From Limosilactobacillus reuteri (lineage in GTDB: Bacteria; Bacillota; Bacilli; Lactobacillales; Lactobacillaceae), in contig NZ_CP027805.1 of NCBI RefSeq assembly GCF_003072625.1, positions 247,001-311,000 of the forward strand: a DNA stretch of 64,000 bases, given 5' to 3'. The notes under the pieces are model-generated. The model did no database searches. It had not been told where the DNA came from and saw only the letters and a list, made by a program, of their open reading frames with translations. This document shows positions 1 to 64,000 of the stretch, piece after piece. How positions within the stretch are numbered: the stretch's first letter is position 1; each line of letters opens with the position of its first letter. The position numbers and the translations under genes were made by a program.

Positions 1-1
1 C

Positions 2-946
2 CTTGCTAACGATCTAGGAAACTTGCTTAATCGGACTGTTGCGATGATTAATAAGTATCAAAACGGTAAATTGGTTGGCACTAATGATGCAACTACTGAT
101 TTTGATGCTGATTTAGAACAAACTGCTAGTGATGTAATCGCTGAGTACAAAGAATTAATGGATAAAACACGATTTGCTGAAGCGTTGGCAACTATTTGGA
201 AGCTAGTTAGTCGTGCTAACAAGTACATTGACGAAACTGAACCATGGATCTTAGCAAAAGATGACAGTAAGAAGGCTGTATTATCTGATGTGATGACCCA
301 TCTAGCAAAGAGTTTGCGGATTATTGCGGCCTTAATTCAACCAATTATGCCGAATGCACCAAAACAAATTGTTGAACAACTTGGAATTGAAGGGACTGAC
401 TTATCATTAACCGATCTACAATTTAATGATTTCCCAGCAGAAACTCAGGTTGTCGCCAAAGGAACTCCAATCTTCCCACGATTGGATGTGAAGGCCGAGG
501 TTGAATTTATTAAGAGCAAGATGACAGCAAACGAAAAGAAGAAAGGAAGAAAGGCAATGGCTGAAGCAAAAGAAAAAGCCCAAGAAGCAGCACAAGAAGA
601 GAAAACAGATGGCAAAAAGCCAATTCGGATTGATGTCTTTGATAAAGTTGAATTGAAAGTGGCTCAAATCACGGCTGCCGATCATGTAGAAGGTGCTGAT
701 AAGCTTCTAAAATTCCACATGGATGATGGAACAGAAGAAGGTCGTCAAATCCTTTCTGGAATTGCTAAATGGTATCCAGATCCTTCTGTTTTAGTAGGTA
801 AGAAAGTTCTGATTGTTGCTAACTTGAAACCACGGAAAATGCGGGGCGAATTAAGCCAAGGAATGCTTTTGTCTGCTGAAAAAGACGGCAATGTTCAAGT
901 GGTAACTGTTCCTGACAATTTAGTACCTGGAATGGGCGTTGAATAA
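2..946 (+). CDS. metG: Methionine--tRNA ligase, C-terminal part (5' end outside window)
   Basis: The reading frame is open from base 2, so the gene begins before the window. The visible part is the end of the class I synthetase that charges tRNA-Met in the cytoplasm. Its first half is the helical anticodon-binding region (with the stretch DETEPWILAKD). After a Lys/Glu/Ala-rich linker comes the C-terminal EMAPII/Trbp111-like tRNA-binding domain, about the last 110 residues, with VFDKVELKVAQI and LKPRKMRGELSQGMLLSA. The stop codon overlaps the start of tatD, an arrangement common in Firmicutes. The catalytic HIGH and KMSKS motifs lie outside the window. Confidence 0.95.
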   Translation, partial: LANDLGNLLNRTVAMINKYQNGKLVGTNDATTDFDADLEQTASDVIAEYKELMDKTRFAEALATIWKLVSRANKYIDETEPWILAKDDSKKAVLSDVMTHLAKSLRIIAALIQPIMPNAPKQIVEQLGIEGTDLSLTDLQFNDFPAETQVVAKGTPIFPRLDVKAEVEFIKSKMTANEKKKGRKAMAEAKEKAQEAAQEEKTDGKKPIRIDVFDKVELKVAQITAADHVEGADKLLKFHMDDGTEEGRQILSGIAKWYPDPSVLVGKKVLIVANLKPRKMRGELSQGMLLSAEKDGNVQVVTVPDNLVPGMGVE

Positions 947-1757
947 AGTGCGTAATCATCAACACCAGCAATTGGTTTATGATTCTCATACCCACCTAAA
1001 TGACGATGCGTTTTATGATGATGTGCCTGCCTTTATTAACCGTGCTGCTCATTATGGCGTGACGGAGATGAATATTGTTGGCTCAAACCAACTATTGAAT
1101 ACCCGTGCTTTAAAGTTGGGACACCAGTTTGATAACCTTCATCCAATTATTGGTTGGCATCCAGAAGATATTGCTAATTGGAATAGTGAAACCAAGAAAG
1201 AATTACGCCAACAATTAGCAGATCGCTTAGTTGTAGGAATTGGAGAGATTGGCTTAGATTATTATAATGACGAGCATTCTCCTCACAAGCAACAACAAGA
1301 AATTTTTGCTGAACAACTTGAGTGGGCGCGAGAACTTAAATTACCGGTCTCAATTCACTGCCGAGATGCACTAGCTGACACGTATGAAATTTTGCGGAAT
1401 GCCCACGTCGATGAATTTGGCGGGGTTATGCATAGTTTTAACGGGACGCCAGAATGGGCAGAGAAATTTATGGATCTCGGAATGATGATTTCATTTAGTG
1501 GTGTCGTAAGCTTCAAAAATGCGACAGAAGTTCATGAAGCCGCATTAGTTGTACCCTTGGAAAAGATGATGGTTGAAACAGACGCTCCTTACCTAACGCC
1601 ACTCCCATATCGAGGAAAGCAAAATGAACCCGGTTTTACTAAATTTACGGTGGATGCAATTGCAGATTTAAAGCAAGTTGATGCTGGTAAAGTGGCATAT
1701 AAAACATTTACGAACGCCCACCGCTTATTTTTGGAAAATGAAGAAAGAGGCCTATGA
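939..1757 (+). CDS. tatD: TatD-family metal-dependent deoxyribonuclease
   Basis: Encodes a TIM-barrel metallohydrolase of the TatD/YcfH family, proposed to act as a 3'-5' exonuclease or D-tyrosyl-tRNA-independent nuclease in DNA quality control. Metal-ligand motifs are visible: SHTHLND near residues 16-22, GEIGLDYY, SIHCRDA and ETDAPYLTP. The 272-residue length is typical of the family. The start chosen is TTG at 939, overlapping the metG stop by 8 bases; GTG at 948 is an in-frame alternative and neither has a strong ribosome-binding site, which suggests translational coupling to metG. The stop overlaps the rnmV start as ATGA. Confidence 0.92.
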   Translation: MNKVRNHQHQQLVYDSHTHLNDDAFYDDVPAFINRAAHYGVTEMNIVGSNQLLNTRALKLGHQFDNLHPIIGWHPEDIANWNSETKKELRQQLADRLVVGIGEIGLDYYNDEHSPHKQQQEIFAEQLEWARELKLPVSIHCRDALADTYEILRNAHVDEFGGVMHSFNGTPEWAEKFMDLGMMISFSGVVSFKNATEVHEAALVVPLEKMMVETDAPYLTPLPYRGKQNEPGFTKFTVDAIADLKQVDAGKVAYKTFTNAHRLFLENEERGL

Positions 1758-2320
1758 TTAGAATAAAAGAAGTTATAGTTGTTGAAGGTAAAGATGATAC
1801 TAAGCAAATTTTAAAAGCAGTTGATGCAGATACATACGAAACAAATGGATCCGCAATTTCAACAGCTGACTTGGCAAAGTTGAAAAAGTTACAAGCAAGC
1901 CGGGGCCTAATTGTTTTTACTGATCCGGACTTTAACGGCGAGCGGATTAGAAAAATAATCAGTGAAGCCATCCCTGGAGTTAAGCATGCTTTTATTAAAC
2001 GTAAAGATGGTGTGCCAACTGAAGCTCACGGTAGCTTAGGGGTTGAGCATGCAATGCCCGCAGTTATAAAGTCAGCTTTAGAGCACCTTTATACCCAGAC
2101 AGCGACACCCCAGCAAGTCTTTACGCGCGAAGATTTGCAAAAATGGGGATTAACAGGTCAAGCAGATTCACGAAAACGGCGTGAAAAGTTAGGGCAATTA
2201 CTTGGAATCGGCTATGGAAATGGAAAGCAATTGATTCACCGTCTAAATATGTTTCAAGTTGACCGCGCAACATTTGAACAAGCAATTAAGCAAATAAATC
2301 AGGAGGAAGATCATGAGTAA
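1754..2320 (+). CDS. rnmV: Ribonuclease M5
   Basis: RNase M5 matures the 5S rRNA precursor. The Toprim domain is clear: VVVEGKDD with the catalytic Glu near residue 11, and [13 protein letters not shown] with the Asp-x-Asp metal site near residue 57. At 188 residues it matches the family. It sits between tatD (4-base ATGA overlap) and rsmA (8-base overlap), the usual Firmicutes order tatD-rnmV-rsmA, so these genes form a translationally coupled operon for rRNA processing and modification. Confidence 0.96.
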
Positions 2321-3206
2321 TTCGCCAGAAATTGGTAGTCGAACACGTACCCGCGCGATAATGGAAAAGTACGGGATCCACACAAAGAAAAGTTTCGGTC
2401 AGAATTTCCTTACTGATTTGAATGTCTTAAAAAATATCGTTGAGGCGGCGGATATTACAGATAATGACAATGTAATTGAAATTGGTCCCGGTATTGGTGC
2501 TTTAACGGAGCAGTTAGCACAAGCCGCAGGAGAAGTTTTAGCCTTAGAAATAGATCAGGATTTAATTCTGGTTCTAAAAGAAGTATTATCACCATATGAT
2601 AATGTAAAGGTGATTAATCAAGATGTCCTTCAAGCTAATTTGCCAGAATTAATCAAAAAGGAATTTAAAGATCCTAGTCGACCAATTAAGGTGGTTGCTA
2701 ATCTTCCTTATTACATTACAAGTCCCATTTTAATGAATTTACTGGCTAGTCCTGTTGAGTGGGCAACAATCTGTGTAATGATGCAAAAGGAAGTTGCTCA
2801 GCGACTCACAGCTAAACCAGGAACTAAACAATATGGTGCCTTGACATTAGCGATTGAATACCAAATGCAAGCTAAAATTGCTTTTGATGTTTCACGGAAG
2901 GTATTCGTGCCGTCACCTAATGTTGATTCAGCAATTGTTGTATTAACGCCACGGACAAATCCACTTCCAGTTCAGCCTTTTGATAAGCAAAAATTATTTG
3001 GCTTTATTCGGGGATGCTTTGCTCATCGTCGCAAGAGTCTTTGGAATAACTTGCAAAGTGTAATTGGTAAAGATCCAGCAGTAAAAGAGAAAATGACTGC
3101 TGTCTTGGCCCAGTTGGATATTTCACCGCAAATTCGTCCAGAAAAGCTAACCCTTGAACAATTTATTGAACTCGCGAATGCTCTTCATCAACAAAATCTC
3201 TTGTAA
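2313..3206 (+). CDS. rsmA: 16S rRNA (adenine1518/1519-N6)-dimethyltransferase
   Basis: KsgA/RsmA dimethylates two adjacent adenines in the 3'-terminal helix of 16S rRNA during late small-subunit assembly. Visible motifs are [11 protein letters not shown] at the N-terminus, the SAM-binding [13 protein letters not shown], and the catalytic [11 protein letters not shown] motif. The C-terminal helical domain contains [13 protein letters not shown]. The length of 297 residues is normal. The start ATG at 2313 lies inside rnmV and is preceded by AGGAGGAAG. It closes the tatD-rnmV-rsmA operon; veg follows from its own promoter. Confidence 0.97.
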
Positions 3207-3213
3207 AAGATGG

Positions 3214-3242
3214 TTGACCGTTATAAAACATTATGGTAAAAT
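3214..3242 (+). promoter_or_regulatory. Sigma-A promoter of veg
   Basis: TTGACC at 3214-3219 and TAAAAT at 3237-3242 are separated by 17 bases, close to the consensus. The gene downstream, veg, is known for a very strong promoter in Bacillus subtilis. Confidence 0.7.
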
Positions 3243-3296
3243 TTTGCTTTTTATGTAAAAAAAGAGTATGCTAGTCTACAGTGAGGTGAAGGAGTC

Positions 3297-3539
3297 GTGC
3301 CTAATAGCATTGTAGAAATTAAGAAGAAGCTAGATGAACGGATTGGCGAGCATGTTTTAGTAAAAGCGCAAGCTGGACGTAAACGTATTATCACCCATCA
3401 CGGTATTTTAAGTAAGACTTATCCTGCAGTATTTGTTATTCATTTGAATGATGAACAAGGAACATTGGATCGAGTTTCCTATAGTTATACTGATTTGTTA
3501 ACACGAAATATTTCAATTGCCTTCGATGAAGCAGAATAA
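3297..3539 (+). CDS. veg: Veg family protein
   Basis: An 80-residue protein of the Veg family (formerly DUF1021), conserved next to rsmA and ispE in Firmicutes. In B. subtilis Veg stimulates biofilm gene expression, but the biochemical mechanism is not settled. The Lys/Arg-rich stretch VKAQAGRKRIITHHG and the conserved VFVIHL and RVSYSYTDLLT segments are recognisable. The start is GTG at 3297 with GTGAGGTGAAGG upstream. It has its own promoter and is followed by a strong hairpin terminator, so it is monocistronic. Confidence 0.9.
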   Translation: MPNSIVEIKKKLDERIGEHVLVKAQAGRKRIITHHGILSKTYPAVFVIHLNDEQGTLDRVSYSYTDLLTRNISIAFDEAE

Positions 3540-3576
3540 GCTGATAAAAATTAAAATTCATATTTATAAAATAATA

Positions 3577-3631
3577 GGAGTGAGTAAAAAATACCTTTCA
3601 ACTGGAAGGCAGTTTTTACCCACTCCTTTTG
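3577..3631 (+). terminator. Rho-independent terminator after veg
   Basis: GGAGTGAGTAAAAA at 3577-3590 pairs with TTTTTACCCACTCC ending at 3626, with one mismatch, and is followed by TTTT. Confidence 0.85.
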
Positions 3632-3657
3632 CTTTAAGAATAGTTAGGAAACAGTAG

Positions 3658-3687
3658 TTGCATGGATTATAGTTCCGTTAGTATAAT
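3658..3687 (+). promoter_or_regulatory. Promoter of ispE
   Basis: TTGCAT at 3658-3663 and TATAAT at 3682-3687 with an 18-base spacer lie just upstream of the AAGGAGG site of ispE. Confidence 0.6.
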
Positions 3688-3726
3688 TTAACTAACTAAA
3701 TTATTACAGATAAGGAGGGTTGCCGG

Positions 3727-4578
3727 ATGATAGTTACAGAAAAAGCACCAGCAAAATTGAATTTGAGTTTAGACACGCCGATGCGATATTTTGATGGTTC
3801 TCCTCAATGGGATATGGTAATGGTTTCGGCAGACCTGGCTGATTATGTAACTGTTGAGACCCACCGACACCCGACAACAATTAAAGTTTATACAAATAGT
3901 GGCTTTTTACCTAATGACCAACGTAATCTAGCATACCAAGCAGCTCATATTTTACGCAGTCGTTTTCATTGTAAAGATGGCGTTACAATTCGGATTAAGA
4001 AGCAAATTCCAGTCGCGGCCGGATTAGGTGGTGGCTCTTCGGATGCAGCGGCAGTTTTGCGAGCGTTAAATAGTATTTGGCGGTTGGACTTGAGTTTATC
4101 AGAGCTAGCAAAAATCGCATTAACAATTGATTCTGATGTTCCATATTGTATATATAACAAATTAGCTCACGTTACTGGGTATGGTGAAAAGATTGAATTA
4201 TTACCACCACAGCCTCACTATTGGGCCGTGATTGCAAAGCAAAAGATTAGTGTCTCCACACCGCAAATTTTACGGCAAATTAATTATGAAAGGCTTCATC
4301 ATCTTAACAATGAAGCTTTACTGGCAAATCTAAAAAAAGAAGATTGGCAAGAAGCAACAAAATATATGGGAAATGTTTTAGAACCCTTAACGATGGGGTT
4401 TTATCCAGAAATCGGTCGTCTAAAGAATAAGATGAAAGAATTGGGGGCTGATGTTGCACAGATGAGTGGAACGGGACCAACTGTCTTCGCAATCTGTCAT
4501 ACAGAATCGCGAGCAAAGCGGATTCAAAATAGTATTCGTGGATTTTGTCGCGACGTTCATGTTGTAACTTTGCTTTGA
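3727..4578 (+). CDS. ispE: 4-diphosphocytidyl-2-C-methyl-D-erythritol kinase family protein
   Basis: A GHMP-superfamily kinase. IspE phosphorylates CDP-methylerythritol in the MEP route to isoprenoids. Motifs seen are KAPAKLNLSLD at the N-terminus, the ATP-binding PVAAGLGGGSSDAAA near residue 95, and MSGTGPTVFAI near the C-terminus. At 283 residues it is full length, and the start at 3727 has an ideal AAGGAGGG site. Lactobacilli are known to make isoprenoids by the mevalonate route, and no other MEP gene is in this window, so the true substrate is uncertain. The position after veg is ancestral in Firmicutes. Confidence 0.9.
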   Translation: MIVTEKAPAKLNLSLDTPMRYFDGSPQWDMVMVSADLADYVTVETHRHPTTIKVYTNSGFLPNDQRNLAYQAAHILRSRFHCKDGVTIRIKKQIPVAAGLGGGSSDAAAVLRALNSIWRLDLSLSELAKIALTIDSDVPYCIYNKLAHVTGYGEKIELLPPQPHYWAVIAKQKISVSTPQILRQINYERLHHLNNEALLANLKKEDWQEATKYMGNVLEPLTMGFYPEIGRLKNKMKELGADVAQMSGTGPTVFAICHTESRAKRIQNSIRGFCRDVHVVTLL

Positions 4579-4588
4579 TTATATTTAA

Positions 4589-4811
4589 GGACAAGAGGAA
4601 TGAGGCTGAGAGAAAACTTTTGTTTCCTCTCAGCCTCAACTGCTTTTATGAACAATAGTAAGATAACGTGGAACTAGCTTCGCGTCGCCACAAGACTCGA
4701 GTCTAAGTACGAACGATAATCAGCCCGTGCCGTGCTAATCATCGTTCTAGCTTAGCCAACCGCCTTGTCGAGGAGGTTATTTTCCACTCTCCTCTTGTCC
4801 TTTTTATTTTT
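4589..4811 (+). other. Large folded intergenic element with terminator-like ends
   Basis: GGACAAGAGG at 4589-4598 is the exact reverse complement of CCTCTTGTCC at 4791-4800, which is followed by TTTTTATTTTT, so the ends form a terminator stem. Inside are a perfect 12-bp hairpin (4601-4612 with 4627-4638), a closing pair GTGGAA/TTCCAC (4668-4673 with 4782-4787), the palindrome AGACTCGAGTCT (4693-4704) and a long hairpin (4703-4724 with 4734-4755). It contains CTAGCTTCGCGTCG at 4674-4687, the reverse complement of a 14-mer in the repeat at 22.8 kb. This could be a transcribed structured RNA, or a hairpin-type repeat inserted in the ispE terminator. Confidence 0.6.
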
Positions 4812-4815
4812 ATAG

Positions 4816-4844
4816 TTGCAATCTAGCATAAAGTTCGATATTAT
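4816..4844 (+). promoter_or_regulatory. Promoter of znuACB
   Basis: TTGCAA at 4816-4821 and TATTAT at 4839-4844 are 17 bases apart. The expected transcription start falls just before or inside the Zur-like box. Confidence 0.6.
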
Positions 4845-4856
4845 ATTCATTGTTCT

Positions 4857-4877
4857 AAATAGTAATGATTACGATTA
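4857..4877 (+). promoter_or_regulatory. Zur-like operator
   Basis: The 21-base inverted repeat AAATAGTAATGATTACGATTA differs at three positions from the Bacillus Zur/Fur-family box AAATCGTAATNATTACGATTT. It overlaps the expected start of transcription of a zinc transporter operon, which supports zinc-dependent repression. Confidence 0.75.
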
Positions 4878-4891
4878 AGAAGAGGGAAAGA

Positions 4892-5803
4892 ATGAAAAAA
4901 TATATTATCGGTATTAGTAGTATTATTGCCTTGTTAGTTATAATTCTTGGTTTATCCTTTGTTCCGTGGAAATCGATGGGGAAAAGTCAAAAGCCAATTA
5001 GAGTGGTAACTGGGTTGAATTTCTATGGTGAAGTAGCACAAAAAGTAGCGGGTGATCATGGCCAAGTAATTTCGTTTATTGATAATGCGTCGGTTGATCC
5101 TCATGATTACCAACCCAATACTAAGCAAGCCCAGCAAGTTGCTAAAGCCAATGTAGTAATTGAGAATGGTCTCGGCTATGATAGCTGGGTAAACAAACTT
5201 GTTAAATCAAGCAGTAATCGTAACAAAATTAAGATAATTGATGTGGCATCTTTAACCGGTAAGAAAGATGGCGACAATGAGCATATTTGGTACGCACCTG
5301 AGACGGTCGAAAAGTTAGCAAATGATCTTGCAACTCAATATGGTAAAATTGATCCGCAACATGCTAAGGATTACCAAAGAAATGCACGCAAATATTTAGC
5401 TTCTCTTCAACCGCTTAATGAAGAAATTGCGAAAGTAAAGCGCCAGGTAAATCCTAATAATAATCGCGCTGCAGTCAGTGAACCAGTTTTTGATTATGCC
5501 CTAGAAAATGCTGGTTATCAAATTATGGACAAGCATTTTGAAAAAGCAGTTGAAGATGGGAATGATCCATCGCCAAAAGATATTGAAGAAATTCAACAAG
5601 CAATCATTAATCACCAAATTGCCTTCTTTGTTGATAATTCACAGACAAGTGATAAAGTTGTTGATAATTTAGTTAAACTTGCCCATGAACATGATGTGCC
5701 AGTATTAAAGGTAACGGAAACAAAGCCGAATGGGGATGACTATATGCAGTGGATGCTCAAGCAATACCAAGCATTGTCTCGCATTCAACAAAAGGAGAAT
5801 TAA
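4892..5803 (+). CDS. znuA: Zinc ABC transporter substrate-binding protein
   Basis: A cluster A-I metal-binding receptor delivering Zn2+ (possibly Mn2+) to the permease. After an N-terminal hydrophobic segment of about 20 residues comes the metal-binding fold with likely ligands in DPHDYQPNTKQ and EHIWYAPETV, and the second-lobe motifs AVSEPVFDYALENAGY and FFVDNSQTS. I start it at ATG 4892, which has AGAGGG five bases upstream; an in-frame ATG at 4865 lies inside the operator and lacks a ribosome site. No lipobox cysteine is present, so it may be held by an uncleaved signal anchor. It is first in znuA-znuC-znuB. Confidence 0.88.
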   Translation: MKKYIIGISSIIALLVIILGLSFVPWKSMGKSQKPIRVVTGLNFYGEVAQKVAGDHGQVISFIDNASVDPHDYQPNTKQAQQVAKANVVIENGLGYDSWVNKLVKSSSNRNKIKIIDVASLTGKKDGDNEHIWYAPETVEKLANDLATQYGKIDPQHAKDYQRNARKYLASLQPLNEEIAKVKRQVNPNNNRAAVSEPVFDYALENAGYQIMDKHFEKAVEDGNDPSPKDIEEIQQAIINHQIAFFVDNSQTSDKVVDNLVKLAHEHDVPVLKVTETKPNGDDYMQWMLKQYQALSRIQQKEN

Positions 5804-5809
5804 GAAGAT

Positions 5810-6481
5810 ATGGCAGTTGTATCAGTTGATGATTTAACGATCGCTTACGGAAACCATACTGTAATCGATCATTTAAGCTTCTCCATTAATGAAGGGGATT
5901 TTCTCGTCGTAGTTGGTGAAAATGGGGTCGGAAAAACGACTCTTGTTCGCTCGATGCTTGGTTTTTTAAAACCGAAAAGCGGGACAATAACTATTCCGCA
6001 AAGTACACGCCTTGGCTACGTTCCTCAGTTTCGTAATATTGATGAGGAATACCCACTATCTATTCGCGATTTTGTTGCTTTAAATACTAAACCACGCCTT
6101 TTACCATGGCTAACTAAAAGCGAACGAAACCGCGTTGAACAGATGATTCGGGAAAATAACCTAACAAAGATTGCTGAGCGGCCCCTTGGTTTAGCATCAG
6201 GTGGTGAGAAACAACGAGCATATCTTGCTCAGGCATTATTACCTAATCCTAACCTCCTTATTCTGGATGAATCGACTGCGAGTCTGGATAATGAAATGAA
6301 GTATGAATTGCTAGATCTTGTAACCCGTTTTCAACAAAATGGTTTAAGCGTAATGTTTATTACTCATGATTGGGATTTAGCAGAACAATATGGGACCCGT
6401 TTCTTGTACCTTTCTCCCGGTTCTTATTCCACTGGGCCAATTAATGAGTTACCCAGTCCGATAAGGAGGGATAAAAAATAA
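5810..6481 (+). CDS. znuC: Zinc ABC transporter ATP-binding protein
   Basis: The ATPase that powers zinc uptake by the ZnuABC complex on the inner face of the membrane. The Walker A motif GENGVGKTTL lies near residue 38, the signature LASGGEKQRA near 124, and Walker B LLILDEST follows, with the switch histidine in FITHDWD. The 223-residue length fits. It begins 6 bases after znuA, and its stop shares a base with the znuB start, so the three genes are one operon under the Zur-like box. Confidence 0.93.
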   Translation: MAVVSVDDLTIAYGNHTVIDHLSFSINEGDFLVVVGENGVGKTTLVRSMLGFLKPKSGTITIPQSTRLGYVPQFRNIDEEYPLSIRDFVALNTKPRLLPWLTKSERNRVEQMIRENNLTKIAERPLGLASGGEKQRAYLAQALLPNPNLLILDESTASLDNEMKYELLDLVTRFQQNGLSVMFITHDWDLAEQYGTRFLYLSPGSYSTGPINELPSPIRRDKK

Positions 6482-7278
6482 TGTTAACTTTAAGTTTTAT
6501 GCGTCATGCATTTATCGCTAGTACGTTTATTGCGATTATTTGTGGGATTATTGGAGTCTTTGTCGTTGCACGAAATTTATCATTTTTAACACATACCTTG
6601 TCTGAAATTGGGTTTGCTGGTGGTGCTTTTGCCGTTTTTGCTGGATGGCCAGCACTAAATGGAATGATTTTGTTTACCATGTTAAGTTCAGTTATTGTTG
6701 GACAAATGAGTATAAAAGAATCACGACGAGAAGCCGTTATTAGTGCTGTTTCGGCACTATTCATTGGCTTAGGGATCCTTTTCTTATCTTTGAGCAGTCA
6801 GTCAGCTAGCTCAGCAACGAGTATTTTATTTGGTAGTGTAGTTGGAATTAGTTTGAATGAGGTCTGGCAGCTTGTCTACCTTTCCATTCTTGTTTTGATC
6901 ATCTTGTTGTTGATGTATCGCCGCCTTAAATTTGACTCCTTTGATGCGATTGGTGCGCAAGTCAGTGGGATAAATCAAACAGTGATTTCTGTTGTTTTTC
7001 TTTTACTGCTTGCTCTAAGTGTTAGTGTCGCTGCTCAGATTGTCGGTTCTTTGCTAATTTTTATTCTCCTAACGTTACCTGCTGCTAGCGCTAAATATTT
7101 TACGCATGGCGTCGCGCGGATGATCATTTTAGCAATTTTATTTTCACTGTTAGGAACATGGCTCGGGCTCTTTCTTGGTTATTTGACAGACTGGCCAGTC
7201 AGCTTCTTTATCGCAGTAATTGAAGTTGTTATTTATGCTGTAGCTTTGATTTATAGTAAATTTATTGAATCAAATTGA
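6481..7278 (+). CDS. znuB: Zinc ABC transporter permease
   Basis: A 265-residue polytopic membrane protein of the ABC-3 (ZnuB/TroC/MntB) family that forms the metal channel. Seven or eight hydrophobic segments are evident, and the family segments LTHTLSEIGFAGGAFAVF, LLIFILLTLPAASAKYF and GLFLGYLTDWPVSFFI are present. Spacing (start overlapping the znuC stop by one base) ties it to znuAC. The substrate is inferred from the operator and from ZnuA, since the permease family also includes manganese transporters. Confidence 0.92.
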   Translation: MLTLSFMRHAFIASTFIAIICGIIGVFVVARNLSFLTHTLSEIGFAGGAFAVFAGWPALNGMILFTMLSSVIVGQMSIKESRREAVISAVSALFIGLGILFLSLSSQSASSATSILFGSVVGISLNEVWQLVYLSILVLIILLLMYRRLKFDSFDAIGAQVSGINQTVISVVFLLLLALSVSVAAQIVGSLLIFILLTLPAASAKYFTHGVARMIILAILFSLLGTWLGLFLGYLTDWPVSFFIAVIEVVIYAVALIYSKFIESN

Positions 7279-7316
7279 TTTTATTAAAGAGAGCTGTGGC
7301 ATCTGGTAGGTTAAAA

Positions 7317-7422
7317 CAGTATAGTAGAATAATGACCTTCATCGCCCGGTAAAGCCGAACGTTGGAGGTCTATTTTTGTTTGTGGGAGCTCTTAGAGGTT
7401 AGTTTTGCGTCGAAAAATGAAG
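7317..7422 (-). repeat. Intergenic repeat, copy 1 (inverted relative to copy 2)
   Basis: The reverse complement of this stretch aligns along about 106 bases with 22793-22898. Shared blocks include TTTTTCGACGC, ACCTCT, CCTCCAA(C/T)GTTCGG and a GGTCATT/GGCCATT end. It contains a hairpin whose arm reads GCCGAACGTTGGAGG. It occupies the 266-base gap between znuB and purR. Confidence 0.7.
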
Positions 7423-7480
7423 ATGCGAGAGATTTCTCCCGTGCGCCATTTTTTCTCAGTAAATGCTAAATTTTTGCCGA

Positions 7481-7495
7481 AAAGCCGAACGTTTT
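7481..7495 (+). promoter_or_regulatory. Candidate PurBox upstream of purR
   Basis: AAAGCCGAACGTTTT contains the CCGAAC core of the PurR recognition box, 50 bases before the purR start, as expected for autoregulation. A similar core occurs in the neighbouring repeat (7352-7361), so chance is possible. Confidence 0.4.
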
Positions 7496-7544
7496 ATGTT
7501 AAAATCAATGTTAATTAATCCTTTTTGAAAGGCAGAGAAAGAAC

Positions 7545-8390
7545 ATGAAAATTAGACGGAGTAACCGATTGGTGGACATGACACGTTACTTGCTTGAACA
7601 TCCGCGATCATTAGTATCGTTGAAGTTTTTCGGAGAACGTTACGACTCAGCTAAGTCATCAATCAGTGAAGATTTGGGGATTGTTAAACATACCTTCCAA
7701 ACTTGGGGACAAGGACGATTAGAGACAATTCCTGGTGCAAGTGGTGGGGCAGTATTAACACCATTTTATTCTAAAGAAAATGCTCAAGCGGCCATTAATA
7801 ACTTGGTTGACCGGGTTAATGATGATTCACGTTTGTTACCAGGTGGCTATGTTTACTTATCGGATTTAATCGGCCAACCGGAAATCTTACGGCAGATTGG
7901 TAAGTTAATCGCTACTCAATATGTTGATGCTGATGTTGATGTTATTATGACAGTTGAGACTAAAGGAATTCCGATTGCGCAAAGCGTTGCGACGCATATG
8001 AATAAACCATTCGTTATTGTTCGTAATAGTTCGCACATTACTGAAGGACCTACTGTAAGTGTTAATTATGTTTCTGGCTCCGTTCAACGGATAAAGAAGA
8101 TGGAATTGTCCCGTCGTACATTATCAGCTGGGGCGAATGTCTTGGTTGTTGACGACTTTATGAAGGGCGGCGGCACAATTAACGGGATGAAATCTTTGAT
8201 TAAAGAATTTGATGCTAACTTGGTTGGAATCACTGTCTTTGCAGAAGGGCGTCCAGTAAACGGACAACGGTTAGTCGATAACTGTACTTCACTAATCAAA
8301 GTGGAAACTAAAGATGGCACGGAGAAGAAAATTGCAGCACAAGCAGGAAGCTTCATGGAAAACGTGTTTGATAAGAAAGTAGAGAATTAG
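7545..8390 (+). CDS. purR: Pur operon repressor
   Basis: A transcription factor that controls purine synthesis genes by sensing PRPP. It has the PurR layout: an N-terminal winged-helix domain (RRSNRLVDMTRYLLEHP, residues 3-19) and a C-terminal phosphoribosyltransferase-like effector domain whose PRPP motif reads VLVVDDFMKGGGTI near residue 203. The 281-residue length is typical. It is followed after 3 bases by glmU, the order seen in Bacillus (purR near glmU and prs). A PurBox-like core lies upstream. Confidence 0.95.
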   Translation: MKIRRSNRLVDMTRYLLEHPRSLVSLKFFGERYDSAKSSISEDLGIVKHTFQTWGQGRLETIPGASGGAVLTPFYSKENAQAAINNLVDRVNDDSRLLPGGYVYLSDLIGQPEILRQIGKLIATQYVDADVDVIMTVETKGIPIAQSVATHMNKPFVIVRNSSHITEGPTVSVNYVSGSVQRIKKMELSRRTLSAGANVLVVDDFMKGGGTINGMKSLIKEFDANLVGITVFAEGRPVNGQRLVDNCTSLIKVETKDGTEKKIAAQAGSFMENVFDKKVEN

Positions 8391-8393
8391 GAA

Positions 8394-9761
8394 ATGACAA
8401 AACGTAATGCAATTATTTTAGCTGCTGGTAAAGGTACACGGATGCGCTCAAAGTTATACAAAGTTTTACACCAAGTTTGTGGTAAGACAATGGTTGAGCA
8501 TGTTTTAACCCAATTGGAAAAGGCCAAGATTGATAATATTATTACGATTGTTGGCTTTGGGGCAGAGACAGTTGAACGACAATTGGGACACCGCACTAAG
8601 TATGCCCTTCAGGAACAACAACTTGGAACTGGGCATGCCGTAATGCAAACGAAAGACCTTCTTGCAAATGAAGATGGTGAAACTATTATTGTTAGCGGTG
8701 ATACTCCATTATTTACCGCTGAGACTTTTGAAAAGCTCTTCGAATATTACGAACAACGGCATGCGGCAGCCACTATTTTAACTTCTATCGCTCCTGACCC
8801 AACTGGTTATGGTCGGATAGTTCGAAATGATGTTGGAATCGTTGAACGCATCGTCGAACAAAAAGATGCCACTGTTCAAGAACAGGCAATTAAGGAAATT
8901 AATACTGGGGTTTATTGTTTTGATAACAAGAAACTATTTGCAGCCCTTAGCAAGATTACGAATGATAATGCGCAGGGTGAGTATTATTTAACTGATGTTA
9001 TTGGCATCTTAAAACAAGAAAATGAGATTGTAACAGCCTACAAGATGGATAACTTTGATGAATCAATGGGGGTAAATGACCGAGTTGCTCTTGCGCGCGC
9101 AAACAAGGTAATGCGTAACCGGATTAATACTCATTGGATGCGTGAAGGGGTTTCAATGATTGACCCTGAAACAACTTATATTGATGCTGATGTTAAGATT
9201 GGTCGTGATACCGTTATTGAAGGCGGCGTTGTAATCAAGGGTCATACAGAAATTGGTAACGATTGTTATATCGGTGCTGGTTCACGGATCACTGATTCCA
9301 AGATTCATGATGGGGTTAAAATTATTTCTTCTACCCTTCAAGAAGCAGAAATGCACAATGGCAGTGATGCTGGTCCTAATAGCCATCTCCGTCCAGAAGC
9401 CGAAATTGGCGAAAATGTTCACATTGGTAACTTCTGCGAGGTCAAGAAGGCTTACATTGGTGAAGGAACAAAGGTTGGGCACTTGACTTATATCGGTAAC
9501 GCTACTTTAGGTAAGAATATTAATGTTGGCTGTGGTGTAGTCTTTGTTAACTACGATGGGACAAATAAGCACCATACCAATGTTGGTGACCATGCCTTTA
9601 TCGGTAGTAACAGTAACTTAGTGGCTCCAGTTAATATTGCTAGAGATTCATTTGTGGCTGCAGGTTCGACCATCACAGATAGTACGGAACAATATGATAT
9701 GGCAATTGCGCGGGCACGGCAGGTTAATAAAGAAAATTATGCTAAGAAGCTCCCGTGGTAA
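8394..9761 (+). CDS. glmU: Bifunctional UDP-GlcNAc pyrophosphorylase / GlcN-1-P acetyltransferase
   Basis: Makes UDP-N-acetylglucosamine for peptidoglycan and teichoic acids. The N-terminal uridylyltransferase domain shows [12 protein letters not shown] at residues 6-17 and QLGTGHAV. The C-terminal left-handed beta-helix acetyltransferase domain starts near residue 250 with hexapeptide repeats and [19 protein letters not shown]. At 455 residues it is full length. It follows purR by 3 bases and precedes prs, the conserved glmU-prs neighbourhood linking cell-wall precursors and PRPP supply. Confidence 0.97.
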
Positions 9762-9835
9762 CTTGCTTTTTGCCTCACTAATTTATATTATGTAAGTGGT
9801 AGTAGTATAACTTTTATTAATCAGCGGAGGACCCA

Positions 9836-10822
9836 ATGACACAGCAATATTTTGATCAAAATTTAAAAATCTTTGCGTTAAATTCAAACCGTCCCTTAGC
9901 AGAAAAGATTGCTAAGCATGTCGGTGTTGATTTAGGAAAATTATCTGTTAATCGTTTTAGTGATGGTGAGATCCAAATTAATATTGAGGAAAGTGTGCGG
10001 GGAGACAATGTTTATGTCATCCAGTCGACTTCTGCCCCAGTTAATGACAACTTAATGGAGTTGTTAATTATGGTAGATGCGCTTCGTCGTGCTAGTGCTA
10101 AGACGATTAATGTGGTGATGCCATACTATGGTTATGCCCGTCAAGACCGGAAAGCACGAAGCCGTGAACCAATTACTGGTAAATTAGTTGCTAATATGTT
10201 GCAGAATTCCGGTGTTGATCGGATTATTGCACTTGATCTTCATGCCGCACAAATTCAAGGGTTCTTTGATATCCCTGTCGACCATTTGATGGGTGCTCCT
10301 CTTTTAGCAGAGTATTTTATCAACCAGGGTGTTGCTGAAAATGCAGTTGTTATTTCTCCTGATCATGGTGGAGTAACACGGGCACGAGCACTTGCTGAGT
10401 TCTTAAAGTTGCCAATTGCGATTATTGATAAGCGGCGTCCACGGGCGAACGTTGCTCAAATCATGAATATTATTGGGGACGTTAAGGGTAAGAAATGTAT
10501 TATGATTGATGATATGATTGATACTGCAGGAACTATTAGTTTAGGTTCGCAAGCATTGATAGATGCAGGAGCAGAAGAAGTCTACGCATCATGTACTCAT
10601 GCGGTATTATCTGGCCCAGCAATTGAACGTTTACGTAATGCACCGCTTAAAGAAGTGGTTGTGACGGACTCAATCCAATTACCAAAGGAAAAACAAATCG
10701 ATAAAATCAAGCAGATATCAGTTGCGCCACTAATTGGGGATGCAATCAAACGGATTAACGAAAATCGTCCTGTTAGTCCATTATTTAAGCAAGTATTCCA
10801 AAGTGCACAATTGGAAAAGTAA
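9836..10822 (+). CDS. prs: Ribose-phosphate pyrophosphokinase
   Basis: Produces PRPP from ribose-5-phosphate and ATP for nucleotide synthesis. Recognisable motifs are [35 protein letters not shown] (ATP and flexible loop), [18 protein letters not shown], and the PRPP-binding [13 protein letters not shown]. Length 328 matches class I enzymes. Its start has GCGGAGGA upstream, and it lies 74 bases after glmU, so a separate promoter is possible. It ends in a strong hairpin terminator. Its product is also the ligand of PurR encoded just upstream. Confidence 0.97.
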
Positions 10823-10857
10823 TAATACTTAAGTAAACTGAATTTAGTAAATAAAGT

Positions 10858-10902
10858 GAGGTCGGAAGGAAAATAGTTTCGTTTTCTTTCGGCCTCTCTT
10901 GT
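10858..10902 (+). terminator. Terminator after prs
   Basis: GAGGTCGGAAGGAAAA at 10858-10873 pairs with TTTTCTTTCGGCCTC ending at 10896, with G-U pairs, and is followed by a T-rich tail. Confidence 0.75.
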
Positions 10903-10967
10903 TTCCCATTTCTGTGTTTATAAAGAAGATAAAGATTTAGGAAAGACAAACAGTCATTATCAATTCA

Positions 10968-10976
10968 TGTTATAAT
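10968..10976 (+). promoter_or_regulatory. Extended -10 promoter for lipoprotein gene
   Basis: TGTTATAAT (10968-10976) is a perfect -10 hexamer with an extended TG motif. No good -35 is seen. Confidence 0.5.
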
Positions 10977-11001
10977 ACGATGTGAAATAAGGAGGAGAAA
11001 A

Positions 11002-11742
11002 ATGACAACAATTAAGTTTTTCAAAAAAGCAATGGTTGGAACAGCTGCAGTCGCTACTATCTTTGCCCTAGCTGGTTGTGGTAAACAATCTGCGTCAAGT
11101 AGTGATACGAGTTCTTCCAGCACATCGTCGTCTGTCCGTTCTTCCGAAAGTAAAGCTTCAAAGGCTTATCGTACAGCTAATAAGCTTATCCAAAATCATG
11201 ATTATGAAGGAGCATATGAACAATTAAGCCAATTAAACGATCATAATGCTCAAACGGAAGCACTTGCTGATGATTTACAAAGCTACATGGATGCCCAAAA
11301 AGCATATGAAAATGGCGATTATGATGGTGCTAAGAACAATTTGAAATCACAAAAGTCTACTAGTCCGGCAATGCGCAATGCGTACGCTGACTTACAAAGT
11401 AAAGTAAGTTCTGCACAAGGTTCTACTAGTTCTAAAACTTCATCATCTACTAATAGTAAGCAAACAAATAAGCAGTCCAGTTCTACAAGCTCAGCAACCC
11501 AACAATCATCCTCTGCTGCTAACCAGGCTGCATCCGATGCAACTAGTGATAATGTAGTACAACAATTTGCTAACAAGATGGGCTTTAGTGGCTCCCAAGG
11601 TTACCAAATTATGCCAACTGGTAAGACTGGTAATGTTTACAAATTTGAAGTACGTCAAAACAATAGCGATAACACTGTTGCTAACTTAATCGGTATTTAC
11701 CAATACAATAGCCAAACTGGAGCGGTAACAAAGATCGCTTGA
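11002..11742 (+). CDS. Putative lipoprotein with Ser/Thr-rich linker
   Basis: A 246-residue exported protein of unknown function. The N-terminus is a lipoprotein signal peptide with lipobox LAGC near residue 26, followed by a Ser-rich tether. Residues about 52-130 are alpha-helical and resemble two short TPR-like units (repeated YEGAYEQL and YDGAKNNL). A second Ser/Thr/Gln low-complexity linker leads to a C-terminal domain of about 60 residues (NKMGFSGSQGYQIMPTGKT, VYKFEVRQ) that may be an extracellular binding module. It has its own extended -10 promoter and a shared convergent terminator. Confidence 0.8.
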   Translation: MTTIKFFKKAMVGTAAVATIFALAGCGKQSASSSDTSSSSTSSSVRSSESKASKAYRTANKLIQNHDYEGAYEQLSQLNDHNAQTEALADDLQSYMDAQKAYENGDYDGAKNNLKSQKSTSPAMRNAYADLQSKVSSAQGSTSSKTSSSTNSKQTNKQSSSTSSATQQSSSAANQAASDATSDNVVQQFANKMGFSGSQGYQIMPTGKTGNVYKFEVRQNNSDNTVANLIGIYQYNSQTGAVTKIA

Positions 11743-11764
11743 TATATAAAAGATGACAAAAAAT

Positions 11765-11812
11765 AAAAGCAAGAGGTGTAACTTTTTCGAAAGTACGCTT
11801 CTTGCTTTTTAT
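11765..11812. terminator. Bidirectional terminator
   Basis: AAAAGCAAGA and TCTTGCTTTT flank an inner ACTTT/AAAGT stem. T-runs on both sides serve the convergent lipoprotein and HAD genes. Confidence 0.75.
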
Positions 11813-11820
11813 TTCTGTCT

Positions 11821-12642
11821 TTACTTAAGAACATATTTTTCAATCGCTTTGCCAACTCCATCATGATTATTATCAGCGGTTGTTACGTTAGCGATCTTTA
11901 AGGTGCCAGGAATTGAGTTTCCCATTGCTACTCCCAAGCCAGCAAATTCGATCATTGAATCATCGTTTTGCGCGTTACCGAGAGCCATTACTTCTTCTTT
12001 TTTAATTCCTAGTTCTTTACTAAGTAATTGAAGGGCATTTCCTTTACTTGCTTGTTTATTCATGAATTCCAAATAAAAGTCTTCGCTGCGGACAATTGAA
12101 AAGCGATCACGCATTTCTGCCGGAAGCTCTGTCCATGCTTTGTCAATTTGTTCTTTAGTATCAACCATCATTGCTTTGGCGATAACGTATTGATCTTGCA
12201 TTTTGGAAAGTTCTTCAAAGGTGCGGTAACGGATTGGCATACTTACAAGATCTGACTCGTAGACGGTATATGGACTTAGATCTCGATTAATTGTGTAGAT
12301 GTAATTTCGCGTTTCAATTTGGGATTTGACGCCTTCTTTAATACAATAAGTTTGCCAGTCGGCATAGTTATTGAAAGACATGGTGTAGTTTACCAAGACG
12401 TTGCCACTAGTTGATTGGGCTAGTGCACCGTTGAAACTAATAACAAATTCGTTATCTGAATCATTTAAAGCCAATTGGTCAAGGTATGCTTTTACGCCAG
12501 TCATTGGGCGGCCAGTGCATAAGACGATCTTTACTCCTTTTGCGCTGGCTTTTTTTATTGCGGCAACAGTTTGTGGTGTAATTTTACGCTGGTCATTGAT
12601 TAATGTTCCGTCGATATCGATTGCGACTAATTTAATTGGCAT
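11821..12642 (-). CDS. Cof-type HAD-superfamily phosphatase
   Basis: A 273-residue haloacid-dehalogenase phosphatase of the Cof/YidA type, acting on sugar phosphates or flavin precursors in the cytoplasm. Motif I is AIDIDGTLIND with the nucleophile Asp near residue 8, motif II LCTGRP, and a C2 cap domain lies between. Motif IV reads ALGNAQNDDSM; the usual GDxxND has Asn for the first Asp here. The start abuts the end of the HD hydrolase gene (shared base), so it is co-transcribed with the two genes upstream on this strand. Confidence 0.9.
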   Translation of the reverse strand: MPIKLVAIDIDGTLINDQRKITPQTVAAIKKASAKGVKIVLCTGRPMTGVKAYLDQLALNDSDNEFVISFNGALAQSTSGNVLVNYTMSFNNYADWQTYCIKEGVKSQIETRNYIYTINRDLSPYTVYESDLVSMPIRYRTFEELSKMQDQYVIAKAMMVDTKEQIDKAWTELPAEMRDRFSIVRSEDFYLEFMNKQASKGNALQLLSKELGIKKEEVMALGNAQNDDSMIEFAGLGVAMGNSIPGTLKIANVTTADNNHDGVGKAIEKYVLK

Positions 12643-14009
12643 TATTTTTGCTCCTTTGAGTTAATAATATGATTATTCTTGATATAGCTTTGGAATTCTT
12701 CATAGATTGGTTCGAAAATTTCAATATTGTTTCGCGTTTCAAGCATTTCTTTTGGGAAAAAGAACCGTTGATCTCCGGCTTCTCGTCCGGACACGCTAGC
12801 GACTAAGGTACTAACTTGGGATAACTCAATAAAATCGCCATTAGGTTGGAGAAGCTCGATTTGCGTTTGGGTATTAGAGTCTTGTGGATGATAAGTATCG
12901 TATGGGAGTTTAAAGCTATCGTTAACTGCGGTGTAGTACTGGCTATTAAATCCAGCAGTTTGGATGAGTTTGCGCAAAGTTGGTAAAAGTTTTTGTGTAT
13001 TTTGATCATAAATAACTGATTTAAATGGACGGCGGTTAAGAAAACGACTAGCAAGGTCACTTAAAATATCATCACGAGAATGGGTCCAATGAATAAAATA
13101 AGTGGTTAAAACACCATCGTCAAGCGCCAAATAGTCATCCAGGGTGAACTTACCATTGAAAAATGGCATCAGCATATGAGGGGTGAAGTCAGGTTCAAAG
13201 TCATTTGGGTGCTGGTAAATATGTTTTGCCCGCATCAAGAGGTGGTCCAAGATAACTTCCATTGAACGGGAAACGGGATGGAAGTAGACTTGCAGATACA
13301 TCTGAAGCCGACTGATAATGTAATCTTCTACCGCATGCATTCCCGAAATTTCAAAGGCAAACCCTCTCTTAACCGGTCGCATAACATGAAGAACACGATC
13401 AAGATCAAACTTTCCGTAGTTTGTTCCTGTGTAATACGCGTCTCGCTGTAAGTAGTCCATCCGGTCCGCATCAACCTGACTTGAAATCATTTGAACTACT
13501 TGAGGATTTTCATAAGTATGGTCGATTACACTGGCAACTTGATGGGGGAAGTCAGGTGAAACCCGTTGTAATATCTTGTTGATATTAGTACTACTATCAG
13601 TGATCAACTGGCGTGTAAATTGCTCATGGTTTGTATGGAAAATATGTTCAAATGTGTGGGAATAAGGCCCATGCCCTAAATCATGGAGGAGGGCTGCACA
13701 TAAAGCAACCGGTCGTTCATGATCATCCCATAGGCCATCGCCAGGCTGCTGACTAGGATAGTTTCGTTGAAAATAGTTACACATTTGGCGGGTAATTTCA
13801 TAGACTCCTAAGCAATGGCCAAAGCGGGAATGCTCGGCACCATGAAAGGTAAATGAGGATGTTCCTAGTTGCTTGATTCGTCGTAATCGTTGAAACTCAG
13901 GAGTATTAATTAAGTCCATAATAATTTGATTATCGACAATAATTTGTCCGTGAATTGGATCCCGAAAAACCTTTTCACGGCGAAGTTTTTCATCATAAAA
14001 GTGATTCAT
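12642..14009 (-). CDS. HD-domain phosphohydrolase (YwfO-like)
   Basis: A 455-residue metal-dependent hydrolase of the HD superfamily related to dGTPases and to B. subtilis YwfO. Metal ligands are visible in EHSRFGHCLGVYE and ALLHDLGHGPYSHTFEH, and further along QVDADRMDYLQRDAYYTG carries the third Asp. Family members hydrolyse dNTPs or other phosphate esters; the substrate here cannot be read from sequence. It lies one base from the acyltransferase gene upstream and overlaps the HAD gene downstream, so all three form one operon. Confidence 0.88.
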   Translation of the reverse strand: MNHFYDEKLRREKVFRDPIHGQIIVDNQIIMDLINTPEFQRLRRIKQLGTSSFTFHGAEHSRFGHCLGVYEITRQMCNYFQRNYPSQQPGDGLWDDHERPVALCAALLHDLGHGPYSHTFEHIFHTNHEQFTRQLITDSSTNINKILQRVSPDFPHQVASVIDHTYENPQVVQMISSQVDADRMDYLQRDAYYTGTNYGKFDLDRVLHVMRPVKRGFAFEISGMHAVEDYIISRLQMYLQVYFHPVSRSMEVILDHLLMRAKHIYQHPNDFEPDFTPHMLMPFFNGKFTLDDYLALDDGVLTTYFIHWTHSRDDILSDLASRFLNRRPFKSVIYDQNTQKLLPTLRKLIQTAGFNSQYYTAVNDSFKLPYDTYHPQDSNTQTQIELLQPNGDFIELSQVSTLVASVSGREAGDQRFFFPKEMLETRNNIEIFEPIYEEFQSYIKNNHIINSKEQK

Positions 14010-14010
14010 A

Positions 14011-14835
14011 TTAATCTTCTTTCTCTAAACGTTCTTGTAAACGTTCCATGCTGATTAGTTCTTTATTGAGGGTTGATATAAAATTAGGTGACCATATTAA
14101 GTTATTGAGGCTGTCAGGAGCAGTAATTTGAACGACTGATTGGATTCGCTGGATCGCATCCTGAAAGCTTAATTGCGTATTAAGCACTTTAGAAACAGTC
14201 GTCATCGCCCCCGGCCAAACATCTGGGAAATGCCACTTGTTTTGATTTTGCTGCAATCCTGTATCGTAGAAGTCACGAATTAACTTACCTCGATCTTGTT
14301 GATTACCACCGACGCTTAAGTAGAGCATTACTGTAACGCCTAATTTGTTTCGGCGTTGAGAGATTCCGCCGATCTTTTGGCCGTTAACACTGATGTCAAA
14401 ACTTCCCGGACAGTACGAATGAGTGATTTTCCCAGTGGCGATTGCTAGGTTAGGGAAAGCTGCCTGAATTAGGTCAACCATCCGCTGGTATGCTTCATCA
14501 ATAGTTAATTCATGGTCTTCAAGGTGCCAGGGATAGAAAATTGACAGATTTAAAATACCGTCGTCGCTCACAACTGCCAATCCCCCTGAATTACGCATGA
14601 AATAGTGGAAACCATGGTGCGTAAGTGTAGTAAGGGCAGTTGATAAATGCGGCAAGCGTTGATCTTTTAATCCTAAAATAACCGTATCTTCTAATGTCCA
14701 AAAATGAAGAAGAGGAAATTTAAGGTCGTCAGCTGAACGCAACAAAGCGTTGATATAGATGAAAGACGAAAGATTGTCTGCGGGAGTTAAAGGTTGAATA
14801 AACTGTTGAAAACACTGATTCTTAAAATTAGGCAT
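14011..14835 (-). CDS. Lipoate/octanoate protein transferase family (LipL-like)
   Basis: A 274-residue member of the biotin/lipoate A/B protein ligase fold (PF03099). The stretch SYCPGSFDISVNGQKIGGIS near residues 147-166 matches the LipL/LipM group, where the Cys is the acyl-carrying nucleophile and the Lys binds substrate. RNSGGLAVVSDDGILNLS is the substrate loop. LipL moves octanoyl or lipoyl groups from GcvH to E2 subunits. YwfL (LipL) and YwfO are also close together in B. subtilis. It is first of the three-gene minus-strand operon. Confidence 0.85.
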   Translation of the reverse strand: MPNFKNQCFQQFIQPLTPADNLSSFIYINALLRSADDLKFPLLHFWTLEDTVILGLKDQRLPHLSTALTTLTHHGFHYFMRNSGGLAVVSDDGILNLSIFYPWHLEDHELTIDEAYQRMVDLIQAAFPNLAIATGKITHSYCPGSFDISVNGQKIGGISQRRNKLGVTVMLYLSVGGNQQDRGKLIRDFYDTGLQQNQNKWHFPDVWPGAMTTVSKVLNTQLSFQDAIQRIQSVVQITAPDSLNNLIWSPNFISTLNKELISMERLQERLEKED

Positions 14836-14967
14836 CGTACTTCTTCTTTTCTGTGAAATAATATATCTATATTATACAAGAACTCGTGAGAACATGGACG
14901 TTTCACGGGGTATTTATTAGTAAAAAGAGTATAATAATGACAATAAAGAAAGTGAAAGGAGGAGGTC

Positions 14968-15393
14968 ATTATCAAAAGTGTAATTCCTGTCCATGTGGAT
15001 CTCTCAACGATCATTGATCAGAATGGACAGCAAGAAAAATTTACCTTTACTGAAGAAGGTACTTTTGTTGAAATGAATGGCAAGTATTATTTACGGTACA
15101 TTGAACACCAAGACGGTCAAGAAACGCCGGTGCAAATTAAATTTGAAGATGAGCTAATTCGCTTAAGAAGGCGTGGAAATGTTGAAACAAACCTATTTTT
15201 AGACCCAACACAAGAAACCATCATGCGGTATCAAACAGAATACGGCATGATTAAAATTGATGTGTTAACAGAAAGTTTGGAAAAAGACGTTGATGTAAAG
15301 GCCCCGGCTGGTCACCTTTCTGTTAAGTATCAACTAAAACAAGCGGGACAATTAATAGGGAGTTACCAACTAGAATTGCAATTTGCTGCTTAA
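14968..15393 (+). CDS. DUF1934 (YwiB-like) beta-barrel protein, proposed AUU start
   Basis: A small protein of the DUF1934/YwiB family, a calycin-like beta-barrel of unknown role that accompanies argS or rpoE in Firmicutes. The first standard start in frame is GTG at 14995, but it has no ribosome site and would remove the conserved N-terminal strand (IPVHVDLSTIID aligns with YwiB from memory). A very strong AAAGGAGGAGG at 14955-14965 sits just before ATT at 14968, with ATC at 14971 as the next codon, so I propose a non-canonical AUU (or AUC) start giving 141 residues. No stop intervenes. Confidence 0.7.
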   Translation: MIKSVIPVHVDLSTIIDQNGQQEKFTFTEEGTFVEMNGKYYLRYIEHQDGQETPVQIKFEDELIRLRRRGNVETNLFLDPTQETIMRYQTEYGMIKIDVLTESLEKDVDVKAPAGHLSVKYQLKQAGQLIGSYQLELQFAA

Positions 15394-15438
15394 TATTGTA
15401 TGATGTAGTTTAGACTTTTTGAAGGGATGTGCACCAAT

Positions 15439-15996
15439 TTGGATTTAAAGGTTTTTGACGGTCAGGACAAATCAGAACTTTCAATGATTGAAGTCGCACA
15501 CGCTATTTTAGCTCACCATGGAGAAGCAATGGCGTTTGTTGATTTGACCAACGAGGTTCAGCAATATCTGGGTAAGAGCGATGAGGAAATTCGTGAACGT
15601 CTTGCACAGTTCTATACTGACTTAAATGTTGATGGCAGTTTTATTTCCCTTGGTGACAACACCTGGGGTCTGCGTGCTTGGTACCCATTCGAATCTATCG
15701 ATGAAGCCACAGTTGGTGAAAACGAAGAAGATGAAGAGAATGATCGTCCAAAGAAGAAGCGGCGTAAAGTCAATGCCTTCCTCGCAGACACCGATGACGA
15801 CGACAATGTAATTGACTATGACAATGATGATCCTGAAGATGAGGATCTTGATACTGACGATGATGCTGATTCTGAGGATGATTATGATGACGACACTGAT
15901 GACTTCAGTGACGACGATGATGATCTTGATGATGGTATCGAAGGTCAGCTATCAGAATTACATGATGAAGAAGATGAAGATGAGGATGACAAATAA
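15439..15996 (+). CDS. rpoE: RNA polymerase delta subunit
   Basis: The Gram-positive-specific delta subunit, which raises polymerase recycling and promoter selectivity. The N-terminal HARE-HTH domain (residues about 1-90) ends with QFYTDLNVDGSF and NTWGLRAWYPFE, and the C-terminal half is an Asp/Glu-rich disordered tail, exactly the family layout. I prefer TTG at 15439: the only ribosome-like site, AAGGG, touches the in-frame ATG at 15427, too close to use. It precedes pyrG, as in B. subtilis. Confidence 0.93.
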   Translation: MDLKVFDGQDKSELSMIEVAHAILAHHGEAMAFVDLTNEVQQYLGKSDEEIRERLAQFYTDLNVDGSFISLGDNTWGLRAWYPFESIDEATVGENEEDEENDRPKKKRRKVNAFLADTDDDDNVIDYDNDDPEDEDLDTDDDADSEDDYDDDTDDFSDDDDDLDDGIEGQLSELHDEEDEDEDDK

Positions 15997-16011
15997 TTTT
16001 CAACTTTGTGC

Positions 16012-16047
16012 TTGACTATTATTTGTTGACCCTGTATTATCTTTATT
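16012..16047 (+). promoter_or_regulatory. pyrG promoter
   Basis: TTGACT at 16012-16017, a 17-base spacer and TATTAT at 16035-16040 place the start at the first G of GGGC (16048), 7 bases after the -10. Confidence 0.8.
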
Positions 16048-16132
16048 GGGCGCCTGTAAAGACAGGCCAATAAGTTCGTAGATAAATAAGCTCCCTGTTT
16101 CAGTGTTTTATTTGAAATAGGGAGCTTTTTCT
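16048..16132 (+). promoter_or_regulatory. pyrG reiterative-transcription attenuator leader
   Basis: The predicted transcript begins GGGC, followed by a hairpin AAGCTCCCTGTTTCA (16088-16102) with TGAAATAGGGAGCTT (16113-16127) and a T-run. In B. subtilis pyrG, low CTP causes stuttering that adds G residues to a GGGC start, and the poly-G tract pairs with a CUCCCU-type terminator strand to prevent termination. Each required element is present here. The mechanism itself is established in Bacillus and inferred here. Confidence 0.8.
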
Positions 16133-16165
16133 ATTATCACACCCGCAAATATAAAAAAGGAGTAG

Positions 16166-17776
<1,611 letters not shown>

Positions 17777-17803
17777 AAATTTAAAGTGTATAATATATTT
17801 AAT

Positions 17804-17846
17804 GCAAGAGATGGGGTCAAGAATGTCACTTCTCTTGTTTTTTGTT
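17804..17846 (+). terminator. Terminator after pyrG
   Basis: CAAGAGA near 17805 pairs with TCTCTTG at 17831-17837, followed by a TTTTTTGTTT tract. The next 200 bases to murA are AT-rich and hold weak promoter-like hexamers only. Confidence 0.7.
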
Positions 17847-18044
17847 TAATAGAATTGTTAAATTTTAAGTTAAATATGCTAATTTTTGGCCTGACCTTAT
17901 GATTTTTTTTAAGATTGTTTATAATAGGTTGTAATTCTCTTGATATTTCATTATCATTACAGTTGACTGTTTTGTAACTGAAATAATCATTAACTTAGCT
18001 TAAATGAAAAACAGACTAAAATTTTTAAGTGAGGAAACGCAGAA

Positions 18045-19322
18045 ATGAAGAAAATGATCATTCAAGGAGGAAACCGTCTTTCTGGCGAAGTCACGATCGG
18101 TGGTGCCAAAAATAGTACAGTGGCATTAATCCCAGCTGCTATTCTTGCGGATACCCCTGTAGAGTTTGACACGGTTCCAGATATCTTGGATGTTCACAAT
18201 CTGATGATTATTTTGGAGTCAATGAATGTAAAGTCCGAGTTTAGTCACGGAGTTTTAGACATTGATCCAACACAAATCGTAGAAGCTGAACTTCCAAGCA
18301 AGGCAATTAAAAGTCTTCGGGCTTCCTATTACTTTATGGGTGCATTATTAGGTCGTTTCCATCGCGCGACATTAACATTTCCGGGAGGCGATAATATCGG
18401 CCCCCGCCCAATTGACCAACACTTAAAAGCATTTAAAGCACTTGGAGCAACCGTTAGCGAAGAAAAAGGTACTGTTCATTTAGATGCGCCGAATGGCTTA
18501 CATGGGTCTCGGATCTTTTTAGATATGGTATCAGTTGGTGCAACGATTAATGCTATCTTAGCAGCTGTTCGCGCTGAAGGAACAACGATTATTGAAAATG
18601 CAGCTCGTGAGCCAGAAATTATCGACTTGGCAACATTCTTAAATAATATGGGCGCCAAAATTCGCGGGACTGGAACCGATACGATCCGTATCACTGGAGT
18701 AAAGGCCCTTCAGTCAATGAATACTCATACAATTATTGCTGATCGGATTGAAGCAGGAACATACCTATCATTGGCCGCAGCGCTTGGTGATGGCGTTATG
18801 ATCCATAATGTTATTCCTGAACACTTAGAATCATTTACAAGTAAAATGATTGAAATGGGTGTTGACCTACAAATTGATAGCGATAAGATTTATGTACCAA
18901 AATCCAGCAATTTACATCCAGTTACGGTTAAGACGATGCCATTCCCTGGCTTTGCTACTGACTTACAACAACCGCTTACCCCGTTGATGTCGCTTGCTGA
19001 TGGTGATAGTACGATTGTTGATACTATTTATCCAAAGCGTGTAAAACACATTTCCCAATTACAAAAAATGGGGATGAAGATTGAAGCGCATGATGGGATG
19101 ATTGTCGTTAAACATACAGAAGAGCTTCATGGCGCAGAGGTCTCGGCAGGTGAGATTCGTGCCGGAGCAGCTTTAACAATTGCTGGTTTAATGGCAGATG
19201 GACAGACTGTAATTAATAATGCCGGAAATATTTTACGGGGTTACGATCGGATTGTCTGGAAGCTTAATCGCCTTCACGCCAATGTTTCTATTGAGGACGA
19301 TTCTTCAGTAAAAATCGGTTAG
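18045..19322 (+). CDS. murA: UDP-N-acetylglucosamine 1-carboxyvinyltransferase with Asp at the catalytic Cys site
   Basis: Performs the first committed step of peptidoglycan synthesis, adding enolpyruvate to UDP-GlcNAc. GGAKNS near residue 20 carries the conserved Lys-Asn pair, and the two-domain inside-out barrel length of 425 fits. The loop that normally reads PGGCxIGxRP is FPGGDNIGPRPIDQHL, with Asp at residue 116 where Cys115 sits in E. coli. Cys-to-Asp forms are known to work and to resist fosfomycin. Firmicutes often have two MurA copies; which one this is cannot be told from the window. Confidence 0.95.
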   Translation: MKKMIIQGGNRLSGEVTIGGAKNSTVALIPAAILADTPVEFDTVPDILDVHNLMIILESMNVKSEFSHGVLDIDPTQIVEAELPSKAIKSLRASYYFMGALLGRFHRATLTFPGGDNIGPRPIDQHLKAFKALGATVSEEKGTVHLDAPNGLHGSRIFLDMVSVGATINAILAAVRAEGTTIIENAAREPEIIDLATFLNNMGAKIRGTGTDTIRITGVKALQSMNTHTIIADRIEAGTYLSLAAALGDGVMIHNVIPEHLESFTSKMIEMGVDLQIDSDKIYVPKSSNLHPVTVKTMPFPGFATDLQQPLTPLMSLADGDSTIVDTIYPKRVKHISQLQKMGMKIEAHDGMIVVKHTEELHGAEVSAGEIRAGAALTIAGLMADGQTVINNAGNILRGYDRIVWKLNRLHANVSIEDDSSVKIG

Positions 19323-19414
19323 AAGTTGCGTACTTCTTTAAATCGTGGTATCCTGTTAAAGTTGATTATCTATGTTTCAGGCAATGATTCATGGCAAAAG
19401 GAGCGTAATAAATT

Positions 19415-19660
19415 ATGAAACAAGGAATTCATCCAGATTATCATCCAGTAGTTTTTGAAGATTCATCTACTGGTTACAAGTTTCTCTCTGGCTCAACAGC
19501 CACTTCAAGTGAAACTGTTAAGTGGGAAGACGGTAATGAATACCCATTAATTCGGGTTGAAGTTACTTCAGACTCACACCCATTCTACACTGGTAAGCAA
19601 AAGTTTACTCAAGCCGACGGTGCTGTCGACAAGTTCAACAAGAAGTACGGTCTCAAGTAA
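19415..19660 (+). CDS. rpmE2: 50S ribosomal protein L31 type B
   Basis: An 81-residue L31 of the type B (zinc-independent) class: no Cys-x-x-Cys is present, and the C-terminal [14 protein letters not shown] is typical. L31 sits at the subunit bridge. AAAGGAGCG precedes the ATG. In bacteria with both L31 forms the type B gene is often Zur-controlled, but I see no Zur box upstream here. It stands alone between murA and a strong terminator. Confidence 0.96.
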
Positions 19661-19680
19661 TCGAACTTCTTATTATTCAA

Positions 19681-19721
19681 AAAAAGCCGGGAAAAGCGAA
19701 AGTTTTTCCCGGCTTTTTTTG
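19681..19721 (+). terminator. Terminator after rpmE2
   Basis: AAAAAGCCGGGAAAA and TTTTTCCCGGCTTTTTTT form a near-perfect GC-rich hairpin with a U-tract. Confidence 0.9.
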
Positions 19722-19820
19722 AATTAAGGCAAATAAATCATTATTAATGTTATTTTGCGTCTTTAAGTATTGATCTTTCTCTGCGTATAATATTGATAAT
19801 TGAGAAAGTGGGGGCTACCT

Positions 19821-21137
19821 ATGCATGAAAAAATTATTAATCGAATAATTGCCTTGCATCGTTATTCTTTTGTTAGGATAACCCGGCAGACATTAATTAT
19901 GATTTTTCCCATTGTTTTTATTGGAACGATGGCAAAGATGATGTTGAAAACTATTTTTAACCCAGATGGATTTATTTATAATATTGCTTTCCTTGATGCA
20001 ATACCACAGAACGTGTTGCGGATTATTCAATTTATGTTAACTAGCATTAGTCAATTAACCTTAGGGATTCTAGGAATTTATACTGTCTATATGGCAGCAA
20101 AATTTACTGCGAAAAGGTATCGACGAGACGGTAAATTTGCTGGAATAACCGCTATTTTGACCCTCTTATTAATGTCTTATCGTTATGGCAAGTCGTCCCC
20201 GCAATTTTCCCTTAGCTTTTATCAACGGCTCCTTAGTGGCAATAGTTTGTTAATCGTTTTAATTCTTGGTTACGGAGTCGGCCAGCTTTACCGGTGGTTA
20301 ACTCCACCAAAAGATGGTGATAATACCAATGCGTTGCCGTTATTGCAGGAACGATCATTTAGTTCAATGCTGCCAATGACGATTAGTCTGATTTTTGGGG
20401 TAACGGTTGCTCTTTTTTTAAATTCCAACACAATTTATCATGCTTGGTCAACAAGTTACTCCACGTTAGTTACAACTGCCCAAGAACATCGGCAATTATG
20501 GCTGACGTTATTAGCTACGATGGGGCTAACAATATTTGATTGGTTAGGATTAGGTGTTCCATACACTTCGATGGCGTTAACTTCTGGAGATTCATTTACT
20601 GCTAACTTGAACTATGCGCTTACTCATGGAACTCCGTGGAATGTGCCGTATGAGTTTTTAGGCAGTTCTCTTTATAATTCATTTGCTAACTTTGGGGGTG
20701 ACGGCTTGATTCTTGCTTTGATAGTTGCCATTCTGTTAACTTCTAATGGCTCCTATATGCATCGTGTTGCACGGTGGACGGCCTTACCAACATTATTTAA
20801 TTTTAATTATGCAACAATGATTGGCTTACCGGTTGTATTTAATCCGTTATTTCTTATCCCATTTGTCTTCTTACCGATTGTGAATATTCTCCTTGCCAGT
20901 TTAGCGATTACGATTCACTTAATACCTTCAACGCCTTACCCGGTTTTGCAGGGGACACCGGGACCACTTATTAGTTTCTTGGGGACAAATGGTAATTGGG
21001 GAATTTTGATTTTTACCTTGGTGTTGCTTTTAATCGATATCGCTGCCTATATCCCCTTTGTAAAAATGGCCCTAGTCGTTGAAAATCGCTTAACATTAGC
21101 AGAACAGGACGTGATCAGTCATGAAAAAAATGACTAA
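19821..21137 (+). CDS. PTS sugar transporter EIIC (cellobiose/lichenan-like)
   Basis: A 438-residue membrane protein of the EIIC fold used by lactose/cellobiose-type PTS systems. About ten hydrophobic segments are visible, and GLGVPYTSMALTSGDSF resembles the sugar-binding loop. I start it at ATG 19821 with GTGGGGG six bases upstream, not at the TTG 21 bases earlier. No EIIA or EIIB lies nearby, so it must borrow them, transport without phosphorylation, or have another role. It overlaps the next gene by 17 bases, implying co-translation. Confidence 0.8.
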   Translation: MHEKIINRIIALHRYSFVRITRQTLIMIFPIVFIGTMAKMMLKTIFNPDGFIYNIAFLDAIPQNVLRIIQFMLTSISQLTLGILGIYTVYMAAKFTAKRYRRDGKFAGITAILTLLLMSYRYGKSSPQFSLSFYQRLLSGNSLLIVLILGYGVGQLYRWLTPPKDGDNTNALPLLQERSFSSMLPMTISLIFGVTVALFLNSNTIYHAWSTSYSTLVTTAQEHRQLWLTLLATMGLTIFDWLGLGVPYTSMALTSGDSFTANLNYALTHGTPWNVPYEFLGSSLYNSFANFGGDGLILALIVAILLTSNGSYMHRVARWTALPTLFNFNYATMIGLPVVFNPLFLIPFVFLPIVNILLASLAITIHLIPSTPYPVLQGTPGPLISFLGTNGNWGILIFTLVLLLIDIAAYIPFVKMALVVENRLTLAEQDVISHEKND

Positions 21138-22011
21138 ATCAATTCTCCACACTCGTTTAGTATTGATTGGCCTAATATTGATCTTAGTCCTAATGGCAAT
21201 TCCAGCATATTTTTGGATGAAAGATACAAATAAATATTTAGCTACCCAACATAATTCTAGAATGTCGCCGATAATTATGGTTCCTGGAAGCTCAGCAACA
21301 CAAAACCGCTTTAATCCGCTTATTCGTAAACTTAACGAAGATAGCCCTAAAAAACATAGTGTGTTGAGCTTAGAAGTAATGAACAGCGGTAAAATTGTTT
21401 CACAAGGATGGATAAATCGCGGCGATAATGAGCCGATTATCGTGATTGGCTTTGAGAATAATCACGATGGTTATCAAAATATAAAGAAACAAGCACAAAT
21501 GGTTAACCAGGCTTTTGGACGATTGACAGAAGAGTATAACTTTAATAACTTTAAGGCGTTTGGCCATTCTAATGGGGGTCTAGTATGGGCTTATTGGTTG
21601 GAACATTACTACTCTGAGTATAAAGACGCGATTACAATTAAAAGGCTAATGACACTGGGAACGCCATACAACTTTGCGGAATCTTCTGTTAGCCATCCGA
21701 CGCAAATGTTTTCTGATTTTGTAAAGTATCGGAGTCGGATTCCTAAAAACCTATTAGTTTATTCAGTCGCGGGGACAGAAACTTATACATCCGATGGCCT
21801 CGTCCCAGAAGGAAGCGTCGATGCTGGTAAGTATATTTACCAAAAACAAGTGGCCCATTATACGAGTATGACGGTCACGGGAAAAGATGCTCAGCACTCT
21901 AGCTTGCCGCAAAATAAGCAGATTGTACGGTTGATTGAAGAGTATCTGCTTGATCCAAATGACAACGGTAACCCTAATTCGCAAAATAAGCAGGGGACTA
22001 CTCAAAATTAA
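21121..22011 (+). CDS. Membrane-anchored alpha/beta hydrolase (DUF915 type)
   Basis: A 296-residue protein with an N-terminal signal anchor (residues about 12-30) and an extracellular alpha/beta hydrolase domain. The nucleophile elbow is GHSNGG near residue 148, and the catalytic His is probably in DAQHSSLPQN near residue 260. This matches the DUF915 family of Firmicutes cell-surface hydrolases with uncertain substrates. The C-terminus is an Asn/Gln-rich tail. The start overlaps the EIIC gene. An in-frame ATG at 21130 is also possible. Confidence 0.85.
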   Translation: MKKMTKSILHTRLVLIGLILILVLMAIPAYFWMKDTNKYLATQHNSRMSPIIMVPGSSATQNRFNPLIRKLNEDSPKKHSVLSLEVMNSGKIVSQGWINRGDNEPIIVIGFENNHDGYQNIKKQAQMVNQAFGRLTEEYNFNNFKAFGHSNGGLVWAYWLEHYYSEYKDAITIKRLMTLGTPYNFAESSVSHPTQMFSDFVKYRSRIPKNLLVYSVAGTETYTSDGLVPEGSVDAGKYIYQKQVAHYTSMTVTGKDAQHSSLPQNKQIVRLIEEYLLDPNDNGNPNSQNKQGTTQN

Positions 22012-22060
22012 TTAAGCAGGTTATACTAAGTTCATAATAAAAAGTAAGGAGTTCAATATC

Positions 22061-22765
22061 GTGAAAAAAGATAAAAAGCGATCATTTGAATGGTTACGGT
22101 GGACAGCGGTGGTTGTACTGTTATTGGTATCAGTTGTCCTAATTTTTAACCAGCAGATTAAGTCTTACTTAGTAGGGAGTTATAAACCTGAGATTACTCG
22201 GCAAACGGTTCAAAGCAACCAAAAGAAAAAAGCGACCTATGATTTTCAAAGTGTCAAAGATCTTAACTTGCAAACGGCTGCCAAGGCTCGTGCAAATAGG
22301 CAATCGATTAATACCATTGGAGCAATTACGGTTCCGGCTATTAATATGACGATTCCAATTGCTAATGGGGTTGATAATACAACCCTGGCGTTAGCAGCAG
22401 GAACCCTTCGTCCAGACATGAAGATGGGGGAAGGCAACTATGCGTTAGCTGGTCATAATATGGCTCATGGGAGTAAAATCCTCTTTTCCCCATTGTATTA
22501 TCATGCTAAGGTGGGGCAGATGATCTATATTACCAATATGGATCGCGTTTATGAATATAAGATTTATCAACGTGAATTCATTGCGGCGACCCGGGTTGAT
22601 GTGGTAGACAATACGCCGGAAAAAATTATTACTTTGATTACTTGTGATGCTACCGGGGCCAACCGATTGATGATCCGTGGTAAATTTGTTAAGTCAGAAC
22701 CATTTACGAAAGCACCACAAAATGTGCAAAAGAATTTTAGCGAAAAATATACGACAGGTCGTTAA
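22061..22765 (+). CDS. srtA: Class A sortase
   Basis: A transpeptidase that attaches LPxTG proteins to the cell wall. An N-terminal membrane anchor (residues about 14-30) is followed by the sortase barrel with the catalytic triad: His in LAGHNMAHG, Cys in ITLITCDATG and Arg in RLMIRG. The 234-residue length fits class A housekeeping enzymes. It starts with GTG at 22061 behind AGTAAGGAG. It follows the EIIC and hydrolase genes in the same direction, so all three may be one surface-related operon. No sortase substrate is nearby. Confidence 0.93.
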   Translation: MKKDKKRSFEWLRWTAVVVLLLVSVVLIFNQQIKSYLVGSYKPEITRQTVQSNQKKKATYDFQSVKDLNLQTAAKARANRQSINTIGAITVPAINMTIPIANGVDNTTLALAAGTLRPDMKMGEGNYALAGHNMAHGSKILFSPLYYHAKVGQMIYITNMDRVYEYKIYQREFIAATRVDVVDNTPEKIITLITCDATGANRLMIRGKFVKSEPFTKAPQNVQKNFSEKYTTGR

Positions 22766-22778
22766 AGAGAGCGAGACA

Positions 22779-22802
22779 GAAGTCACTTGTGACTTCGTTT
22801 TT
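22779..22802 (+). terminator. Terminator after srtA
   Basis: GAAGTCAC TT GTGACTTC (22779-22796) is a perfect 8-bp hairpin followed by GTTTTTC. It runs into the repeat at 22793. Confidence 0.75.
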
Positions 22803-22898
22803 CGACGCGAAGCTAGCCTCTGGGAGCCCCCGCAAGCAATAATAGGCCTCCAATGTTCGGTTTTTGAGCCGGACGTTGGAGGCCATTGTTGTACTGCG
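22793..22898 (+). repeat. Intergenic repeat, copy 2
   Basis: Related to the inverted copy at 7317-7422. It contains a long hairpin GGCCTCCAATGTTCGG (22845-22860) against CCGGACGTTGGAGGCC (22869-22884), and CGACGCGAAGCTAG (22803-22816), whose reverse complement is in the folded element at 4674-4687. The rest of the 398-base gap up to 23163 is AT-rich and holds a hairpin GAGCGAACGG/CCGTTTGCTC at about 23049-23077. Confidence 0.7.
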
Positions 22899-23163
22899 TA
22901 TTTGCTTTTTATGAAAGTAACTTAACTTATATCACAGTCCTTTTTTGTTTGCAAATTTTTAGCGATATTTGTAATCCATTCCAAATTAAGAAAAACACAA
23001 TACCGATAAAAAATAGCCAAATTAAAATAAATTTTAAGTAAACAGATGAGCGAACGGACAAGAATGCCACCGTTTGCTCATTTCTTTGCCGTGAATAAAT
23101 TTCTTGACTCTTTTTCAGGAACCGCCTAAGAAAGAGATACATTGAATTTAAGGAGATGCAGTA

Positions 23164-25541
23164 ATGGAAAAACGCGAACAAAAGAATGTTTTATGGTTTG
23201 ATGAATTGCATCGCTCTGACGTTAATCTCGTTGGTGGGAAGTCCTCTTCCTTAGGTGAAATGACTTCTGCAATGAAAATTCCAGTTCCATATGGCTTTGC
23301 GACGACAACTCACGCTTATCGTCAATTTATGGCAGAAACGGGATTAAACGACCAAATTAATAAATTATTAGCTGAAATTAATGACTATGAAAATGCTGAT
23401 GAACTTCATCGGGTTTGCTCACATATTCGGCAGATGATTCTCGAAGCACCGATGCCAAGTGAGATCGCTATGACAATCAAAAAAGCTTATGCAGCCTTAT
23501 CAGAAAAAAATGGGTGAAACTGAGCCATTTGTAGCAATTAGGTCAAGTGCAACCGCTGAAGATTTACCAAATGCTTCTTTTGCGGGGCAGCAAGAATCGT
23601 ATTTGAACGTGCGTGGTGCTGAAATGGTATTAGCAAAGGTTCAAGAATGTTATGCTTCCTTGTTTACCGATCGGGCAACCTATTACCGGCATAAGCAACA
23701 TTTCCCTCATGAAAAAGTGGCTTTATCAGCGGCCGTTCAGATGATGGTTTTCTCAAAAGCTTCTGGGGTTATGTTTTCAGTTAACGTGGCGAACGGAAAT
23801 GATGCTCAAATTGTTATTGATACGATTTGGGGATTAGGTGAATACATTGTTTTAGGAAAAGTAACACCGGATCATTTTGTGATTAATAAAAATAACCTTC
23901 AAGTAGTAGAACGTTCGGTAGTTCCGAAGGCAATTGAATTGTGTCAAACCCCTGGTGGCGGAGTACATGAAGCACCGGTGCCAGCAGACCGGGCAATCCG
24001 GCCAGCGCTAACTGAAGACCAAATTCATGAATTAGCAGGATACGCAAAGAAAATTGAAAAGCACTATGTCTGTTACATGGACATGGAATTTGCGCTAGAC
24101 GCACGAACAGATCGGTTGTGGCTAGTACAAGCGCGTCCCGAAACAGTTTGGTCAAATAAAAATAATAAGCAAGCAACAAAGGAGTCCACTGTTTCAATGA
24201 ACAAAACCGAAAAAATATTGATCAAAGGGTTACCAGCAAGTCCAGGTGTTTCAACTGGAAAGGTGCATGTAATTGCGGATCCTAAAGATATTGATGAATT
24301 TGAAGCATGAGAAATATTAGTAACGTTGATGACTTTCCCTGACTGGGTACCGGCAATGAAAAAAGCAGCCGCAATCATCACCGATAATGGTGGAATGACC
24401 TGCCATGCCGCAATTGTTTCTCGTGAAATGCAGATCCCTTGTATCGTTGGAACTAAGAGCTGTGGGCAAGCACTGAAATGCTGCAGGATGGCGAGCAAGT
24501 AACCGTTGATGCTAAAAATGGGGTCGTTTATCAGGGCGATCTCGCCGAGCAATTTAATAGTGAAAAAGAGTCAACAGAGCGTGGCTATGTAGAATATTAC
24601 GCGCCGACAGCAACCAGGGTCATGATGAATTTAGGCGATCCAGAACTAGCAGATAAATATGCTACACTGCCGGTTGATGGCATTGGCTTAATGCGAGAAG
24701 AATTTCTTTGGACGACTTATATTCATGACCATCCCCTTTACTTAATTGAAACGGGTCATCCCGAAAAAGTCGTTGATATGCTAGCTGATGGGATTGCTAA
24801 AGTGGCACGGGCGATTGCTCCGCGGCCAATGGTTTTACGTTTTTCTGATTTTAAGTCGGGTGAATACCGTAATTTAACGGGCGGTGATAAATATGAGCCG
24901 CATGAACCCGCAGATTTATTAGGATGGCGTGGCGCTTCTCGATACTATGATCCTAAATATATCGAAGCTTTCAAGCTAGAACTGGCGGCGGTAAAAAAGG
25001 TACGCCAAGAGTTCCAATTAAAGAATCTCAATGTAATGATCCCGTTTGTCCGCACTGTTGCTGAGGCTGACAAGGTAACAAAATTAATGGCAGCAGCCGA
25101 TTTACACCGCGGACCAGATTTTAAGGTGTACATGATGGTCGAGATCCCAAGTAATATCATCTTGGCGGATCAGTTTAATAAGTACGTTGATGGTTATTCG
25201 ATTGGGTCCAATGATTTAGCAATGCTTATTTTAGGCTGTGATCGGAACAATGATACAGTGGCCACCTCTTTGATGAACGTAATCTTGTGGTAAAACGGGC
25301 GATTAGTCACCTTATTAAGACTGCTCACCAAGATAACAAGACGGTATCAATATGTGGGCAAGCACCGTCTGAATATCCTGAATTAGCATCTTTCTTAATT
25401 CAACAAGGGATTGATTATATTTCAGTTAATCCAGATATGGTTAAAGAAACAAAACAGAATGTGGCAAGGATTGAACAGCGCATAATCCTGGATAACGCGA
25501 CTGGCAAGGGACGACAAGCTGTGGAAAGTTATGCATGGTAG
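23164..25541 (+). pseudogene. ppsA: Phosphoenolpyruvate synthase, multiply disrupted
   Basis: PEP synthase converts pyruvate and ATP to PEP, AMP and phosphate. Pieces covering the whole enzyme are in order: the N-terminal ATP-grasp part (LVGGKSSSLGEM), IRSSATAEDLPNASFAGQQ, the phosphohistidine domain [13 protein letters not shown], and the PEP/pyruvate barrel ending in GSNDLAMLILGCDR and ICGQAPSEYPE. Four lesions break it: an extra A in the A7 run at 23504-23510, a TGA at 24308-24310 where Gly is expected, a one-base loss near 24476 and another near 25265. It probably makes no functional enzyme. It is first in a cluster of carbon-metabolism genes. Confidence 0.9.
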
Positions 25542-25556
25542 AAAGGATTGAATAAA

Positions 25557-27344
25557 ATGCAAATTTTTGTTGATATTAATGCTTCTGAAAATGGTAATGG
25601 TTCACAAGAGTTTCCGTTTAAGTACATCCAACAAGCGGCAGATATTGCTCAACCAGGGGATTATGTTCAAGTAATGCCGGGTGAATATCATGAAGAAGTT
25701 CATCCGCAAAATTCCGGAACTATTGATAAGCCGATTATTTATGCATCCGCTAAGCAAAATCGCGCAACCATCACGGGAGCTGACCGTGTTACTGGCTGGC
25801 AACATGTTGCTGGTCCGGTATGGCAATTAAAACTCCCTAATGCCAACTTTGGTAACTATAATCCATACAACGTTTTAGTCGATCAAACTTTTAATCATGC
25901 TGGTGAAATCTTCCTAAATAATAAAGCAATGTACGAGGTTGATCAGTTAGCAAAAGTTGAAACACCAAGCGAAAATAAACTTTCACGAGACCGGAAATTT
26001 ACCTGTTACACCTGGTATACCGAACAGTTGCCAGCAGAAGATGCAACCGTAATCTATGCGAACTTCCAAGCGCAAAATCCTAATGAGGAACATGTTGAAC
26101 TGACTTTCCGGGAGACGTGTTTCTACCCAGAAAAAGCAGGACTCAATCACCTTATCTTATCGGGCTTTACAATGACGAAGGCTGCTTGTCGATGGGCATC
26201 TTCGCAATATAATAAGGGGATTATTGGTACTAATCGTGGTCAAGGATGGAAGATTGCTAAGTGTGATATTTCTCACGCTAAGTGTTCCGGGCTCTCCCTT
26301 GGTCGAAATATTGTTCCAACCATTGATGATGATAAGATTTATCCACATCGAATTAAGAATAATACGATTCATGATTGTGGACAGACCGGAATTATCGGTG
26401 TTGAAGGCAACCCATCACCGATTATTGAACACAATAGTATTTATAACATTAACGTCCGCCAAAACCTTGTCAGTGATGATGTCAGTGCGATCAATCTTTC
26501 GCCAGCGATTGGGGCTAAGATTTTACGCAACTGCATTCATGATTGTACGCGCGGAATTTGGCTTGGTGGCAAGGTTGAAGATACCCAAATTTCACGGAAT
26601 GTGTTCTACAACAATTCACTGCCAGATTCATTCGAAGTCACAAACGAAAATCGCGAGGACTTAGTTGCGGCCCTTGGTGAAGATATTGAAATTAAGGATT
26701 CGATGGGTGTGACTTTGATTGATAACAATTTCTTATTATCAGACTGTGCACTCAAGCTCGAATCTAAGGGTATCCTTCTCGTTCATAACCTAATTAATGG
26801 CAGTGTGGAATGGTTAAGCAATACGAATGTTGCTGAAAATGATCCTTACTACCACCGCCTTTATCAACAAAAAGTGACAGAAAGTGCTCTTTACGATTCT
26901 TCCTGTTTTTATAACAATGTCTTTATCCGAAAGAATCTCCGGAGTGAAATGGCAAAATTAATTGCATTTGCCCACGAACAGGCAAGCGAACAACCAATTG
27001 ATAATCATATTAGTGATGATAATGCCGCTTATGTTGGTCTCGCCAGTGGACAACGAAGCTATATTCCAGCTAATAAAGCAGGAAATGTTTTTATGAATGA
27101 TGAGCAAGAAGACGTTAAGATCGACATCGATTCAAATGAAGGTGGGGTATTTCTTGATAGTAATATTTGCGACTACTTGAATGAAGATACTAGTCGGGTG
27201 ATCGCAGTTGGTAAGACTCCTGAGACTGCCTGTGATTTTGATACGGATTTCTTAGGGAACCATCGTGAAGGGATTAGTGTAACAGCTGGACCTTTTGATA
27301 CAAAAGAAGAATACAGTCGACGCTTATTTAGGCTACTGTTTTAA
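25557..27344 (+). CDS. Right-handed parallel beta-helix repeat protein
   Basis: A 595-residue protein of the pectate-lyase-like fold. The opening IFVDINASENGNGSQEFPF followed by QQAADIAQPGDYVQVMPGEY is the DUF1565-type start of beta-helix glycan enzymes, and the middle holds successive coil turns such as NNTIHDCGQTGI, EHNSIYNINV and LRNCIHDCTRGIWLGG. No signal peptide is visible, so it should act in the cytoplasm, unlike most relatives. I start it at ATG 25557, nine bases after AAAGGA. Its substrate is unknown; the operon suggests a sugar or uronate-derived oligomer. Confidence 0.8.
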   Translation: MQIFVDINASENGNGSQEFPFKYIQQAADIAQPGDYVQVMPGEYHEEVHPQNSGTIDKPIIYASAKQNRATITGADRVTGWQHVAGPVWQLKLPNANFGNYNPYNVLVDQTFNHAGEIFLNNKAMYEVDQLAKVETPSENKLSRDRKFTCYTWYTEQLPAEDATVIYANFQAQNPNEEHVELTFRETCFYPEKAGLNHLILSGFTMTKAACRWASSQYNKGIIGTNRGQGWKIAKCDISHAKCSGLSLGRNIVPTIDDDKIYPHRIKNNTIHDCGQTGIIGVEGNPSPIIEHNSIYNINVRQNLVSDDVSAINLSPAIGAKILRNCIHDCTRGIWLGGKVEDTQISRNVFYNNSLPDSFEVTNENREDLVAALGEDIEIKDSMGVTLIDNNFLLSDCALKLESKGILLVHNLINGSVEWLSNTNVAENDPYYHRLYQQKVTESALYDSSCFYNNVFIRKNLRSEMAKLIAFAHEQASEQPIDNHISDDNAAYVGLASGQRSYIPANKAGNVFMNDEQEDVKIDIDSNEGGVFLDSNICDYLNEDTSRVIAVGKTPETACDFDTDFLGNHREGISVTAGPFDTKEEYSRRLFRLLF

Positions 27345-27356
27345 GGAGGTAAAGGA

Positions 27357-28136
27357 ATGCGCAAACCGTTTATTATTGCGAATTGGAAAATGAATAAAAA
27401 CGTTCATGAATCCGTTGCATTTGTTAAAGTAATTAAAAGAAAGCTCCCGGCAAATAAAGAAATCGGGATCGCAGCACAAGCAGTTTCGCTATATAACATG
27501 AAAAAAGTGGCGGGATCTTCCAACTTGCAAATTATTGCTCAAAATGCATCAGCTGAGTTAGAGGGACCGTATACTGGAGAAATTAGTATGCGGAGTTTGG
27601 CAGATGCGGGCGTGACATATGTGATGCTAGGACATTTAGAGCGCCGGCGCCTGTTCAATGAAAGTAATGATTCGATTAATCAAAAAGTTTTAGCAGCCCT
27701 CAATGCCGGAATTATTCCCATTATTTGTACAGATGAAGAGATGGTCCAAACAGAAGTTAACGGAAAAATTCATTATGTCTTTCGTCAACTAAAAAGCGTT
27801 CTTAAAGGGGTACCAGCTAACAAACTATCACAGATTGTTATTTCATATGAACCAAGTTGGGCCGTTGGGAGCACACACCAAGCAAACCCCGACATTGCTG
27901 AAGAGGGCTGTCAGGCAATTCGTCAAAGCCTGGTTGAAATGTATTGTAATGAGATTGGCGCGCAAGTCCGAATACTCTATGGTGGCAGCGTTAATCCCGA
28001 GAACATTGGCCAAATTATGAGTAAACCAAATGTTGACGGGGCATTAATCGGACGTGCAAGTCTCGAGATTGAAAGCTTTTTACAAATGATCAATTATATC
28101 GAATTAGCGAGCAAGCAGAAGTTACAGGTGATTTAG
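27357..28136 (+). CDS. Triosephosphate isomerase family protein (divergent)
   Basis: A 259-residue TIM-barrel related to TpiA, which interconverts DHAP and glyceraldehyde-3-phosphate. The catalytic residues remain: Asn and Lys in ANWKMN, His in MLGHLERRRLF, Glu in SYEPSWAVG, and the phosphate loop LYGGSV. However, the near-invariant Ser after the catalytic His is Leu, and loop 6, normally PVWAIGTG-like, reads PSWAVGST. It is therefore probably a secondary or specialised isomerase, not the glycolytic enzyme. It lies 12 bases after the beta-helix gene and 12 bases before the aldolase. Confidence 0.88.
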   Translation: MRKPFIIANWKMNKNVHESVAFVKVIKRKLPANKEIGIAAQAVSLYNMKKVAGSSNLQIIAQNASAELEGPYTGEISMRSLADAGVTYVMLGHLERRRLFNESNDSINQKVLAALNAGIIPIICTDEEMVQTEVNGKIHYVFRQLKSVLKGVPANKLSQIVISYEPSWAVGSTHQANPDIAEEGCQAIRQSLVEMYCNEIGAQVRILYGGSVNPENIGQIMSKPNVDGALIGRASLEIESFLQMINYIELASKQKLQVI

Positions 28137-28148
28137 GAGGAAAAATGG

Positions 28149-29015
28149 ATGGCTTACTTTGATAACGGAAACAAACTTTTTGATGACGCCCGGAAGAATC
28201 AATACGCAATTGGGGCATATAATATTAATAATCTTGAATGGACCCGGGCAATTTTGCGGGCAGCAGCTGAGACTAATACCCCAGTACTAATCCAAGTGTC
28301 AATGGGCGCTGCTAAGTATATGGGTGGTTATAAGTTTGTCAAAGATATGGTTGAAGACCAGATGGATGCAATGGGAATTAAAGTTCCCGTTATCCTGAAT
28401 CTTGACCATGGTGACTATGATGCAGCGATTGAATGCATTAACTTAGGATATTCGTCAGTCATGTTTGACGGCCATAAGTTGCCAATTGAAGAAAATTACG
28501 CCAAAACCAAAGAGATCGTCCAATTGGCGCATTCACGCGGCATTGCAGTTGAAGCCGAAATCGGTAAAGTGGGAGAAAACCAGGATACCAGTAGTGGGGA
28601 GCTCGCTGACGTTGAAGATGCAATGGCGTTTGCGGCGATGGGGGTTGACCGCCTTGCTTGTGGGGTTGGCAACATCCACGGCATTTACCCTGCTAACTGG
28701 CCAGGGTTAGACTTTGACCGTCTTCAAGAAATTGCGAATGCGATTGATATTCCGCTAGTACTTCACGGTGGTTCGGGAATTCCTAGAGAACAGGTTCAAA
28801 AGGCAATTTCAATGGGGATTGCAAAGGTAAATATCAATACTGAATTCCAGTTAGCGTTCCAAGATGCAACCCGGAAGTATATTGAAAATGAATTAGACCT
28901 CAATAAAGAACAAAAAGGGTATGATCCACGGAAATTATTACTTCCCGGAACAGATGCAATAACTGCTAAAATGAAAGATATGATTGAATGGTTAGGCACA
29001 CCAGCAGTTGTCTAA
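28149..29015 (+). CDS. Class II fructose/tagatose-bisphosphate aldolase
   Basis: A zinc-dependent ketose-bisphosphate aldolase of 288 residues that splits fructose- or tagatose-1,6-bisphosphate into two trioses. Zinc and substrate motifs are visible: ILNLDHGDYDAAI, AVEAEIGKVGE, GVGNIHGIYP, LVLHGGSGIP and KVNINTEFQ. Which hexose it prefers cannot be decided from sequence alone. Genes for a triose isomerase and a phosphatase flank it within short gaps, so the operon could convert a ketose bisphosphate to trioses. Confidence 0.92.
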   Translation: MAYFDNGNKLFDDARKNQYAIGAYNINNLEWTRAILRAAAETNTPVLIQVSMGAAKYMGGYKFVKDMVEDQMDAMGIKVPVILNLDHGDYDAAIECINLGYSSVMFDGHKLPIEENYAKTKEIVQLAHSRGIAVEAEIGKVGENQDTSSGELADVEDAMAFAAMGVDRLACGVGNIHGIYPANWPGLDFDRLQEIANAIDIPLVLHGGSGIPREQVQKAISMGIAKVNINTEFQLAFQDATRKYIENELDLNKEQKGYDPRKLLLPGTDAITAKMKDMIEWLGTPAVV

Positions 29016-29034
29016 TTATAATGGAGGTTATGGA

Positions 29035-29691
29035 ATGGCAATCACAGTTTACTTTGTCCGGCATGGTGAGACCTACTTTAACCGGTTTGCCCGCTTGCAA
29101 GGATGGTCAGATACCCCGCTTACAGAAAAGGGCAAGATGAATGCTAAAAAGATCGGCCAAGTTTTAGCAGATTTAAGGATCGATTATCTTTTCTCCAGTG
29201 ATTTAAAACGAGCGGTTGATACGGCACGGCTTTTAATTGCGGATCACCCAACTGCGAAAATGAAAGAACCAATTCAAAAGGAATTCTTCCGCGAGGTATT
29301 TTATGGATCTTTTGAAGGCCATAGTAATGAGGAAAGGGCCATCTGGGCAAGCTATCTTGAAGGCAAGCGATTTAGGCGTATCGGTGAATTAGTTGATGAA
29401 TTTGGCGTTGAAAAAGCGCATGACCTGCTGAAAGCTGCCGATCCAGCCCACCTTGCAGAAGATAGTAATGAGTTAAATACTCGTATAGAGCAGGCAATTG
29501 CCTTTTTACAAAGCTTACCTGACGGAAGTAATGTGGTCGTAGTAGCTCATGGATCGATCATCCAATATATTGCGGGGATGTATGGCGAATCTGGATATAA
29601 GTATGAAAACTTACATAACGGCGCGCTGATGAAGGTCCAGCTAACAGCTAGGGACGTTGAAATTACCGGATACAATCAATTTAAACTATAA
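29035..29691 (+). CDS. Histidine phosphatase family protein
   Basis: A 218-residue phosphatase or mutase of the phosphoglycerate-mutase superfamily. The catalytic RHGET sits near residue 8, and the second His lies in VVVVAHGSIIQY near residue 167. Members include cofactor-dependent mutases and sugar-phosphate phosphatases; the short non-mutase spacing suggests a phosphatase. I chose ATG 29035 with GGAGG seven bases upstream. It is last in the ppsA-to-phosphatase cluster and ends in a hairpin shared with the convergent gene. Confidence 0.88.
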   Translation: MAITVYFVRHGETYFNRFARLQGWSDTPLTEKGKMNAKKIGQVLADLRIDYLFSSDLKRAVDTARLLIADHPTAKMKEPIQKEFFREVFYGSFEGHSNEERAIWASYLEGKRFRRIGELVDEFGVEKAHDLLKAADPAHLAEDSNELNTRIEQAIAFLQSLPDGSNVVVVAHGSIIQYIAGMYGESGYKYENLHNGALMKVQLTARDVEITGYNQFKL

Positions 29692-29727
29692 AAAGAGGCA
29701 AGAAATTATTTTCCAAACCTCTTTTAT
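29690..29727. terminator. Convergent terminator
   Basis: AAAAGAGG (29690-29697) pairs with CCTCTTTT (29718-29725), giving U-tracts on both strands. Confidence 0.7.
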
Positions 29728-30191
29728 TATGAAAATTCTTTAGTAATTTTATCCAGCCATAATGGCAATGTCTCGTTTAGGCTATTGTAAGTATCTTCAA
29801 AGCGGTGAGTATACCAAGGATCGGGAATTTCTTGATCCTCTTTACCGGGAATTACTTCATATGCTAAATGGACTTTATCACGATCTTGTGCTGGTGCAAT
29901 GCGTTGCAAGTTGTACTTGTTCATATTATCCATGCAGATGATGTAATCAGCCCACTCGAAGTCTTGTCGTGTAATTGGGCGTGAGATTAAGCCATCCGTT
30001 GATAACCCGTGCGCGTGCATTGTCTTTGCAGCACCGGGGTGGGGACCATTTCCTTCTTCTTCGTTACTTGTTCCAGCAGAATCAACATTGATTTTGCCAT
30101 TTAATCCTGCCTCATCAACCATTTGCTTAAACATTGCCTCGGCCATTGGTGACCGACAAATATTTCCTAAGCAGACAAATAAAACGTTCAT
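29727..30191 (-). CDS. Low-molecular-weight protein-tyrosine phosphatase
   Basis: A 154-residue cytoplasmic phosphatase. The P-loop CLGNICRS lies at residues 7-14 (Cys-x5-Arg-Ser), and the general acid Asp is in EIPDPWYT near residue 123. In Gram-positives such enzymes reverse tyrosine phosphorylation, for example in exopolysaccharide control or stress; no kinase gene is nearby. The ATG is preceded on its strand by GAGGTGA. It faces the upstream histidine phosphatase gene and is divergent from lemA. Confidence 0.93.
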   Translation of the reverse strand: MNVLFVCLGNICRSPMAEAMFKQMVDEAGLNGKINVDSAGTSNEEEGNGPHPGAAKTMHAHGLSTDGLISRPITRQDFEWADYIICMDNMNKYNLQRIAPAQDRDKVHLAYEVIPGKEDQEIPDPWYTHRFEDTYNSLNETLPLWLDKITKEFS

Positions 30192-30321
30192 GTAATCACC
30201 TCATTTATACTTCTATCATACCGAAAAAGATAATATTTTGCTAAAATATTCGGTAATCCTAACACTATCCTTAAGTTTTTGGTAAAATTAAGGACAAATA
30301 TTTTTTAGAGGAGGAACAAAA

Positions 30322-30891
30322 ATGACCCTTATTATTGTAATTGTTATCATTGTCTTGTTGATTGCTATTTATGCAGGACTTTATAACGGTTTGATTCAAT
30401 TGCGGACACACGCACAAGAATCATGGAGTCAAATTGATGTTCAATTACAACGACGTAACGACTTGATCCCTAACTTAATTTCAACAGTCAAGGGCTATAG
30501 CAAGTATGAAGCCGGGACCTTGGAAAAGGTAACAAAGCTGCGGACAGAATTAAACAGTATTCCAGACAGCGATCATGCTAAAAAAATGGAAGTTTCCAAT
30601 GAATTAACGGGAACTTTACGGACATTATTTGCCGTCGCTGAAAATTATCCAGACTTAAAAGCAAGTGCTGAATACCAAAAATTAATGGAAGAATTAACCA
30701 ATACTGAAAATAAGATTGCCTACTCACGGCAGCTTTACAACAGTACTGTGGCTGCTTTAGATGCTAAGATTCAATCTTTCCCAAGCAATATTGTGGCTAA
30801 AATTCATCACTTCCAACAAATGGATTACTTACAAGTGCCAGAAGAAGCCAAGGCTGTGCCAAAAGTTTCATTTGATGATTTAGGTGATTAA
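30322..30891 (+). CDS. lemA: LemA family protein
   Basis: A 189-residue protein with an N-terminal membrane segment (residues about 2-22) and a helical-bundle domain, typical of LemA. Conserved stretches are [32 protein letters not shown] and [16 protein letters not shown]. Its function is unresolved, but in many Firmicutes it is paired with htpX, as here (2-base gap), suggesting a shared role in membrane protein quality control. It starts with ATG behind AGAGGAGGAA. Confidence 0.93.
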
Positions 30892-30893
30892 GC

Positions 30894-31790
30894 ATGTTAT
30901 ATCAGCAAATTGCCCGTAATAAACGAAAAACAATTTTGGTGATGTTTGGGTTCTTTGTATTGCTTGCTTTAATTGGGGCCGCGATTGGCTATTTATTTGC
31001 GCGGACAGCGATTGGCGGCATGATCATTGCGGCGATTATTGCGGTGATCTATATGTCCGTGACCATTGGTCAATCGACTGATGTAGTGATGCGGATGAAT
31101 AACGCGACAGAGGTACGATCCGCGAGTGATGCGCCAGAACTTTGGCATATTGTTGAAGATATGGCCTTAGTTGCACGGGTACCGATGCCTAAAGTCTATA
31201 TCATCCATGACCCAAGTCCCAATGCTTTTGCGACTGGTAATGATCCTGAGCATGCTGCTGTGGCCGCTACTACTGGGTTGATGAAAAAAATGAATCGTGA
31301 GGAACTAGAAGGGGTAATTGCCCATGAAATGACTCACGTTCGAAATTATGATATCCGTCTGCAAACAATTGCGTTAGCCTTAGCATCTGCAATCGCAATG
31401 CTTGTCAATTTTGCGGGAAATTTCTGGTGGATTGGTGGTCGGAGCAGTAGTGATGACCGGGATAATCCATCAAGTGTTTTCGCAATCCTTGGTTCGATTC
31501 TCTTGATTATCTTAGCGCCATTAGCAGCAACCATTGCGCAGATGGCCCTTTCACGTAATCGGGAATACTTAGCCGATGCAGGTGCTGTTGAATTAACACG
31601 TAATCCACAAGGGATGATCAGTGCATTAGAAAAGCTAAAAACTGCCGTGCCAATGAAACATGTGGACCCAAGCAGTTCAGCTTTATATATTAGTGATCCA
31701 GAAAAGAACGCTAAGCACCATCCTTTTTCAAATCTATTTGACACCCACCCACCGCTAGATAAGCGAATTGAACGGTTGCGTCAAATGTAA
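30894..31790 (+). CDS. htpX: Membrane zinc metalloprotease HtpX
   Basis: A 298-residue M48-family protease of the cytoplasmic membrane that degrades misfolded membrane proteins. Two N-terminal membrane spans precede the catalytic motif [14 protein letters not shown] (HExxH near residue 143), followed by two more spans and the third ligand in [13 protein letters not shown]. The length is normal. It is the second gene of lemA-htpX. No CtsR or HrcA-type operator is evident upstream of lemA. Confidence 0.96.
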
Positions 31791-31802
31791 TAGAATTATA
31801 AA

Positions 31803-31852
31803 TGAGGTGAGACTGAGAAAAAACTTTTGCTTTTTCTCAGTCTCTGCTATTT
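31803..31852 (+). terminator. Terminator after htpX
   Basis: GAGACTGAGAAAAA and TTTTTCTCAGTCTC form a long hairpin. The wording closely matches the hairpin at 4601-4638, a recurrent terminator style in this genome. Confidence 0.8.
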
Positions 31853-31948
31853 TTACTCACGACTCATCGTTTTTAATCGCCTTATATCAGTGAGGGTGGT
31901 ATAATTAAAAAGCTAGACCAAAGTATCAAAAGAAGAGGTATCTTTTTC

Positions 31949-33328
31949 ATGAAAATGAAATTAGCGGAAATTGCCAAGGCGATCAACGCACAAAATGACA
32001 TTGAACAATGGAAGGACGTAGAAGTAACTAGTGTGTCATTTGACAGTCGACACTTAGATCAAGGGAGCTTATTTGTTCCGTTGCAAGGTGCCCAAGACGG
32101 CCACCAATACGTACCGAGTGCTTTTACCAATGGTGCAGTAGCTAGTTTATGGGCTAGTGACCATGAGATAACAGATCAGACGCACCCATTATTAGTTGTT
32201 AACGATCCATTAGTGGCTCTTCAACAACTAGGTAAGTACTACTTGCATAAGATTAATCCGATTGTCGTTGCGGTTACGGGAAGTAATGGTAAGACGACGA
32301 CTAAAGATATGATTGCGTCAATCTTAAGTACACAGTTTAATGTCACAAAGACATATGCTAATTTTAATAATGAGATTGGGGTTCCAGGAACGCTTCTTAA
32401 CATGGAGTCTAATACCGAAGCAGTGGTAGTTGAGATGGGCATGGATCGTTTTGGCCAGCTTGACTTCTTGAGTAAGCTTGTAAATCCTGACATTGCCGTT
32501 ATTACAATGATCGGGGAAGCACATATCGAATTCTTCGGGACTCGTGATAAGATTGCCGATGCAAAGATGGAAATTGCCCATGGCCTAAGGGAAGATGGAA
32601 CGCTAGTATTTAATGGGGATGAACCATTATTAGAGGAACGGGTAAAAGATCTTACCCAACGACAGATGCGCTTTGGTCGGCAACTAAGCAATAATTTGTA
32701 TGCAACAAGTGTCCACGATGAACCACGACAGTTATCATTTACCGTCAACGAATGGCCAGATGAAGAATTCACTATTCCAATGGTTGGTGAATACAATATT
32801 AATAATGCGTTAGCGGCTATGGAAGTGGGTAAGATTCTGCATATTACTCCCGCCCATATGAAGCAAGCGTTGGCAAACGTTGAATTAACGGAAAATCGTG
32901 CTGAATGGGTTAAAGGAAAGAATGGTGAACAGATCTTAAGTGATGTTTACAATTCAAACCCAACCGCTGCCAAAGAAGTCCTTAAAACAATCGCGGAAAC
33001 GCCAGTGGATGGTCGCCGAATTGCCGTATTAGGGGACATGCTGGAATTAGGGGATGCTGCGCCAAAGTTGCATGCTAGCTTAGCAGAAGAGATTGACCAC
33101 CAAAAGATTGCTAGTGTTTACCTTGTAGGCGAACAAATGAAAAATCTTAAAGATAAGTTGATCCAAGAAGGTTATCCAGCTGAAGATATCCATCATTATG
33201 CTGCCGGTGACCTTCAACAATTAATTGCTGATCTTACGGCTACTTTGACGGGTGAAGATATTGTTCTATTGAAAGCAAGCCATGGCATTCACCTAGAAGA
33301 AGTCTTGACGGCATTAAAAGCAGAATAG
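31949..33328 (+). CDS. murF: UDP-N-acetylmuramoyl-tripeptide--D-alanyl-D-alanine ligase
   Basis: Adds D-Ala-D-Ala to the cytoplasmic cell-wall precursor. The Mur-ligase ATP loop VVAVTGSNGKTTTKDM sits near residue 108, and further family motifs are NNEIGVPGTLL, VEMGMDRFGQL and SDVYNSNPTAAKEV. Length 459 is typical. The start has AGAAGAGGT upstream and it appears monocistronic with its own promoter, ending in a hairpin that lies directly before cshA. Confidence 0.96.
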   Translation: MKMKLAEIAKAINAQNDIEQWKDVEVTSVSFDSRHLDQGSLFVPLQGAQDGHQYVPSAFTNGAVASLWASDHEITDQTHPLLVVNDPLVALQQLGKYYLHKINPIVVAVTGSNGKTTTKDMIASILSTQFNVTKTYANFNNEIGVPGTLLNMESNTEAVVVEMGMDRFGQLDFLSKLVNPDIAVITMIGEAHIEFFGTRDKIADAKMEIAHGLREDGTLVFNGDEPLLEERVKDLTQRQMRFGRQLSNNLYATSVHDEPRQLSFTVNEWPDEEFTIPMVGEYNINNALAAMEVGKILHITPAHMKQALANVELTENRAEWVKGKNGEQILSDVYNSNPTAAKEVLKTIAETPVDGRRIAVLGDMLELGDAAPKLHASLAEEIDHQKIASVYLVGEQMKNLKDKLIQEGYPAEDIHHYAAGDLQQLIADLTATLTGEDIVLLKASHGIHLEEVLTALKAE

Positions 33329-33340
33329 TTAATATATTTG

Positions 33341-33386
33341 CCAGTCGATTACTGATGCTTATATCATGAATCGACTGGTCGTTTTT
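33341..33386 (+). terminator. Hairpin between murF and cshA (terminator or attenuator)
   Basis: CCAGTCGATT (33341-33350) pairs perfectly with AATCGACTGG (33369-33378), then TCGTTTTT. Only a ribosome site separates it from cshA, so there is no room for a promoter after it. A weak TTGACG/TTAATA pair lies upstream at 33305-33334. Confidence 0.75.
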
Positions 33387-33399
33387 AGGAGGAAAATTT

Positions 33400-34893
33400 T
33401 TGAAGTTTAGTGAATTAGGCTTATCAGAGAGCCTATTAAAAGCAATCAAACGGAGCGGATACGAAGAAGCAACACCAATCCAAGAACAAACGATTCCAAT
33501 GGTTCTTGAAGGTAAGGATGTTATTGGCCAGGCACAAACTGGGACTGGTAAGACGGCTGCTTTCGGATTGCCAATTATTGAAAACGTTGATACTGAAAAT
33601 CCAAATATTCAAGCAATTATCATTTCACCAACACGTGAATTAGCGATCCAGACCCAAGAAGAATTTTATCGTCTTGGTAAAGATAAGCATGTTCGCGTGC
33701 AAGTAGTATATGGTGGGGCAGATATTCGGCGCCAAATTAAGAGCTTGAAACAACACCCACAAATTCTCGTGGGAACTCCTGGACGGTTACGGGACCATAT
33801 TAACCGTCATACAGTTAAACTTGACCACATTAAGACCCTGGTTCTCGATGAGGCAGATGAAATGCTAAACATGGGATTCTTAGAAGATATTGAATCCATC
33901 ATCAAGGAAACACCGGATGATCGGCAAACATTGCTCTTCTCAGCAACCATGCCACCAGAAATCAAACGAATCGGGGTTCAATTTATGTCTGATCCGGAAA
34001 CTGTGCGGATCAAGGCCAAGGAATTGACTACTGACTTAGTTGATCAGTACTATGTTCGCGCCCGTGATTATGAAAAATTTGACATTATGACCCGCTTAAT
34101 TGATGTTCAGGATCCTGACTTAACAATTGTCTTTGGTCGGACAAAGCGACGGGTAGATGAATTGTCGAAGGGCTTGATTGCGCGTGGCTACAATGCAGCT
34201 GGTATCCATGGTGACCTTACTCAGGATAAGCGTTCTAAGATCATGTGGAAGTTTAAGAACAATGAACTTGATATCTTAGTTGCAACAGATGTGGCTGCCC
34301 GGGGCTTAGACATTTCCGGGGTTACGCATGTTTATAATTATGATATTCCATCTGACCCAGACAGCTATGTTCACCGGATTGGCCGAACAGGACGGGCCGG
34401 ACATCACGGGGTATCTTTAACCTTTGTGACTCCAAATGAGATGGATTACCTTCATGAGATTGAAAAATTAACCCGGGTACGGATGTTGCCACTCAAGCCA
34501 CCAACAGCTGAAGAGGCATTTAAGGGTCAAATAGCATCGGCCTTTAATGATATCGATGAATTAATCGCGCAGGATTCAACTGATCGTTATGAAGAAGCCG
34601 CTGAAAAGCTATTAGAAACTCATAATGCAACTGACCTAGTAGCAGCATTGTTAAATAACATGACGAAGGAAGCAGCGAGTGAGGTTCCCGTTAAGATTAC
34701 TCCTGAACGTCCCCTTCCACGACGTAACAAGCGGAATAACCGTAATGGCAACCGAAATAATGCGCATGGTGGCAACCACTACCGGCGTAAGAATTTCCGC
34801 CGTCACCAACATGGTGGTCACCGGAATGATAACCATGGAAAGAGCCATTCCAGTCGTCATTCATTTAATATTCGGAACCGGAAAGAAAATTAA
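33400..34893 (+). CDS. cshA: DEAD-box ATP-dependent RNA helicase CshA
   Basis: A 497-residue RNA helicase acting in ribosome assembly, mRNA decay and cold adaptation. All motifs are visible: Q-motif GYEEATPIQEQTIP, motif I AQTGTGKTAA, Ia PTRELAIQ, II DEADEM, III SAT, and VI HRIGRTGRAG. The C-terminal tail is rich in Arg, Asn, His and Gly, which should bind RNA. The start is TTG at 33400 behind AGGAGGAAAA. The murF-cshA order is conserved in Firmicutes. Expression must read through the hairpin just upstream. Confidence 0.96.
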   Translation: MKFSELGLSESLLKAIKRSGYEEATPIQEQTIPMVLEGKDVIGQAQTGTGKTAAFGLPIIENVDTENPNIQAIIISPTRELAIQTQEEFYRLGKDKHVRVQVVYGGADIRRQIKSLKQHPQILVGTPGRLRDHINRHTVKLDHIKTLVLDEADEMLNMGFLEDIESIIKETPDDRQTLLFSATMPPEIKRIGVQFMSDPETVRIKAKELTTDLVDQYYVRARDYEKFDIMTRLIDVQDPDLTIVFGRTKRRVDELSKGLIARGYNAAGIHGDLTQDKRSKIMWKFKNNELDILVATDVAARGLDISGVTHVYNYDIPSDPDSYVHRIGRTGRAGHHGVSLTFVTPNEMDYLHEIEKLTRVRMLPLKPPTAEEAFKGQIASAFNDIDELIAQDSTDRYEEAAEKLLETHNATDLVAALLNNMTKEAASEVPVKITPERPLPRRNKRNNRNGNRNNAHGGNHYRRKNFRRHQHGGHRNDNHGKSHSSRHSFNIRNRKEN

Positions 34894-34903
34894 ATTAACT
34901 ACG

Positions 34904-34938
34904 AAGTCTTTGGTTGAGAGTTGACCAAGGGCTTTTTT
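34904..34938 (+). terminator. Terminator after cshA
   Basis: CTTTGGTT pairs with ACCAAGGG around a GAGAGTTG loop, followed by TTTTTT. Confidence 0.85.
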
Positions 34939-34956
34939 TAATTCGCCGTTTGTAAA

Positions 34957-35982
34957 ATTAAGTTAGAAAAATAGAAAAGCCATTTGCGGTAGACTTTTGA
35001 ATACCCCTAAACAAAAGAAAGAAAACCACAAATGACTTACACCCATCTTACCACAAACGAGCTGACAATCATCGCCCGTTCTTTCGTGCAAAAGCTTAAA
35101 GCGTACCGAGTGGCCCAAATGATCAACCGTTGCGCCGAAACCGTTTATCGCGTTTATCGTTACCTGGAAACCGGTGCCTCAATTGCTGATTATCAAGATC
35201 ACTATATGCGCAATAAGCAACGTTGTGGCCGAAAACGTACTCAGTTGTCACTGGCTGAACTCACTTATATCAACGACAAAATTGCCCAGAGGTGGACGCC
35301 TGATACCATTATTGGGCGCGCTGAGCGCCCAATTAGTTGTAACCGGCCGGATGTTTGAACGTGGCCAGTTCGGCTTCGATGTCCGTTCGAGGTAAGCGGC
35401 ACCCGAATGGCTATGTCGAGCGCCGCGGGAAGGCTGGCCAATTGGGGCGAAGTATTCACGAGCGTGCCAAGGACTTTCCGCACTATGCCACTGAATTTGG
35501 GCACCTTGAAGCTGATACCGTCCAAGGCAAAAAGCACCAAGGGGCGGTAATGACCCTGACCGAACGCCAATCGAAGGTCGAAATTGTACTCAATGTGCAC
35601 GAAAAGACGGCTGATGCGATTAACCAACACTTAAGTCAGTGGCTTCGGAAATTCCCGCGGTACTTCTTCAAATCGATTACCTTTGACAACGGAAAAGAAT
35701 TCGCCGGCTAGCGCGAGATTGCCAATCAATTTGACCTTCACACTTACTTTGCCGAGGTTGGTGCTCCCAATCAACGAGGGCTGAACGAAAACAACAACGG
35801 TCTTTTACGCCGGGATGGCTTAACGAAACAGCTAGATTTCCGCAATCTTCCTGATGAATTGGTAACCCAACTGATGAGTAAGCGAAATAACCTGCCCCGT
35901 AAATCACTAGGCTATCGAACTCCATATGAAGTATTCATGTCTTACGTCACTGATGAGCAACTATTTTCTTTCTAACTTAAAT
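34957..35982 (+). mobile_element. Decayed IS30-family insertion sequence
   Basis: About 1.03 kb bounded by imperfect terminal repeats: AATTAAGTTAGAAA at the left end and its near reverse complement TTTCTAACTTAAATT at the right end. It contains one transposase gene with several lesions, so it is not autonomous. The right end is directly abutted by the IS3-family element. Confidence 0.8.
35032..35975 (+). pseudogene. IS30-family transposase, frameshifted
   Basis: IS30 transposases have an N-terminal HTH region and a DDE catalytic core. Here the N-terminal HTH part and GRKRTQLS...WTPDTIIGRAE read in one frame, then RMFERGQFGFDVRS continues in a second frame near 35345, and GKRHPNGYVERR in a third from near 35392. 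A TAG at 35709-35711 stands where Trp is expected. The DDE residues are still legible: Asp in EADTVQG, Asp in TFDNGKEF and Glu in QRGLNENNNGLLR. With at least two shifts and one stop it is inactive. Confidence 0.88.
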
Positions 35983-36030
35983 TGGTCCCCTGTCAATAAA
36001 ATAGACAATTTAAATAGAGACTTTTTTGTC

Positions 36031-36909
36031 CTATGCCACGACTAAATTTTGAATTTGAGTTTGATACTCATCTTCAAGTTGCTTTGGTGATTTGAATCCA
36101 CAATGACTGTGAATTCTAACTGTGTTGTAAAACGTTTCAATGTACTGAAAAACTAGTCGTTTAGCTTCGGAGTATGAATGGATTTTAAACCGATTTATCC
36201 ATTCACGCTTAATCAAGGCATGAAACGACTCAATGCAGGCATTATCCCAAGGATAAGCTTTCTTTGAATAGCTTAATGTCATGTTAGCTGTAACTTGATT
36301 GTAAGCTTCAGACGTAAACTGACTACCACGATCACTGTGCATGATTAATGGCTTGCTAATATGGCGACTGTGCTTAGTCTTTTCAATAAGTGGGATGACA
36401 TTCGATACCTCCAAGGTTTCAGATAAGTCCCAACCAATGATCCGTCGGGAGTACAAGTCCATAATACTGGTTAAATAAACGAATCCGTCATGAACTGGAA
36501 TATAAGTGGTGTCAATGCACCAAACGGCGTTTGGTCGCAATGGATTGAACTGCTCGTCTAAAATATTTATTAGCTGTTTATCAAACTTAGAATTGCGAGT
36601 GGTAGTCGTCCAAGGGGTTAGGTAAACGGCGTGAATGCCAAGGTCACGCATATACTTACCAACAGTTCGTTCAGCGATCTTATATCCTTTTGAGCGAAGT
36701 TCTTGGGTGATTTTGCCGGCACCGTAAATACAAAGGCTTTTGAGCCAAATTGCTTTAATTTCACCTTGAATAAACTTCTTCCGAAGCTTTCGCGGTGATT
36801 GGTGATTATGACGCTTTTCTCGTTGATAGTAACCACTTCTTGAGATTCCAACATAATCACACATACCATTGATGGAAGGGTGGGATTCCAAAGCGTGCTG
36901 AACGTCCAT
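36031..36909 (-). CDS. IS3-family transposase OrfB (DDE catalytic part)
   Basis: The 292-residue integrase-like part of the transposase. The N-terminal HTH_21 region (GISRSGYYQREKR) precedes the rve core with Asp in VWCIDTTYIP, Asp in IMHSDRGSQ and Glu in NACIESFHALIKRE. The frame stays open upstream of the ATG through EQVTTEKVYQE back to the A7 run that ends OrfA, and it is in the -1 frame relative to OrfA. It is therefore probably made as an OrfAB fusion by ribosomal frameshifting. No lesion was seen. Confidence 0.93.
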   Translation of the reverse strand: MDVQHALESHPSINGMCDYVGISRSGYYQREKRHNHQSPRKLRKKFIQGEIKAIWLKSLCIYGAGKITQELRSKGYKIAERTVGKYMRDLGIHAVYLTPWTTTTRNSKFDKQLINILDEQFNPLRPNAVWCIDTTYIPVHDGFVYLTSIMDLYSRRIIGWDLSETLEVSNVIPLIEKTKHSRHISKPLIMHSDRGSQFTSEAYNQVTANMTLSYSKKAYPWDNACIESFHALIKREWINRFKIHSYSEAKRLVFQYIETFYNTVRIHSHCGFKSPKQLEDEYQTQIQNLVVA

Positions 36910-36932
36910 TTCTTGGTATACCTTTTCGGTAG

Positions 36933-37235
36933 TTACTTGCTCAGAATCCCGATTGATTTTTTTAATACTTCGATCGCTCCTTCAGCGTCACGAAGTTGAC
37001 GCTTTAGTCGTGCAATCTCCTTGTCCTTATCGCTGGCAAAATTACCAGAGCCACGGCCAAACTCCCCAGTCTCAGTAAACAGCTTAATCCATTTATGTAA
37101 TGTACTAGCCCCAATACCTAGATTCTTACTTATTTCATTCATGGTCATGTGATCCTTGTTATCTAAGTAATACTGAACGGCCTGTTCCTTAAATTCCTTG
37201 TCATAACTGTGCTTCGTCATTATTTGATCCTCCAA
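36933..37235 (-). CDS. IS3-family transposase OrfA (HTH part)
   Basis: A 100-residue protein with the HTH_Tnp_1 domain (EFKEQAVQYYLDNKD, GIGASTLHKWIK) and a C-terminal leucine-zipper-like coiled coil (KDKEIARLKRQLRDAEGAIEVLKK). It binds the IS ends and regulates transposition. A run of seven A on the coding strand (complement of 36957-36963) lies nine codons from its stop and is a likely -1 slippery site feeding into OrfB. ATG at 37235; GAGGATCAAATA upstream. Confidence 0.92.
   Translation of the reverse strand: MEDQIMTKHSYDKEFKEQAVQYYLDNKDHMTMNEISKNLGIGASTLHKWIKLFTETGEFGRGSGNFASDKDKEIARLKRQLRDAEGAIEVLKKSIGILSK
36957..36963 (-). other. Candidate -1 frameshift slippery run A7
   Basis: The coding strand reads TTAAAAAAATC. 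Slipping back one base here moves from OrfA into the open OrfB frame (KKINRDSEQVTTEKVY), producing the fused transposase. Confidence 0.65.
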
Positions 37236-37302
37236 TTTACTTCCTTAATTATACTAAATCAGAGTCTCTATTTAACTTGTATACTTTTTATTCTAGGCCC
37301 AA

Positions 37303-37662
37303 ATTGACATTTCGGGTATGCAAAACTCAATGATGGTGACATCACAGAGTCTTGCTAACTTAGGAGCAGTCTTGGCAAATGATGGAATTAAACCTTGGGA
37401 TAATGAGCGTTTTATTAGCCATGAAGATAACGAGTTGGTAAAGAAATTGCTAACAACAGTTGGTTCGTTTGAAGAATCAAAAGAATACACAATTAAAATT
37501 GAACTCCCTATTAAAAGTGGTACTGGCGGCAGCTTATTGGCTTGTGCCCCGCAAAAATGTGGTATTGGTATTTTTAGTCCAGCTCTTGATCAACATGGCA
37601 ATAGTTTGGCAGGAATGAGTTTATTACAAGATGTTGTTGATCAATTAGAATTAGTAGTTTAA
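37303..37662 (+). pseudogene. glsA: Glutaminase, C-terminal remnant
   Basis: Glutaminase hydrolyses glutamine to glutamate and ammonia and supports acid tolerance in lactobacilli. Only about the last 120 of roughly 300 residues remain. Recognisable are SLANLGAVLANDG, ELPIKSGTGGSLLAC with the conserved Lys-Ser-Gly segment, and GIGIFSPALDQHGNS. The 5' two thirds, with the catalytic Ser-x-x-Lys, are gone, replaced by the IS elements. No glsA 5' fragment is found to the left of IS30, so the insertion was accompanied by a deletion. Confidence 0.88.
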
Positions 37663-37665
37663 TAA

Positions 37666-37703
37666 AAGCGAGACCCGAAGAAAATTCTTCAAGTCTCGCT
37701 TTT
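37666..37703. terminator. Convergent terminator (glsA remnant / dltD)
   Basis: AAAAGCGAGAC pairs with GTCTCGCTTTTT, with A/T runs on both sides. Confidence 0.8.
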
Positions 37704-37705
37704 TG

Positions 37706-38995
37706 TTAATGTAATTTTTCTTGGAATTTCTGTAAATTACCAGGAGTTGGGGTTAAATTAGTCCATTCTGGTGAAAGGAACTTACTATTGATTTGGTAAT
37801 GTGGTTGCGGTTGCTTGTTAGAAATAAAACTATTAGTAGCTTTATCAACTTTTACCCAACCAGCCCAACCGATATGAATAGTATCTTCCATAAATCCAGG
37901 CTTATCACCATCATGAGAAAGATCCAAAATGTGATTGAACCCTTGTTGGCGAAGCTGAAATTTGATTTTTTCAACAGATTGGTAATACATATTCATGTCC
38001 ATCCCCGTGTACTTTTCCCACTTTGAATTAACCGGTGGGATGATAAAGAGGACGTTTGAATTGGTATTCTTAAACTGATTCAAAACTACTTCCAAATCGC
38101 CATATTCTGGTGACTTAGTATAATTGAAATTCCGTTGTGATCCCTTTATTTTCGCTAAGTTTTTCTTTACACGCTGGGTGTAGAAGCTGTTTTTGATACC
38201 GAAACGGTTGTTATTAGTATCACGTGCGGCTTCGTTCATTGCATCATCATAAAGCTCATTGTAATTGTAACGCGGAGGAAGTTTCTTAACGTTTGGGAGG
38301 ATATGCTTGCCATAGTTATTATTTAATTGAAAACCTGAGAAAATGGCATCTTCATGAACAAGCATGTTAAGTCGGAAGCGGATAACTCCCATATCGAAAC
38401 TGCTCAGGGATTTTCCTTCGGCGATTTTTTTAGCATACGAAGAAACAGTCCCATCTTTACCAAGCATTGCAATTAATCGCGTTGCAATGTAGCGATCGTA
38501 TGGTGATTTAGGATTAGCGTGTTGAAGCCAGTTAAGGTTAGCGAGTTCACCATTGTAGTACTTGAAAGCTGGTGGTTGAACCCCCTGCTTAGTAAACCAT
38601 TGTGGTGAAATGATATAGACGGCCTTATTATCTCTCATCTGCGTTTCCATTGAATTAATGTTAAAGAATTGCGGAAGAGATTGGGTACCCCGTGAACCGA
38701 AGAGGAAGGGGGTATAGTTATGATAACGAGCAGCCATTACAGAAGGATGGAAACGATCCATTCGCCGTAATTCACTAGAACCAAAGAATGGAACATAGTG
38801 GGTATGCTTATCACTGAGCGCTTGTTGTTTAATTGATTGATTCTTAAAAACAACAGGGCTTAGCGATATTGCAGCTTTATGTTCAATCGCCGCTGAGTGC
38901 TTTTTACTAATCGGCAGTGAAAACAAAAGAACTACTAATAGACAAGCGACAATCAGCGGGCCAAAGATTGACCACAGCTTTTTGCCATTATGCAT
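37706..38995 (-). CDS. dltD: D-alanyl-lipoteichoic acid biosynthesis protein DltD
   Basis: The last gene of the dlt operon. DltD is an extracytoplasmic SGNH-like enzyme anchored by an N-terminal membrane span (residues about 7-27) and is required for D-alanine transfer to teichoic acids. PFFGSSELRRMDRFHPS near residue 70 carries the nucleophile Ser, and HIGWAGWVKVD near the C-terminus carries the catalytic His. Length 429 is normal. The start overlaps dltC by 8 bases. Confidence 0.95.
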   Translation of the reverse strand: MHNGKKLWSIFGPLIVACLLVVLLFSLPISKKHSAAIEHKAAISLSPVVFKNQSIKQQALSDKHTHYVPFFGSSELRRMDRFHPSVMAARYHNYTPFLFGSRGTQSLPQFFNINSMETQMRDNKAVYIISPQWFTKQGVQPPAFKYYNGELANLNWLQHANPKSPYDRYIATRLIAMLGKDGTVSSYAKKIAEGKSLSSFDMGVIRFRLNMLVHEDAIFSGFQLNNNYGKHILPNVKKLPPRYNYNELYDDAMNEAARDTNNNRFGIKNSFYTQRVKKNLAKIKGSQRNFNYTKSPEYGDLEVVLNQFKNTNSNVLFIIPPVNSKWEKYTGMDMNMYYQSVEKIKFQLRQQGFNHILDLSHDGDKPGFMEDTIHIGWAGWVKVDKATNSFISNKQPQPHYQINSKFLSPEWTNLTPTPGNLQKFQEKLH

Positions 38996-39227
38996 TTTGG
39001 AGCTCCTTTACCCGTTCTTCAATCTTTTCAATAGTGTCCCATTGGCTACGATCAAATTCTGAAACTGGTACTTGAACGCCAAAAGCATCTTGTAAACCAA
39101 GAAGAAGGCTAACAGTTGCCATTGAGTCTAAAAGACCACTTTCAAAAAGGTTTTGACTTGCATCACTAAAGTCTGCAGTGTCCCGACCAGTTGCATCAGC
39201 TAAAATATTAATAATTTGTTCTTGCAT
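38988..39227 (-). CDS. dltC: D-alanyl carrier protein
   Basis: A 79-residue acyl-carrier-like protein that receives D-alanine from DltA on a 4'-phosphopantetheine arm and presents it to DltB. The attachment Ser is in ESGLLDSMATVSLL near residue 35. It lies between dltB (19-base gap) and dltD (overlap). The phosphopantetheinyl transferase gene acpS is close by at 42.5 kb on the other strand and may serve it. Confidence 0.96.
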   Translation of the reverse strand: MQEQIINILADATGRDTADFSDASQNLFESGLLDSMATVSLLLGLQDAFGVQVPVSEFDRSQWDTIEKIEERVKELQNA

Positions 39228-39246
39228 AATTAAAATCCTCCTAAAA

Positions 39247-40464
39247 TTATTTGAATAGATAAGTATCTAAGAACCCACTGAAGATCAAGAAAGTAAACAT
39301 TACAAAGTTAAATGTGACAAAAATAGCAACTCCAGTAGTGAACTTATTATGTGGTAGCTGTTTTAAGTTTTTGCGCTTGAAATGCAGCCACCAGTCATTA
39401 ACTACTAGGCCTAGACCTTGGAGAAAACCATAGAGAATATAGTACCAGGTAATTCCATGCCAAAAGCCCATTAGTAACATATTAAGCATATATGCGGTTG
39501 ATGACAAGGCATTTCGATTCTTAAACCATCGTTCTTTGGTGGCAAGAAAGACGAACCGCATAAAGATATAATCACGGAACCAGAACGAAAGGCTGATGTG
39601 CCAACGATTCCAGAACTCTTTAAGATTTTTCGATTTGAACGGTTGCTTAAAGTTCATTGGGGTACGTACACCCATAAAGTAACTAATAGCAACTGCAAAC
39701 AATGAATAACCAGCAAAGTCAAAGAATAAGTAAAGTCCGTAAGTGTACATGACACCGACTAAGTTCCAAGAAGGGAATGATGGATCAGCCAAGGCCGCTT
39801 TTTCAAAGAAGGGGTAAAAACGCTGACCAAAGAAATAGCCGATGACAAACTTGTACAAGAAACCAAGGAATAAGTAGAAAATTCCGGTGTTAACAAGATT
39901 TAAATATTCCTCGCGGGTCGGAACCTTTTTATAATCCTTCTCAAAACGTCGGTAACGATCAATTGGTCCAGAAGTAATGGTTGGCATGAACAGGATGAAA
40001 CGAATGAACTTCCATGGGGAAATCTCTTTGATCATTCCGTCACGCGTTTCAATTACTGTTCCGACTGCCCGGAAAGTTAAATAACTAATTCCCAAGAACC
40101 CAAGGAGGGAGTTATGACCAACCATTGCTGGTGAAAGCTTAACAATTACAAGCGGCAAAATTGATAGGGCGGTAGTAAAGTAAAAAACACCACTCGAATT
40201 ATTATTTTGCCGGTAGCAATGATAAGCCATCACAATAATTGTCTGGTAAATAACATAAGCAATTAATGAAATTCCTTGTTGCCAGCTTGAACCATCGAAC
40301 ATTAAGAAGATAAAAATGAAACTAATTAATGCTTCATACCAGCTAAATCTCTTCCCAAAGTAAAGGCCGATTCCCAACGGCAAAATAGCAAGAAGTAAGT
40401 AGAAGAAGTATACCGGGGTTCCATAAGCACTGAAATTAGGAAGGTTCGAAATCCAATCAATCAT
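39247..40464 (-). CDS. dltB: D-alanyl transfer protein DltB (MBOAT)
   Basis: A polytopic membrane O-acyltransferase of 405 residues that moves D-alanine across or to the outer face of the membrane. About ten hydrophobic segments are visible; MBOAT hallmarks are FWNRWHISLSFWFRDYIF and the catalytic His in LLMGFWHGITWYY near residue 340. It overlaps dltA by one base. D-alanylation lowers the negative charge of the wall and gives resistance to cationic peptides. Confidence 0.95.
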   Translation of the reverse strand: MIDWISNLPNFSAYGTPVYFFYLLLAILPLGIGLYFGKRFSWYEALISFIFIFLMFDGSSWQQGISLIAYVIYQTIIVMAYHCYRQNNNSSGVFYFTTALSILPLVIVKLSPAMVGHNSLLGFLGISYLTFRAVGTVIETRDGMIKEISPWKFIRFILFMPTITSGPIDRYRRFEKDYKKVPTREEYLNLVNTGIFYLFLGFLYKFVIGYFFGQRFYPFFEKAALADPSFPSWNLVGVMYTYGLYLFFDFAGYSLFAVAISYFMGVRTPMNFKQPFKSKNLKEFWNRWHISLSFWFRDYIFMRFVFLATKERWFKNRNALSSTAYMLNMLLMGFWHGITWYYILYGFLQGLGLVVNDWWLHFKRKNLKQLPHNKFTTGVAIFVTFNFVMFTFLIFSGFLDTYLFK

Positions 40465-41990
40465 TACTTGTTAGCCTCAGCAATCATTTGTTTAACTGCA
40501 ATCTTGCCATTTGCAGACATTGGGAATGATTCACGGTAAACGAATTGAGTAGGCATCATGTATGGCATGATTAAGCCGTCCAAACTTTCACGAATCTGTT
40601 TTGTTAATCCCGCCTCATCGTCAGTCGCTTCGGTTGGAATAACATAAGCAATCAGGTGTGTAACTTTGCCGTCTTTATTATATTTTGGAACCGCAACTGC
40701 TTGTTTGATTAAAGGACTCTTTTCAAGAGAGGCACGAACTTCATCAAGTTCAATCCGGTAACCATGTAATTTAATTTGGAAATCCATGCGGCCTTTGTGG
40801 TGAAGTAAGCCATCACTGTCAAGGGTTCCCGCATCCCCTGTCCGGTAAGCAGGCACACCATCAATCTTAAAGAATGACTTGGCTGTTTTTTCTGGATTAT
40901 TCATGTAGCCCCGTGCCACACTATTACCACTGATTACAATTTCACCTTGTTCACCAGGGGTAGTGATTTCTTGATCGCCATTCCAAATGGATAATTTGAC
41001 TCCTGGCTTTGCATAACCAACTGGTAAACGGTCATTATTTTCAATGATTTCAAGTGTGATCTCGATTCCTGATACGGCAACCGTTGTTTCAGTCGGGCCA
41101 TAAGTGTTGAAGATTTTAGCATCTGGGAATCGTTGGTGTAATCCTTTTGCAGTCTTTACTGTTAATTCTTCACCACAGAAGAGAAAGGTCTTTAAGCTTG
41201 GCATTTTTTGTTGGTTAAATGCTGGGCTAAGCATTAACATGTCAGCAAAGGATGGTGTCCCTACAAAAACTTCAAGATCAAGGTTTGGTAGAGCAGTAAA
41301 CATCTGACCAAAATTCTCAACAACTTCGTGAGGAAGAGCCTTGATTGTCCCACCATTAAGTAGTGCTGGTAACCAGTACATGTTTGAAAGATCAAATGAA
41401 TATGGTGGTTGCCCTAAGAAATTAGCATGTTCTTTGATCTTAAATTCATCGCTTAACATCCAGTCGACAAAGGTCATAAAGTTATCGTGACTAACTTCAA
41501 CCCCCTTTGGCGAACCAGTAGTTCCAGACGTAAAGAGGACATAAGCTAGTTCGTCACCATTAATCATGGCTGAAGTATCAAAAGTTTGCGGTGTTGCTAA
41601 AATCTTTTCAAGCTGTTGATGATCGACAATTGGGGCATCAAACTGGAGATCATTACTTGGGAAATCATTAACAGCAATAATCATCGCTGGGTTAGCGGTA
41701 TCCAGGATTGATTGCATCCGTGGAATTGCTGAATCGTTGGACACTGGAATATAAGTGTGTCCAGCTTTTAGTGCTGCTAAAAAGCTAATAATCATTTCAA
41801 CTTGATGATCACCATATACGAGAATCGGACTACGATCAGGCAAAGATTGAGTACTAAGCCATGCCGCTAAAGTATCAACTGCTGAGCTTAAGTCCGCATA
41901 AGTGGTCGTTTTACCCATTTCATCATATGCGATCCGCGTTGAGTTGTCCTTGGCAATTTGCTCAAAGACGGTAATAATATTCTTACTCAT
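40464..41990 (-). CDS. dltA: D-alanine--D-alanyl carrier protein ligase
   Basis: A 508-residue adenylating enzyme that activates D-alanine with ATP and loads DltC. ANL-superfamily core motifs are visible: LFTSGTTGSPKGVE near residue 151, NTYGPTETTVAVS, and YRTGDAGTLDSDGLLHHKGRMD, with the C-terminal lysine in SANGKIAVKQ. The start follows a GGAGGAAATAG site, with dltX 21 bases upstream. Confidence 0.96.
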   Translation of the reverse strand: MSKNIITVFEQIAKDNSTRIAYDEMGKTTTYADLSSAVDTLAAWLSTQSLPDRSPILVYGDHQVEMIISFLAALKAGHTYIPVSNDSAIPRMQSILDTANPAMIIAVNDFPSNDLQFDAPIVDHQQLEKILATPQTFDTSAMINGDELAYVLFTSGTTGSPKGVEVSHDNFMTFVDWMLSDEFKIKEHANFLGQPPYSFDLSNMYWLPALLNGGTIKALPHEVVENFGQMFTALPNLDLEVFVGTPSFADMLMLSPAFNQQKMPSLKTFLFCGEELTVKTAKGLHQRFPDAKIFNTYGPTETTVAVSGIEITLEIIENNDRLPVGYAKPGVKLSIWNGDQEITTPGEQGEIVISGNSVARGYMNNPEKTAKSFFKIDGVPAYRTGDAGTLDSDGLLHHKGRMDFQIKLHGYRIELDEVRASLEKSPLIKQAVAVPKYNKDGKVTHLIAYVIPTEATDDEAGLTKQIRESLDGLIMPYMMPTQFVYRESFPMSANGKIAVKQMIAEANK

Positions 41991-42011
41991 ATACTATCTA
42001 TTTCCTCCGCA

Positions 42012-42152
42012 TTAGAATTCGTTGTAGATAAATGGCTCTTGGCCTGCTCCATAATAACCGTAAAGGTAGATTAATAAAAGAAGCACTACAAAGTAAAATA
42101 ATGTTTTTAAGATGAATCGTAATGCAGGATGGCGTTGAATAATCTGAGCCAT
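42012..42152 (-). CDS. dltX: D-Ala-teichoic acid biosynthesis small protein DltX
   Basis: A 46-residue single-span membrane protein at the head of the dlt operon. It reads MAQIIQRHPALRFILKT at the start, then a hydrophobic segment (FYFVVLLLLIYLYGYYGA), and ends in the diagnostic FIYNEF motif, which in relatives interacts with DltB, DltD and the D-alanyl relay. The ribosome site AAGGAGAA precedes its ATG. It is shorter than most automatic ORF cut-offs. Operon order dltX-A-B-C-D matches other Firmicutes. Confidence 0.92.
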   Translation of the reverse strand: MAQIIQRHPALRFILKTLFYFVVLLLLIYLYGYYGAGQEPFIYNEF

Positions 42153-42170
42153 AGTTCTCCTTCTCTCATC

Positions 42171-42254
42171 TTTATAAATTTGTAATTGACATTCATATCA
42201 AGAATACCATTAATTATGTATCTCGGCTAATAGGGTGAGTTACTTTCACCTTAC
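42171..42254 (-). promoter_or_regulatory. dlt operon promoter region with inverted repeat
   Basis: On the minus strand TTGATA (complement of 42196-42201) and TTATAA (complement of 42172-42177) are 18 bases apart. Just upstream is an inverted repeat TAGGGTGA/TCACCTTA (42232-42239 and 42247-42254), a possible operator. The remaining AT-rich DNA to 42482 shows nothing else I can support. Confidence 0.45.
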
Positions 42255-42482
42255 TATAAAGTTCTTAAGAAAAAATTAATGAAATATTCAAAAACAAGAA
42301 TGCTTATTGCCTTAAAATTATAACTTTTTCTGAGCTAATTGTAACTAGAAAAACCTAAACTTTATTTATAATTTTATATGACAGGACAATGATGGACTAA
42401 TGTAACAATAATTGCAAGAAGCGCTCATTTTCGATAAGATTAAGCGGTAGATAATAGTGAGAATTAAGGAGACGAACGCTCG

Positions 42483-42845
42483 ATGATTAAGGGAATTGGA
42501 ATTGATATAACCGAGATTGAACGAGTTAAGAAAGCTGCGACAGCGCATTCTCAATTCATCCAGCATGTATTGACACCGCCTGAACTAGAACAATATAGTC
42601 AATTTAGCGGTCAGCGATCAGTAGAATATCTCGCTGGTCGGTGGTCATTAAAAGAATCTTTTGCTAAAGCATATGGAACGGGAATTGGTGCTAAACTAGG
42701 CTTTCATGATATTGAAATCATTGATAACCAATATGGGGCGCCAATTGTGACTAAATCGCCGTATAATGGTAATGCTCATGCTTCAGTGAGTCATACTGCT
42801 ACCTTAGTAATGACAGAAGTAATTTTAGAAAGTGAGAATAAATAA
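42483..42845 (+). CDS. acpS: Holo-[acyl-carrier-protein] synthase
   Basis: Transfers 4'-phosphopantetheine from CoA to acyl carrier proteins (and possibly DltC). The magnesium site GIGIDITEIERV is at residues 4-15, and GRWSLKESFAKAYGTGIG near residue 51 is the second family motif. The length of 120 is normal. The next gene, alr, begins at the base after its stop, so the two are coupled. This acpS-alr order is widespread in Firmicutes. Confidence 0.96.
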   Translation: MIKGIGIDITEIERVKKAATAHSQFIQHVLTPPELEQYSQFSGQRSVEYLAGRWSLKESFAKAYGTGIGAKLGFHDIEIIDNQYGAPIVTKSPYNGNAHASVSHTATLVMTEVILESENK

Positions 42846-43973
42846 ATGGTTAATGGACGTTTGCGAGATACATCATTAATAGTTAACTTAGATGCATTAC
42901 GTCATAATATTCAAGAACAGAAAAAAGTATTGCCGGAAAATAGTAAAATCCTTGCTGTTGTAAAAGCAAATGCTTATGGCAATGGATTGATTCCAGTTGC
43001 CCAAACAGCAATGACCAGTGGCGCAAGTGGTTTATGCGTAGCAATTTTAGATGAAGCGTTGGAATTGCGGGATAACGGTATTGAAGCGATGACGCTTGTC
43101 CTTGGAATTACGCCAGTTGAAGATGCGTTGATTGCTGCTCAAGCCGGAGTTTCTTTAACAGTCGGCTCCTTAGATTGGCTTGAACAATATCATCAACTAG
43201 CACAAGTTGCCAAACCTAAAAAAACATTAAAGGTTCATCTTGGGATTGATTCAGGAATGGGACGAATTGGTTTTACAGAGGTGGCTACATTTAAGCAAGC
43301 TGTTAAGTTGCTTGATAGTCCTGAATTTGAATTTGAAGGGATGTTCACGCATTTTGCAACTGCTGATAGTCCTGATGAAAATTACTTTAATCAGCAGGTC
43401 CAACGTTGGCATCAATTTGTTGCCAGCCTTGATGATCTGCCACCGTATGTTCATATGGCAAATTCGGCAACCGGTTTATGGCATCGGGAGACAATCACTG
43501 CTAATACAATTCGAATGGGGATTTCAATGTATGGACAAAACCCATCTGGACGTGACTTGAAATTAACGCTTGATTTACAACCTGTTAGTTCATTAGTTTC
43601 ATCAATTTCTTTTGTTAAGCAGTTAAAGGCGGGAAGATCTGTCAGCTATGGCGTCACTTATACAGCGAAGCAAGATGAATGGCTAGCCACCTTGCCAATT
43701 GGTTATGCTGATGGTTATCCACGGTGCATGACTGGATACAAAGTATTAGTTGACGGTCAATTTTGCGATATTGCAGGACGAGTATGTATGGACCAAATGA
43801 TGGTTCGCCTTCCTAAGTATTATCCAGTCGGCACTCCAGTAGTATTGATGGGCAAGTCCGGTGATCAAGAAATTACAGCAACTGATTTAGCTGAACAGGC
43901 CGGAACTATTAACTATGAAATCCTAACTAATATTAGTAATCGGGTTCATCGCATTTATCGCCAAAGTAAATAA
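42846..43973 (+). CDS. alr: Alanine racemase
   Basis: A PLP enzyme making D-alanine for peptidoglycan and teichoic acid. The PLP lysine lies in AVVKANAYGNG near residue 39, and the catalytic Tyr is in SYGVTYTAKQDEWLATLP. GRVCMDQMMV is the third conserved block. Length 375 is typical. It is sandwiched between acpS (no gap) and mazF (18-base gap) and lies next to the dlt operon that consumes its product. Confidence 0.97.
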   Translation: MVNGRLRDTSLIVNLDALRHNIQEQKKVLPENSKILAVVKANAYGNGLIPVAQTAMTSGASGLCVAILDEALELRDNGIEAMTLVLGITPVEDALIAAQAGVSLTVGSLDWLEQYHQLAQVAKPKKTLKVHLGIDSGMGRIGFTEVATFKQAVKLLDSPEFEFEGMFTHFATADSPDENYFNQQVQRWHQFVASLDDLPPYVHMANSATGLWHRETITANTIRMGISMYGQNPSGRDLKLTLDLQPVSSLVSSISFVKQLKAGRSVSYGVTYTAKQDEWLATLPIGYADGYPRCMTGYKVLVDGQFCDIAGRVCMDQMMVRLPKYYPVGTPVVLMGKSGDQEITATDLAEQAGTINYEILTNISNRVHRIYRQSK

Positions 43974-43991
43974 TTAAGGGAAGCGAAGGTA

Positions 43992-44366
43992 ATGACAAAA
44001 CGAAAAGTAAAACGGGGTGACATCTATTACGCTGACTTATCCCCGGTAATTGGATCGGAACAGGGAGGCGTTCGTCCAGTCCTGATCCTTCAAAATGACG
44101 TGGGAAATCATTATAGTCCAACAGTAATCATTGCTGCGATTACTGCCCAAATGCAAAAAAAGAAGATGCCTACTCATGTCCAACTAAAAGGTAAGTCGTT
44201 ACCGTTAACTCATGATTCGGTCATTTTATTGGAGCAATTACGAACGATTGATAAACAACGATTGAAAGACCGAATTGCTCATTTGTCGCCAGAAACAATG
44301 GCAAAGGTGGATAAAGCATTAACAATTAGCGTAGGGTTAAATGCTGCCTATGATGAAAATAAATGA
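43992..44366 (+). CDS. mazF: MazF/PemK-family mRNA interferase without adjacent antitoxin
   Basis: A 124-residue protein of the MazF/EndoA fold, which cleaves single-stranded mRNA at short sequences. The N-terminal [25 protein letters not shown] carries the active-site region (shown here only in part as family wording), and [15 protein letters not shown] is the second core block. In B. subtilis the antitoxin gene ndoAI lies between alr and ndoA. Here only 18 bases separate alr from mazF, with no room for MazE, so the antitoxin is elsewhere or absent. Confidence 0.9.
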
Positions 44367-44368
44367 GT

Positions 44369-44397
44369 TTGACAATTTGCGTTAGAACTCGTATACT
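44369..44397 (+). promoter_or_regulatory. codBA promoter
   Basis: Perfect TTGACA at 44369-44374, a 17-base spacer and TATACT at 44392-44397. Confidence 0.85.
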
Positions 44398-44403
44398 CAC
44401 TAT

Positions 44404-44539
44404 TAAATTAATCACGGTTCTTTTAATGTAGCCCAGAGAGACTACAAAAGACAAAATAATATAAGCATAGTGGGCACAAAAACTATGCTTCCTCTTTTGT
44501 AAAGCTCTAGGACCATTAAAGGGACTAGAGCTTTTTTAA
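44404..44539 (+). promoter_or_regulatory. PyrR-type attenuator leader of codBA
   Basis: TGTAG (44427-44431) and CTACA (44442-44446) close a loop CCCAGAGAGA resembling the PyrR-binding loop. GTTCTTTTAATG (44417-44428) can pair with CATTAAAGGGAC (44514-44525), and ACAAAAGA (44444-44451) with TCTTTTGT (44493-44500), around a hairpin at 44463-44490, making an antiterminator. The terminator AAGCTCTAG/CTAGAGCTT (44502-44533) plus T-run competes with it. UMP-bound PyrR would favour termination. Confidence 0.75.
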
Positions 44540-44557
44540 GTCTAAGGAGGATATCTT

Positions 44558-45934
44558 GTGAAAGAACAAAAGGGGACAACAATTTTTAGTATTCCAATGA
44601 AGAACAGAAAGACTAATACTTGGGATATGTTTGCCACATGGGTCGGAGCAAATGCCAATAATGGGACATGGTTTGTCGGCGGAGTGCTCGCCGCTTGTGG
44701 ATTTTCAGTTGCCATGAAGGTCTTAGTATTGTCATCTGCCTTATCATATGTATTTTTAAGTTTGGTAGGTTACATTGGTTATAAGACTGGGGTATCAACG
44801 ATGACTTTAAGCCGTGCTTCATTTGGTGAACGGGGCAGTTATCTCCCATCATTAGTTAATATTACCCAATTTATTGGTTGGACAGCGGTTAATACTTTTA
44901 TTGCGGCCTAATCGGTAAGCATTCTTTTCCATGACTTACTAGGATGGCCTGTGTGGGGACAGCATGGCGGCTATTTAGGGCTAGCAGTCGGGATTATTAT
45001 CATGAGCATTCTCCATATCATTAGTGTTTCTAGCGGATCACGTTCAGTCCAAATGATTGAACGCTTAGGAATAATTCTTGTTCTTGTATTTGTCATTTGG
45101 GAGTCAGTGGCTGTTTTTCGAACTGTTTCCTTTAGTCAAATTGTAAATTGGCATGTTCCTGCGCAATCAAAAATGGCAGTCGGCGCGGCGGTTGATTATG
45201 TAGCAGCTTTTAATTTAGCTTGGGTAACTGCCGGCGCTGATTTCACCCGCTTTACTGCTAAAGAAAAGAACGCAACTTTGACGCCATTTCTTGGGGCTTT
45301 ACTAGGGGTTGTATGGTTTGCTTTTATCGGCTTGATTTCAACAATTAGTATTGCGATTTCAAGTGGGGTATATAACGCAAATAACTCTGATCCGTCAACT
45401 ATTGCTAGTAAGTTAGGGCTAGGGATAGTTGCCCTCCTTGTTATTATTTTGACATCAATGACGGCCAATGCTGTTAACTTATTAGCGGCCGGATCAGCTC
45501 TTTCAAATATCTTTACAAAGCTCAAATTAAAGTATTCATTATGGATCGTAGTATTGCTTGCGACAGTTGTGACCTTTATTCCGATGTTTGTCGGTAGTTT
45601 CTTGAGTGCTTTTGAATCGTTCCTTGACTATGTGGGGATGGTGTTAGGCCCGACGATTGCCATTATTTGTACTGATTTTTATTTCCGTGCTCACCGGCAA
45701 TATGATGTTGATGAATTAGGTAAAGTTGGTGGAAAATATTGGTATCGCGGAGGCGTCAACTGGGTAGCGATTATTGTTTTTGCTATCGGGGTTGCCTTCT
45801 TCTTAGGCGTGCATCAGCTGCCAATCTTCGTAAATACGATTGGGGCCACATTTATTGATATGTGTTTAAGTGGTATCTTATACTATGGAATTATGTTGCT
45901 GATTGACCGAAAGGAAGATGAATTATGTTATTAA
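44558..45934 (+). pseudogene. codB: Cytosine permease, interrupted by an in-frame TAA
   Basis: A nucleobase:cation symporter-1 family protein for cytosine uptake. Two halves share one frame and are split only by TAA at 44909-44911, where CAA or CAG (Gln) would restore a 458-residue protein. The N-terminal half has TWDMFATWVGANANNGTW, and the C-terminal half has the remaining membrane spans (VTAGADFTRFTAKEK). The start is GTG at 44558 behind AAGGAGG. The distal half overlaps codA by 10 bases. It could be inactive, a sequence error, or subject to readthrough. Confidence 0.85.
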
Positions 45935-47163
45935 AAAATGTACATATTGATAATCATGAAGAAGTAGTCGATGTTCGAATTCTCAATGGAAAATTTAGTG
46001 AGATTAAGGCTAACTTAGCGCCCCATGATGGTGAAGAGGTTATTGACGGTAAAGAAAATTTACTTTTGCCACCATTTGTTGATTCTCATGTTCACTTAGA
46101 TGCTACGCTTACTGCTGGTCAGCCAGAATGGAATGAAACCGGGACTTTATTTGATGGTATCCGGATTTGGAGTGAACGGAAACAAGATTTAACTAAAGAA
46201 GATGTTAAATCGCGTGCGAAAAAGACATTACTAAATATGGTTGGGCATGGGATTCAACACGTACGGAGCCATGTTGATGTAACTGATCCTCATTTAATTG
46301 CCGCCCGTGCTCTTCTTGAATTGCGTGAAGAATTAAAAGACCAAATCGACTTACAGTTGGTTGCTTTTCCACAAGAAGGCATTCTTAGCTATCCTCATGG
46401 ACGTGAATTAATGGAGCAGGCGGTCAAAGAAGGATTAGATGTGGTTGGTGGTATTCCCCATTTTGAGTTTACAACTGAATATGGATGGCAATCCGTCCAT
46501 TTCTTAATGGCTCTCGCGGATAAGTATGATCGTTTAGTTGATGTCCACTGTGATGAAATCGATGACCCAGCTTCGCGTAACCTTGAAGTTTTAGCGACCG
46601 AAGCTTATGAACGAGGGATGAAGGACCGGGTCACGGCAAGTCATACGACAGCGATGGGCTCATATAATGATGCTTATACTTATAAGTTATTCCGTCTATT
46701 AAAGATGAGTGATATTAATTTTGTATCTAATCCATTAGTTAATGTTCACCTTGGCGGCCGTTTCGATACTTACCCAAAGCGTCGCGGCGTTACCCGGATT
46801 AAGGAATTAACAGGAGCGGGGATTAATGTTTCCTTTGGTGAGGATGATATCCAAGATCCGTGGAATCCTCTCGGCGATGGTAACATGTTAGATGCAGTTA
46901 CGATGGGTGTTTATATTGCTCACTTGATGGGGTATCACCAACTGCAAGATGCCTTTAATTACGTAACCTATAACGGTGCTAAGACATTGCATATTAGTGA
47001 TAATTATGGAATTGAAGTAGGAAAACCGGCAAACTGTATCTTATTGAATGCCCCCGATTTCTATAATGCTCTTAATAAGCATGTTGAAGTTCTTTATAAT
47101 ATTCGTCATGGGAAAGTCCTTGCCGAGACGAAACCAGCTGAAACCAAAGTTAATATCAAATAA
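45925..47163 (+). CDS. codA: Cytosine deaminase
   Basis: An amidohydrolase of 412 residues converting cytosine to uracil and ammonia for pyrimidine salvage. Metal ligands are clear: FVDSHVHLDATL near residue 52, VDVHCDEIDDP, TASHTTAMGSYND, and SFGEDDIQDPWNPLGDG with the final Asp. It overlaps codB by 10 bases and is controlled with it by the PyrR-type leader. If codB is dead, cytosine entry would need another carrier. Confidence 0.95.
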   Translation: MLLKNVHIDNHEEVVDVRILNGKFSEIKANLAPHDGEEVIDGKENLLLPPFVDSHVHLDATLTAGQPEWNETGTLFDGIRIWSERKQDLTKEDVKSRAKKTLLNMVGHGIQHVRSHVDVTDPHLIAARALLELREELKDQIDLQLVAFPQEGILSYPHGRELMEQAVKEGLDVVGGIPHFEFTTEYGWQSVHFLMALADKYDRLVDVHCDEIDDPASRNLEVLATEAYERGMKDRVTASHTTAMGSYNDAYTYKLFRLLKMSDINFVSNPLVNVHLGGRFDTYPKRRGVTRIKELTGAGINVSFGEDDIQDPWNPLGDGNMLDAVTMGVYIAHLMGYHQLQDAFNYVTYNGAKTLHISDNYGIEVGKPANCILLNAPDFYNALNKHVEVLYNIRHGKVLAETKPAETKVNIK

Positions 47164-47188
47164 AATTAAAAAAATCTCATAATAGTTA

Positions 47189-47217
47189 TTGACAAGTTAG
47201 GGAATGATCGGTATATT
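47189..47217 (+). promoter_or_regulatory. Promoter of the T-box transcript
   Basis: TTGACA (47189-47194), a 17-base spacer and TATATT (47212-47217); the expected start is near 47224. Confidence 0.8.
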
Positions 47218-47223
47218 ATATTC

Positions 47224-47503
47224 AACGATTAAATTTAGATTAGAAAAGTGTTGAAGGAAATAACAATTTGAAATTGGTGACAGAGAATTAGCGGGTGGTG
47301 TGAGCTGATCGAGATTTCTAATTGTTAATCGTTCCTGAGTTACCGGCTGAAACCAAGTAAGCTGAGGTTGGCTGCCATCCATTATTTTGGCCACAAATGA
47401 TTGTTTGTGAATGAGAGGATTGACTACGAGTTGATCAAAGTAGGATGGTACCGCGCAGAAGCGTTCTTACAATTGCGATAAAGCAATGTAAGAACGCTTT
47501 TTT
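47224..47503 (+). ncRNA. T-box riboswitch leader
   Basis: It carries the T-box core AGGATGGTACCGCG (47442-47455) and a terminator GCGTTCTTAC/GTAAGAACGC (47461-47497) plus U-tract. Stem I has a long helix AACAATTTGAAAT/ATTTCTAATTGTT (47262-47274 with 47314-47326), a CAGAGA bulge and a GGGTGGTGTGA distal loop. The specifier is not certain; ATC (Ile) at 47328-47330 is the best candidate, and TGGT in the T-box predicts discriminator A73, which tRNA-Ile has. It controls the hydratase-like gene downstream. Confidence 0.88.
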
Positions 47504-47547
47504 CTTTCTAAATTTTAAGAAAATATTTTGTCTTGGAGGTAATTATT

Positions 47548-48339
47548 ATGACTGAATTAAACGCACGACAGGAAGAATTTGCTAAGGCTCTTTTTGAAGC
47601 TTATGACACTAATACGCCATTAAACGAGGAAGAATGGAAAGACGTTGTTACTGATGATGAAACCGCATATGCAGTTCAAGATGCGGTAGTAAAGTTAAAA
47701 GGAAAGCCAACTGCAGGCTATAAAGTTTCGTTAACTAGTAAAGAAACTCAAGACATGTTTGATGCTGATTCACCATTGTACGGACAACAAGTTGCTGAAC
47801 GATTCCTACAGTCACCAGCGGATGTTGACTTGCAGATGTTAAACGAACCGTTATTAGAGGTTGAATTAACCTTCCGCGCAAAAGAAGACTTGCAGCCTAG
47901 TGATACATTAGAAGATTTATTTCATAAGGTAACTGTTGCGGGTGCCTTAGAATTACCTGATGCACGTTTTGGCGACTGGTTTCCAGATTTAGGAAAATAT
48001 AATGTAATGGCTGATTGTGCTGTTGGTGGTCTTGTTGTATATGGTGAAGAACATGATGCAGATAGTGTATTTGAAAACGTTGACGATGCTGCTAATGTTC
48101 ATGCTGTTTTATTCAAAGATGGTGAGGAATTAAAAGAAGGGGTATCATCAGAAGTTTTGGGCAATCCCTTTAAGTCTCTTCAATGGTTAGTGCAAAAATT
48201 AGCTGAACAAGGAAAAGCATTTACCAAGGGCCAAATGGTATCATCTGGAACATTTGTCTTACCACCTAAGCTCACTGCTGGTAAGTGGGAAGTTGAGTTT
48301 GATAGCGGTTTAGGAAACGTTGTGGTTAATGCAAAATAA
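47548..48339 (+). CDS. MhpD / fumarylacetoacetate-hydrolase-fold family protein (2-keto-4-pentenoate hydratase-like)
   Basis: A 263-residue protein related to 2-keto-4-pentenoate hydratases and 4-oxalocrotonate decarboxylases, metal-dependent enzymes acting on 2-keto acids. GYKVSLTSKETQ, the acidic LLEVELTF (with two likely metal-binding Glu), DARFGDWFP and SSGTFVLPPKL are family-like. ATG at 47548 follows GGAGGT. No aromatic degradation genes are nearby, so the substrate is unknown. Control by a T-box means it is induced when one amino acid is scarce, which suggests a link to amino-acid or keto-acid metabolism. Confidence 0.8.
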   Translation: MTELNARQEEFAKALFEAYDTNTPLNEEEWKDVVTDDETAYAVQDAVVKLKGKPTAGYKVSLTSKETQDMFDADSPLYGQQVAERFLQSPADVDLQMLNEPLLEVELTFRAKEDLQPSDTLEDLFHKVTVAGALELPDARFGDWFPDLGKYNVMADCAVGGLVVYGEEHDADSVFENVDDAANVHAVLFKDGEELKEGVSSEVLGNPFKSLQWLVQKLAEQGKAFTKGQMVSSGTFVLPPKLTAGKWEVEFDSGLGNVVVNAK

Positions 48340-48405
48340 GTGTTGAAAGCAGGTGGGAAAATTGGGTGAGAAATTGCCAACGGAAATTAATATTTTGAGA
48401 ATTAA

Positions 48406-48444
48406 AAAGCGATCTGTGGTTGAGTTAATCACAGGTCGCTTTAA
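48406..48444. terminator. Convergent terminator
   Basis: AAAGCGATCTGTG and CACAGGTCGCTTT form a stem around TTGAGTTAAT, between the hydratase and the CBS gene. Confidence 0.75.
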
Positions 48445-48447
48445 TAT

Positions 48448-49086
48448 TTAATAACTTTGGTGCAAGTCTTCAATTTCTGAAACTTCCAACCCTTTTTTCT
48501 CAAGTCGTTTAACAATTCGTTCCATCTTTTCTTTAGTAATATCAGCAGGCAAGGTGTATAAGACTCGTTTCATTGTCTCGTCTTTGGGATCGAGTGAAAT
48601 GACATTTACGATCTGACAAAAACGAGTGATTTCTTTGGCAGCCGTTACCAGCGCTCCCCGTTCATCGGGAGTGATGACGGTTAGAACATAGCTTCCATTG
48701 TTGACGCTCCAGCCAGCAGCTAGCATTCGTAAAAGACTATTATGGGTTAGTATTCCGTAAAACTGGTTATTGTTGTCCAGTACTGCAATATATGGAAGAT
48801 CACGAATAGCAAAGAAGATAGAGAAGAAAGCGGCATTAATTGAGATAAATTTAGTGGCATTTTTTAATAATACAGTTACCGGTAAATGCATATCTCCATT
48901 TCGTGCCTTATGCCGGTAAAGGTGCATTTTGTAAATGTTTCCCCGAAAAATCTTTCCCGACTTATCCAAAACTGGTACACAGCGGTGGCCAGTATCCTCT
49001 AAGATAGTCAGAGCCTCATCCAATGTCGCTGTTTCTGGAAGAGTTGTTAAGGTTGCTTTGGGTTTGATTAATGAATTGAAAATCAT
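48448..49086 (-). CDS. CBS-ACT domain protein (CbpA-like, possible c-di-AMP receptor)
   Basis: A 212-residue protein with two CBS motifs (residues about 5-65 and 75-130; e.g. GHRCVPVLDKSGKIF and YIAVLDNNNQFYGILT) followed by an ACT-like regulatory domain (YVLTVITPDERGALVTAA). This order matches Listeria CbpA, which binds cyclic di-AMP; binding is inferred, not shown. It is transcribed alone, convergent with the hydratase gene and divergent from pth. Confidence 0.8.
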   Translation of the reverse strand: MIFNSLIKPKATLTTLPETATLDEALTILEDTGHRCVPVLDKSGKIFRGNIYKMHLYRHKARNGDMHLPVTVLLKNATKFISINAAFFSIFFAIRDLPYIAVLDNNNQFYGILTHNSLLRMLAAGWSVNNGSYVLTVITPDERGALVTAAKEITRFCQIVNVISLDPKDETMKRVLYTLPADITKEKMERIVKRLEKKGLEVSEIEDLHQSY

Positions 49087-49291
49087 AATTAACGTCCTTT
49101 TTATCGATTAAGTGCACCAATTATAATAACACATTTCTATCAAAAGGATTAGAAAAAGATTAGAAGATTTATGCTGTTAATTCAAATTAGTATGCTGAAA
49201 AAAGTAACATAGGGTATAATACTAGTTAAAATTTATGCTGGACGGGGAGAGTGACCGTGCGGCTTTTTTGCGTGAAAGGAATGAAAGAACA

Positions 49292-49852
49292 ATGAAAATG
49301 ATTGTTGGCTTAGGAAATATTGGGACGCGGTATGATGAGACCCGTCATAATACTGGCTTTATGGTAGTTGATCAACTAGCACGAGATTATCACCTGGGAG
49401 CATTCACCCACCTAAAGCAGGAAGCAGTAGCAGTTAGTGGGGTAATTAATGGTGAAAAAGTAATGTTGGTCAAGCCGACGACGTTCATGAATGATTCAGG
49501 ACGAGCAGTCGGACCACTAGTAGACTATTATGATATTGATTTGGATGATCTTGTAATTGTTAATGATGACTTGGATATGCCAGTTGGCAAAGTACGTTTA
49601 AAAACACACGGGGCTTCTGGTGGTCATAACGGGCTTGAAAGCATTATCAGCGCGTTAGGAACCAAGAACTTCAACCGGGTAAAAGTAGGGATTGACCATC
49701 CCCAACATGGAACGGTGGTTAGTCATGTCTTAGGTAAATTTTCTAAAGAAGAACGCCCTAAATTTGACCAAGCAGTTGAACAAGCTGAGCATGCATTAGA
49801 AGACTGGATTAATGGGGAAGATTTTGCCAAGTTAATGAATGCTTACAATTAA
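49292..49852 (+). CDS. pth: Peptidyl-tRNA hydrolase
   Basis: Releases peptides from tRNA that drops off ribosomes. The active site is visible: Asn in GLGNIG, His in DETRHNTGFMVVD near residue 21, Asp in VNDDLDMPVGKVRLK and Asn in SGGHNGLESII. I start it at ATG 49292 behind GAAAGGAATGAAAG; an upstream in-frame ATG at 49235 would add 19 non-conserved residues. The Pro usual in GLGNPG is Ile. It is 18 bases from mfd, as in most Firmicutes. Confidence 0.95.
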   Translation: MKMIVGLGNIGTRYDETRHNTGFMVVDQLARDYHLGAFTHLKQEAVAVSGVINGEKVMLVKPTTFMNDSGRAVGPLVDYYDIDLDDLVIVNDDLDMPVGKVRLKTHGASGGHNGLESIISALGTKNFNRVKVGIDHPQHGTVVSHVLGKFSKEERPKFDQAVEQAEHALEDWINGEDFAKLMNAYN

Positions 49853-49870
49853 AATAGAAAGGTGGCGTTG

Positions 49871-52800
49871 ATGGTGCAGATAGAAAATTTAATCGAGAAG
49901 ACGCCATCATTTAAACAAATTACGGCTGACCTCCAACCCAAGCATCATCAATTGATAACGGGGATTTCTGGATCGGCACGAACTGAATTACTAAGTGCTC
50001 TTTCTAAAGAAGGGCAACAACCAATTCTGGTAGTGACCGACACAATTTCCCATATGCAGGAATTAGCTAGTGATTTAGAGAACCTTCTTCCTGCTAATTG
50101 CGTTTACCAGTTTCCGGTTGAGGAGGTTTTAGCGGCAGAAGTAGCAACTAGTTCTCCTAACTATCGTCTTCAGCGGGTACTGGCTTTAAATGCGTTGATT
50201 AATAGAGAACTGGCAGTTGTGGTTGCATCTGCCGCGGGATTACGGCGCAATATTATTTCACCGGAATACTTTGCTCAGTCCTCGTTAAAAATTAAGACTG
50301 GCGGGGAAGTGGATCCAGCTAAAATTCGGCAGCAGTTAAGCGCAATGGGGTACCAATATCAAAAAATGGTTTTGCGTCCTGGTGATTTTGCAATTCGTGG
50401 GTCGATTATTGATATCTATGCCTTAAATACTGATAATCCGGTTAGAATTGATCTCTTTGATACAGAAGTTGATTCGCTCCGGTATTTTGATGCTAGTACC
50501 CAGCGAAGTATTGATAATGTTGAAGAAGTTCAAATACTGCCAGCGACAGACTTTATCATCCCATCGACTGAATTTTCGCGGGTGGCGGAAGCGCTTAATG
50601 CTGAATACAAAAAGGTAGTGAAAGAATTAAGTGCTGATGATGCTGATATTAAACAGCAGGTGGCTAACCGCTTTGAACCATTATTGAACGCGCTTAAGAA
50701 CCAGCACTTGCCTAATGAACTTTTAGAATTTAGCAACCTGGTTTATCCGGCTAAGCATTCCTTATTTGATTATCTTCCTGATGATGGGACAATTTACTTT
50801 GATGATTTGACGCGGATAAAGCAATTTGCCAAGCAGATGACTCAAGAAGATGTAGGCTGGTTTAAAGATAAGGTTGCTCACCATCAATTAACGGATGTTC
50901 CAGATCTTAGCAATGACGTATCGACCATAATAAAAAAAGACCTGCATCCGCAAATTTATGGCGCCCTATTTAAAAAAGGTCTCGGTAATATTAAACTTAG
51001 CCAAATTACCGACCTAAAAAGCAGAACCATGCAACGTTTCTTTGGGCAAATGCCACTACTGAAAGCCGAACTTCAACGGTGGATTGATCAAGGGCAAACG
51101 GTAGTCCTGATGGCTAATAGTCCAGAACGACGAAAGCAAATTGCCCAAACGCTTGCTGACTTTGATATCAACGCAACAGAAACTGAATTAACGAATATCA
51201 AGCCGAATGTTGTTCAAATTGTTGCTGCTAACTTAAACAATGGATTTGAAATGCCGCTTGCTGGGCTGGTTGTTATTACGGAAGGCGAGATGTTTAAGCA
51301 GGTAAAGAAAGTTCATCATCGTCCACAAAAACTTGCCAATGCCGAACGATTAAAAAATTATACTGACCTTAAACCAGGTGACTATGTAGTTCATGTCAAT
51401 CATGGAATTGGGATTTTTAGTGGAATTAAGACGATGGAAGTTGACCATGTTCATCAAGACTACATGATCATTAATTACCGAGACAACGCTCAGATATATG
51501 TTCCAGTAACCCAGCTAAACCTTGTTCAAAAGTATGTCTCATCAGAATCGAAGACACCGCATATCAACAAGCTTGGCGGTAACGAATGGGCAAAGACTAA
51601 ACGGCGTGTCTCTTCAAAAATTGAAGATATCGCTGATGAATTAGTTGACTTATATGCTAAGCGAGAAGCGGAGAAGGGGTATGCTTTTCCGAAAGACGAT
51701 TATCTCCAAAAACAATTTGATGCTAATTTCCCATATAATGAAACCCGTGATCAGTTACGAAGTATTGATGAAATTAAAGAAGATATGGAAAAGCCAAAGC
51801 CGATGGATCGACTATTGGTAGGGGATGTCGGCTATGGTAAAACCGAAGTTGCAATGCGGGCAATTTTTAAGGCAGTCACTGGCGGGAAGCAGGTTGCCTT
51901 CTTAGTACCAACAACTGTTCTTGCCCAACAACATTACAACACCCTCATGCGCCGGTTTGAGGGATTCCCACTCAACATTGCCTTGATGTCACGTTTTAAA
52001 ACGCCAAAAGAGCTCAAAGAGACAGAAGCAGGGCTAAAGGATGGAAGTGTCGATGTCGTTGTCGGAACTCACCGAATCCTATCAAAAGATGTTGAATTTA
52101 AGGACCTTGGGCTGTTAATTGTTGATGAGGAACAGCGATTTGGGGTAAAACATAAGGAAAAACTAAAACAATTAAAAAATAATGTTGATGTTTTAACATT
52201 AACGGCAACCCCGATTCCCCGAACCTTGCATATGTCAATGCTGGGCGTACGAGACTTATCAGTTCTTGAAACACCGCCTGCTGGCCGTTACCCAATCCAA
52301 ACCTATGTAATGGAGCAAAATAGTGGTGCGATTCGTGATGGGATTATTCGTGAAATGCAACGCGGCGGACAGGTTTATTACCTTCATAATCGTGTTCATG
52401 ACATTGAAGAGACAGTGGCATGGTTACAAGAACTTGTTCCTGAAGCACGGATTGGCTATATTAATGGTCAGATGAGTGAAAATGAACTGGAGACAGTCCT
52501 CTATGAGTTTATTCAAGGAAATTACGATGTGTTAGTAACTACCTCTATTATTGAAACGGGGGTTGATATCCCCAACGCTAATACTCTCTTTGTTGAAAAT
52601 GCTGATCGGATGGGGTTAGCACAGTTATATCAGATTCGTGGACGGATTGGTCGTAGTAATCGGGTGGCTTATGCTTACTTTATGTATCAACCTAATAAGG
52701 TCTTAACAGAATTAGGAGAAAAACGGTTGGCCGCAATTCGTGATTTTACCGAGTTGGGATCTGGATTTAAGATTGCGATGCGCGATCTTGCTATTCGGGG

Positions 52801-53410
52801 AGCTGGTAACCTCTTGGGAAAACAGCAACATGGGTTTATCGATTCTGTTGGTTATGACCTTTATTCAGCGATGCTTAGTGATGCGGTAGCTAAAAAGCAG
52901 GGTAAGAAGCAAACTATTCACTCTGATGCTGAAGTTGAGTTAGGGGTTGAAGCTTACCTACCAACGGACTATATTGTTGATCAACGGCAAAAGATCGAAT
53001 TATATAAGACAATTCGCCAAGCTAAGACGGATGAAGAAGTTATTGATATTCAAGGTGACTTGATTGATCGGTTTGGCGATTATCCGGCACCTGTTGGGAC
53101 GCTGTTACTTGTAAGCCAATTGAAGAATCATGCTGATCTGGCAATGATTGCTGAGATTAAACGACAACGGGATAATATTAATATCAAGTTTAACGAACGT
53201 GCTAGCCGCTTGATTAAAGCCCCCGCAATAATTAAAGAGTTAGCTAATACACGGTTTAAAGCGACAATTGGTGAGGATAATCAGCAACTAGCGATTCGGC
53301 TGGTTATTCAACCTAAAATGACAACTGATGATTGGCTTCACCAGTTACTACAATTTATAACGGCTTTAGGAAATGTTATTCAAGCCGATGAAAAAGGAGC
53401 GGAAAAATGA
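49871..53410 (+). CDS. mfd: Transcription-repair coupling factor
   Basis: An 1179-residue translocase that frees RNA polymerase stalled at lesions and recruits UvrA. The N-terminal UvrB-like part is followed by the polymerase-interacting domain (LKPGDYVVHVNHGIGIFSG), then the RecG-like motor with Walker A VGDVGYGKTEVAMRA, DEEQRFG, TATPIPRTLHMSM, and QLYQIRGRIGRS, and a C-terminal TRCF domain. ATG 49871 is preferred, with AAAGGTGG upstream; GTG 49862 overlaps that site. The stop overlaps the S4 protein gene. Confidence 0.97.
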   Translation: MVQIENLIEKTPSFKQITADLQPKHHQLITGISGSARTELLSALSKEGQQPILVVTDTISHMQELASDLENLLPANCVYQFPVEEVLAAEVATSSPNYRLQRVLALNALINRELAVVVASAAGLRRNIISPEYFAQSSLKIKTGGEVDPAKIRQQLSAMGYQYQKMVLRPGDFAIRGSIIDIYALNTDNPVRIDLFDTEVDSLRYFDASTQRSIDNVEEVQILPATDFIIPSTEFSRVAEALNAEYKKVVKELSADDADIKQQVANRFEPLLNALKNQHLPNELLEFSNLVYPAKHSLFDYLPDDGTIYFDDLTRIKQFAKQMTQEDVGWFKDKVAHHQLTDVPDLSNDVSTIIKKDLHPQIYGALFKKGLGNIKLSQITDLKSRTMQRFFGQMPLLKAELQRWIDQGQTVVLMANSPERRKQIAQTLADFDINATETELTNIKPNVVQIVAANLNNGFEMPLAGLVVITEGEMFKQVKKVHHRPQKLANAERLKNYTDLKPGDYVVHVNHGIGIFSGIKTMEVDHVHQDYMIINYRDNAQIYVPVTQLNLVQKYVSSESKTPHINKLGGNEWAKTKRRVSSKIEDIADELVDLYAKREAEKGYAFPKDDYLQKQFDANFPYNETRDQLRSIDEIKEDMEKPKPMDRLLVGDVGYGKTEVAMRAIFKAVTGGKQVAFLVPTTVLAQQHYNTLMRRFEGFPLNIALMSRFKTPKELKETEAGLKDGSVDVVVGTHRILSKDVEFKDLGLLIVDEEQRFGVKHKEKLKQLKNNVDVLTLTATPIPRTLHMSMLGVRDLSVLETPPAGRYPIQTYVMEQNSGAIRDGIIREMQRGGQVYYLHNRVHDIEETVAWLQELVPEARIGYINGQMSENELETVLYEFIQGNYDVLVTTSIIETGVDIPNANTLFVENADRMGLAQLYQIRGRIGRSNRVAYAYFMYQPNKVLTELGEKRLAAIRDFTELGSGFKIAMRDLAIRGAGNLLGKQQHGFIDSVGYDLYSAMLSDAVAKKQGKKQTIHSDAEVELGVEAYLPTDYIVDQRQKIELYKTIRQAKTDEEVIDIQGDLIDRFGDYPAPVGTLLLVSQLKNHADLAMIAEIKRQRDNINIKFNERASRLIKAPAIIKELANTRFKATIGEDNQQLAIRLVIQPKMTTDDWLHQLLQFITALGNVIQADEKGAEK

Positions 53411-53679
53411 GATTAGATAAATTTTTAAAAGTATCACGAATTATTAAACGTCGATCAATCGCTAAGGAAATCGCGGATCAAGGACGGATCTTAATTAATG
53501 GGCAACCAGCAAAATCATCCAGTCGGGTAGCGGTTGGTGATACTTTAACAATTAAGTTTGGTAATAAGACAGAAACGGTTAAAATTAATCGAATTGTTGA
53601 AACGACGAAAAAGAGTGAAGCGGAAGATATGTATGAAATTGTCGATGAAATTTATGCGGAATCTTTTGACCAACTATAA
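53407..53679 (+). CDS. rqcP: S4-domain RNA-binding protein RqcP (YabO)
   Basis: A 90-residue protein almost wholly an S4 domain: MRLDKFLKVSRIIKRRSIAKE, GRILINGQPAKSS and VGDTLTIKFG. RqcP works with RqcH in ribosome-associated quality control, stabilising peptidyl-tRNA while alanine tails are added. It overlaps mfd by 4 bases (ATGA). Its closeness to pth, another peptidyl-tRNA factor, fits the conserved pth-mfd-yabO order. Confidence 0.94.
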   Translation: MRLDKFLKVSRIIKRRSIAKEIADQGRILINGQPAKSSSRVAVGDTLTIKFGNKTETVKINRIVETTKKSEAEDMYEIVDEIYAESFDQL

Positions 53680-53713
53680 TGTCTTCTGAGATATAAAAAA
53701 GTTGATAATTATA

Positions 53714-53743
53714 TAGACATTCTCTGCGGTAACTTGCTATACT
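53714..53743 (+). promoter_or_regulatory. Promoter of divIC
   Basis: TAGACA (53714-53719) and an extended -10 TGCTATACT (TATACT at 53738-53743), with an 18-base spacer. Confidence 0.6.
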
Positions 53744-53779
53744 TAAAGCGTGATAAGTTAAAATGGAGGGGAATGTCAG

Positions 53780-54136
53780 ATGAAAGGACAATCTGATAGC
53801 AAAATTTCACAATTAAATACCCCATATGCCCGCCAGGTTTCGAATCAAAAAACATATAATCGGCATGTGCATAAGCGCCGTTGTCAGCGGATTATTGCTG
53901 TTTTTTTGGTTATATTCTTAATCTTTGGAATTCAGATATTTCAAAGCAAACGGACATTAGCGGATATTAATGGTAATATTCGACAAGCACAATCACAATT
54001 AACAAAACAAAAACAAAAGAATCAACAATTACAACGTCAGATTAAGATGTTACATAATCCCGAATACATCCAACAGGTTATTCGTGCCAAGTATAATTAC
54101 TCTAAAAAAGGCGAGACGATCTATAATTTGAACTAA
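53780..54136 (+). CDS. divIC: Cell division protein DivIC (septum formation initiator family)
   Basis: A 118-residue bitopic membrane protein of the divisome. A basic cytoplasmic N-terminus (about 38 residues) is followed by one span (IIAVFLVIFLIFGIQIF), then an extracellular coiled coil (ADINGNIRQAQSQLTKQKQ...) and the conserved NPEYIQQVIRAKYNYSKKGE. DivIC complexes with FtsL and DivIB to activate septal wall synthesis. It lies between yabO and yabR, as in B. subtilis. ATG at 53780 behind GGAGGGGA. Confidence 0.94.
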   Translation: MKGQSDSKISQLNTPYARQVSNQKTYNRHVHKRRCQRIIAVFLVIFLIFGIQIFQSKRTLADINGNIRQAQSQLTKQKQKNQQLQRQIKMLHNPEYIQQVIRAKYNYSKKGETIYNLN

Positions 54137-54334
54137 TGATCACAAAATTAGCTCAATAAGATGTTTTTAGTAGGGTTAGAATATTTTAAATGTTAAAATT
54201 AAGAATGTAATTGGGTGATTTTCAACTTAATTTTTTAATGAGAAGATTAGTTATTTTCATACGTTTTCAAGATGAAGTTATGATATACTCAAATACAAAA
54301 AATATGAGATGGTTCAGGAGGATCTATAGGTTTC

Positions 54335-54829
54335 ATGGCAATTGAAGTTGGAGCAAAGGTTTCAGGTAAAGTTTCAGGAATCACTAATTTTGGTGCATTC
54401 GTTGATTTAGATGATAATCAGACAGGGCTAGTACATATCAGTCAAATCTCTGATAAATATATCAAGGACGTTCATGATGTATTGGCTGTTGGGGATGAAG
54501 TTACAGCAAAAGTAACACGGATTGGTGATGACGGTAAGATTGCTCTTTCAATCAAGGCCGCAGCTCCTCGTGAACATCAAGATCATCATGAAAATAACCA
54601 TCATCGTGAAAATAATCACCGGGATTTTCATCACGAACGGAATAACAATTTCCGTGGCCACAATGATAACTTCCGTGGCGGTTTTAGCGGTCGCCACCAT
54701 AACAGTCACCAACACGAAGACTTTAATGACATGTTAGCTGGCTACCTAAAGGAAAGTGAATCACGTTTATCTACTTTAAAGCGTCAAACTGATGGTAAGC
54801 GTGGTGGCCGTGGTGGTCGTCGGAGTTAA
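54335..54829 (+). CDS. S1 RNA-binding domain protein (YabR-like)
   Basis: A 164-residue protein with an N-terminal S1 domain (residues about 4-74; VSGKVSGITNFGAFVDL and TGLVHISQISDKYI) and a low-complexity tail rich in His, Asn, Arg and Gly (repeats of HHENNHHREN and FRGHNDNFRGG). It resembles B. subtilis YabR and general-stress S1 proteins that bind ribosomes or mRNA. The stop lies just before the tilS start, so the two are coupled. Confidence 0.9.
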   Translation: MAIEVGAKVSGKVSGITNFGAFVDLDDNQTGLVHISQISDKYIKDVHDVLAVGDEVTAKVTRIGDDGKIALSIKAAAPREHQDHHENNHHRENNHRDFHHERNNNFRGHNDNFRGGFSGRHHNSHQHEDFNDMLAGYLKESESRLSTLKRQTDGKRGGRGGRRS

Positions 54830-54830
54830 T

Positions 54831-56225
54831 ATGACGGATTTACAACAAGCATTTGAGCGACACCTAGTAAGGAGTCGCTTTTTTGCTACCCAGGATAAGG
54901 TAGTAGTTGCCGTTTCAACCGGGATCGATTCGATGGTTCTTTTAGATCTCTTGCAGCACCTGCCGTTAAAGGAGCGCCCCCAGATTATCGTTGCCCATAT
55001 GAACCATGAATTACGAAAGCAAAGCCAGCTTGAAGAACGGTTTATTCGGCAATATTGTAAACAAAACGATTTAAAACTAGCAGTTGCACACTGGCCACAA
55101 AATCTTCATCCCCAGACCGGAGTCGAAAACGCTGCCCGTCAAGCACGCTACCAATTTTTTCGGGAAGTGATGAAAGATAATCAAGCAAGGATCCTGCTAA
55201 CGGCACACCACCAAAATGATTTAGCAGAAACGATGCTGATGAAGATGACTCGTGGTGGGCAGCTGAGTCAATTAGTGGGAATACGGGATCGGCGCCCGTT
55301 TGCTTCTGGAACCTTAATTCGACCACTTTTGCCCTTTAGCAAACAGCAGTTAAAGAAATATGCTTTACAGCACCATCTTAAGTGGTATGAGGATAAGACG
55401 AATAAAGACTTGAACATTCAACGGAATCGATTTCGGCATGCGATAATTCCAATGCTTGAAGAAGAAAATCCCCAGTTACTTTCTCACCTCGAAAGCTATC
55501 ATCAACAGTTAACGGATCTTCTTGCTTGGCGTGATCAAGCAGTTGCAGATCAATTAGCAGCATGTGTTGATCAACAAGGAAGGATGATCCTGGCAAGGTT
55601 AGCGAAAAACAAGAAAATTATTCGAAAAGAAATTTTACGACAATGGTTTAATCAACAAGGAATGTATGATATTAAGGACCAGCAACTTGATGAACTTTTG
55701 CAGTCCTTAGAAAACAAGAAAAAGCCGCAGCAAACTATTAAGTTACCTCACCAATATATTCTTGAAAAAGACTACGCTACTTGTGCGCTAAAAAAATTGG
55801 ATAATCCGCTTGAGAACCTACAAAAGCCCCAAGATCATGTGATAAAATTGGAACAATGGTATCAAGTAGATTCAATAAAGTTAATGGCAGTGTCAGCTGA
55901 AAAATCTTTCTTTAAGGATGAAGAGCAGGTGGTTTCGCAATGGCTTGCTCCTGATCAATTTCCGCTGCGGCTACGGCAATGGCGACAAAAAGATCGTATT
56001 CGCTTAAAAAATGGCCATCACCAGTTAGTCAAACGGGTTCTAATCAACCAAAAAGTTTCCCGAAAACAGCGTGACCAGCAAATGGTCCTGGTTGATGCGC
56101 ATGACGAGGTTGTCTGGATAGTTAATCAAAAGTGGAGTTGGCTTGAACGGCCAACCGGCTATCAGCTGACATGGCAGTCATGTTTTATTGGAATAAAAAG
56201 TAAGGAGAAGAAAGTAAATGAATAA
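54831..56225 (+). CDS. tilS: tRNA(Ile)-lysidine synthase
   Basis: Modifies C34 of tRNA-Ile(CAU) to lysidine so that it reads AUA. The PP-loop reads VVAVSTGIDSMVLLDLL near residue 24, with Thr in place of the first usual Gly of SGGxDS. IVAHMNHELRK, LLTAHHQNDLAETMLM and the C-terminal TilS domain follow. I start it at ATG 54831 behind CGGAG; an in-frame earlier start at 54792 would run through the yabR tail. It overlaps hpt by 8 bases, the standard tilS-hpt-ftsH order. Confidence 0.95.
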   Translation: MTDLQQAFERHLVRSRFFATQDKVVVAVSTGIDSMVLLDLLQHLPLKERPQIIVAHMNHELRKQSQLEERFIRQYCKQNDLKLAVAHWPQNLHPQTGVENAARQARYQFFREVMKDNQARILLTAHHQNDLAETMLMKMTRGGQLSQLVGIRDRRPFASGTLIRPLLPFSKQQLKKYALQHHLKWYEDKTNKDLNIQRNRFRHAIIPMLEEENPQLLSHLESYHQQLTDLLAWRDQAVADQLAACVDQQGRMILARLAKNKKIIRKEILRQWFNQQGMYDIKDQQLDELLQSLENKKKPQQTIKLPHQYILEKDYATCALKKLDNPLENLQKPQDHVIKLEQWYQVDSIKLMAVSAEKSFFKDEEQVVSQWLAPDQFPLRLRQWRQKDRIRLKNGHHQLVKRVLINQKVSRKQRDQQMVLVDAHDEVVWIVNQKWSWLERPTGYQLTWQSCFIGIKSKEKKVNE

Positions 56226-56760
56226 CGATATTGAGCGTGTCTTATATAGTGAAGAAATGCTTGGCAAACGAATGGACGAATTAGCAACGGACTTAACAAA
56301 AGATTATAAGGATAAACGGCCAATTATCATTTCCGTTCTAAGCGGAGCAGTTTTATTTACTGTTGATATGATCGAACGGCTAGACATCATGGCCCAAATC
56401 GACTTTATTGATGTTTCTAGTTATTTTGGTGGCTTAGGTTCGACTGGAAAAGTTAAACTTATTCATGATTTGAAAACAGATGTTAAAGACCGGCATGTTC
56501 TAATTATGGAAGATATTGTTGATACTGGTCGTACTTTGAAATACTTGATGGACCTGTTAGCTGACCGGGGAGCAAAGAGCATCAAGGTTTGTTCATTATT
56601 AAATAAGCCAGAAGGTCGGAAAGTAGATGTCGAACCTGACTATGTTGGCTTTACAGTTCCTAAAGAATTCTTGGTTGGATATGGTCTGGACTACAAGGGA
56701 TTCTACCGAAATTTGCCATATGTGGGGATTTTGAAGCCATCTGTATACCAAAATGACTAA
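56218..56760 (+). CDS. hpt: Hypoxanthine phosphoribosyltransferase
   Basis: A 180-residue purine-salvage enzyme joining PRPP with hypoxanthine or guanine. The PRPP motif is LIMEDIVDTGRTL near residue 96; SVLSGAVLFTVDM and VGYGLDYKGFYRNLPYVGIL are the other conserved blocks. AAGGAGAAG precedes the ATG inside tilS. In B. subtilis TilS and HprT together activate ftsH transcription, and the same gene order holds here. Confidence 0.97.
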   Translation: MNNDIERVLYSEEMLGKRMDELATDLTKDYKDKRPIIISVLSGAVLFTVDMIERLDIMAQIDFIDVSSYFGGLGSTGKVKLIHDLKTDVKDRHVLIMEDIVDTGRTLKYLMDLLADRGAKSIKVCSLLNKPEGRKVDVEPDYVGFTVPKEFLVGYGLDYKGFYRNLPYVGILKPSVYQND

Positions 56761-56799
56761 AAATGTTAGATAATTAGGATGACGGAAAAATCGATATTA

Positions 56800-56846
56800 A
56801 ATGGACGGTATTTTAAAGATATTCTTAATTAATGTCCATTTTTATG
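56800..56846 (+). terminator. Probable terminator after hpt
   Basis: AATGGAC near 56800 pairs with GTCCATT near 56834, followed by TTTATGG, a moderately convincing hairpin. Confidence 0.5.
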
Positions 56847-56917
56847 GATTCATAAATATGTAGTATGTATTATTAATAACATTGGTGATAAAACTATTAA
56901 TTCTTCTGTGAAATTAA

Positions 56918-56946
56918 TGGTCAATATTTGTCAAATATGCTATGAT
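56918..56946 (+). promoter_or_regulatory. ftsH promoter overlapped by a CtsR-like box
   Basis: TGGTCA (56918-56923) and TATGAT (56941-56946) are 17 bases apart, with a TGC extended -10. GGTCAATATTTGTCAAA at 56919-56935 matches the CtsR heptad repeat (GGTCAAA-NAN-GGTCAAA) at most positions, with a 10-base period. Confidence 0.6.
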
Positions 56947-56993
56947 AGTGACTACAATTATAAAATATCGTTGCTGGTAGATAGGAGGTTGTT

Positions 56994-59102
56994 ATGAACA
57001 ACAATCGTAAAAAAAATAATTTTACTCATAACGTTCTCTTCTATGCCGTGATGTTCTTGTGTATTATGGGAATCGCCTACTTCTTCTTTGGGGGCAATAC
57101 CTCAACAGGACAAAGTAAGACCGTTTCCCAAAGCGAGTTTATCTCCGAACTGAAGAGTAATAAGGTTAAGAGCGTTCAGCTTCAGCCAAATGGTGGTGTA
57201 TATAAGGTTACGGGTACTTACCGTAAACCCCAGTCAAATAATGACAATTCCGCGAACAATACTGGCTTTGCTCTTACACCACAACGAAACAATAAGGTAA
57301 CCCAATTCCAAAGTTCTGTTTTGGAAAGTGACGTAACTGTTAGTCAACTTCAAAACTATGCTAACCGTCATAATGTAAAGATTAGTACTCGTGCTGAAGA
57401 ATCTAACAGTGTCTGGATGAACCTGTTGTTGACTGTCTTGCCATTAGTCATCATGATTTTCTTCTTCTACATGATGATGGGCCAAGCTGGCCAGGGTGGT
57501 GGCGGCCGTGGAGTGATGAGCTTTGGTAAGACCAAGGCTAAGCCATCTGATGCTAAGAAAAACAAAGTTCGTTTCTCAGATGTTGCCGGTGAAGAAGAAG
57601 AGAAACAAGAATTAGTTGAAATCGTTGAATTCTTGAAGAATCCAAAGAAGTTCACTAAGCTTGGTGCTCGTATTCCATCTGGTGTTTTACTAGAGGGGCC
57701 TCCAGGTACTGGTAAGACCTTGCTAGCTAAGGCGGTTGCCGGTGAATCAGGGGTACCATTCTTCTCAATCTCTGGTTCTGACTTTGTTGAAATGTTCGTC
57801 GGGGTTGGTGCTAGTCGTGTTCGTGACTTGTTTGATCAAGCTAAGAAGGCTGCTCCAGCAATCATCTTCATTGATGAAATTGATGCTGTTGGTCGGCGCC
57901 GTGGAAATGGCATGGGCGGCGGTCACGATGAACGTGAGCAAACCTTGAACCAATTGTTAGTTGAAATGGATGGTTTCCAAGGTGATGAAGGAATCATCGT
58001 AATGGCAGCTACAAACCGTTCAGATGTCTTGGATCCCGCACTTTTGCGTCCAGGACGTTTTGACCGAAAGATTTTGGTTGGTCGTCCAGATGTTAAGGGC
58101 CGTGAAGCCATTCTACGAGTTCATGCTAAGAACAAGCCAATGGCAAGCGACGTTGATTTAAAGGAAATTGCTAAACAGACTCCTGGTTTTGTGGGGGCTG
58201 ACTTAGCTAACCTCTTAAACGAAGCGGCCTTATTAGCTGCGCGGCGAAACAAAACTGAAATTGATGCTGCCGACTTAGATGAAGCAGAAGACCGGGTAAT
58301 TGCTGGACCAGCTAAGCATAACCGTGTCCAATCTGAACAAGAACGAAAGACTGTTGCATACCACGAAGCGGGTCACACAATTGTAGGTCTTGTATTAAAT
58401 GACGCACGAGTTGTGCACAAGGTTACTATTGTCCCACGTGGTCGTGCAGGTGGATATGCTATTATGCTTCCACGTGAAGATCAGATGTTAATGTCGAAAA
58501 AGAATGCGATGGAACAAATTGCTGGTCTGATGGGTGGACGGGCTGCTGAAGAGCTTGTCTTTAAGTCACAATCTTCAGGAGCTTCGAATGACTTTGAACA
58601 AGCAACCCAAATTGCTCGTTCAATGGTTACCCAGTACGGAATGAGTGATAAGATTGGTCCAGTAGAACTGCAAAGTTCTGGTCAGGTCTTTACAGGTCAA
58701 GGCTATGACCAATCGCCTTACTCCGAAAAGACTGCTGCTTTAGTTGATGAAGAAGTACGTCGAATCTTAACTGAAGGGCATGAAACTGCCTTACACATTA
58801 TTGAGACGCATCGTGAGCAACATAAGCAAATCGCTGAAGCATTACTCAAGTACGAGACGCTTGATGAAAAACAAATCCTTAGTCTTTATAAGACCGGAAA
58901 AGTTCCTGATAAGGATGTCGCTGCTGAAGACGAAGAGGCACGCGCACAAACCTTTGAAGAATCCAAGCGTGAACTTGAACGATTGGAAAATGAGCGTCAC
59001 GATGAAGCAAAAGATAATCAAAATGATTTATCTGATACTAAGAGTGATAACTCAAATGATTCACAATCAAGTGATGATTCAGACAATTCTGAAGACAAGT
59101 AA
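56994..59102 (+). CDS. ftsH: ATP-dependent zinc metalloprotease FtsH
   Basis: A 702-residue membrane AAA+ protease degrading misfolded and regulatory proteins. Two membrane spans (residues about 10-29 and 140-160) flank an extracytoplasmic domain. Walker [14 protein letters not shown], Walker [12 protein letters not shown], the second region of homology [11 protein letters not shown] and the zinc site [10 protein letters not shown] are all intact. The C-terminal tail is unusually rich in Asp, Ser and Asn. ATG 56994 behind AGGAGG. A terminator and hslO follow. Confidence 0.97.
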
Positions 59103-59106
59103 ACTA

Positions 59107-59165
59107 TTGAAAAGACGGAAGATACAAAACCTGATTGGTAGGTGGTGGTCTTCCGTCTTTTCTTT
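59107..59165 (+). terminator. Terminator after ftsH
   Basis: AAAGACGGAAGA and TCTTCCGTCTTT form a 12-bp stem followed by TCTTT. Confidence 0.75.
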
Positions 59166-59192
59166 AGGTTAAATTTTAAGGAGGAATTTAAA

Positions 59193-60113
59193 ATGAAAAC
59201 AACAGATTATTTAGTAAAGTCAATGACTAAGGATGGAAAGTTTCGGGCTTACGCTGTAAATGCTACCCAAGTCGTTCAAAAGGCACATGAAATTCATGAT
59301 ACATGGAGTGCTTCTTCTGCTGCCCTTGGTCGAACTTTAATTGGAACGATTCTTTTGGCTACTTCTAGTTTACAAGGAGAAGCAGGAATGACGGTCAAGA
59401 TTCAAGGAAATGGTCCGGTTGGCTTTATTGTTGCGGATGGAACTGCTGAAGGAACTGTAAAAGGCTACATGGGTAATCCACACGTTTCTTTACCAGCAAA
59501 TGATAAGGGGAAGATTGATGTTGCAAAGGCAATTGGTAATCAAGGAACTCTTTCTGTAACCAAAATGGCTCCAGGCGACAAGACACCATATACCGGTGAA
59601 GTAAATTTAGTTTCTGGTGAACTTGGTGATGACTTTACTTACTACCTTGCTCAATCTGAACAAATTCCTTCAGCGGTTGGCCTTTCAGTATTCGTTAACC
59701 CTGATGAAAATATTGATGTTGCTGGTGGTTTCATGATTCAAGTAATGCCTGGTGCTAGCGATGAAGAAATCAACAAACTTGAAAAGACATTGAAGGGCTT
59801 GCCATTGGTATCACAGATGTTACGTGATGGTGATACGCCAGAAGATATTTTGAAGAAGATTTTTGGTGATGACTTAAAGATCCTTGAAACGATGCCAGTT
59901 CGTTATGCATGTGATTGCTCAAAGGAACGTTTTGCGCACGCCCTTGCAAGTATCTCTAAAGATGACATGAAGAAGCTGATTGACGAAGACCACCATGCAG
60001 AAGCTGTTTGCCAATTCTGTGGGAAGAAGTACGAATTTAACGAAGACGAATTAAAGAAGATCTATGCGGAAATGACGGCGAATGATGATAAAAAATCAAC
60101 AGATGAAAAGTAA
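59193..60113 (+). CDS. hslO: Redox-regulated chaperone Hsp33
   Basis: A 306-residue holdase activated by oxidation and unfolding. The N-terminal domain includes STAALGRTL-like wording (SSAALGRTLIGTILL), and the C-terminal zinc centre has Cys-x-Cys in YACDCSKERF and Cys-x2-Cys in VCQFCGKKYEF. The C-terminus carries a short acidic extension. Start ATG 59193 has AAGGAGG upstream. The ftsH-hslO-dusB-lysS order is typical of Firmicutes. Confidence 0.96.
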   Translation: MKTTDYLVKSMTKDGKFRAYAVNATQVVQKAHEIHDTWSASSAALGRTLIGTILLATSSLQGEAGMTVKIQGNGPVGFIVADGTAEGTVKGYMGNPHVSLPANDKGKIDVAKAIGNQGTLSVTKMAPGDKTPYTGEVNLVSGELGDDFTYYLAQSEQIPSAVGLSVFVNPDENIDVAGGFMIQVMPGASDEEINKLEKTLKGLPLVSQMLRDGDTPEDILKKIFGDDLKILETMPVRYACDCSKERFAHALASISKDDMKKLIDEDHHAEAVCQFCGKKYEFNEDELKKIYAEMTANDDKKSTDEK

Positions 60114-60220
60114 TTTTTGGTGCTAAGCGCGTTGATATGCTATGATAGTTGAGTTATCGGACAATTAAAAATGAAACTGGATGGCCAGCACAGTTTCTTA
60201 AGCAGTAATGAGGTGAAAAA

Positions 60221-61222
60221 ATGAAGTGGAAGATCGGTAACGTTGAAATTCCTAATCAAGTTGTTGTTGCACCAATGGCTGGAGTAACCAATTCCGCCTT
60301 TCGGGTTATCTGTAAAAGATTTGGTGCTGGCTACGTTGTCTGTGAAATGATCTCAGACCGTGGCATTATGTACCATAATCAACGAACTTTAAATATGATG
60401 GATGTCGACCCAGAAGAACATCCAATGGGAATTCAAATTTTCGGTGGAACCAAAGAAACATTAGTTGAGGCTGCTAAGTATGTAGATCAACATACAGCAG
60501 CTGACGTGATTGATATAAATATGGGGTGCCCTGTTAATAAGGTTGTTAAAACTGACGCGGGTGCGCGATGGTTACTAGATCCTAATAAAGTCTATGAAAT
60601 GGTGTCATATGTTACTGATGCTGTTAAAAAGCCAGTTACCGTTAAGATGCGAACGGGTTGGGACGACAAGCATATTTTAGCTGTTGAAGATGCTTTAGCA
60701 GCTGAACGGGCAGGAGCTAGCGCGATTGCGATGCATGGTCGAACTCGAAAACAAATGTATACGGGACAAGCAGATTGGAATATACTAAAAGAAGTAGCGA
60801 GTCAATTGAAAATTCCGTTCATGGCTAATGGTGATGTGAAGACACCAGAAGATGCAAAGAAGATTCTTGATATGACTGGCGCAACCGCCGCAATGATCGG
60901 TCGGGCAGCGATGGGTAACCCATGGATGCTAAAGCGGACTGAACATTACTTGGAGACCGGTGAGCTGCTTCCAGAAGCAACCCCAGAACAAAAGATTGAA
61001 ATGGCCAAGGACCATCTTAATCGTTTAGTTGATTTAAAGGGTGAATATGTGGGAGTTCGTGAGTTCCGTGGGTTATCTACGTACTATATCAAGGGTATTC
61101 CGCGTGCTGCCCGGACTAAGGTAGCATTAGTCGAGGCCGAAACACTTGATGAAATGAACGATATTTTTGACCGATTTGCTGAACAAACTGCAGAACGAGC
61201 TGCAAAAAGACAGCAAGCTTAA
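60221..61222 (+). CDS. dusB: tRNA-dihydrouridine synthase
   Basis: An FMN-dependent enzyme of 333 residues reducing uridines in tRNA. VVVAPMAGVTNSAFR near residue 15 binds FMN, and DINMGCPVNKVVK near residue 100 carries the catalytic Cys. KMRTGWD, AMHGRTRKQMY and GRAAMGNPWM complete the family pattern. It has GAGGTGAAAA before its ATG and is followed by lysS after 20 bases, so the pair is co-transcribed. Confidence 0.95.
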   Translation: MKWKIGNVEIPNQVVVAPMAGVTNSAFRVICKRFGAGYVVCEMISDRGIMYHNQRTLNMMDVDPEEHPMGIQIFGGTKETLVEAAKYVDQHTAADVIDINMGCPVNKVVKTDAGARWLLDPNKVYEMVSYVTDAVKKPVTVKMRTGWDDKHILAVEDALAAERAGASAIAMHGRTRKQMYTGQADWNILKEVASQLKIPFMANGDVKTPEDAKKILDMTGATAAMIGRAAMGNPWMLKRTEHYLETGELLPEATPEQKIEMAKDHLNRLVDLKGEYVGVREFRGLSTYYIKGIPRAARTKVALVEAETLDEMNDIFDRFAEQTAERAAKRQQA

Positions 61223-61242
61223 TTACGAGGAGGAGAACTTAA

Positions 61243-62760
61243 GTGTCACAAGAACTAGATCAAATGCGCGTTCGGCGTGAAAAAATGGAAGAGTTAAAAG
61301 AAGCGGGAATTGAACCATTTGGCCGCCGCTTCAAACGAGACCATCTTGCCCAAGATTTGCATGATAAGTTTGATCAATACGATAAAGAAGAATTAAACGA
61401 GATGGGCGCCAAAGTAATTATTGCGGGTCGAATGACAAGAAAGCGGAGTAGTGGTAAGGCTGGGTTCGCTGACTTTGTTGATCGGACTGGTAAGATTCAA
61501 GTTTACGCTCGTAAGGATATGGTAGGGGATGAACCTTACCATGTTTTCAAGCGATCAGATATTGGTGACTTCCTTGGAATTGAAGGGGATGTTATCAAGA
61601 CAGATACAGGCGAATTAACTGTTCGTGCACATAAAATTACCTTCTTGTCAAAAGCATTGCGTCCGCTTCCTAATAAGTGGGATGGGGTTACTGATCCTGA
61701 AACTATCTATCGTCAGCGTTACCTTGATTTAATTTCTAACCCAGAAAGTTTCAAGCGTTTCCACCAACGGACAGCGATCATCAAGGCTGTCCGGAAGTAC
61801 ATGGATGATAATGGCTTTACAGAAGTTGAAACCCCAATCTTGAACACGCAAGCTGGTGGTGCTAATGCGCGTCCGTTCATCACTCACCACAATGCGCTTG
61901 ATATTGATATGTACTTGCGGATTGCTACCGAATTGTACCTCAAGCGGTTAATTGTTGGTGGCTTTGAACGGGTATATGAATTGGGTCGGATTTTCCGGAA
62001 TGAAGGGATGGATCCTCACCATAACCCTGAATTTACTACAATGGAAACTTATGCTGCTTACTTTGACTTCCAAGATGTTATGGATGAAACAGAAGGAATC
62101 GTTAAGGCAGCAGCTAAAGTTGTTTCAGATGATGGAAAGATTACTTACCAAGGACATGAAATTGACCTTGGAGGAAACTTTAAACGGATCACGATGGCGG
62201 ATGCCGTTAAGGAAAAGACTGGCATTGACTTCAGCGATGAATTAATGACGGACGAAGATGCTAAGAAGTTAGCCGATGAACATAAGGTTGAATATAAGTC
62301 GTACTGGACAAAGGGTCATATCTTGAATGCGTTCTTTGAAGAGTTTGTTGAAGATACGCTTATCCAACCAACTTTTGTCTATGAATTCCCAGTCGAAGTT
62401 TCACCATTGGCAAAGCGGAATGCTGATAATCCTGCGATGACTGATCGTTTCGAATTGTATGTTGATGGTAGCGAATTGGCAAATGCCTTTAGTGAATTAA
62501 ACGATCCAATTGACCAGAAGGAACGTTTTGAAATGCAAGCAAAGGAAAAAGCTAATGGTAATGATGAAGCTGAACCAGTCGACTTAGATTACGTTCAAGC
62601 CCTCGAATACGGAATGCCGCCTACTGGGGGACTTGGTATTGGAATCGACCGTCTTGTAATGCTCCTTACTGATGCTAAATCTATTCGGGATGTTATTCTC
62701 TTTCCAACAATGCGTCCAGAAAAGGAAGCTAAGAACGATTCAAAGAAAAAGAAGAAGTAA
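61243..62760 (+). CDS. lysS: Lysine--tRNA ligase (class II)
   Basis: A 505-residue class II synthetase. The N-terminal OB-fold anticodon-binding domain (residues about 55-150) is followed by the catalytic core with motif 1 near [13 protein letters not shown], motif 2 [17 protein letters not shown] and motif 3 [13 protein letters not shown]. The start is GTG at 61243 behind GGAGGAGAA. The C-terminus ends in a Lys-rich tail. A strong terminator lies downstream, at whose foot a group II intron is inserted. Confidence 0.97.
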
Positions 62761-62816
62761 GCTGAATAGTTGATGAAGGCTTTAAGGAGTCTTTAGAAAA
62801 TTAGCATAAAATAGAT

Positions 62817-62853
62817 AACTCGTATTCCATTTTTATGGGGTGCGAGTTTTTCT
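62817..62853 (+). terminator. Terminator after lysS
   Basis: AACTCGTATTCCAT (62817-62830) pairs along its full length with ATGGGGTGCGAGTT (62835-62848), then TTTC. Confidence 0.85.
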
Positions 62854-62854
62854 G

Positions 62855-64000
62855 GTGCGCCCGGCATGGGTATTAGCTAGGTGGTGAAAGTCCGCTATGG
62901 GCCGTAGTAGTCGGAACCATGAGCTGAGGACAAGGGTGTCCACCGTGAGGTGGAATCTGAAGGAAGTCTAAGGCAAAGTACTGCATCGATGAACAAGAAG
63001 TAGCTATAAGGCTGAAATTAACTGGATAAGGCTGCTAGACAAGTTGAAGTCCAATACTACTCGAAGTTGGTCTCAGTAAAGCTAACGATGACATGGTACG
63101 AAAGCTAATATTCTTACCCGGGGAGATCTGGCCTACACGTTTCCGACAAGAGGAATAAGTTTAATTTCCACAGAAACAAGCGGTGCAGTGATGCAGTGTT
63201 GAGTAAGCCAGAAGTCAGCCGAGGTCATAGTAGTTTGAATAATCAGATGAAGGACTGAACGACAATAACTTGTAACTTATATCGGAGGTGTAATCAGGTG
63301 CGACAATCGCAGAAAACAGAACAACAAGCTGACCGCTTGTCGAGAATAGGTTTGGAAAACCGAAAGTACACAAGGGCGCGTAGTACCGGTTATGGTGAAG
63401 GTAAAGGTATGAGTGTCACTATCCAAGACCTGGTCTTGGATCGCAATAACCTTAATCAGGCTTATTTGCGAGTTAAGAGAAATAAAGGAGCAGCAGGCGT
63501 TGACGATATGACAGTCAATGACCTTCTGCCATATCTCAGAGAAAATAAGACGGAACTGATCGCTAGTTTGCGTGAGGGCAAGTATAAACCAGCTCCAGTC
63601 AAACGGTAGAAATTCCGAAGCCTAATGGTGGAGTAAGAAGACTTGGAATACCAACGGTGGTGGACCGAATGGTTCAACAAGCTGTAGCCCAAATTCTTAC
63701 GCCTATCTTTGAGCGTGTTTTCTCTGATAATAGCTTTGGCTTCCGTCCCCACCGTGGGGCCCATGACGCTATTTCAAAAGTAGTAGATCTTTATAATCAA
63801 GGTTATCGAAGAGTTGTCGACTTAGATCTAAAAGCCTATTTTGATAACGTTAATCATGACTTGATGATTAAGTATCTCCAACAATATATTGATGACCCAT
63901 GGACACTAAGACTCATTCGTAAGTTTCTAACTAGCGGAGTCTTAGACCATGGGCTTTTCGCTAAGAGTGAAAAAGGAACCCCACAAGGAGGGCCATTGTC
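62855..64000 (+). mobile_element. Group II intron, 5' part (runs off window)
   Basis: It begins GTGCGCCCGGCATGGG, the GUGCG boundary plus domain I start of bacterial group II introns, with GGTGAAAGTCC soon after. About 440 bases of ribozyme domains precede an intron-encoded reverse transcriptase. It is inserted one to two bases beyond the lysS terminator tail. Domains V and VI and the 3' end are outside the window, so class and completeness are open. Confidence 0.85.
63298..64000 (+). pseudogene. ltrA: Group II intron reverse transcriptase/maturase, frameshifted and cut by window end
   Basis: The intron-encoded protein splices and retro-homes the intron. It starts at GTG 63298 behind GGAGGTG. 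The RT0/RT1 part (NNLNQAYLRVKRNKGAAGVDDM, given here as family wording in two blocks) stops at TAG 63607-63609; the same protein continues in the -1 frame from 63606 with IPKPNGGVRRLGIPTV, SFGFRPHRGAHDA, DLDLKAYFDNV and GTPQGGPLS. One missing G would explain it. The YxDD catalytic motif lies past the window end. Confidence 0.85.

Follow-up and report, generated by a model that had tools for sequence, protein, structure and literature searches.

The locus studied here lies in a 64,000-nt stretch of Limosilactobacillus reuteri DNA (the window), in which a gene for a 2-oxo-acid hydratase-like enzyme of the MhpD/HpcG fold occupies 47548..48339 on the forward strand (ATG at 47548, 263 aa). A Shine-Dalgarno sequence GGAGG, recognized by eye, precedes it at 47535..47539 (+). 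Downstream, the terminator scan identified a terminator-like hairpin at 48406..48442 (+), between the hydratase-like gene and cbpA (48448-49086), which is convergent to it. The initial annotation had described a single gene before a convergent terminator, and this arrangement was confirmed; the convergent gene rules out an amino-acid gene further along the same transcript. On the other side, a cytosine/purine permease-like gene (44558-45934) is broken into two open reading frames (44558-44911 and 44951-45934) and is followed by a cytosine deaminase gene (45925-47163). Pieces of a group II intron (RF02001 and RF01998) were found at 62939-63255, close to the window end.

A permissive cmscan of 47150-47600 matched the T-box model RF00230 at 47242-47471 (+) with 89.6 bits (E 2.5e-20), covering model positions 1-219 of 219, from stem I to the antiterminator. 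This score is 3.4 bits short of the curated gathering score of 93 bits, and for this reason no T-box was reported when the window was scanned with default Rfam settings. In the cmscan alignment, CAGAGA and GGUGGUG match the consensus of the AG bulge and the GNUG distal loop of stem I, and the specifier loop is degenerate in its loop-E portion (UAA / UUA versus AGUA / GAA). The specifier loop of the window reads TTA-ATC-G, and its degeneracy may explain the low score; the loop-E GAA is present in the leaders of several relatives. The T-boxes of the closest relatives scored similarly (91.8 bits for L028 and 90.3 bits for L031), and only one of 12 leaders in the window's own clade (L035, 96.4 bits) passed the strict scan. 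Across 20 loci, the strict Rfam scan placed a T-box above the cut-off before the gene in 8.

The T-box core, GGATGGTACCGCG, was located at 47443..47455 (+) from the sequence and the RF00230 alignment, with the tRNA acceptor bulge TGGT inside it at 47446-47449 (+). It is followed by an intrinsic terminator hairpin and T run at 47459..47503 (+; hairpin to about 47499), identified by eye with a fold z of -3.9; the simple terminator scan did not detect this terminator at 47459-47499. According to the RF00230 alignment and the fold, CGTTCT is common to the antiterminator and the competing terminator. The full-length match and the fold bore out the earlier claim that the T-box core, stem I and terminator are visible, and a chance T-box-like leader was ruled out by the RF00230 match and by conservation across family loci. 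A consensus promoter had been claimed as well. A sigma-70-type TTGACA-17 nt-TATATT at 47189..47217 (+) agrees with the consensus at 11 of 12 positions, but promoter-like matches of this kind were no more numerous than chance (4 in the scan versus 3.9 in shuffles).

The specifier codon at 47328..47330 (+), read from the sequence and the RF00230 alignment, is ATC (Ile) and is kept in relatives. Among 145 distinct leaders with a recognisable core, ATC stood in its customary position and specifier context in 132 and anywhere in 133; 12 leaders matched no specifier pattern, and in 11 of them ATC was visible by eye at that position. When a tighter interval was applied to the 145 leaders, ATC was counted in 107, TCA in 89 and the next codon in 38. 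A serine specifier was rejected because TCA is an overlapping frame of ATCA and because tRNA-Ser has G73, for which a TGGC bulge would be required. ARAGORN assigned the anticodon GAT to the genome's own tRNA-Ile, whose discriminator is A with Rfam boundaries, the ARAGORN frame being one base wider on each side. This tRNA-Ile(GAT) with A73 fits both contacts, the ATC specifier and the TGGT bulge. The covariance alignment, the comparison of leaders across Lactobacillaceae and the genome's own tRNA therefore uphold ATC (Ile) as the best specifier and the agreement of the TGGT bulge with an A73 tRNA, both proposed in the initial annotation. The window leader shares the AG-bulge stem I, GGTG loop, ATC, TGGT and competing terminator with the Ile-class T-box (RF00230) before ileS, but differs in its target, a 2-oxo-acid hydratase-like gene, and in its degenerate specifier-loop motif; many relatives' leaders, moreover, add an Ile-rich ORF after the terminator.

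Within the genus, 37 of 50 genomes carried the enzyme; within the family, 138 of 301 did, representing 25 of 40 genera. The relatives named among the best 80 of 183 belong to Limosilactobacillus, Lactiplantibacillus, Ligilactobacillus, Liquorilactobacillus, Companilactobacillus, Lentilactobacillus, Secundilactobacillus, Periweissella and Oenococcus. We examined 167 loci (a first set of 151, then 15 and 1); this number excludes two more copies from G175, as well as rows that are fragments or broken in G172, G055, G189, G141, G088 and G037. A T-box was located upstream of the hydratase-like gene in 141 of the 167 loci (115/151 by pattern, 14 of the other 36 by Rfam, 12/15 and 0/1), and Rfam at E 0.001 confirmed every pattern-positive locus submitted to it (18/18 and 4/4). 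In a tree of 117 rows, T-box copies occurred in almost every part. A contig filed as Psittacicella hinzii (L232) carries a hydratase 59% identical to that of the window and is probably contamination; L146 has a second T-box match downstream of its hydratase gene (1993-2166).

The isoleucine synthesis gene ilvC scored over the cut-off in 34 of the family's 301 genomes. The enzyme is present in 32 of the 34, with a broken copy in G172, giving an odds ratio of 24 with common descent ignored. This co-occurrence indicates that the enzyme is not simply a substitute for isoleucine synthesis. The window's genome gave no ilvC match, so its isoleucine is presumably obtained from outside.

The window protein contains no isoleucine in its 263 residues, and isoleucine was likewise absent from 124 of 139 T-box-linked proteins. 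Among the 128 of at least 235 aa, 114 had none, 8 had one and 6 had two to four; of a further 11, 10 had none and one had one. L038, which has a frame change near its end, was counted as its 254-residue reading. Leucine (11.7%) and valine (9.6%) were high, not low, in the T-box-linked proteins. For comparison, isoleucine averaged 6.2% over 298 ORFs of at least 200 aa from the fetched loci and the window, a set and a mean that include some hydratases, and all 16 ORFs of this set without isoleucine were hydratases by eye. At 6.2%, the chance of finding no isoleucine in 263 aa is about 5e-8 for one protein. Biosynthetic enzymes made during an amino-acid shortage tend to avoid that amino acid, as the available text of PMC4209129 describes, and the hydratase-like family likewise avoids the amino acid whose shortage would induce it. 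It differs from the bias described there in the near-total absence of isoleucine from a whole T-box-controlled family, most of whose genomes lack ilvC.

Of the 26 loci that lack a T-box, 17 have a short ORF containing consecutive Ile codons, followed by a hairpin and T run near the gene start. The ORFs end in sequences like QIIISIIIIS at L144, L147, L148, L150, L155, L168, L353 and L354, and like NNIIINAIIII at L160, L161, L162, L165 and L367; L131 and L137 have NIIAAIII and lack an ATG, and runs of seven and six Ile occur in L176 and L177, both of which are distant. In the 4 of 17 loci tested, the Ile density of the leader ORF was reached by 1 to 4 of 300 shuffles, and most of the 17 ORFs had no Shine-Dalgarno sequence by a simple test. 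The combination of Ile-run ORF and hairpin looks like classical Ile leader-peptide attenuation, and the regulatory device looks to have been swapped between lines while the sensed amino acid stayed unchanged. A comparable device is the Leu-rich leader peptide that controls S. aureus ilv-leu (PMC5794164), in which an ORF rich in the sensed amino acid also stands before the terminator. As the accessible part of that report presents it, S. aureus ilv-leu has no T-box, whereas the hydratase-like gene has a T-box, a T-box plus ORF, or an ORF alone, depending on the line.

The 17 copies behind an Ile-run leader ORF contain 0-2 isoleucines, except L168 with 5. Among the 9 copies with neither device seen, L352 has 8, L167 11, L170 5, L171 5 and L174 4, yet L114 and the three copies of genome G035 (L032, L078 and L083) have none. 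Regain of isoleucine in these sequences thus tends to accompany loss of Ile control, and exceptions exist.

In one genus with no T-box at its hydratase gene, five loci have a tRNA-Ile(GAT)-like gene immediately 3' of that gene and on the same strand (L160:1699-1771 and L162:1699-1771, +; L161:1384-1456, L165:1395-1467 and L367:1385-1455, -, the last by Rfam only). Their T-loop is non-canonical (ATCATTA or ATCATTC, by eye), the first acceptor pair is mismatched and CCA is not encoded, consistent with a regulatory or a decayed tRNA.

Many relatives have an additional ORF behind the T-box itself. The core lies at least 150 nt before the ATG in 121 distinct leaders, and 111 of these have an ORF with its own Shine-Dalgarno sequence 70-145 nt behind the core, after the terminator. 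The ORF was chosen without regard to isoleucine, and choosing by Shine-Dalgarno sequence gave the wrong frame in some loci (e.g. L067, L073, L075, L076, L089, L104 and L226). Isoleucine accounted for 17.7% of codons 2-20; the other two frames gave 8.9% and 11.7%, and shuffling gave 9.1%, with 11.1% as the highest value among 200 shuffles. In 87 of the 111 ORFs, M and two to four further residues are followed by Ile. Codons with a single change were synonymous 264 times versus 124 expected in 95 of the 111 ORFs, with no excess in the other frames; this count comes from 161 non-independent pairs, and the motif filter applied to the 95 ORFs favours the true frame. Sixteen of the 111 ORFs, Companilactobacillus included, end no more than 12 nt before the enzyme's ATG or past it, which suggests that a stalled ribosome could alter access to the start. 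The post-terminator ORF, which is absent from the window's clade, is probably a second means of sensing tRNA-Ile charging, through ribosome stalling. At L103, the stretch from the leader ORF to the hydratase gene is C/A-rich and G-poor with repeated CACATA, and by eye might be a Rho entry stretch.

We then considered the genes that accompany the enzyme. A same-strand gene lies within 80 nt of the hydratase-like gene in 31 of 151 loci; by short motifs, 12 were assigned as LDH/HicDH-like, 5 as PanE-like, 4 as BrnQ-like and 10 as others, several of the last being probably spurious frames. One representative per kind was assigned by NCBIfam: the PanE-like one to the apbA/panE family, the LDH/HicDH-like one to L-lactate dehydrogenase, though below its equivalog cut-off, and the BrnQ-like one to the LIVCS transporters. 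Branched-chain 2-oxo acids are substrates of PanE and HicDH. In the genome to which the window belongs, 26 T-box matches were counted, 12 of them above the cut-off, and those read as ATC precede the hydratase, PanE-like, BrnQ-like and ileS-like genes, the last two named by eye.

The dehydrogenases were compared for isoleucine content over the best 30 loci of each search, with the broken L282 and L292 set aside. PanE-like proteins had 4-6 isoleucines in about 318 aa in 23 full-length T-box copies and in two orthologues with no T-box seen, whereas four unlinked PanE-like paralogues had 15-19; L260 and L262 are Ile-poor PanE-like proteins although no link was seen. Among LDH/HicDH-like proteins, 2-4 isoleucines were counted in the 10 encoded behind the hydratase and in 3 whose genes have a TGGT T-box pattern of their own, two with a TGGC pattern had 1 and 4, and L303, LDH-like with no link seen, had 3, whereas 13 unlinked paralogues had 13-17. 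The contrast between linked and unlinked paralogues serves as a control within protein families and one genus. The PanE of Lactococcus, which Chambellon reportedly described in 2009 as a branched-chain D-2-hydroxyacid dehydrogenase, belongs to the same protein family as the hydratase's partner and co-regulated gene; the PanE-like genes here differ from it in being Ile-poor and under Ile T-boxes.

The AlphaFold2 model of the window enzyme had a mean pLDDT of 95.1, and Foldseek matched its fold to 2eb6 (TM 0.89, E 7.1e-25). Identity to the solved relatives of the HpcG group is about 22-27%. E104, E106, E135 and K59 are invariant in the enzyme family and lie at HpcG metal-site positions, and we take them to be metal-site ligands. 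The Pfam scan of the enzyme gave no match at E 0.01, and the equivalog cut-offs of HpaH, MhpD, DmpE and DmpH were not reached (best 84.8 versus 351.5), so the enzyme was filed under none of these functions. Sequence and predicted model group it with HpcG, MhpD and NahK. The initial annotation had called it an MhpD/FAH-like keto-acid enzyme, which agrees with the MhpD/HpaH-type 2-oxo-acid enzyme indicated by profile, structure and Foldseek comparison. It has the same fold and metal-site residues as the 2-oxohept-3-ene-1,7-dioate hydratase HpcG/HpaH, MhpD and the decarboxylase NahK, but is only 22-27% identical to them, scores under the equivalog cut-offs and belongs to a family almost free of isoleucine; in the solved relative HpcG, about 21 isoleucines were counted in 252 residues. 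Known members of the HpcG/MhpD group bind a 2-oxo acid through a metal and react via an enol. The wider fumarylacetoacetate hydrolase group, as outlined in the available text of PMC10825186, includes enol-keto tautomerases of oxaloacetate.

On the evidence of T-box anatomy, the match to isoleucine, conservation, device replacement, Ile depletion and neighbouring genes, all read from the sequences, it is probable that an Ile-specific T-box switches on an Ile-free 2-oxo-acid enzyme within an Ile-starvation regulon for branched-chain acids. Uncharged tRNA-Ile(GAU) would pair with the leader at two points, the ATC of stem I and the TGGT of the antiterminator; the terminator would not form on the tRNA-bound leader, and the hydratase-like gene would be transcribed. 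The product, a member of the MhpD/HpcG group, would act on a 2-oxo acid with the help of a metal and, being free of isoleucine, could be translated while isoleucine is short. The enzyme, BrnQ and the PanE-/HicDH-like dehydrogenases would together make up the regulon, which would serve 2-oxo and 2-hydroxy acids with branched chains. From this arrangement we infer that the gene is induced in vivo, that the enzyme depends on a metal and that the pathway recovers isoleucine. The link between a keto-acid enzyme and amino-acid starvation, raised in the initial annotation, is thus strengthened by the lack of isoleucine in the enzyme, its BrnQ and dehydrogenase partners and the Ile-run ORFs that replace the T-box.

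Because control is Ile-specific and the partners handle 2-oxo/2-hydroxy acids, the keto acid of isoleucine would be the likeliest substrate. The leading, though tentative, candidate for the reaction is an enolising step (C3 epimerase or tautomerase) on 3-methyl-2-oxopentanoate. Enolisation at C3 would return the wrong C3 isomer of this acid to the precursor of L-isoleucine, which would explain control by isoleucine rather than by leucine or valine. It is possible, though less likely than not, that isoleucine sensing has been kept by interchangeable devices and that an isoleucine-recovering enzyme, for example a 3-methyl-2-oxopentanoate C3 epimerase, has been purged of isoleucine so as to remain translatable during the shortage.

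A true hydratase or dehydratase that acts on a 4-hydroxy-3-methyl-2-oxo acid, and so reaches the keto acid of isoleucine by a detour, would also fit isoleucine regulation, and the nearest solved relatives include 2-oxo-enoate hydratases. Its substrate would be either the keto acid of 4-hydroxyisoleucine or an aldol formed from 2-oxobutanoate and acetaldehyde. However, no aldolase or ene-reductase was recognised by eye among the neighbours listed, and we consider this function rather unlikely. It is less likely still that the enzyme disarms or recycles an isoleucine analogue or an inhibitor of isoleucyl-tRNA synthetase, with the T-box sensing the resulting uncharged tRNA-Ile: a T-box answers uncharged tRNA from any cause and an Ile-free product would suit such a role, but the partners are BrnQ and 2-hydroxyacid dehydrogenase-like proteins and the enzyme occurs in 25 of the 40 genera searched. 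That the T-box is a relic of a former operon and the Ile poverty a compositional chance is very improbable, the degenerate specifier loop of the window notwithstanding, given the T-box kept in 141 of 167 loci, the Ile-run leader ORF in 17 of the other 26, the chance of about 5e-8 and the high leucine and valine.

T-boxes before hypothetical genes are known, among them that of the "Ile related hypothetical" LBA1071 in L. acidophilus (Wels 2008, PMC2494555); from the available text of that report, LBA1071 could not be matched to the hydratase-like gene. Among titles and abstract starts of the open-licence literature, we found no paper joining isoleucine control to a hydratase-like enzyme. T-boxes, attenuators and cognate bias are thus already known, and the target and the combination were not found in the open-licence literature searched. 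What is new is the Ile-free enzyme, its company of Ile-stripped linked dehydrogenases and BrnQ, and the Ile-rich post-terminator ORF in many relatives. The preferred reading, an Ile-free enzyme within an Ile-starvation regulon, would assign a little-studied enzyme family, present in lactic acid bacteria of the gut and of food, a role in isoleucine shortage that can be tested, and would point to a new way of recovering isoleucine in bacteria seemingly unable to make it. The family would be a clear-cut natural example of enzymes that have shed the very amino acid whose scarcity turns them on, in which RNA control devices have been exchanged and the regulatory logic retained.

Other T-box genes of the window's own genome (L013, L010, L004 and L025) also look poor in their cognate amino acid. 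The genes behind Met T-boxes encode 1 Met in 378 residues, 2 in 283 and 2 in 322, and a trpS-like gene behind a T-box encodes no Trp in 340 residues, with names and specifiers assigned by eye.
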